Source: a virus. Taken from it: a DNA stretch of 21,424 nucleotides. The DNA lies in IMG/VR virus record IMGVR_UViG_3300017750_000144, positions 1 through 21,424 of that record; one strand, written 5' to 3'. Below the pieces are notes generated by a model, which saw only the letters and a list, made by a program, of their open reading frames with translations, was not told where the DNA came from and did no database searches. The translations under genes were made by a program, and so were the position numbers. Below, piece by piece: positions 1-21,424 of this stretch (its first letter is position 1; every line of letters begins with the position of its first letter).

Positions 1-122
1 TCGGTAGGTCCTTCGGAAGCGAATCCAGCAATATACGTTGTAGTGCCTGTCTGAGCTGTGCGAAGTGATAGATCACTCTCACGAATCTCGACACCTGGAG
101 ATTGAATTGTCCTATTAGCCAT
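1..122 (-). CDS. 18: Tail sheath protein gp18, N-terminal fragment
   Basis: Only the first 40 codons are in the window; the gene runs off the left edge. The protein begins MANRTIQSPGVEIRESDLS and continues with a Thr/Tyr-rich strand and IAGFASEGPT. The SPGVEIRE-D segment followed by a short beta strand and a GxASxGP turn is the usual N-terminus of T4-type contractile tail sheath proteins. The sheath surrounds the tail tube and contracts during DNA injection. A late promoter lies exactly 5 bp before the start codon. Its place directly downstream of the tail tube gene on the same strand matches the 18-19 pairing of T4-like phages. The identification rests on a short fragment plus this synteny. 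Confidence 0.85.
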   Translation of the reverse strand, partial: MANRTIQSPGVEIRESDLSLRTAQTGTTTYIAGFASEGPT

Positions 123-127
123 ATCAT

Positions 128-134
128 TATTTAT
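128..134 (-). promoter_or_regulatory. Late promoter ATAAATA for gp18
   Basis: Read on the minus strand this is CATAAATA, then 5 bp, then the gp18 ATG. It matches the T4 late consensus TATAAATA except for the first base. The 17-bp string CATAAATAATGATATGG is identical to the one before the fibre gene that starts at 6730. Confidence 0.7.
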
Positions 135-168
135 GCTTTTTGAGACAAAAATCTGTAACTATTTTAAC

Positions 169-747
169 TTAGTAGTTAATAAGTTTAGAGTGAATCTGCG
201 AATATACAAATGTCATCGATGAGGTAATTTCCTCAGCATTTCGATAGTTATACTGTATTTCTCCTAAAGTTACAGGGAAAGCTTTTGTATAGGTAAATTC
301 AATACGTTTATTATTAAACTCATCTAAACCGAACAATGTCATATCTGTCTGATAGCTTTTAAAATCTTCATCTGTGACTAAATCAGCAGCATCGTATAGC
401 CCTTCTTTTTGATCGTGCATTAAATTAAGCCATTTATACAGAACCCAATAGTTATTGAATCCATTATCAATAGTAAATTCAACAGTTACTGGTGGAAAAG
501 GCTCTCTTGCATGAGTTGAGTTATATAAGTTGGAACCTGCATATGGTATCTGTAAAGCTGGTACATCTAGTGTAGGTACGACGGCACCATATACGGAGAA
601 CTGAAAAGCATCTTCATTAACATTGTATGTTTGTCTATCAGTTTTTGAATCAATCTTACGCATAGCCGGAGGTAACGAGAAAACCAGAGTAAACTTATCA
701 GTTCTACTCTTATTAAGAAAGGATTGATTATTTTGGTTTACAGCCAT
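169..747 (-). CDS. 19: Tail tube protein gp19
   Basis: 192 residues. Predicted to be the tail tube subunit that polymerises inside the contractile sheath and carries DNA during injection. Segments typical of T4-like gp19 in marine phages are visible: a FTLVFSLPPAMR strand near residue 20, VPALQIPYAGSNLYNSTHAREPFPPVTVEF at about 62-92 (shown here only as a region), the NNYWVLYKWLN helix near 98-108, and a C-terminal beta region ending FVYSQIHSKL. It is about 30 residues longer than T4 gp19, as is common in marine relatives. It lies between gp18 and the terminase on one strand and has its own late promoter 5 bp from the ATG. No Shine-Dalgarno is visible. The call rests on pattern recognition and synteny, not an alignment. 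Confidence 0.8.
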   Translation of the reverse strand: MAVNQNNQSFLNKSRTDKFTLVFSLPPAMRKIDSKTDRQTYNVNEDAFQFSVYGAVVPTLDVPALQIPYAGSNLYNSTHAREPFPPVTVEFTIDNGFNNYWVLYKWLNLMHDQKEGLYDAADLVTDEDFKSYQTDMTLFGLDEFNNKRIEFTYTKAFPVTLGEIQYNYRNAEEITSSMTFVYSQIHSKLINY

Positions 748-752
748 ACTGT

Positions 753-759
753 TATTTAA
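753..759 (-). promoter_or_regulatory. Late promoter TTAAATA for gp19
   Basis: On the minus strand, ATTAAATA precedes the gp19 ATG at 747 with exactly 5 bp between. It sits between the terminase stop (761-763) and gp19, so gp19 can be transcribed separately from the terminase. Confidence 0.6.
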
Positions 760-760
760 T

Positions 761-2464
761 CTAAAGTTGCGTAAATCCTTGATCTAATAGATCATAATAA
801 TCATCACCCATATCTTTATCATCACTATTTGTCATGCCCCAATAAACTGGATTAAGATCCGGACTACCTCCAGTAACTTCATTATCAGTATAGATTGAAG
901 TTGGATCTTCAAATAATGATACTCCAAAATCTAACGGCTCAATTGTCTTAGGTCGCCCGGTATCATCCTTTTCAATAATTTCAAAGTATTGTTCACATAT
1001 CTCGTTATCTAAAACATAGTATCCATACATTAAAGCCATAACTAAGTCATCGTGACAACCATGCCTAGCCTTCCAAGTACCGTTTGGGTACCGTACAAAG
1101 TTCCGAAGTTCATCTAAAGTTTCTTCATCTCGCATAACAATTGACTTCAGATCGTTCATCCAATAACGCATGTTAATAATACCACGATGCTTTGTATTAG
1201 TATGAGCAATCATACCTTGCATACGCTTTTTTCTATGAGCAGCTTTATTACCGTAGGAAACCAGCTTTGGATAACTCATATCATATGCAAGACGGTCAAC
1301 TACTTGAGCCCCACAATTGTTACGCTCAACTAAAGCAAGAGGTGAGCCATAGTTACGAAGAATCTTATAAACTTTATTACTAAACTCCATTGGAGATATT
1401 TTATTATTACGATAGACTGCTACCTGTCTTACTTCTGCTGGATCTGTAATATCTAACATCTGTATAATAGAGCTATCTTTTCCTACACCTTCAGCTGTAT
1501 CAACACCAGCAGCGTATATTCTACCCTCCTGTGCTTCTTCCCAAACTTTATAACAACCATCATCAAGTACAACTTTAGGGTCACAAATTTGTCGTTCCAT
1601 CATTTCATATAAAGCATCATCAATTGAAGCCTCACCAGAATTAATCCACTCACAACAAAATTCTTGACGCCATGCTTCATCAGATCCAATTGTTTGTTTA
1701 GTAGTAGCTGCCCATTTTTCATCTCGTCCAGGTACCTCATCCCACATTATTTTTCCATACGCCCAGCCGTTCTCCTTAGTTTCAGCTCCATTATAAAGTC
1801 TATAGAATAAATTCTGCGTACCATTGGCTGTTGAGCATACAAACGCTTTTGATTTTTTGGAAGACGAAATAATAGGAAAGACTGATTTCCAAAACTCATC
1901 TACTAAATGAGGTTCAATAAACGCCATCTCATCAACTACTAAGCAGTTAACAGATTGTCCACGAGCAGCTGTACCAGTTGTTGTAGTTATACCAATACGA
2001 GAACCATTCTCAAGAGTCATAGATGTCTTAGCATATTCTTTTACTGGTGGTTTAAGCCAGTTAGGTAATTCTTCGTAAGCCATTCTAACACGAGAAAAAA
2101 TTTCAATAGCGGTTGCTTCTTTGTTTGCAACGAGAAGGATGCGTTGATCTTTTTGAAAGCATGCCTGCCATAATAGATAAATTGTCATAAGTGTTGACTT
2201 ACCAATCTGACGAGAAGCTAAAAGAATATAGAATCTATTGTCTCTCATAGCTCTTAATGCTTTTTTCTGCGCTGGGTACAGCTTAATTTTTTCTCTACCC
2301 GCATCTAGGTTAACAATATAAAAAAAGTTTTCAGCAAAGTATAGGATATTCTTCTGAGCCTTTTTAAGAGATTTAATCTTATCCGGAGTATACTCTCCTT
2401 GCCAGTTACGATTGGGTAGATTATCATTACCCATATAGAACATACCTGTATCTTTTTTTGACAT
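761..2464 (-). CDS. 17: Large terminase subunit gp17 (packaging ATPase/nuclease)
   Basis: 567 residues, close to the usual length for T4-type TerL. It drives DNA into the prohead and cuts concatemers. The N-terminal ATPase domain shows Walker A SRQIGKS (84-90), Walker B CLVVDE (174-179, with D178 and catalytic E179) and the coupling motif CSTANG (210-215). The C-terminal RNase H-like nuclease domain shows GVDTAEG with D322, LVERNN with E380 and HDDLVMAL with D472/D473, the expected acidic triad. Both domains look intact, with no intein or intron interruption. The small terminase gp16 is not seen in this window. The start ATG at 2464 is 10 bp after a TTAAATA box, a slightly longer leader than at neighbouring late genes. 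Confidence 0.97.
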   Translation of the reverse strand: MSKKDTGMFYMGNDNLPNRNWQGEYTPDKIKSLKKAQKNILYFAENFFYIVNLDAGREKIKLYPAQKKALRAMRDNRFYILLASRQIGKSTLMTIYLLWQACFQKDQRILLVANKEATAIEIFSRVRMAYEELPNWLKPPVKEYAKTSMTLENGSRIGITTTTGTAARGQSVNCLVVDEMAFIEPHLVDEFWKSVFPIISSSKKSKAFVCSTANGTQNLFYRLYNGAETKENGWAYGKIMWDEVPGRDEKWAATTKQTIGSDEAWRQEFCCEWINSGEASIDDALYEMMERQICDPKVVLDDGCYKVWEEAQEGRIYAAGVDTAEGVGKDSSIIQMLDITDPAEVRQVAVYRNNKISPMEFSNKVYKILRNYGSPLALVERNNCGAQVVDRLAYDMSYPKLVSYGNKAAHRKKRMQGMIAHTNTKHRGIINMRYWMNDLKSIVMRDEETLDELRNFVRYPNGTWKARHGCHDDLVMALMYGYYVLDNEICEQYFEIIEKDDTGRPKTIEPLDFGVSLFEDPTSIYTDNEVTGGSPDLNPVYWGMTNSDDKDMGDDYYDLLDQGFTQL

Positions 2465-2474
2465 AGACTAAGCT

Positions 2475-2481
2475 TATTTAA
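2475..2481 (-). promoter_or_regulatory. Candidate late promoter TTAAATA for terminase
   Basis: On the minus strand, ATTAAATA lies 10 bp before the terminase ATG. The sequence matches the gp19 box, but the spacing is 5 bp longer than at the other late genes, so the predicted leader is about 5 nt. It stands back to back with the plus-strand late promoter at 2531. Confidence 0.5.
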
Positions 2482-2530
2482 TCATATATTTTTATTTTAC
2501 AACTATTCCTAGTTTTTGCTACCAGTTGAC

Positions 2531-2537
2531 ATAAATA
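2531..2537 (+). promoter_or_regulatory. Late promoter ATAAATA for acidic protein
   Basis: CATAAATA followed by 5 bp and the ATG at 2543. It settles the start at 2543 rather than an upstream TTG at 2516, which lies before this promoter. Confidence 0.7.
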
Positions 2538-2542
2538 TTAGC

Positions 2543-3520
2543 ATGGCTAAAACAAAAGACCTTAAAGATCTCGGTGAGGTTTATGGTAACCTTGGTAAAG
2601 AGGCTACTGTTGTTGCTGAGAATTTAGAAGCGCAAACAGTTGGTGATAAGACTGCCAACGTTGGCGATGCAGACATTCAACCTGGTGGCCCAACGGCAGA
2701 AGGTGGTTTTGAAGAATCGGAAGTTGATATTAAAAAGGTAGGTGATGATAATCCTTATAATGTAAAAGGATTGTCTTACGGTGATGACAACTGCCCTACT
2801 CTTGAGACAGAGCAACCGGAAGAGCAAGAAGCTGGAGAAAAGAAAGATGATCCAGAAAGTTCAACTGAAGAAGAAGATGAGGAAGAATTTTCCGGAGAAG
2901 TACTTGAAATTGCGCGGGAGGGACTAAATAAATATATGGCCAATAAATCTATTTTTGATGAACTCTATGCCAAAGTCATTAACGAAGACTTCGGTATGGA
3001 AGAAGTTGACGACCTTGATGCACTCGGTATTGAAGATGCAACTCCAGATGAGGAGCTTGCTGACGATGAAGGTGATGACATTGAAGGTGAAGTAACAATT
3101 ACACTTGATAAAGAACTCGCAAAAGCTCTCCACGATGTCCTTATGGCAGCTATGGGTGAGGATGACGATGACGATGCTGATGCTGATGATACGGAAGCTG
3201 ATGATGCAGAACCTGAAGACTATGAGAGGGGTATGGAAGCGGAAGAAGATAACGAAGGAGAGCCAACAGCTTTTAACACACATTACAATGATGGTAAGAG
3301 TAATAAAGTTGGTAACACTGGAGAAGGTTTCGGACAACCTAAAGTTCAGCCAATGAACAAGGTACATCACAAGCCTGCTGCTGGTCCTTCTGACAAAGGT
3401 GGTGAGCCTAAGTCCCATTCTGGAAGCTATAATGATGGCAAGAGTAATAAAGTTGGTAATCAAGGGGATGGCTTCGGTCAGCCTAAAGTTGAGCCAATGA
3501 ACAAAGCTGTTAAGGCATAA
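2543..3520 (+). CDS. Highly acidic repeat protein, unknown function (possibly prohead core or virion)
   Basis: 325 residues from the ATG at 2543, chosen because the late promoter ends 5 bp upstream. The protein is dominated by Asp and Glu. Acidic clusters lie at about 105-116 and 158-182, and an Asp/Ala/Glu low-complexity run lies at 206-225. Short helices lie between them (for example KELAKALHDVLMAAMG, 190-205). The C-terminus has two copies of a 26-residue repeat, YNDGKSNKVGN-x-G-x-GFGQPKV-x-PMNK, at 248-273 and 296-321. No enzyme motif is seen. The late promoter and location among morphogenesis genes suggest a structural or scaffold role. T4 prohead core proteins are also small and acidic, but no homology to gp67 or gp68 can be shown here. 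It is followed by a strong terminator. Confidence 0.85.
   Translation: MAKTKDLKDLGEVYGNLGKEATVVAENLEAQTVGDKTANVGDADIQPGGPTAEGGFEESEVDIKKVGDDNPYNVKGLSYGDDNCPTLETEQPEEQEAGEKKDDPESSTEEEDEEEFSGEVLEIAREGLNKYMANKSIFDELYAKVINEDFGMEEVDDLDALGIEDATPDEELADDEGDDIEGEVTITLDKELAKALHDVLMAAMGEDDDDDADADDTEADDAEPEDYERGMEAEEDNEGEPTAFNTHYNDGKSNKVGNTGEGFGQPKVQPMNKVHHKPAAGPSDKGGEPKSHSGSYNDGKSNKVGNQGDGFGQPKVEPMNKAVKA
3284..3505 (+). repeat. Two-copy coding repeat (78 bp units)
   Basis: Copies at 3284-3361 and 3428-3505 encode YNDGKSNKVGN...GFGQPKV..PMNK twice. The copies differ mostly at third codon positions, with a few replacements (NT to NQ, EG to DG, Q to E), which indicates selection on the protein repeat. They are separated by 66 bp encoding a His/Pro/Gly/Lys-rich linker. 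Confidence 0.9.
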
Positions 3521-3543
3521 TTAACTTAAACATATAACTTAAG

Positions 3544-3572
3544 AGACTCGTGCAAAGCACGAGTCTTTTTTT
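3544..3572 (+). terminator. Rho-independent terminator
   Basis: A perfect 10-bp stem AGACTCGTGC / GCACGAGTCT with an AAA loop is followed by an uninterrupted T7 tract. It lies 23 bp after the acidic-protein stop, and the next late promoter starts 20 bp beyond it, so the two genes are separate transcription units. Confidence 0.93.
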
Positions 3573-3591
3573 GTATATCGATATAACTAGC

Positions 3592-3598
3592 ATAAATA
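3592..3598 (+). promoter_or_regulatory. Late promoter ATAAATA for 3604 gene
   Basis: CATAAATA with 5 bp to the ATG at 3604. It decides the start: an in-frame ATG at 3550 lies inside the preceding terminator hairpin and upstream of this promoter. Confidence 0.7.
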
Positions 3599-3603
3599 TA
3601 TAC

Positions 3604-3945
3604 ATGCAGACATTCAAGGAATACTACCAGGGTAATCATATGATGCATGCTAATGCTACATCTGTATGCAAAGGTGGTAAAAGTATTATGCGCTCTGGTC
3701 GTAAACATGAGAACTTAACTAGAAAAGAGTATAAGCATAAATGTCCTCATGTTAAAAACCTTATAAATGGCGGGGCTGGGTCAATTAATTTGTTAGGGCA
3801 GCCACTTATGAATTCTCTTCAAATGTATGGTATGGAGTTTGAACCAGGTACTGTAAAAGGTATAGGCAACTCTGATGTAGAAATCGAAATGTTTGAAAAC
3901 GAAGAAGGAGAGCCTCAAGCTACCCTTCGTAGAAAAAATAAATAA
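3604..3945 (+). CDS. Hypothetical protein, probable late/structural
   Basis: 113 residues from the ATG at 3604. The N-terminus (MQTFKEYYQGN) resembles the FKEY leader found on several T4-like capsid-associated proteins that are cleaved by the prohead protease, but no cleavage motif is certain. The central part is rich in His, Lys and Cys (HKCPHVK, residues 46-52), and the C-terminal third is acidic. It shares a late promoter with the downstream gp14-like gene, whose ATG overlaps this stop by 1 bp (TAATG). That coupling suggests a role in head or neck assembly. I do not recognise the family. Confidence 0.75.
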   Translation: MQTFKEYYQGNHMMHANATSVCKGGKSIMRSGRKHENLTRKEYKHKCPHVKNLINGGAGSINLLGQPLMNSLQMYGMEFEPGTVKGIGNSDVEIEMFENEEGEPQATLRRKNK

Positions 3946-4715
3946 TGGCTTGTAACACAAACAGATTGAATTGTACCCCGGAAGAGGTTATGATGGCTGC
4001 AAGTATGCCTTGCGGTGAATTTGTGAATGCAAATAATTTACAAGCTGAACAGCTAGTGTATGACTTAGCTTATCGTGATCTAATTAATAATCATGGTATC
4101 AATATAGATTACTATATTAAGCCGTTTAGTTTATCAGCTGCAAATATGTTGTATGGTGAAGAACCTACATCAGTTTTTGAAGCTGCATTAGGCATGCAAA
4201 TGTTTGTCGAGCTATCACAAGATGCATTAGCTCTTACTCAGTTTGGATTTGACCCTGGTGATGAATTCACAGGCTATATTCACATAGAAACTTTCCGTAG
4301 TGTAATGAGTGCTAGCGACTCATATAATAATTTACAAGAGGTTGAGCCTAAGTCAGGTGATCTAGTTGAAATAACAGGGTTAGGTTGTGACAGGCCAGGA
4401 GGTCGTTCAGCAAACATTTACGAGATTACAGAGCGAAGAGATGAAGATGTTTCAGCGATTAACCCGATTTTAGGTCACTATGTATACCGTATTAGAGCAA
4501 AGCGATTCGATTATTCGTTCGAACCGAATGCACCACAAGAGTCTAAAAACGAGCAAGTATATGATGACTCACAATTCGGTACTCTCAGTACAAATATTAG
4601 CGCAGACAGTGTATCAGATGCTAAGACATATGATTGGGACATTGATGAAGATTCTCAGCAGAATGTCTATGATATGGATGTAAATGACAATAGCATTTAC
4701 GGAGATTATTATTAA
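3945..4715 (+). CDS. 14: Neck protein gp14-like (head completion)
   Basis: 256 residues, the same length as T4 gp14, which with gp13 forms the neck that closes the filled head and accepts the tail. Features consistent with gp14: a helical N-terminal part with EQLVYDLAYRDLINNHGINIDYY (about 35-57, shown only in part), then MLYGEEPTSVFEAA, then FGFDPGDEF with IETFRS, then a beta region GDLVEITGLGCD ... YEITE ... HYVYRIRAKRFDYSFE, and a very acidic C-terminal tail of about 60 residues. The order GDL, then an I/YEI strand, then an F-Y-S strand matches my memory of gp14, but I could not align it. It is translationally coupled to the preceding gene. If it is not gp14, it is another small virion protein. 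Confidence 0.55.
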   Translation: MACNTNRLNCTPEEVMMAASMPCGEFVNANNLQAEQLVYDLAYRDLINNHGINIDYYIKPFSLSAANMLYGEEPTSVFEAALGMQMFVELSQDALALTQFGFDPGDEFTGYIHIETFRSVMSASDSYNNLQEVEPKSGDLVEITGLGCDRPGGRSANIYEITERRDEDVSAINPILGHYVYRIRAKRFDYSFEPNAPQESKNEQVYDDSQFGTLSTNISADSVSDAKTYDWDIDEDSQQNVYDMDVNDNSIYGDYY

Positions 4716-4722
4716 CAAAAAA

Positions 4723-4754
4723 AAGCCGGCAAGTCCATATGGACTCACCGGCTT
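4723..4754. terminator. Bidirectional terminator between convergent blocks
   Basis: A 7-bp stem AAGCCGG / CCGGCTT encloses a second perfect stem AGTCCAT / ATGGACT. On the minus strand the hairpin is followed by an eight-T tract, a strong terminator for that direction. On the plus strand it is followed by a looser GTTTGGTTTG. It lies between the gp14-like stop and the stop of the minus gene at 4767. Confidence 0.88.
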
Positions 4755-4766
4755 GTTTGGTTTGTG

Positions 4767-4958
4767 TTATTCTTCGACTGTTTCTTCTAATTCTTCTTCA
4801 GCCTCAGACCATTGATCCTTAGCTTGCTCTTGAAGCTTATTAAAAACAACAGTAGCAGCTTCAGCAACCTGAAGGCCTTGCGATTTTACTGCTATATCAA
4901 TAAGCCTAAAAAGGGCACCAGTTTCATTTTCAGTCAATGTTAATTTAATTTCATTCAT
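4767..4958 (-). CDS. Small conserved phage protein, helical
   Basis: 63 residues: MNEIKLTLTENETGALFRLIDIAVKS, then a helix GLQVAEAATVVFNKLQEQ and an acidic Glu-rich tail. The plan of a short strand, T/S-x-N-E turn, LxxLIDIAVKS-GGL helix and second helix is one I associate with small uncharacterised proteins in T4-like marine phages. No function is known to me. The gene is the last of the minus block before the shared terminator. TTATATAAACCC precedes the ATG, a possible weak -10. Confidence 0.75.
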   Translation of the reverse strand: MNEIKLTLTENETGALFRLIDIAVKSQGLQVAEAATVVFNKLQEQAKDQWSEAEEELEETVEE

Positions 4959-4978
4959 GGGTTTATATAATTAGTTAT

Positions 4979-6013
4979 TTATTTGTTTGTTTTCTTGCGA
5001 TTTTTTTTGGTTGCTGCTGGTTTAGCCGCATTAAGAGGGGGGTTTACAAATTGTTGTAATTTAGATTGTGGTGCAGACGTGGTAGGTTTATCTGCTGTTT
5101 GAATAGGTTGTAGGAGTGATTTAACAATACTATCAACATCAAACATCTGATTCACATCGTCATATGGACACTCATGACCAGCTCCAGTAAAATTATAATC
5201 ATACAAATACGAATCAATAGTACCTTCTGGAAATTGCACCGGTGCTTTAATATTCGTATGTAAATCATAACCAAACAGTTCTGGTTGCGTGCCTACCCAT
5301 ACAACCGTTGCCGATTTGTTCATAGCAGCGGCAGCATGTTGGAATGATGAATCGACAAATAAGCAACGATCCGCAATACGAATCATATTAAAAAGCGTTT
5401 TCTTTGGCACAACCTTCTCATATCTAATAACATTATTAAGCTTAGGATGAAAATCATAGCAAACATGAATAATTTGATACTGCCCTTGTAGCTTATCGAT
5501 AATGTGTTGAGCCACCTCCGGATGAATATCCCGGGTCCAAGAGTAGTTATCTGCCTGATGATCTTTACCTGGGCCTCCAAACGGCTGGAAGAGTAGTATG
5601 GGCTTTGTCTTTTGAATCTTAGCTAACTCCGGATCAACATAATTAGCTTCACGCATATTCATAGGTAGGTTTGGAGCTTCGCCCTTATAATCGATACCAA
5701 TCATCTTACACCAAGTAAGAATGAGATGTTTCTGCTTTTTAATATGGCTTGTTTCTTTATAAGGCTCCTGTGAGAATACAACCGTATCTTTAGCGTATAT
5801 ATAATCTTCGTAAAAATACGGTACATTACCTAGTCTATATACACGCTCTATATCTTTATTACCTAGATAGATTTCCGGCCAAGCACACACAACAATAACT
5901 TTAGTTGTTGGGTGATTATTTTTATATGCCCTTACTACCGCGGTAGAGCATATATGCTTACCGATGCCACCTTCAATATTAAAGACTGCAAATTCTGGAC
6001 TTTGGTCGCTCAT
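4979..6013 (-). CDS. Glycosyltransferase family 9-like (heptosyltransferase-type)
   Basis: 344 residues. The GT9 pattern is visible: an N-terminal GGIGKHI loop (15-21) after FAVFNIE, a Rossmann strand KVIVVCAWPE (38-47), a second-domain strand ILLFQPFGGPGKD (139-151), and the donor-side motif DRCLFVDSSFQHAAAAM (215-231) followed by VVWVGTQPELFGYD (237-250), where GT9 enzymes usually have D-S-x-x-x-H-x-A and a later G-T-x-P. These enzymes transfer a sugar from a nucleotide donor onto LPS-type or other glycans. The last 40 residues form a Thr/Lys/Ala-rich tail that is probably disordered. With the RmlB, RmlD-like and cytidylyltransferase genes on the other strand it fits a surface-sugar module, either for virion glycosylation or host envelope change. 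The acceptor cannot be deduced. Confidence 0.8.
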   Translation of the reverse strand: MSDQSPEFAVFNIEGGIGKHICSTAVVRAYKNNHPTTKVIVVCAWPEIYLGNKDIERVYRLGNVPYFYEDYIYAKDTVVFSQEPYKETSHIKKQKHLILTWCKMIGIDYKGEAPNLPMNMREANYVDPELAKIQKTKPILLFQPFGGPGKDHQADNYSWTRDIHPEVAQHIIDKLQGQYQIIHVCYDFHPKLNNVIRYEKVVPKKTLFNMIRIADRCLFVDSSFQHAAAAMNKSATVVWVGTQPELFGYDLHTNIKAPVQFPEGTIDSYLYDYNFTGAGHECPYDDVNQMFDVDSIVKSLLQPIQTADKPTTSAPQSKLQQFVNPPLNAAKPAATKKNRKKTNK

Positions 6014-6055
6014 TACATAATAATTTATATTATACTAAGCGAAAGTCAACTACAT

Positions 6056-6730
6056 TTAGGTAGAGATTTTTAAAGTACCGCTAGAATTCCATACAACACC
6101 GGCCACTCCAGGGTCAGATGTTGGTAGAGTCTTAAGGAATAAGCTCTGCGCGTGGAGCATTTCTGCACTTACAGATGCGACAGCAGAACCTCCTGCTATA
6201 GCAGCTCTGCAATGACGAAGGTTATTAGCATTACCACCTACTACAGCACCTTCGGCACCGGTACTAGTAATAACATTATCATCACCTCCACCAATAAATG
6301 AAAAGTTAGCACAGGTATCATTATTGTTACCTCCTGCTACAGCTGAGCCACCTCCTACAGCATCGTTATAATATCCGCCTAATATCCCTGAATAAGCTCC
6401 ACAAGCATTTGTATTAAATCCTGATTTGATTCTGTTAAATGTCTGTGTACCAACAAAAGTATTATCTTGATCTATTTGAGCGAAGTCAGCAGATGTTGTT
6501 TGGTAAGAAGAATAAACACCGTCCCAAGTAGCACTCGAAGATTGCACTGTAGTATAAGCTCCTGAAGTAGAAGCGTATATAGTTTTAGCAACAAATGAGT
6601 TACTTAAGACAGCACCAATATTAGCTACTGTTGCTACTTTTGTACTGGAGCTTTGAACTAATGCAAACTGTTCTGTTCCAGCTAATGGTGTAGTTGCTGC
6701 TGGGAGATCACTAATTTTAATACCGGCCAT
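6056..6730 (-). CDS. Tail fibre-like protein with YadA-head-type repeats
   Basis: 224 residues. The N-terminus, MAGIKISDLPAATTPLAGTE, followed by FALVQSSSTKVAT, is the short virion-attachment segment common in marine phage fibre proteins. The middle (about 100-190) is a series of Gly/Asn/Ala repeats of the type S-x-I-x-GG-x-x-N-x-I, for example SGILGGYYNDAVGGGSAVAGG, here split as SGILGGYYND and AVAGGNNN, then SFIGGGDDNVI and AVVGGNANNL. They resemble the left-handed beta-roll (Hep_Hag) repeats of trimeric adhesins. The C-terminus, LPTSDPGVAGVVWNSSGTLK, is a common fibre ending. It probably forms a trimeric receptor-binding or decoration fibre. A late promoter lies 5 bp upstream. Short for a fibre; a longer partner may lie elsewhere. 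Confidence 0.8.
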   Translation of the reverse strand: MAGIKISDLPAATTPLAGTEQFALVQSSSTKVATVANIGAVLSNSFVAKTIYASTSGAYTTVQSSSATWDGVYSSYQTTSADFAQIDQDNTFVGTQTFNRIKSGFNTNACGAYSGILGGYYNDAVGGGSAVAGGNNNDTCANFSFIGGGDDNVITSTGAEGAVVGGNANNLRHCRAAIAGGSAVASVSAEMLHAQSLFLKTLPTSDPGVAGVVWNSSGTLKIST

Positions 6731-6735
6731 ATCAT

Positions 6736-6742
6736 TATTTAT
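6736..6742 (-). promoter_or_regulatory. Late promoter ATAAATA for fibre gene
   Basis: On the minus strand, ACATAAATAATGATATGG runs into the start at 6730 with 5 bp after ATAAATA. It is back to back with the plus-strand element at 6764-6779, so the 61-bp gap holds a late promoter leftward and an early-type promoter rightward. Confidence 0.7.
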
Positions 6743-6763
6743 GTCAAAGGTAGTTGATTAATA

Positions 6764-6779
6764 CGAACTTCATTATAAT
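6764..6779 (+). promoter_or_regulatory. GGAACT-N4-TATAAT family promoter (CGAACT variant)
   Basis: CGAACT-TCAT-TATAAT, identical from GAACT onward to the copy at 19079-19094. It lies 12 bp before the nuclease ATG, the longest spacing of the set for a coding gene, so a short leader is expected here. It is the only copy outside the 12.8-21.3 kb cluster. Confidence 0.65.
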
Positions 6780-6791
6780 ATATTTGTAGTA

Positions 6792-7493
6792 ATGAAAGCC
6801 CCTATCACATTTAGAGAAGAAGACCATACTTATACTCATAATGAGACGGGTGAGAGGTTTACATCTGTTACAACTTTACTCGGTAAGTATAAAAAGCCTT
6901 TTGATTCTGAGGGTGCAGCAACTAGAGTAGCTAAACGAGAGGGTGTTACGAAAGAGATGATCCTTGAAATGTGGGAGAAAGAGAAGAACAGAGCTTGTGA
7001 TAGAGGTACAGAAATCCATAAATTACTAGAGGATTACATTACAGTTGGGGAGGAAGCAGATAATTGGGGCTGGTTGTATAAGAGTTATGATAAATCGCGT
7101 GAGTGGAATATAGATAAATTTGATAGAGTGTTATGTGAGCAGTTAGTATGGAGTGAAGATTTTAAAGTATCTGGTCTTGCTGATCTAATCTATGAACATA
7201 AAGATGGTACGTTTACAGTTGGAGATTTTAAGACGAATAAGCGGTATAGATTCGGATCAGATTTTGGAGAGTGGATGCTCGAACCCTTAGATCATTTATC
7301 AGTGTGTGAACATTCTACCTATACTATGCAACTGTCATTATATGCTTACTTATACGAGCAGATGACTGGTAAGAAATGTCGCAAGCTTGTTATATATTAT
7401 TTAAATAAAGATAAATTTGTAGCATATCATGGTAACTATATGAAAGCAGAAGTAAAAGAATTACTAAAACACTTTTTTACAATGGTTAATTAA
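6792..7493 (+). CDS. PD-(D/E)XK superfamily nuclease (RecB/Cas4-like exonuclease)
   Basis: 233 residues. The RecB-type nuclease signature can be read in order: the N-terminal helix RGTEIHKLLEDY (71-82), a conserved Glu in CEQLVW (115-120), motif II SGLADLI with D131, motif III VGDFKTNK with D145 and K147, and the C-terminal helix YTMQLSLYAYL with Q180. This is the arrangement seen in phage and Cas4-like exonucleases that act on DNA ends. It may be used in recombination, host DNA degradation or packaging. It has an early-type promoter and lies first in a plus-strand block. No iron-sulphur cysteine set is visible, which argues against true Cas4. Confidence 0.88.
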   Translation: MKAPITFREEDHTYTHNETGERFTSVTTLLGKYKKPFDSEGAATRVAKREGVTKEMILEMWEKEKNRACDRGTEIHKLLEDYITVGEEADNWGWLYKSYDKSREWNIDKFDRVLCEQLVWSEDFKVSGLADLIYEHKDGTFTVGDFKTNKRYRFGSDFGEWMLEPLDHLSVCEHSTYTMQLSLYAYLYEQMTGKKCRKLVIYYLNKDKFVAYHGNYMKAEVKELLKHFFTMVN

Positions 7494-7503
7494 AAGTTAT
7501 TAA

Positions 7504-7510
7504 ATAAATA
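7504..7510 (+). promoter_or_regulatory. Candidate late promoter ATAAATA
   Basis: AATAAATA lies 13 bp before the ATG at 7524. The box is good, but the spacing departs from the 5 bp seen at the other late genes. Confidence 0.4.
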
Positions 7511-7523
7511 GCTTTTATACAAC

Positions 7524-7727
7524 ATGAAAAAAACAACAATCATTTTTAAATTAGAAAAATGTGTCGACAAATCCTTAGAAGCATTGTATGATGCACGTGA
7601 CTTATTAGAGGAAGTAGAGGATATAGAACTAGATCAATTAATGAATGAAATTGTTGAAGATCTGGAATGTGATATTGCAGATAAAGTAGATGATCTACGA
7701 GAACGAATAGATAAAATATTTGAATAA
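7524..7727 (+). CDS. Small acidic coiled-coil protein, unknown
   Basis: 67 residues, rich in Glu, Asp and Leu with heptad-like spacing (LEALYDARDLLEEVEDIE, then IVEDLECDIADKVDDLRERI), so mostly helical and probably a coiled coil or helical hairpin. No motif of known function. Its stop overlaps the ATG of the SDR gene by 1 bp (TAATG), suggesting coupled translation. The unrelated sugar enzyme downstream does not reveal its job. Confidence 0.75.
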   Translation: MKKTTIIFKLEKCVDKSLEALYDARDLLEEVEDIELDQLMNEIVEDLECDIADKVDDLRERIDKIFE

Positions 7728-8581
7728 TGAGAAAAAAAGTACTTATACTAGGAAGAGGTTATGTTGGTAGTTATGTATTAGCAAACATGGCAAAAAATCC
7801 TGCAATTGATATTGATGTCTTTTCTAAGGCAGAATACGATTACACAGATGAATATTATCTACGTGATTTAATTAAAGAGCATCGTTACGATTATCTTATT
7901 AATGCTCAAGGTTTCACAGGTAGACCAAACGTGGACCAGGCAGAAGCTATGAAAGAAGATTGCTGGAAGTATAATGTACAAGTACCTTTAATGTTTAGTA
8001 GGGTATGTAAAGATTTGAACGTTCAACCTATACATATTACTTCAGGATGTATCTTTACTGGTTATGATAAGGCGTGGAGTGAAGCAGATGAGCCAAACTT
8101 TGGAGTGTTTAACTCTGAGGCATCTTTTTACTCTACTAGTAAGCATGCGTTCGAATCAGTAAATGACTTTGGGATTACTATTCGTATACGTATGCCGTTC
8201 TGTAATATTCTTCATGATAGGTCATATCTAACTAAAATTCATAAGTATAATAATCTTATTCAAGCAGTTAATTCTAAGACATACATTCCAGAATTAGTAG
8301 ACTTTATTGAAACTCTTGTTGAAGATGGACGTACAGGTACCGATACAATTCACTTCTGTAACCCAGACCCCCTCTCAACATCAGATGTTGTTGATATTAT
8401 GAGAGGGTTTGAATTAGAAAATCTAGACTGGTCATGGGTAGATATTGAAGAGCTTAATCTCGCAGCAGGTCGTTCAAACTGCACACTCGATACAACGAAA
8501 GTTAAAGAAGAATATGGATATACTTTATCAACTGAGAGAGAGGCTCTACAAAAGAGCTTAGCTGCTATCACAGCTGCTTGA
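7727..8581 (+). CDS. RmlD-like NAD(P)-dependent sugar reductase/epimerase (extended SDR)
   Basis: 284 residues, the usual RmlD length. An N-terminal Rossmann fold has the nucleotide loop GRGYVG (9-14). Other marks are DYLINAQGFTGRPNVD (55-70), ITSGCIFTG (104-112, catalytic Ser106) and the YxxxK pair in FYSTSKHAF (Y135, K139). RmlD enzymes reduce the 4-keto group of dTDP-sugars in dTDP-rhamnose synthesis. The phage version may act on the product of the RmlB-like enzyme encoded at 10741 or on a related nucleotide sugar. The exact substrate cannot be read from sequence. The start overlaps the preceding stop by 1 bp. Confidence 0.85.
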   Translation: MRKKVLILGRGYVGSYVLANMAKNPAIDIDVFSKAEYDYTDEYYLRDLIKEHRYDYLINAQGFTGRPNVDQAEAMKEDCWKYNVQVPLMFSRVCKDLNVQPIHITSGCIFTGYDKAWSEADEPNFGVFNSEASFYSTSKHAFESVNDFGITIRIRMPFCNILHDRSYLTKIHKYNNLIQAVNSKTYIPELVDFIETLVEDGRTGTDTIHFCNPDPLSTSDVVDIMRGFELENLDWSWVDIEELNLAAGRSNCTLDTTKVKEEYGYTLSTEREALQKSLAAITAA

Positions 8582-8588
8582 TTAAATA
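8582..8588 (+). promoter_or_regulatory. Candidate late promoter TTAAATA
   Basis: ATTAAATA immediately after the SDR stop and 9 bp before the ATG at 8598. An ATG-TAG pair at 8592 comes first, so the ATG at 8598 is the usable start. Confidence 0.45.
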
Positions 8589-8597
8589 AGTATGTAG

Positions 8598-10121
8598 ATG
8601 AGCTTTAATATTTTTGAGAATACTAATCTTGATTTCGATGTTTCGTTAATCAAGATGTCACGTACTCGAGATGCAAATAAAACTCTTAAAGATGTAGTTG
8701 AAAGTACAACACCAATTGATCCCGCGGCAGTACTTAGTTTGGATTTACGTGAATCATCTCTGGCAATGGGATTTGTCGGTAGTATCACTATAAATAATAA
8801 ATTTAAAATATTAGATAATTTAGATATTACTACTAATAGTCCTCACGAGGTTTACATCGCAATTAAAATAACAGATCTTGATTTGCAACAGATTGCTGAT
8901 ATACCAGCAGAAGATAAGTGTATTACATTGATCGGATTTATCAATAATACATCATCAGGAGCAATTAGTATTATCGATACTGTAGTTATATTTGAATTTG
9001 AAGAAGCTTTTATAGCTGCTTTAAAACAAACACAAACATTACAAGCTTTTTATGGTGAAACTAATATTAATGTTATATCTCTTGCAAATAAATTTAATCG
9101 AAAACTATTTAAATTAGGAAACAAAGATGAAGATATAGTTACAGCTGATTCTGTTACCCCTAATGTTCAGCATGATATTAAAACAGCTTTTAATAACTTT
9201 GATGGTAATGATCCTAGCGTGTATGATGCAATGCAAGAAATGGTGAAAGAATCAACTGCAGGTGGAGGTAGTATATATGGCCCGGGCCGAGTCTCTTTTT
9301 TTAGGTTTGTTAACAGGCTTTCTGATTTTGAAGATGACAACAGCGAGGTTGTTAGACAATTGCAGTATGGGCCATTTCTATCAGATAGACATTTACAATT
9401 CGTTAGATCGGTTCTAGAATATAATTTTGATGGGGATTATAGTGATGTATATACCGAAAAATTTACATTAGGTCCTTTAGCTGAAGCCACAGGTGATCCT
9501 AATACTAATTTATACAATAACATTGAATCATATAATATTAGCCGAGCTAATACCGGCGAACTAAAGCAGACAATATGGGGTGATTATCGCTTAGATCAAA
9601 CTCATATAACCCCGGACCTCGCTTTATTTACCCCAGCTACGCACCCATTTTCAAGAATACAAAATGATTTTATTCAGATTAATTTACCAGATTTACCGGT
9701 AGGGTTAAATTTACCTGTTTTTGAAGATGGTACGTTGAAAGATTTTCATATAAACCTTAATACTACTTCCAGCGATATTTTTGTAGTTAACTCTCGAATT
9801 CAAAATGAGAACAAAATTGCCAACTTAGTACATAAAAGCTTTTTGACTATTGTAGAAACAATTACATTTAAAGTTAAGGGTAATGTAATTAGACGTCCTA
9901 ATACGTTTATTTGGATTGAAAACGGTAAAGAAGAAGAACCTTATAAAAAGCTGTGGTATATAAATAGTGTTGAGCATGTTTTTGCAAGTGGAAAATATAC
10001 TACAAACATAGTAGCAACTAAAATATTTGGAGATGTTACACTAGATGATTTTGGATTTAGTCTTGGTCAGTTACCATTAGGAGCGACAGACGAGTCGTCC
10101 GACTTCCGTACTAGCGTGTAG
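8598..10121 (+). CDS. Large virion protein, probably baseplate/hub-like
   Basis: 507 residues, no signal peptide. The N-terminal 160 residues are beta-rich with repeated I/V-x-I patterns (SLAMGFVGSITI, VYIAIKITDLD, TVVIFEFEEAF). The middle carries linkers and aromatic strands. The C-terminal 80 residues, with TFKVKGNVIRRPNTFIWIEN followed by KKLWYINSVEHVF and GKYTTNIVATKIFGD, resemble the last domain of gpD/gp27-type baseplate hub proteins, where a W-Y-V/I-x-x-V-x-H strand is followed by G-x-x-x-T-x-I/L. I infer a baseplate or tail-tip component. The candidate late promoter upstream agrees. Its position between sugar genes is unusual and could mean that the sugar genes are insertions in a structural block. 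Confidence 0.6.
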   Translation: MSFNIFENTNLDFDVSLIKMSRTRDANKTLKDVVESTTPIDPAAVLSLDLRESSLAMGFVGSITINNKFKILDNLDITTNSPHEVYIAIKITDLDLQQIADIPAEDKCITLIGFINNTSSGAISIIDTVVIFEFEEAFIAALKQTQTLQAFYGETNINVISLANKFNRKLFKLGNKDEDIVTADSVTPNVQHDIKTAFNNFDGNDPSVYDAMQEMVKESTAGGGSIYGPGRVSFFRFVNRLSDFEDDNSEVVRQLQYGPFLSDRHLQFVRSVLEYNFDGDYSDVYTEKFTLGPLAEATGDPNTNLYNNIESYNISRANTGELKQTIWGDYRLDQTHITPDLALFTPATHPFSRIQNDFIQINLPDLPVGLNLPVFEDGTLKDFHINLNTTSSDIFVVNSRIQNENKIANLVHKSFLTIVETITFKVKGNVIRRPNTFIWIENGKEEEPYKKLWYINSVEHVFASGKYTTNIVATKIFGDVTLDDFGFSLGQLPLGATDESSDFRTSV

Positions 10122-10153
10122 GTTTAATAGTTGATTATTTTATATACCTACAT

Positions 10154-10159
10154 TAATAT
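10154..10159 (+). promoter_or_regulatory. Weak -10 candidate TAATAT
   Basis: TAATAT followed by 6 bp and the ATG at 10166, the same spacing as the TATAAT promoters but without a GGAACT box. A 7-bp inverted repeat (TGTAGGT 10117-10123, ACCTACA 10146-10152) ends 1 bp upstream and could be an operator or chance. Confidence 0.3.
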
Positions 10160-10165
10160 AAACGT

Positions 10166-10741
10166 ATGCGATACGACCCTTTAGTTGACTCTCATAAGAG
10201 TGATGTATATAAGAAGCTTAAGTCTGTTAAGCCTCATAAGGATGTAGTTGCATTTACAGCAGGTAACTTTGATATTATTCACCCTGGTTATACAGCTACG
10301 TTTGAAGAAGCTAAGAGACATTGTGATAAGTTCATTGTCTTCTTGCATGGTGATCCTTCTGCTACTCGTAATACTAAGTATAAGCCTGTAGTACCTTATT
10401 ATGACCGTTACAAGATGCTTATGTCTATTAAGCATATTGATGAAGTCTATATGTACCAGACAGAGCCCGAACTCCTATTCCTTATGAAGACCTTTGATCT
10501 TGATGTACGTATCTTAGGAGAAGATTATCTGGGTCAGTACTTCACTGGTGGTGATCTTGGTCATGAGATTATTTATACTACACGTTCGCATGAGTGGAGT
10601 ACAACTAAGTTTAAGAATCGCATTACAGCAATGACTATGATTCAGAATGAGAAGCTACGTGATAGAGTGCTAGCTTTACTCAATGATGAAGATGCATCGG
10701 AAGATATACTCAATGGAGACTTTACACAATTAGAAAGATAA
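10166..10741 (+). CDS. Cytidylyltransferase-like nucleotidyltransferase
   Basis: 191 residues. The N-terminal core has the nucleotide-binding signature GNFDIIHPGY (33-42). Canonical enzymes of the TagD/RfaE group read G-x-F-D-x-x-H-x-G-H, so the second His of HxGH is Tyr42 here. The C-terminal part has R140-SHEW-STT (140-147) followed by KFKNRI, corresponding to the family's R-T-x-G-I-S-T-T-x-x-x-x-R-I. The family activates a phosphorylated sugar or polyol with CTP or ATP (CDP-glycerol, ADP-heptose type). It overlaps the RmlB-like gene by 1 bp, so the two are probably co-translated. The His to Tyr change may affect activity or substrate; the residues around it are otherwise typical. Confidence 0.82.
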   Translation: MRYDPLVDSHKSDVYKKLKSVKPHKDVVAFTAGNFDIIHPGYTATFEEAKRHCDKFIVFLHGDPSATRNTKYKPVVPYYDRYKMLMSIKHIDEVYMYQTEPELLFLMKTFDLDVRILGEDYLGQYFTGGDLGHEIIYTTRSHEWSTTKFKNRITAMTMIQNEKLRDRVLALLNDEDASEDILNGDFTQLER

Positions 10742-11676
10742 TGAAAGATAGGAGAAATTATGTAGTAACTGGCGCTGCTGGATTTATTGGTTCACATGTT
10801 GTAGATGAACTACTTAAACGTGATGATGTGTTAAAGATCTTTGTAATTGATAAGCTCGGTATGGGGTCAAACATGGAAAATGTTCCTGATGATAAACGTG
10901 TTAAGTTTATTTTTGAAGATATTGCTAGTGATAGAGCATATGAGAACTTACCACGTATTGATTATATTCTACATCTAGCTGCTGAGTCACATGTCGATCG
11001 TTCCATTACAGATCCTATTGCATGCGTTACTAGTAACGTTATGGGAACAGTAAAGATTCTCGAGCTAGCCCGAGTTGACAACGCAAAACTAGTTCATATC
11101 TCAACTGATGAGGTATATGGTCACCTTCAGAAAGATGAGCCTGCTTTTACAGAAGATACAAAGCTTGCACCTCGTAGCCCCTACTCTGCTACTAAAGCAG
11201 GGTCTGATCTATTAGTACAGTCATACATTACAACCTTTGGTATTAACGCATCTATTACCCGGTGCTGTAATAACTATGGGCCAAGGCAAGCATGTGAGAA
11301 GCTCATACCTACCGTGATTGGTAAGCTACTTAAAGATGAGCCTATCCCAATCTATGGGAATGGTCAGAACATTCGCGAGTGGATTCATGTAACTGATCAT
11401 GCTAAAGCAATCATTGAAGTACTTCATACCGGTCATACTGATACTGTTTATAATATTCCAGGTAGTATTCATCTCACAAATCTTGAGATGGTGGATAAGA
11501 TTATTGAGAAAGTATTAGAGCATAGACCTGAAATCAATCCTTCTATAGAGTTTGTAGAAGATAGAGCAGGACATGACTTTAAATACTCTGTATCAACAAA
11601 ACATAATCTTAAATCTGTAAGAGATCAGCGAGTTTTCGATTTAACTGATACAGTAGAGTATTATTTGAAAAAATAA
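10741..11676 (+). CDS. dTDP-glucose 4,6-dehydratase-like enzyme (RmlB family)
   Basis: 311 residues, compact compared with about 350 for cellular RmlB. All family marks are present: TGAAGFIGSH (10-19) for NAD binding, LAAESHVDRSI (79-89), the catalytic STDEVYG (121-127, with T122, D123, E124), the YSATK pair (Y148, K152), and RCCNNYGPRQ around 178-187. RmlB oxidises and dehydrates dTDP-glucose to the 4-keto-6-deoxy sugar. T-D-E in the catalytic motif favours true 4,6-dehydratase over UDP-glucose epimerase. With the cytidylyltransferase immediately upstream, the RmlD-like SDR and the GT9 enzyme it could supply an activated deoxysugar. Whether dTDP- or CDP-linked substrates are used is open. 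Confidence 0.88.
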   Translation: MKDRRNYVVTGAAGFIGSHVVDELLKRDDVLKIFVIDKLGMGSNMENVPDDKRVKFIFEDIASDRAYENLPRIDYILHLAAESHVDRSITDPIACVTSNVMGTVKILELARVDNAKLVHISTDEVYGHLQKDEPAFTEDTKLAPRSPYSATKAGSDLLVQSYITTFGINASITRCCNNYGPRQACEKLIPTVIGKLLKDEPIPIYGNGQNIREWIHVTDHAKAIIEVLHTGHTDTVYNIPGSIHLTNLEMVDKIIEKVLEHRPEINPSIEFVEDRAGHDFKYSVSTKHNLKSVRDQRVFDLTDTVEYYLKK

Positions 11677-11699
11677 GTTGATTAAAAACTAACAGTAGA

Positions 11700-11705
11700 T
11701 AAAAT
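11700..11705 (+). promoter_or_regulatory. Weak -10 candidate TAAAAT
   Basis: TAAAAT, then 6 bp, then the ATG at 11712. The spacing equals that of the TATAAT promoters but there is no GGAACT box. Confidence 0.35.
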
Positions 11706-11711
11706 ATAGGT

Positions 11712-11900
11712 ATGGGTAAGAAGACTTTTCCACGTAAGCCTTTTAGATTCGGTAAATTTATTATCGAATATAAAGAGGGTCCAAAGAGCCCTGTTCATTT
11801 TTTGAAAGAAGAAATAAACACGCAAGCAGAAGCAGAAAGTGCAGCTAACCGTTTAAAAAAGCAGGGCTATAATAAGGTTTTAATTAAGCAAGTAGGTTAA
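11712..11900 (+). CDS. Small basic protein, unknown
   Basis: 62 residues. A Lys/Arg/Phe-rich start (GKKTFPRKPFRFGKFIIEYKEG) is followed by a helix with TQAEAESAANRLKKQGYNKVLIKQVG. The ending, an A-E-x-x-A-x-x-L-K-x-x-G-Y-x-x-V helix then strand, resembles a small ferredoxin-like or SPOR-like half fold, but the similarity is too weak for a call. Its stop overlaps the next ATG (TTAATGA). First of a three-gene run. Confidence 0.72.
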   Translation: MGKKTFPRKPFRFGKFIIEYKEGPKSPVHFLKEEINTQAEAESAANRLKKQGYNKVLIKQVG

Positions 11901-12184
11901 TGATAGATGGTAGGCATCTAAAAGATATTACTTGCATACATGGCAAGCACTTTACCAATACAAGTCTACCAGAAGAGGGCACAATTGTTAATATATACTA
12001 TAAATATAATCATAAATATAATCAATTAGAAATAAAAGACTATTCGATACAGTTAGTTGTTGATGGTAAGGTAGGTTGTAATGTCGCTAATAAAGATAAT
12101 ATTATCTCGGATGACGTTTATGAATTTCTCTTCAAAACTACTTATATGGAATTACTTAAACAAGTTTTAACACAAATAAAATAA
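11900..12184 (+). CDS. Hypothetical protein
   Basis: 94 residues. Contains TCIHGKHF near the start and a beta-rich middle with alternating Tyr and Ile/Val (GTIVNIYYKYNHKYNQLEI). It ends in a helix FKTTYMELLKQVLTQIK. No recognised motif. Overlaps the preceding stop, and 2 bp separate it from the following gene, so one operon. Confidence 0.7.
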   Translation: MIDGRHLKDITCIHGKHFTNTSLPEEGTIVNIYYKYNHKYNQLEIKDYSIQLVVDGKVGCNVANKDNIISDDVYEFLFKTTYMELLKQVLTQIK

Positions 12185-12186
12185 TA

Positions 12187-12366
12187 ATGGAAGCAAATAT
12201 TAATAACTTTTTATTTAAATTAGATAAGAGTAATAATACTATTGAAATATACTTTGGTTCTGAAGCTGAGAGAGCTCATGGCTTTATCAGAGTTAAACCT
12301 GACATAACAGAAAAAGAATTTCATATCGAAATCTCTGATTGGTTTATTAACAATGCAAATGGTTAA
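12187..12366 (+). CDS. Small hypothetical protein (59 aa)
   Basis: Translation: MEANINNFLFKLDKSNNTIE, continuing IYFGSEAERAHGFIRVK and ending EISDWFINNANG. It follows the preceding stop after 2 bp and is in plus-strand phase with the operon. Regular strand-turn-strand composition and no low complexity support a real gene. Function unknown. Confidence 0.6.
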   Translation: MEANINNFLFKLDKSNNTIEIYFGSEAERAHGFIRVKPDITEKEFHIEISDWFINNANG

Positions 12367-12388
12367 TTGCATTTTAATTTTTAGTATA

Positions 12389-12394
12389 TAAAAT
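12389..12394 (+). promoter_or_regulatory. Weak -10 candidate TAAAAT
   Basis: TAAAAT inside TATATAAAATATATTT, then 6 bp and the ATG at 12401. Same spacing as at 11700; no GGAACT box. Confidence 0.35.
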
Positions 12395-12400
12395 ATATTT

Positions 12401-12865
12401 ATGAAAAAACTAATCTTGACTATTATTACTTTAGCAGCGGTGTTTATTGCTGTACCTTTCATATTTAAAAAAGAGCCTGTTTTTACCGGTAGGGAGTATG
12501 ATGGAGAATCTCTAACTGCTAATTTATTCAAAACACCTGTTACATTTACTGACACAGACGGTAATTTAGTTGATGGTTATGCAGTAAGATATTATCCAGG
12601 TACAGAGCAACTATACTCTAAAGCTAGTTTTAAAGATGGAGTTATGCATGGACCGTTTCTTTCTTTCTGGGATAACGGTCAAATCCAAATGACAATGGTT
12701 TGGGATAACGGTACCCGTTATAAGAAAATGCGTTCATGGGATCGAGATGGTAAGCGATTGAAAGGTTCTGGAGATGAGCAAATTGCCCAAATTAGAAGTC
12801 TAGATAAGCAACTAGGAGCTCAAATGGATGAATTGGAAAATATTAAATTAGAGTTTGCTCAGTAA
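12401..12865 (+). CDS. Membrane-anchored MORN-like repeat protein
   Basis: 154 residues. Residues 4-22 (LILTIITLAAVFIAVPFIF) form a single N-terminal hydrophobic segment after MKK, probably an uncleaved signal anchor, so the rest would lie outside the cytoplasmic membrane. The middle carries MORN_2-type repeats: YYPGTEQLYSKASFKDGVMHGPF, here in two parts YYPGTEQLYS and FKDGVMHGPF, then FWDNGQIQMTMVWDNGTRYKKM and WDRDGKRL. Such repeats form beta hairpins in secreted bacterial proteins and in some phage proteins. The C-terminal 40 residues are a helical, probably coiled-coil tail. A host-envelope role is plausible. The stop TAA is directly followed by the GGAACT promoter of the next gene. Confidence 0.8.
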   Translation: MKKLILTIITLAAVFIAVPFIFKKEPVFTGREYDGESLTANLFKTPVTFTDTDGNLVDGYAVRYYPGTEQLYSKASFKDGVMHGPFLSFWDNGQIQMTMVWDNGTRYKKMRSWDRDGKRLKGSGDEQIAQIRSLDKQLGAQMDELENIKLEFAQ

Positions 12866-12881
12866 GGAACTCTGATATAAT
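12866..12881 (+). promoter_or_regulatory. GGAACT-CTGA-TATAAT promoter
   Basis: Begins on the first base after the MORN-like gene stop. Nine bp separate TATAAT from the ATG at 12891, 3 bp more than the usual 6. Confidence 0.75.
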
Positions 12882-12890
12882 TAAGGTATA

Positions 12891-13142
12891 ATGAAGATTG
12901 TATATTGTACCTGCGGCTCTCTGGTTAGACCTGCTCGAGTAGAGGCCGGCTTTAGTAATTGTATTAGATGCGCTAATGAGAACCCGGTGGAGCCTCCGAA
13001 AGGTCGTATGGTTTATACTGGTAAAGTCGGGGCGGAGATTGAAATTATGTCTGCTGAAACCTGGCGAGAAAATAAAGGTTACTTTATACCTAAGGGAGGG
13101 CGTAGCTGTGTTAAGAACTTTAGTAAGAATGTTTGCGCATAA
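12891..13142 (+). CDS. Small zinc-finger protein
   Basis: 83 residues with an N-terminal metal site C6-x-C8 and C24-x2-C27 in the context YCTCGSLVRPARVEAGFSNC, IRC. A Cys-rich start with R-P-A-R and G-F-x-x-C is reminiscent of small TraR/DksA-like or zinc-ribbon proteins. The rest has GRMVYTGKVGAEIEIMS, likely a small beta fold, and two more Cys near the C-terminus (C73, C82). DNA, RNA or RNA polymerase binding are all possible. The gene has its own promoter upstream and is followed with no gap by the next promoter. Confidence 0.75.
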   Translation: MKIVYCTCGSLVRPARVEAGFSNCIRCANENPVEPPKGRMVYTGKVGAEIEIMSAETWRENKGYFIPKGGRSCVKNFSKNVCA

Positions 13143-13158
13143 GGAACTATATTATAAT
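13143..13158 (+). promoter_or_regulatory. GGAACT-ATAT-TATAAT promoter
   Basis: Directly abuts the preceding stop (TAAGGAACT). Five bp between TATAAT and the ATG at 13164. Confidence 0.75.
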
Positions 13159-13163
13159 TAGGT

Positions 13164-13418
13164 ATGGCAGCACAGAAAAAAGTTCAGGCCCGGCGTATGG
13201 CTCAAGGTCATTACATAAAAGATGCGTTCTTCTTTATGCAAGATTTGCAAGAGGCTCTAATGGAGTATGAGGTACAAGAATTTACCCAGACTGATGCTCG
13301 ATATGCTCAGCGTCTTATAGAAGAGCTTGATGAGATGAGACCATTGATTCAGAAGCTGGCTAATAACTTAGAAGCCAACTCACCTGCAGATATTATAACT
13401 AACTGGAAAGATCTTTAG
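13164..13418 (+). CDS. Small helical protein, unknown
   Basis: 84 residues: a basic N-terminus (AAQKKVQARRMAQGHYIKD) followed by long helices, FFFMQDLQEALMEYEVQEF and ARYAQRLIEELDEMRPLIQKL. No catalytic motif. A single-gene cassette between two copies of the repeated promoter; its TAG stop shares its last G with the next GGAACT. Confidence 0.72.
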   Translation: MAAQKKVQARRMAQGHYIKDAFFFMQDLQEALMEYEVQEFTQTDARYAQRLIEELDEMRPLIQKLANNLEANSPADIITNWKDL

Positions 13419-13433
13419 GAACTCCGATATAAT
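13418..13433 (+). promoter_or_regulatory. GGAACT-CCGA-TATAAT promoter
   Basis: Overlaps the preceding TAG stop by one base. Six bp between TATAAT and the ATG at 13440. CCGA spacer shared with copies at 18324 and 20431. Confidence 0.78.
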
Positions 13434-13439
13434 AATATT

Positions 13440-13709
13440 ATGAACCCAACAAGAGAAGATCTAATTGAGCTCGGCTACCTTGAACCTGGTGATACTCACT
13501 GTAAGGTTCCTAAACGTATACGTAAGATTTTTCTTACTGAAAGTGATTTAGAGTATGCTCAACGGCATGGACTTACTCGTCAAGAGATGAAGGATTTTAA
13601 AGAGGAAATGATGATTGAAGATGAGATTATTAGTGATCATCGTATCCTAGCTGCTCAAGAAAAGAAAGATAATTTTAACTCACCACAAGCTCACTATTTT
13701 GCATGGTAA
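13440..13709 (+). CDS. Small hypothetical protein
   Basis: 89 residues. Mostly charged helices: REDLIELGYLEPGD, then KRIRKIFLTESDLEYAQRHG, then LTRQEMKDFKEEMMIEDEII. The LTxxDxxxAxxxGLTxxEM layout resembles small helical DNA- or protein-binding domains in phages, without an assignable family. Its end overlaps the next gene by 7 bp. Confidence 0.7.
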   Translation: MNPTREDLIELGYLEPGDTHCKVPKRIRKIFLTESDLEYAQRHGLTRQEMKDFKEEMMIEDEIISDHRILAAQEKKDNFNSPQAHYFAW

Positions 13710-14053
13710 TTAAATCCTTTAACTTTAAAACTAAAGAACGTGTAGGTGATTGTGCACCTACATATTCAAGGAGTTGGGAGCTTGATCTAACCGATGGAGT
13801 ATATACCCTATCAGTAGATGGGTATGATCCTGAGATATTAGCAGAGAATGATCGTGAGTTATATTACTTTATCTCTAAAGGTAAAAGGAAACATATCAAG
13901 GTTCTTGAGAGCAGAGGCTTTAAGCAATGGATCTATGCTCAATGGCAAAGCGGTGATGTATGGGGCTATGCTCCTTATCTATGCAAGTTCAAGAGAGATA
14001 TTTTAGTGTTCGGTAATGCGCAATGGTCTGAAATGGATGCATTTGGTGACTAA
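13703..14053 (+). CDS. Hypothetical protein
   Basis: 116 residues, start ATG at 13703 overlapping the previous stop (ATGGTAA). Beta-rich, with many Trp and Tyr: SRSWELDLTDGVYTLSVDGYDP, here given as SRSWELDLTDG and YTLSVDGYDP, and FKQWIYAQWQSGDVWGYAPY. No recognised motif. Translationally coupled to the preceding gene, so both use the promoter at 13418. Confidence 0.68.
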   Translation: MVIKSFNFKTKERVGDCAPTYSRSWELDLTDGVYTLSVDGYDPEILAENDRELYYFISKGKRKHIKVLESRGFKQWIYAQWQSGDVWGYAPYLCKFKRDILVFGNAQWSEMDAFGD

Positions 14054-14066
14054 AAACAATAACAAT

Positions 14067-14384
14067 ATGAGTACAAAGTGGCACGGAGGTAAAGGCGATA
14101 AGTCAAGAACCAATAACTATAATAAGTATGCAGATAATTATAACAATATCTTTGGTACTAGAGCAAGAGCTACAGATGATATATGGGGAGAGCCAGGTCA
14201 AGTAGATATTATTGAAGGTGATACAATTTCATATAAGAAGACTAAAGATAACTTTGTTAACGTAGTTGTAGTTGTAGAAGCCCCTGGCAAATACGGCGAA
14301 GCAGGTGGTAATGCAGGTCATCCTTTTAATGTAACTCAAAATATATTTGAAGAAAAATATAAACCTTATTTAAAAATTCTTTAA
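14067..14384 (+). CDS. Small conserved phage protein with GGKG-x-x-x-R start
   Basis: 105 residues from the ATG at 14067; an in-frame ATG at 14016 lies within the previous gene and is less likely. The start MSTKWHGGKGDKSRTNNYNK, continuing YADNYNNIFG, is of a kind I recognise from many uncharacterised small proteins of T4-like and other marine phages (W-x-GGKG-x-x-x-R ... Y-x-x-N-x-x-x-I-F). The C-terminal half (DNFVNVVVVVEAPGKYGEAGGNAGHPFN) contains a hydrophobic strand and a Gly-rich loop. Function unknown. No SD in the preceding AACAATAACAAT. Confidence 0.72.
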   Translation: MSTKWHGGKGDKSRTNNYNKYADNYNNIFGTRARATDDIWGEPGQVDIIEGDTISYKKTKDNFVNVVVVVEAPGKYGEAGGNAGHPFNVTQNIFEEKYKPYLKIL

Positions 14385-14396
14385 TGAAATATTAAT

Positions 14397-14570
14397 ATGG
14401 AAATGATAGCTATAGGATTTATTCTTGCAATTATATTAGTTGCAGCACTACCATATATTTTATGGAAGATTATATCTATACTTCCTAATTTATTATGGAC
14501 ATGTTCTAAAGTAGCAACGTTTATAATTGTATTTGGAGCTATTGTTTTTTGTATTACTAAACTAAACTAA
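14397..14570 (+). CDS. Small two-helix membrane protein (57 aa)
   Basis: The protein has two hydrophobic segments, IAIGFILAIILVAALPYIL (4-22) and VATFIIVFGAIVFCIT (39-54), joined by a short loop with KIISILPNLLW. No charged signal-peptide pattern at the start. Tiny membrane proteins of this sort in T4-like phages act in lysis timing or superinfection immunity, or are unknown; nothing here decides. It follows the previous stop after 12 bp and no promoter box is seen. Confidence 0.6.
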   Translation: MEMIAIGFILAIILVAALPYILWKIISILPNLLWTCSKVATFIIVFGAIVFCITKLN

Positions 14571-14574
14571 TAAA

Positions 14575-14739
14575 ATGGACGAAAATAAAACAACAAACGT
14601 ATCGCTAGGTCGTGATTATTTCTTAAGCGCGTTACCAGATGATACAGATAGAGTACGTGTTGAAGGTACTGATGTAAGCGTAGATAAAACTACACTCAAA
14701 GAGCTTGAAGCTCTCGGATTAATTAACCAACCTAAATAG
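14575..14739 (+). CDS. Small hypothetical protein (54 aa)
   Basis: Start ATG 4 bp after the preceding stop. The sequence reads MDENKTTNVSLGRDYFLSAL, then a strand DTDRVRVEGTDVSVD and a closing helix LKELEALGLINQ. It looks like a compact globular domain with no identifiable motif. The next gene begins one base after the TAG stop. Confidence 0.6.
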   Translation: MDENKTTNVSLGRDYFLSALPDDTDRVRVEGTDVSVDKTTLKELEALGLINQPK

Positions 14740-14740
14740 A

Positions 14741-14992
14741 ATGTATAAACATATTAAAGATATGCTCCAAAGTGGGCAAGTAATTCACATTGAGTTCACT
14801 AAAAAGAATGGTGAAACTCGTAAGATGAACTGTACAACTAATCTAGATCTAATCCCAGAAGATGCACACCCATCAGGCGATCGAATGAGCTACGTAAATG
14901 AAGATGTAGTTAGAGCGTATGATATTGATGTAAAAGGATGGCGCGCTTTTAGAGTAGATTCTGTAAACGTTCTCGAGTCAAAGGAACTCTGA
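14741..14992 (+). CDS. WYL_2/DUF2693-like small beta-barrel protein
   Basis: 83 residues. The pattern HIEFTKKNGETRKMNCTTNL, then IPEDAHP, then RAYDIDVKGWRAFRVDSV matches what I know of the small Sm/SH3-like family called WYL_2 or DUF2693 (F-x-K-K-x-G-x-x-R-x-x-x-C-T ... I-P ... D-x-x-x-x-G-W-R-x-F-R). Its biochemical role is not established; a nucleic acid ligand is usually supposed. The last codons (AAG GAA CTC TGA) overlap the next promoter, so the promoter constrains the C-terminus KEL. Confidence 0.7.
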   Translation: MYKHIKDMLQSGQVIHIEFTKKNGETRKMNCTTNLDLIPEDAHPSGDRMSYVNEDVVRAYDIDVKGWRAFRVDSVNVLESKEL

Positions 14993-14998
14993 TATAAT
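14983..14998 (+). promoter_or_regulatory. GGAACT-CTGA-TATAAT promoter
   Basis: Embedded in the last codons of the previous gene; its CTGA spacer supplies the stop codon. Five bp between TATAAT and the ATG at 15004. Confidence 0.78.
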
Positions 14999-15003
14999 TA
15001 GGT

Positions 15004-15264
15004 ATGCAAAAGAAAGAAGAAATTCCAGAAGACGTTATCAACTACTGTATTGATAATAAAGTAAGTATTGTAGAAGGTCTCCAGGCAATCGCTGAGAGTA
15101 AGATTCAAAGATTGGAAGAAAATATCGCTACTCTTAAAAAGGATGCGCTAGATGATATTTTCTCTGTTAAGAAAGATATCTCTTCAGTAGAGAAGCTTAG
15201 TAAGGAGGACATGGATGATGTTGAGTCCTTCCTCGATTTTCTAGATAAAAACGTTACAGACTAA
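15004..15264 (+). CDS. Helical acidic protein, unknown
   Basis: 86 residues: an EIPEDVINYCIDNKVSIVEG start, then a long coiled-coil-like helix AIAESKIQRLEENIATLKKD and a second helix with acidic end (KEDMDDVESFLDFLDKNV). No enzyme motif. Overlaps the next gene by 1 bp (TAATGA). Confidence 0.72.
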   Translation: MQKKEEIPEDVINYCIDNKVSIVEGLQAIAESKIQRLEENIATLKKDALDDIFSVKKDISSVEKLSKEDMDDVESFLDFLDKNVTD

Positions 15265-15488
15265 TGATCAATCTAATCAAGAAACTATTTAAAAAAAGAA
15301 CTGAGCCTAAGTTTGCGAAATGTCTTAATAACCAAACATGGCTTGAACGACAAGTTGATGATGCTCTTTATAAAAGAGATACATTAAATCAACTTGCTGG
15401 TAATAATTTACCAAATAAAGGGAAAGAAGCTGGCTTTATTTTAAAGCCATCCGATAATTGGTACGATAAATATTATGACAATGAATAA
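15264..15488 (+). CDS. Small hypothetical protein
   Basis: 74 residues. A very basic amphipathic start (MINLIKKLFKKRTEPKFAK) that could contact a membrane or nucleic acid, then NQTWLERQVDDALYKRDTLN and an aromatic end DNWYDKYYDNE. Coupled to the gene before it, and its last 14 bp overlap the start of the EF-hand gene if the first ATG is used there. Confidence 0.68.
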   Translation: MINLIKKLFKKRTEPKFAKCLNNQTWLERQVDDALYKRDTLNQLAGNNLPNKGKEAGFILKPSDNWYDKYYDNE

Positions 15489-15858
15489 AAAAATGACGGC
15501 AATTGTAATTGCTGCACTGACGCTCACTGCTAACGCAAGTGACCATCATGATGAGAAAAAAGGACCTAAAGGAAAACCTGCGAAGGTTGGCGGTAAGCGG
15601 AAGCTTCCTCCTGGACTGGCCAAGTTCGATAAGAACAAAGATGGAAAGCTATGCGAAGTTGAGCGTAAGGCAGCCGCAGCTGCTAGAAAGAAAATGCTTA
15701 TCAAGAAATTTGATAAAGATGGTGATGGTAAGCTGAATTCGGAAGAGCGTAAGGCAGCGATTGCAGCTACTGAAGCTATGAAAAAGCGTAAAGGTAAGGG
15801 CAAGCTTCCTAAAAGAGCAAAAGGTAAAGTTAAACCTGAGCAAAAGAAAACCAAATAA
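15475..15858 (+). CDS. Secreted EF-hand calcium-binding protein
   Basis: 127 residues from the ATG at 15475; an ATG two codons later (15481) is equally possible. Residues 3-21 form a classical signal peptide: NKKM, then the hydrophobic TAIVIAALTLT and an A-N-A cleavage site before S22. The mature protein is very Lys-rich and has two canonical 12-residue EF loops: DKNKDGKLCEVE (52-63, ligands D52, N54, D56, E63) and DKDGDGKLNSEE (80-91, ligands D80, D82, D84, E91), each followed by an E-R-K-A-A helix. LPPGLAKFDKNKDGK resembles secreted EF-hand proteins common in Verrucomicrobia and Planctomycetes, so host origin is possible. The role in a phage is unknown; it would act outside the cytoplasm. 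The stop overlaps the next ATG. Confidence 0.85.
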   Translation: MTMNKKMTAIVIAALTLTANASDHHDEKKGPKGKPAKVGGKRKLPPGLAKFDKNKDGKLCEVERKAAAAARKKMLIKKFDKDGDGKLNSEERKAAIAATEAMKKRKGKGKLPKRAKGKVKPEQKKTK

Positions 15859-16118
15859 TGAACAATGACCTGAGTATGTCCGAAAACTACTCTTTTTTTA
15901 ATAAAGTGAAAGGGTTCATTCAGGTCCACATAATAGCAAAAGACAGAGGTTTTAAATATGAAAAGGTAGCTAACACTCCTGATTTTAATGATGAAGGTGC
16001 CGCTCTAACATATTGGGAAGCTAATAAAGACTCCATTAATGATGCTAATTTTTATGATGACCATCTCGTTATTATTAGAAAAGAAATCCATAATGTATGC
16101 ACGACAAAGTTAAATTAG
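15858..16118 (+). CDS. Hypothetical protein
   Basis: 86 residues, start ATG overlapping the EF-hand gene's stop (TAATG). Strand HIIAKDRGFKYEKVANTPDF, then a helix ALTYWEANKDSINDANF and a final strand HLVIIRKEIHN. No family recognised. Its last 22 bp overlap the next gene in another frame. Confidence 0.7.
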   Translation: MNNDLSMSENYSFFNKVKGFIQVHIIAKDRGFKYEKVANTPDFNDEGAALTYWEANKDSINDANFYDDHLVIIRKEIHNVCTTKLN

Positions 16119-16264
16119 ATAAACAAGATAGGGTCGTATATACTAAAACTGTTGAAGAGGGATTTATTTGCGAGCACTGGTATGAATATACCGACACAGG
16201 CGAACAAATTCTTGTAAAATTGTTTGAAGAATCAATCCCTACTGATTACACTGAGCATATTTAA
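16097..16264 (+). CDS. Small hypothetical protein (55 aa)
   Basis: Starts with MHDKVKLDKQDRVVYTKTVE and continues EGFICEHWYEYTDTGEQILV, ending EESIPTDYTEHI. The W-Y-E-Y-T-D-x-x-G-E pattern suggests a small beta sheet. It overlaps the previous gene by 22 bp, and its stop overlaps the end of the convergent minus-strand gene by 3 bp. Confidence 0.58.
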   Translation: MHDKVKLDKQDRVVYTKTVEEGFICEHWYEYTDTGEQILVKLFEESIPTDYTEHI

Positions 16265-16746
16265 AATAAATATTTGAGAATGAGCTCTTCTTCTGTAAGA
16301 ATTTTTTCACCTTCATCTTCTTGTACTGAATCAAAACCTTCCTCATATTCTTCATAGTAAGAGTAAATATCATCTGCATCTGCTTCATAGCTAAATGAAG
16401 ATGATCCCTTAGACGTCTGCACAACTTCGTATTTATCTTTGATACCTGCAACTATTAATTGTTTAAGCAATTTAGGACCAGTCTCTTTTTCAGACCGGGT
16501 CATAAAGTCTTTAACTTGGTTACTGGTAAATTTACCTTTCAGGGTTAAAATAGGATCATCGTAAAGACCCCAAACATGAATAGCTAAATATTGTCTGGTA
16601 ATATCTGCGCAATCTCGTATAACATAATATGCAGATTTCTTTTTTACCTCTATGCCAGTATCAGGCTTTTTGTGAGCTCTATCAGCAGGACCGTAAAGTT
16701 TGGCTATTTGTTCCTTACTATTGTCTAAGATTACTTCCTCGAACAT
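16261..16746 (-). CDS. Hypothetical late gene on the opposite strand
   Basis: 161 residues, the only minus-strand gene in the right-hand 14 kb. The N-terminal 100 residues look globular: FEEVILDNSKEQIAKLYGPA, a central strand-rich SAYYVIRDCADITRQYLAIHVWG, and a helix NQVKDFMTRSEKETGPKLLK. The C-terminal 45 residues are strongly acidic with Tyr (DADDIYSYYEEYEEGFDSVQ). A late box CTAAATA lies 5 bp from the ATG, unlike the early-type promoters around it, so it is probably expressed with virion genes. No family recognised. It converges with the 16097 gene, stops overlapping by 3 bp. Confidence 0.75.
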   Translation of the reverse strand: MFEEVILDNSKEQIAKLYGPADRAHKKPDTGIEVKKKSAYYVIRDCADITRQYLAIHVWGLYDDPILTLKGKFTSNQVKDFMTRSEKETGPKLLKQLIVAGIKDKYEVVQTSKGSSSFSYEADADDIYSYYEEYEEGFDSVQEDEGEKILTEEELILKYLF

Positions 16747-16751
16747 ACATA

Positions 16752-16758
16752 TATTTAG
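16752..16758 (-). promoter_or_regulatory. Late promoter CTAAATA for the 16261-16746 gene
   Basis: On the minus strand, CTAAATA is followed by 5 bp and the ATG at 16746. It stands back to back with the plus-strand early-type promoter at 16790. Confidence 0.6.
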
Positions 16759-16789
16759 TCTCTCTGCTAAAATTGGTAGATATCTAAAA

Positions 16790-16805
16790 GGAACTTCGAT
16801 ATAAT
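16790..16805 (+). promoter_or_regulatory. GGAACT-TCGA-TATAAT promoter
   Basis: In the 66-bp gap between divergent genes, so not forced by any coding sequence. TATAAT ends 7 bp before the ATG at 16813 (4 bp before a TTG at 16810). It supports the ATG at 16813. Confidence 0.78.
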
Positions 16806-16812
16806 TAGGTTG

Positions 16813-17265
16813 ATGATATTATTAGAACCGTCTCCTGGCATCAAAAAGCATACGAAGATTGACTTTAATCTTCTCAGTCAGCTGCTTACTACATTACTTG
16901 AATCAAACCATAAACGAGATATCAATATTGTAGCGAAAGTTCATAAGAGTAAAATTGCAGGTACTTCGCTATGTACTCATGTAGATGGTTGTAGATTTCT
17001 GATTAACTTAGACGTCTCAAATATTAAGAGACGTTACATATTCGGTTCTATTTTGCATGAGCTTCGTCATTGCGTACAGAAGAATCTATTTGGTTATTGG
17101 CCTGATACTCACGCTATGAAGACCTGGAAAGATTACTGGTATTCTAAAGAAGAGATCGATGCTCGTAAGATGGAGAAACTTACGACTCAGATGATTAAAG
17201 CATACGACTCGATGATTAACATGAGTATACAGTTTAAGAAGTATAATCTAAACAAGATTGGATAA
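16813..17265 (+). CDS. Putative zinc metallopeptidase (HExxH)
   Basis: 150 residues. The motif SILHELRHCVQ contains H82-E83-L-R-H86, the HExxH zinc and catalytic site, on a predicted helix after the strand CRFLINLDV. About 27 residues later comes WYSKEEIDARKMEKL with E113/E114 followed by D-A-R, the typical place for the third zinc ligand of a gluzincin (as in ImmA/IrrE-type or SprT-like small peptidases). The N-terminal 50 residues are helical and Lys-rich. No signal peptide, so it would act in the host cytoplasm. The target is unknown; cleavage of a host regulator or of a phage structural protein is possible. Single-gene cassette: promoter before, next promoter directly after its TAA. Confidence 0.72.
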   Translation: MILLEPSPGIKKHTKIDFNLLSQLLTTLLESNHKRDINIVAKVHKSKIAGTSLCTHVDGCRFLINLDVSNIKRRYIFGSILHELRHCVQKNLFGYWPDTHAMKTWKDYWYSKEEIDARKMEKLTTQMIKAYDSMINMSIQFKKYNLNKIG

Positions 17266-17281
17266 GGAACTTCAGTATAAT
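17266..17281 (+). promoter_or_regulatory. GGAACT-TCAG-TATAAT promoter
   Basis: Begins on the base after the metallopeptidase stop. Six bp between TATAAT and the ATG at 17288, which supports that 32-codon gene as real. Confidence 0.75.
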
Positions 17282-17287
17282 AAGAGT

Positions 17288-17386
17288 ATGAAACAAGAAG
17301 ATAGACAGTTTTTCGAAAATGTAGTTTTTGGGTGTGTAATTATCCTCATATTAGTTCTTGTAACTATATCAATTTTACCAAAATAA
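17288..17386 (+). CDS. One-helix membrane peptide (32 aa)
   Basis: MKQEDRQFFEN followed by VVFGCVIILILVLVTISILPK: a short polar N-terminus and one 18-20 residue transmembrane helix ending in a positive residue. Too short for standard gene finders. Support comes from the promoter placed exactly 6 bp before its ATG and from the next gene starting 4 bp after its stop. It could be a membrane-localised regulator of lysis or host functions; unknown. Confidence 0.65.
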   Translation: MKQEDRQFFENVVFGCVIILILVLVTISILPK

Positions 17387-17390
17387 ACAA

Positions 17391-17570
17391 ATGCCCGAAC
17401 CAGCAGAATCAAAAAGTAATAAGCACTTCCGTATCTCGTTAGTTAAATCATTCTTACGAATAGGTGGATGTGTTGCAGCATTAACTCCATTAAGAACTAA
17501 CGAATCAATCATAGCTCTAGCTGTATCATTCCTCGCAGCTGAGATCTTAGGAATTTTTGAGGAACTCTAA
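17391..17570 (+). CDS. Small membrane protein (59 aa)
   Basis: The polar N-terminus MPEPAESKSNKHFRISLVKS is followed by FLRIGGCVAALTPL and a hydrophobic helix SIIALAVSFLAAEILGIFEEL. The S-L-V-K-S-x-x-R-I-G-G-C-x-A-A pattern is one I associate with small conserved membrane proteins of large phages. Function unknown. Its terminal codons GAG GAA CTC TAA overlap the next promoter, giving the ending EEL. Confidence 0.65.
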   Translation: MPEPAESKSNKHFRISLVKSFLRIGGCVAALTPLRTNESIIALAVSFLAAEILGIFEEL

Positions 17571-17576
17571 TATAAT
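17561..17576 (+). promoter_or_regulatory. GGAACT-CTAA-TATAAT promoter
   Basis: The spacer CTAA contains the stop codon of the preceding gene. Six bp between TATAAT and the ATG at 17583. Confidence 0.78.
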
Positions 17577-17582
17577 AACAAT

Positions 17583-17786
17583 ATGAAGTACGACATTGTA
17601 TTCAAGACAAAAGAAGCATTTACAGCAGCTAAAACCCTACTCACTCATCATTATGCTTGTCGATTTAACGACCTTGATGATTATAGAATTGAATTCTATC
17701 TAGAGGGTAGACGTGAGACAGCTAAAAAAATGCTACAAGATGTAAATGCTGTTGAAGAAGGTAACATGGAGTTTGTAAATGCTTAA
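17583..17786 (+). CDS. Small hypothetical protein
   Basis: 67 residues with alternating strand, helix, strand, helix: MKYDIVFKTKEAFTAAKTLL, then DDYRIEFYLEGRRETAKKML. This beta-alpha-beta-beta-alpha order suggests a small ferredoxin-like fold. No motif that points to function. Cassette bounded by promoter copies on both sides. Confidence 0.72.
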   Translation: MKYDIVFKTKEAFTAAKTLLTHHYACRFNDLDDYRIEFYLEGRRETAKKMLQDVNAVEEGNMEFVNA

Positions 17787-17802
17787 GGAACCCTAGTATA
17801 AT
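17787..17802 (+). promoter_or_regulatory. GGAACC-CTAG-TATAAT promoter
   Basis: The only copy with C at the sixth box position. Directly abuts the preceding TAA. Six bp between TATAAT and the ATG at 17809. Confidence 0.72.
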
Positions 17803-17808
17803 AATAGT

Positions 17809-18219
17809 ATGAACAATACCATTAAACATCTAGACAACGGGGACTTCGAAGTGATAAAAAACACTCCATCTGCTGAAACTCTTGAATCAGGGAAGCCTAG
17901 ATTCAATAAAGATGATAAGGCGGCAAAGAAGTTATTTACAGATGTTCAGCTAGCCTACGAAACTCTTATCTTAGCTAAGGTGGAAGCTGATCCTGCATTT
18001 GGATTATCTACTCCTCAAGCAATTCAGAAAGCTGATGCCGCTTATGAAGAGTATGATGAGTTAGTTGATATTGTAGTTAAGGCTACAGGCGGAAATGCTC
18101 CAGCCTTTTTTACTGACCCACAAACAGTTGATCTATTTGAGATGGCAGGTACTGATTGTCGAGGCATGACATATAATGAGATGGCTGAACTTGAAGGCTC
18201 TATTGCTTTTGGAAATTAA
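17809..18219 (+). CDS. Hypothetical protein with DLF-x-x-AG-x-D C-terminal motif
   Basis: 136 residues. The N-terminal 30 are polar, then two helices KKLFTDVQLAYETLILAKVE and AIQKADAAYEEYDELVDIVV. The C-terminal part reads FFTDPQTVDLFEMAGTDCRG, then MTYNEMAELEG. The ending resembles that of the protein encoded at 19566 (DPIAWDLFCELAGGDPG ... LNYLEMVKF), so the two may be distant paralogues. Function unknown. Confidence 0.72.
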   Translation: MNNTIKHLDNGDFEVIKNTPSAETLESGKPRFNKDDKAAKKLFTDVQLAYETLILAKVEADPAFGLSTPQAIQKADAAYEEYDELVDIVVKATGGNAPAFFTDPQTVDLFEMAGTDCRGMTYNEMAELEGSIAFGN

Positions 18220-18225
18220 ATTATT

Positions 18226-18294
18226 ATGAAACTAAATATACTACTACCGTTAATAATTATCACTATTGTGTTGATCTTAACCGGATGCACGTGA
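18226..18294 (+). CDS. Tiny lipoprotein-like peptide (22 aa)
   Basis: MKLNILLPLIIITIVLILTGCT then TGA. The peptide is essentially a signal sequence ending in a lipobox, L-T-G-C, which would leave a lipidated Cys-Thr after cleavage. It begins 6 bp after the preceding stop. It may be the remnant of a longer lipoprotein cut by a stop (TGA after ACG), a very small o-spanin-like peptide or a non-functional leftover. No frame resumes clearly downstream. No promoter box of its own. Confidence 0.5.
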   Translation: MKLNILLPLIIITIVLILTGCT

Positions 18295-18323
18295 AGTACA
18301 TGCTAGATTCCCAGTTGGGATAA

Positions 18324-18339
18324 GGAACTCCGATATAAT
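18324..18339 (+). promoter_or_regulatory. GGAACT-CCGA-TATAAT promoter
   Basis: Lies in a 51-bp noncoding gap. Six bp between TATAAT and the ATG at 18346. Confidence 0.8.
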
Positions 18340-18345
18340 TAAAGT

Positions 18346-18531
18346 ATGAAAAGAGACAAGTACTTAGTAATCGTAAGTTTTAAGGGACGAGTTGAGCGTA
18401 TTGTTGTAGAAGCTACTTCAAGACCAGATGCTGAAAATGTTGTTTATGAGAAGAAAAAGCATTTGTTTGACCATGATGTTATTCACGGTACAAATACTAT
18501 TAACATTATGTCTTCACGTAGAATGTCTTAA
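18346..18531 (+). CDS. Small hypothetical protein
   Basis: 61 residues: KYLVIVSFKGRVERIVVEA is a beta hairpin, then a helix SRPDAENVVYEKKKHLF and a final strand with NTINIMSSRRMS. Beta-beta-alpha-beta plan, no recognised family. Independent cassette with its own promoter. Confidence 0.7.
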   Translation: MKRDKYLVIVSFKGRVERIVVEATSRPDAENVVYEKKKHLFDHDVIHGTNTINIMSSRRMS

Positions 18532-18547
18532 TCGCTTGATACTTTAA

Positions 18548-18563
18548 GGAACTTAACTATAAT
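18548..18563 (+). promoter_or_regulatory. GGAACT-TAAC-TATAAT promoter
   Basis: Lies 16 bp after the preceding stop. Six bp between TATAAT and the ATG at 18570. It would also transcribe the tmRNA-like RNA at 18676. Confidence 0.78.
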
Positions 18564-18569
18564 ATAATT

Positions 18570-18665
18570 ATGAACATTGAAAAACTAAAAGAAACGTTAA
18601 TTGTGTTATGGATTATATCAGTATCTCTTTACATAGGATTAGATTTACTTCAAAAATTTAACTAG
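18570..18665 (+). CDS. One-helix membrane peptide (31 aa)
   Basis: MNIEKLKETLIVLWIISVSL then YIGLDLLQKFN. One hydrophobic helix of about 18 residues with a charged N-terminus. Support comes from the promoter placed exactly 6 bp upstream. The stop is only 10 bp before the tmRNA-like RNA, so the two should share a transcript. Function unknown. Confidence 0.62.
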   Translation: MNIEKLKETLIVLWIISVSLYIGLDLLQKFN

Positions 18666-18675
18666 AATTAACAAC

Positions 18676-18739
18676 GGGGGTGACGTTGGTTTCGACGTAA
18701 TAAAAATTACGGATGAGGGTTCAAATCCCTCCACCTCCA
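18676..18739 (+). ncRNA. Minimal tmRNA: tRNA-like domain only, no mRNA-like part
   Basis: 64 nt that reproduce the tRNA-like domain of tmRNA. Acceptor stem: GGGGGTG (18676-18682) pairs with CACCTCC (18732-18738) in 7 bp including G3-U70, the alanine identity pair of tmRNA, with discriminator A at 18739. The D-loop region ACGTTGGTTTCGACG (18683-18697) has the same length as in E. coli tmRNA and shares its GG-x-TTCGACG block. T-arm: GAGGG, TTCAAAT, CCCTC (18715-18731). Instead of helix P2 leading to tag and pseudoknots, CGTAAT and ATTACG (18696-18711) close a perfect 6-bp stem with an AAAA loop, which shares C18696-G18697 with the D-region block. CCA is not encoded. It follows a 31-codon gene by 10 bp and probably shares its promoter. 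It would need 5' cutting by RNase P and CCA addition. It may be alanylated and bound by SmpB, but it carries no tag. The identity of the fold is seen; the function is inference. Confidence 0.85.
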
Positions 18740-18742
18740 TTA

Positions 18743-18749
18743 ATAAATA
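18743..18749 (+). promoter_or_regulatory. Late promoter ATAAATA
   Basis: TTAATAAATA starts 1 bp after the discriminator base of the tmRNA-like RNA and lies 5 bp before the ATG at 18755. It fixes that start; a longer frame from 18713 runs through the RNA gene. Confidence 0.68.
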
Positions 18750-18754
18750 CTCAT

Positions 18755-18907
18755 ATGGCATTTGAACATTTACATTTAGATGATTTAGGTAGAATCATTT
18801 ATAAATTCGCTAGATCGGTTGGATATACCGAAGAATGGTGGTTTTCATACGATAGCCGGAGCAACAAGACAATCGATAAGTATATTAAAGAGAGAAAGCC
18901 ATTTTAA
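18755..18907 (+). CDS. Small hypothetical protein (50 aa)
   Basis: Starts at the ATG 5 bp after the late box. Sequence plan: MAFEHLHLDDLGRIIYKFAR, then SVGYTEEWWFSYDSRSNK and a helix TIDKYIKERKPF. Aromatic-rich, compact, no motif of known function. A late-type gene inside an otherwise early-type region. The next gene starts with GTG directly after its stop. Confidence 0.65.
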   Translation: MAFEHLHLDDLGRIIYKFARSVGYTEEWWFSYDSRSNKTIDKYIKERKPF

Positions 18908-19078
18908 GTGAAAAAAATATTAAAAGCTTTTAAAAATAAAAAGAATCGTAAAATAAATTACGATCAAGAGCTGGACAATTTTAGGCAAATGGTCATCGAT
19001 TTACACCTTAAAATAACAAGATTAGAAAAAGAAAATCGTCGTTTGAAACGAGTTATCAAAAATCTCTCTGAAACATAA
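18908..19078 (+). CDS. Small basic coiled-coil protein (56 aa), GTG start
   Basis: GTG immediately follows the preceding TAA. MKKILKAFKNKKNRKINYDQ is strongly basic, followed by a leucine-heptad helix DNFRQMVIDLHLKITRLEKE and NRRLKRVIKNL. Probably a dimeric coiled coil with a nucleic-acid-binding or membrane-surface N-terminus. No other start gives a better reading frame. Its TAA is directly followed by the next promoter. Confidence 0.6.
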   Translation: MKKILKAFKNKKNRKINYDQELDNFRQMVIDLHLKITRLEKENRRLKRVIKNLSET

Positions 19079-19094
19079 GGAACTTCATTATAAT
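19079..19094 (+). promoter_or_regulatory. GGAACT-TCAT-TATAAT promoter
   Basis: Directly abuts the preceding TAA. Six bp between TATAAT and the ATG at 19101. Spacer identical to that of the copy at 6764. Confidence 0.78.
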
Positions 19095-19100
19095 AAACAT

Positions 19101-19385
19101 ATGAACAAAGACATTTACAGAGTTCAAAAAAGCCCTAGTTATTCACTGTATACGAAAAATGGTTCTAATCATAGAATGCATGGTCCTGCGTTAACTATCG
19201 GTAAAAATGAGTATTTTTATATTAACGGCAAGAGGTTAACTCTCTCAGGCCATGAGGACTATGTTAGGTCTTATCTTATTCATGAAGAAGGTTATAGGTT
19301 AGAGAAAAAATTCTTTGAAAAGGCATTAGAGTCTTCGGATGGTATTTTTATTCATGATTTAGAATTAGCTGAAAATGCCAGTTGA
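19101..19385 (+). CDS. Hypothetical protein with R-x-HGPA motif
   Basis: 94 residues. The segment NGSNHRMHGPALTIGKNEYF, followed by YINGKRLTLSGHEDY, follows the pattern H-R-x-x-GPA-x-x-x-x-x-x-x-Y-Y-x-N-G-K that I know from many uncharacterised phage and bacterial proteins, related in style to MORN repeats. The C-terminus is helical and acidic. Its last 11 bp overlap the next gene. Function unknown. Confidence 0.72.
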   Translation: MNKDIYRVQKSPSYSLYTKNGSNHRMHGPALTIGKNEYFYINGKRLTLSGHEDYVRSYLIHEEGYRLEKKFFEKALESSDGIFIHDLELAENAS

Positions 19386-19560
19386 AGACCCGCATTGGTA
19401 TATAGAGATCATGCATTTGCATGAAGATCTAATTACAGAGAGTAAACACTTAGAAGGTCCTTTTATAAATCAAGATGATGCAGAATATCGTAAAGAACAA
19501 ATTCTTACTAAACACAATAATATACGTGATCAGTTAACAATTAATCTCATAATGTTGTAA
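19375..19560 (+). CDS. Small hypothetical protein
   Basis: 61 residues: PHWYIEIMHLHEDLITESKH, then LEGPFINQDDAEYRKEQILT and a helix. W-Y-I-E ... G-P-F-x-x-x-x-D-A-E-x-x-x-E-x-I resembles small phage proteins in which a strand is followed by a SPOR-like DAE helix. Overlaps the previous gene by 11 bp and so depends on its transcript. Confidence 0.66.
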   Translation: MPVEDPHWYIEIMHLHEDLITESKHLEGPFINQDDAEYRKEQILTKHNNIRDQLTINLIML

Positions 19561-19565
19561 GTACT

Positions 19566-19874
19566 ATGCAAAAATATAAAAAGACGAGCAAAGTTAGTTG
19601 GGTAAATAAATCAGAGCGGGTTGCAGAGATAGCCAAACTAGCAGAGTTAATTAAAGAAGGGGAAGAAGAACATCTAGAGCATTACAATGACTTGGTACTT
19701 AGTTATGCTAAAGATACTAACATGCAAGCTTCGGCCTCTGAGACTGATCCTATTGCTTGGGATTTATTTTGTGAGTTGGCCGGTGGCGATCCTGGTAAGA
19801 TTGTTTATGCTGGAGGTAGGAGAGGGTTAAACTATCTAGAAATGGTTAAATTTAATCGAGGCTACTGGCGGTAA
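19566..19874 (+). CDS. Hypothetical protein, possible paralogue of the 17809 product
   Basis: 102 residues. A basic N-terminus (MQKYKKTSKVSWVNKSERVA), a helix AELIKEGEEEHLEHYNDLVL, then SETDPIAWDLFCELAGGDPG and GRRGLNYLEMVKFNRGYWR. DP-x-x-x-DLF-x-x-AG-x-D and the closing Y-x-E-M match the 17809 protein's end, with an extra loop of about 8 residues. The similarity is short and could be convergence. Function unknown. Confidence 0.7.
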   Translation: MQKYKKTSKVSWVNKSERVAEIAKLAELIKEGEEEHLEHYNDLVLSYAKDTNMQASASETDPIAWDLFCELAGGDPGKIVYAGGRRGLNYLEMVKFNRGYWR

Positions 19875-19893
19875 CTAATTTAAACTAATTAAA

Positions 19894-19977
19894 ATGGATC
19901 CTATTCCTACTATTACTCTAGCCGTTGTAATTATTGAGCTTGTTATATTGGTATTCCTCTTTAGATCTAATAAATAG
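19894..19977 (+). CDS. One-helix membrane peptide (27 aa)
   Basis: MDPIPTITLAVVIIELVILV then FLFRSNK: one transmembrane helix with a positive end. No promoter box precedes it, and its end (TAATAAATAG) contains the next late promoter, so it could be chance. The hydrophobic pattern and its position in a tight operon favour a real gene only modestly. Confidence 0.45.
   Translation: MDPIPTITLAVVIIELVILVFLFRSNK
19970..19976 (+). promoter_or_regulatory. Late promoter ATAAATA
   Basis: Overlaps the last codons and stop of the 27-codon gene. Five bp before the ATG at 19982, which it supports over an upstream in-frame start at 19934. Confidence 0.66.
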
Positions 19978-19981
19978 TTCT

Positions 19982-20218
19982 ATGAAGACCTTACTTATAT
20001 TGCTTGCTTGTTGTCTTATTAGCTGCGAAGGAGGTTATAGCTCGTATACGTACCAATCAGTACCGACTACTACTGTACGTACTTACAGAACCTATACACC
20101 AGCATATTATTATGCTCCTAGGAGAGTATATTACCCACCACCTGTTGTCAGATATCAATACAGAACACCTAGATTACATAGTGTTGAAACAAGAAATTAT
20201 AAGAAAAAGTGTCCATAA
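19982..20218 (+). CDS. Small Tyr/Pro-rich lipoprotein
   Basis: 78 residues from the ATG at 19982. MKTLLILLACCLISCEGG is a lipoprotein signal with lipobox L-I-S-C (Cys15). The mature part is low complexity, rich in Tyr, Pro, Thr and Arg: TYQSVPTTTVRTYRTYTPAY then YYAPRRVYYPPPVVRYQYR. It would be anchored to a membrane and exposed in the periplasm or outside. Small phage lipoproteins can be o-spanins or superinfection-exclusion factors; no i-spanin partner is visible. Late promoter upstream suggests expression late in infection. Overlaps the next gene by 10 bp. Confidence 0.72.
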   Translation: MKTLLILLACCLISCEGGYSSYTYQSVPTTTVRTYRTYTPAYYYAPRRVYYPPPVVRYQYRTPRLHSVETRNYKKKCP

Positions 20219-20430
20219 AAAAGGAATACTCAGTTGCAGGTGAAAACAATGATGTAATTATTACATTCGTGGACAAAAATGATGCTATTGATTATGCTTT
20301 TGAATATTTTACATCTATTCACGATAATCGCAGTTTGAACCAGGTAAACGTTAAAGATATGGATGATAATATAATTTTTACCAGTTTCCGCATGCCGTCT
20401 ACTTATTACATTTCTGGTCCGATGACATAA
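20209..20430 (+). CDS. Small hypothetical protein, GTG start
   Basis: 73 residues from GTG at 20209; no ATG lies near the beginning of this frame. NNDVIITFVDKNDAIDYAFE shows a strand then helix, followed by LNQVNVKDMDDNIIFTSFRM. Similar in plan to the 18346 product (strand, then D-A helix). Overlaps the lipoprotein gene by 10 bp. Its TAA is directly followed by the next promoter. Confidence 0.62.
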   Translation: MSIKKEYSVAGENNDVIITFVDKNDAIDYAFEYFTSIHDNRSLNQVNVKDMDDNIIFTSFRMPSTYYISGPMT

Positions 20431-20446
20431 GGAACTCCGATATAAT
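20431..20446 (+). promoter_or_regulatory. GGAACT-CCGA-TATAAT promoter
   Basis: Directly abuts the preceding TAA. Six bp between TATAAT and the ATG at 20453. Confidence 0.8.
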
Positions 20447-20452
20447 AAGAGT

Positions 20453-20650
20453 ATGAAAGAGAGAGTTGAGAGTTTAATTGAGTCAGGAGAGCATGTGTTC
20501 TTAGATATCTGCCCTAGGCGTGATGGTAAGATGTGGTCTGAAGAAGGAGTCATCAAGAGGCTCGATGCTAATGGTTGGTTTCAGATTGAGTTTATGGGCT
20601 CTACTAACGGGTGGCACGTTAATCAAATCGTAAATATTAAGACAGATTAA
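20453..20650 (+). CDS. Small beta-rich (SH3-like) hypothetical protein
   Basis: 65 residues: a short helix RVESLIESGEHVFLDI, then GVIKRLDANGWFQIEFMGST and NGWHVNQIVNIKTD. Alternating strands with W/F and G-W turns look like a small SH3- or Tudor-like barrel. No family assigned. It is the last clear gene before the 358-bp structured noncoding stretch. Confidence 0.7.
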   Translation: MKERVESLIESGEHVFLDICPRRDGKMWSEEGVIKRLDANGWFQIEFMGSTNGWHVNQIVNIKTD

Positions 20651-20774
20651 AAGTTTTCACCTAATGATGGTGCGTCAAGTGAGTATAAACACGGTTAAGC
20701 GAATAGAATAAGACGTTAAATAATGAACTATCGTGGGAGTAAGGGTGCCCTCAGAGAAAGACCCTAATCTTTAA
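20651..20774 (+). other. Noncoding stretch with hairpins, upstream half
   Basis: No credible gene on either strand. Visible pairings are CACC-TAATGAT-GGTG (20660-20674), GCGTC with GACGT further on (one G-U pair), and AGGGT with ACCCT around 20742-20765. GTGGGAGTAA at 20733-20742 recurs at 20978-20987. It could be a structured RNA transcribed from the 20431 promoter as a long 3' extension, or a decayed gene. I do not recognise a riboswitch or ribozyme family in it. Confidence 0.4.
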
Positions 20775-20790
20775 GGAACTATAGTATAAT
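20775..20790 (+). promoter_or_regulatory. GGAACT-ATAG-TATAAT promoter for an RNA
   Basis: A perfect copy of the element, but downstream lies the tRNA-like RNA rather than a long gene. The expected start (about 20797) is 9 nt before the acceptor stem at 20806. This copy argues that the element is a promoter and not a ribosome-binding signal. Confidence 0.75.
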
Positions 20791-20805
20791 ATAGAAACAA
20801 AATAT

Positions 20806-20914
20806 GGCCCGGTCATCTAACTGGGAAGAACCACCCGGTAGCAATGCTAGCAAGGCTACAACAAGGCGACGGCTGAGTATGGGAGGTAATGCAGGTTCAA
20901 TACCTGCTCGGGCC
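20806..20914 (+). ncRNA. tRNA-like structured RNA with enlarged anticodon region
   Basis: The ends fold like a tRNA. GGCCCGG (20806-20812) pairs with TCGGGCC (20908-20914) in 7 bp with one G-U. The T-arm is GCAGG, TTCAATA, CCTGC (20891-20907). After the acceptor come T8, a three-pair D-stem TCT/AGA and a D-loop AACTGGGA containing GG. The next stem, CCACCC (20831-20836) with GGGAGG (20881-20886), has one A-A mismatch. It closes on 44 nt instead of a 7-nt anticodon loop, and these contain GTAGC/GCTAC (20838-20842, 20855-20859). No U33 or plausible anticodon results, so a translating tRNA is unlikely. CCCGGT/ACTGGG (20808-20825) forms a competing hairpin. It has its own promoter. A 39-codon frame from ATG 20804 runs across it. 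Possible readings: tRNA-derived regulatory RNA, decayed tRNA with an insertion, or unknown phage RNA. Confidence 0.6.
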
Positions 20915-20987
20915 TGCTCCTAGCAATTAACGAGGCGTCAAAATCTTCACGCCTACAACCCTTAGGGGAGAGGCTAGGTGGGAGTAA
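20915..20987 (+). other. Structured 3' flank of the tRNA-like RNA
   Basis: CCTAGC (20919-20924) pairs with GCTAGG (20973-20978) and encloses a 6-bp hairpin AGGCGT/ACGCCT (20933-20954) and a small CCC-TTA-GGG hairpin (20959-20967), a plausible three-way junction. It ends in GTGGGAGTAA, the repeat of 20733-20742, just before the next promoter. No T-tract follows, so it is not an ordinary terminator. Possibly part of the same RNA. Confidence 0.45.
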
Positions 20988-21003
20988 AGAACTACGGTAT
21001 AAT
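20988..21003 (+). promoter_or_regulatory. AGAACT-ACGG-TATAAT promoter (variant)
   Basis: First G of the box is A here. Four bp between box and TATAAT and 5 bp from TATAAT to the ATG at 21009. Confidence 0.7.
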
Positions 21004-21008
21004 AAGGT

Positions 21009-21278
21009 ATGAAAGAGAGTAAGTATGTTGTTGTGGCTTATACGAAGACAAAGACTAATGTACTGAAAGCTCTCAACCTCTGCATTCATGAGGTAAAGGA
21101 TGAAGTACAGAACGTATGGGTAGAGAAGGTAGTACCAGTCAATAGAGAGCGTAAGAATGAGATGGTTAATGGATGGACACCTGGAACAGAAGAGTTTGAT
21201 AGTGCATGGCGAGATACAGACCCAAGCGATAGGCCGATAAAATGCATTGTACATACAGTAAAAGGAACTCGAATATAA
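21009..21278 (+). CDS. Hypothetical protein
   Basis: 89 residues: ESKYVVVAYTKTKTNVLKAL starts with a strand then a helix; VWVEKVVPVNRERKNEMVNG and GTEEFDSAWRDTDPSDRPIK follow, then a closing strand CIVHTVKGTRI. No recognised family. The last codons (AAA GGA ACT CGA ATA TAA) lie inside the next promoter, so the ending KGTRI is set by that element. Confidence 0.7.
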   Translation: MKESKYVVVAYTKTKTNVLKALNLCIHEVKDEVQNVWVEKVVPVNRERKNEMVNGWTPGTEEFDSAWRDTDPSDRPIKCIVHTVKGTRI

Positions 21279-21279
21279 T
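21264..21279 (+). promoter_or_regulatory. GGAACT-CGAA-TATAAT promoter
   Basis: Completely within the end of the preceding gene: the TATAAT supplies the stop codon TAA. Six bp to the ATG at 21286. Confidence 0.78.
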
Positions 21280-21285
21280 AGTAGT

Positions 21286-21424
21286 ATGAACGATACCGTT
21301 GGAAAGAACTATATTGCTGTTAAAGGAAGAGATACTCTTAGAAAGATTGTTGTTGTATCGCCTCGTGTAGTGCTTACTGAATGTGAGTATAAAGAGTTAG
21401 GATGGCGATATGAGCTCTGGCCAA
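21286..21424 (+). CDS. Hypothetical protein, 5' part only
   Basis: 46 codons to the window edge: MNDTVGKNYIAVKGRDTLRK, then IVVVSPRVVLTECEYKELGW. Two strands and a helix are visible, too little to classify. The start is supported by the promoter 6 bp upstream. The gene continues beyond the window. Confidence 0.68.
   Translation, partial: MNDTVGKNYIAVKGRDTLRKIVVVSPRVVLTECEYKELGWRYELWP

Follow-up and report, generated by a model that had tools for sequence, protein, structure and literature searches.

The locus at 18676–18739 of a virus record raises the question of whether a phage can carry a tmRNA reduced to its tRNA-like domain (TLD), and what such an RNA would do there. The window, meaning the whole stretch of DNA analysed, is this record of 21,424 bases, which encodes a T4-type terminase, a tail tube and a head closure protein. 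The RF00023 tmRNA model of Rfam was matched on the plus strand at 18676–18742 with 65.6 bits (E=8.5e-24; gathering threshold 47 bits). The match spans model positions 1–374, with 312 model positions deleted in the window RNA, and bears out a sequence-only reading of the locus as a 64 nt TLD from which the tag and pseudoknot region is missing.

Anatomy of the window RNA

The elements named in that reading were all located in the sequence of the gene, which extends over 64 nt from G1 to A73 (18676–18739; plus strand, as for all features given here). The 5′ strand of the acceptor, GGGGGUG (18676–18682, G3 at 18678), forms seven of seven pairs with the 3′ strand, CACCUCC (18732–18738, U70 at 18736, followed by A73 at 18739), and these pairs include G3-U70. 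The D-region ACGUUGGU (18683–18697) ends in the tmRNA signature UUCGACG (18691–18697), which is common to the family described below, and the T-arm GAGGG-UUCAAAU-CCCUC, with the TTCAAAT seen in that reading, lies at 18715–18731 within the Rfam match. A short P2 helix, CGUAAU-AAAA-AUUACG (18696–18711), replaces the coding and pseudoknot region and is supported by covariation across the family. The segment is a complete tmRNA TLD with a 6 bp stem and an AAAA loop instead of the coding and pseudoknot region; RNAs of this kind are called mini-tmRNAs here. CCA is not encoded in the gene, and TTA comes after A73.

The mRNA-like domain of tmRNA (resume codon, tag and stop codon) is absent, as a 16 nt stem-loop joins the two halves of the TLD, and pseudoknots PK1–PK4 are absent with the deleted model positions. 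The window RNA also has no anticodon stem-loop and does not qualify as an ordinary tRNA. ARAGORN reported no tmRNA and no tRNA, which fits the dependence of this program on the tag. The strand folded better than 200 of 200 shuffles (z=-3.3). The minimum free energy of the bare strand (-24.6 kcal/mol) belongs to an alternative D-region hairpin, with the tmRNA-like fold containing P2 at -23.0, i.e. 1.6 weaker; the case for P2 is therefore a comparative one.

Genomic surroundings and syntenic relatives

Upstream of the gene, an ORF of 31 aa (18571–18666) ends 9 nt before G1 and is conserved in contigs L064 and L038 and missing from L344. Downstream, a small ORF of 50 aa (18755–18907, counted from its ATG; the frame is open from 18713) is conserved in relatives. 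A promoter-like motif, AAGGAACT-N4-TATAAT, has its nearest copy 5′ of the mini-tmRNA at 18546–18563. The window contains 16 copies with two mismatches or fewer, 11 of them exact, against 0.6 expected, spanning 12864–21279. These copies sit a few bases 5′ of start codons, and their spacing does not match a sigma-70 -35/-10 pair. No integrase was present among the window proteins searched. An attachment-site (attP) copy of a host tmRNA was rejected as an identity for the window RNA, in which both halves are present with no adjoining integrase found. In similarity searches against isolate phages, the window region matched only parts of tRNA genes, at the T-arm (Erwinia phages, phiA050).

One further contig (L367) carries an RNA identical to the window mini-tmRNA, and those of L064 and L038 are near-identical. 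Syntenic relatives were retrieved with the neighbouring 136 aa protein as the query and without use of the RNA. The mini-tmRNA was kept in three of three: L343 (the same as contig L038), L344 and L345. In L345 (41 % protein identity), where AAGGAACT-N4-TATAAT lies immediately 5′ of the gene, the acceptor differs from that of the window by paired changes and the Rfam score is 63.4 bits. The L344 copy has C1 opposite C72 and UUUGACG, and still scores 49.6 bits; with this mismatch and altered D-loop it may possibly be at the start of decay. Independent decay in each relative, or loss of the stems, would have spoken against the sequence-only reading; the stems are conserved in relatives, and retention in all three indicates that decay is not the general picture.

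Size and distribution of the family

IMG/VR was searched with two patterns. The first combined UUCGACG, a gap of 8–38 and a T-arm, with the acceptor unconstrained; the second added an NTCCA tail, which fixed U70 and A73 and left G3 free. A paired-stem filter yielded at least 91 distinct mini-tmRNAs among the matches listed, from which 54 representatives with <80 % identity were drawn. Complete counts were obtained for two sub-patterns (short gap, 16 stretches; GGTTCAA, 19 stretches). Most of these stretches were already among the NTCCA-pattern matches, which suggests an estimate of ~150 matching contigs overall.

Lengths to A73 were 60–67 or 73–82 nt, with one exception of 105 nt. Gaps of 39–69 were found in only 13 stretches of the whole collection, five of them mini-tmRNAs. 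These two tight length classes and the rarity of intermediate gaps indicate a size-constrained class rather than a continuum of deletions. In most of the long class an inner hairpin, for example CCGCAUGCGG or CCCGAAAGGG, follows an A-rich strand. This hairpin was detected in 41 of 47 long-class mini-tmRNAs against 0.50 in shuffles, the detector being permissive, and is common but not universal.

In a collection of genome contigs, six real mini-tmRNAs were present among the matches listed (L281, L301, L309, L315, L322 and L335). L281 and viral record L150 are one contig of 130,604 bp, which was also encountered in the Prochlorococcus single-cell assembly AG-409-P03. In L322 and L335, genes for terminase or head protease are near the mini-tmRNA, and in L309 one for a phage-type glycosyltransferase. 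The other genome-contig matches listed were mostly normal host tmRNA tails (Nocardioides) with a chance TTCGACG. A further element (L191 and L259, the latter a Prevotella metagenome-assembled genome) was excluded, since UUCGACG is accompanied by A3-U70 and neither GG nor CGGA is present; it is tRNA-like and not a tmRNA.

Mini-tmRNAs above the Rfam threshold were found in at least six isolate phages. They lie inside tRNA arrays in Streptomyces phages LuckySocke, BRock, pSt2308 and Shaeky, 5′ of the major capsid gene in Pontimonas phage phiPsal1 and next to tRNA genes in Stenotrophomonas phage Jojan60; those of phages GiJojo and Alone3 were matched by BLAST only. The isolate-record copies carry no tmRNA annotation, which, with the silence of ARAGORN on the window copy, marks an annotation blind spot.

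Other RNAs were met in the phage records. Vibrio phage D239 has a degenerate TLD-like RNA of 35.2 bits beside tRNA genes (L361:371–441), without UUCGACG. Unannotated full permuted tmRNAs occur in Pseudomonas phages SM1 and PA_L9 and in phages Rb1 (Xanthomonas), S-CRM01 (Synechococcus) and RpAliso (Ruegeria) (L351, L352, L353, L362 and L364). Gordonia phage GMA2 (L359) has a normal tmRNA and, downstream of it and just 3′ of a tRNA-Trp gene, a Pistol ribozyme over threshold (742–798, 56.8 bits).

Conservation of alanine identity and P2

Pair counts were taken with an anchored script on the 54 representatives; a MAFFT alignment of 40 mini-tmRNAs misaligned the acceptors and was not used. Acceptor pair 3 was G-U in 54 of 54 representatives, while pairs 4–7 varied, with 3–5 pair types each. 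The same G3-U70 was present in 25 of 25 distinct RNAs obtained with the acceptor-unconstrained pattern. A73 was universal in the representatives, though the second pattern had fixed it. UUCGACG and CGGA are further signatures of the family.

P2 pairs 3–7, which were never a criterion for selection, were complementary in 40–49 of the 54 representatives each (shuffle maxima 32–41), and five or six pair types occurred at each. The strongest signals were at pair 3 (49 of 54; shuffle maximum 35) and pair 4 (48 of 54; shuffle maximum 33), and the signal vanished when the partner strand was slid by one or two bases. The compensatory changes for which a search had been proposed are thus found in both stems: acceptor pairs vary while remaining paired, and P2 covaries. 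An invariant G3-U70 amid varying acceptor pairs, together with P2 covariation, indicates that alanine identity and P2 are under selection.

Gain, loss and gene neighbours

Two phage lineages were followed. In the terminase-portal lineage, whose members were retrieved by portal protein, the mini-tmRNA was present in 35 of 61 records and not detected in 26; in the head protease-major head protein lineage it was present in 14 of 22. An empty site in L414, TGCCAATAA-CGACACGCC, corresponds to a filled site in L415, TGCCAGTA-[G1 to C72]-A-CGACACGCC, which indicates that the unit gained or lost is the mature RNA without CCA. G3-U70 was present in all distinct RNAs of both lineages (23 and five, respectively) and is retained in L398, where the acceptor is otherwise rebuilt (GGGCCGU/ACGGUCC). 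Outside the syntenic relatives of the window, the mini-tmRNA behaves as an accessory gene that is cleanly present or absent. A conserved tiny ORF, MENENVNGYAVPQDPMDLLQCDSCQ (PQDPMD...CxSCQ), was observed in the terminase-portal interval of L374–L437, just 5′ of the portal gene, both with and without a mini-tmRNA.

Neighbours of the mini-tmRNA are diverse and include portal and terminase genes, head protein genes, helicase genes, tRNAs and small early ORFs. SmpB was not found in 20 + 8 records, nor an RF-1/ArfB domain in 20, many of the contigs being fragments; no second tmRNA, full or permuted, scored above the cut-off in the records tested. With no such phage protein found and with varying neighbours, the mini-tmRNA would have to act with host proteins and without a fixed phage partner.

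In six contigs (L004, L386, L415, L168, L146 and L125) G1 coincides with the last base of the TAG that ends the upstream ORF, and TA lies directly 5′ of the gene in 21 of 112 distinct mini-tmRNAs. Where G1 lies inside the upstream TAG, maturation by RNase P would leave a non-stop mRNA. A non-stop mRNA left by RNase P maturation has reportedly been described before, for smpB of Carsonella.

Possible functions

The alanyl-tRNA synthetase (AlaRS) signal in tmRNA consists of G3-U70 and A73; SmpB and EF-Tu both bind to the TLD. The mini-tmRNA would be cut from a longer transcript by tRNA-processing enzymes and CCA added to the trimmed RNA. Host AlaRS would then charge it with alanine through G3-U70, and the charged RNA could be bound by EF-Tu and by host SmpB, assuming that the bacterium infected by the window phage has this protein. 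As a decoy, it would compete with the tmRNA of the host both for SmpB and for ribosomes that have stalled on broken mRNA. Having no template, it would reduce tagging, proteolysis and ribosome recycling in the host, presumably to the benefit of the phage. An RNA similar to a mycobacteriophage tmRNA strongly inhibits E. coli tmRNA, whether chargeable or not (Mao 2009, as summarized in PMC4131195), which PMC11915505 also states. This inhibition, together with what is known of the tmRNA TLD, gives good support to a decoy. Counted against it are the 26 of 61 terminase-portal relatives without a detected mini-tmRNA and the L344 copy with its mismatch and UUUGACG. On balance, an alanylated, SmpB-binding decoy that antagonizes host trans-translation is a fairly likely function, and the phage family as a whole probably interferes with host ribosome rescue. 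The logic of the sequence-only reading, in which an alanylated, SmpB-binding RNA without a tag frame hinders trans-translation, thus appears to be the best-supported reading.

Since the inhibitory construct worked charged or uncharged, titration alone would not require G3-U70, and the invariance of this pair hints at a further role. Its strict conservation suggests that the RNA may enter the ribosome, which opens the way to template-free rescue. Here, an alanylated mini-tmRNA with SmpB would take over the nascent chain and add one or several alanines, and ArfA-RF2 or ArfB would free the ribosome; the phage would keep ribosomes working and its own proteins would escape tagging for proteolysis. 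Invariant G3-U70 and A73 argue that charging matters beyond titration of SmpB, and tag-less tmRNAs persist alongside SmpB in mitochondria, where they are considered to act (PMC11915505). However, without a stop codon the mini-tmRNA cannot itself release a ribosome, no phage RF1/ArfB domain was found in the 20 records, and the sole tested relative inhibited tmRNA (PMC4131195). Template-free rescue is on these grounds unlikely, and it is rather doubtful that the whole phage RNA class performs template-free trans-translation with host SmpB and so diverts rescue from proteolytic tagging.

A role as bait for a tRNA-attacking host defence, or for AlaRS or EF-Tu, without any part for SmpB, would agree with the missing anticodon arm and the retained alanine identity; the tmRNA-specific D-region and the P2-CGGA elements would then be superfluous, which makes it improbable. 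The fold might instead serve mainly as an intercistronic processing signal at which RNase P and a tRNA 3′-end nuclease cut polycistronic phage mRNA. In two lineages the mini-tmRNA is indeed flanked by terminase and portal genes or by those for head protease and major head protein, and its maturation would cut the upstream mRNA in phages where G1 overlaps the upstream stop codon. Any tRNA fold would suffice for this, however, leaving the invariant G3-U70, UUCGACG, CGGA and P2 unexplained, and its genomic settings are highly varied, with tRNA arrays, small early ORFs, helicase and structural genes among them, so that such a role is very improbable. Least probable is a decayed or functionless leftover of a phage tmRNA or of an attachment site for integration at host tmRNA, for which L344, with its mismatch and changed D-loop, and the attP-like tmRNA 3′-end copies beside integrase in phages such as Validus, Milly and Yeezy could be cited, but which is contradicted by covariation, by the retention of both halves with compensatory changes where attP-like copies have no 5′ half, by the fixed lengths of the two classes, by identity elements that stay invariant over a wide range, and by the single integrase among 58 upstream neighbours of mini-tmRNAs.

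Conserved and widespread mini-tmRNAs with invariant alanine identity suggest that phages recurrently adopt interference with trans-translation as a strategy, and that they have gained and lost such genes repeatedly. They also offer a collection of candidate natural inhibitors of tmRNA, and the cultivated Streptomyces and Stenotrophomonas phages make the role of G3-U70 and charging directly testable.

Comparison with known tmRNAs

About 2.3 % of isolate phage genomes have tmRNA genes (PMC9004378). The full-length and permuted phage tmRNAs among those described (Bacillus phage G, Bxz1, Melnitz; PMC4131195, PMC9004378) have the same TLD as the mini-tmRNAs but carry a tag reading frame, which the latter do not. 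The attP copies of host tmRNA likewise place a tmRNA tail in a phage genome, but consist of only the 3′ part, beside an integrase. Tag-less tmRNAs of jakobid mitochondria and ~65-bp plastid tmRNAs of Mallomonadaceae, as presented in PMC11915505, resemble the mini-tmRNAs as natural TLD-reduced tmRNAs without a tag frame. These organellar RNAs are considered to serve their own ribosomes, whereas the mini-tmRNAs are phage-borne and their likely target is the host system.

The closest precedent is the tmRNA of mycobacteriophage DS6A (tmID 11587), classed as 'TLD only' (Hudson, Lau and Williams 2014, PMC4131195), which disproves the suggestion, made from the sequence, that no natural tmRNA reduced to this domain had been described in a phage. 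Set beside the window RNA by its description, it is likewise phage-encoded and little more than a TLD. DS6A is the only phage named with a TLD-only tmRNA in the relevant passage of PMC11915505, and no description of the wider family was found in the literature searched, which covered subscription papers and preprints in part. DS6A represents one phage with a Mycobacterium host, whereas the mini-tmRNAs form a widespread family. The TLD-only phage tmRNA is thus already known as a kind; what is new is its breadth, the conservation of its charging identity, the inner-hairpin architecture, its behaviour as an accessory gene and its presence in tractable isolates.
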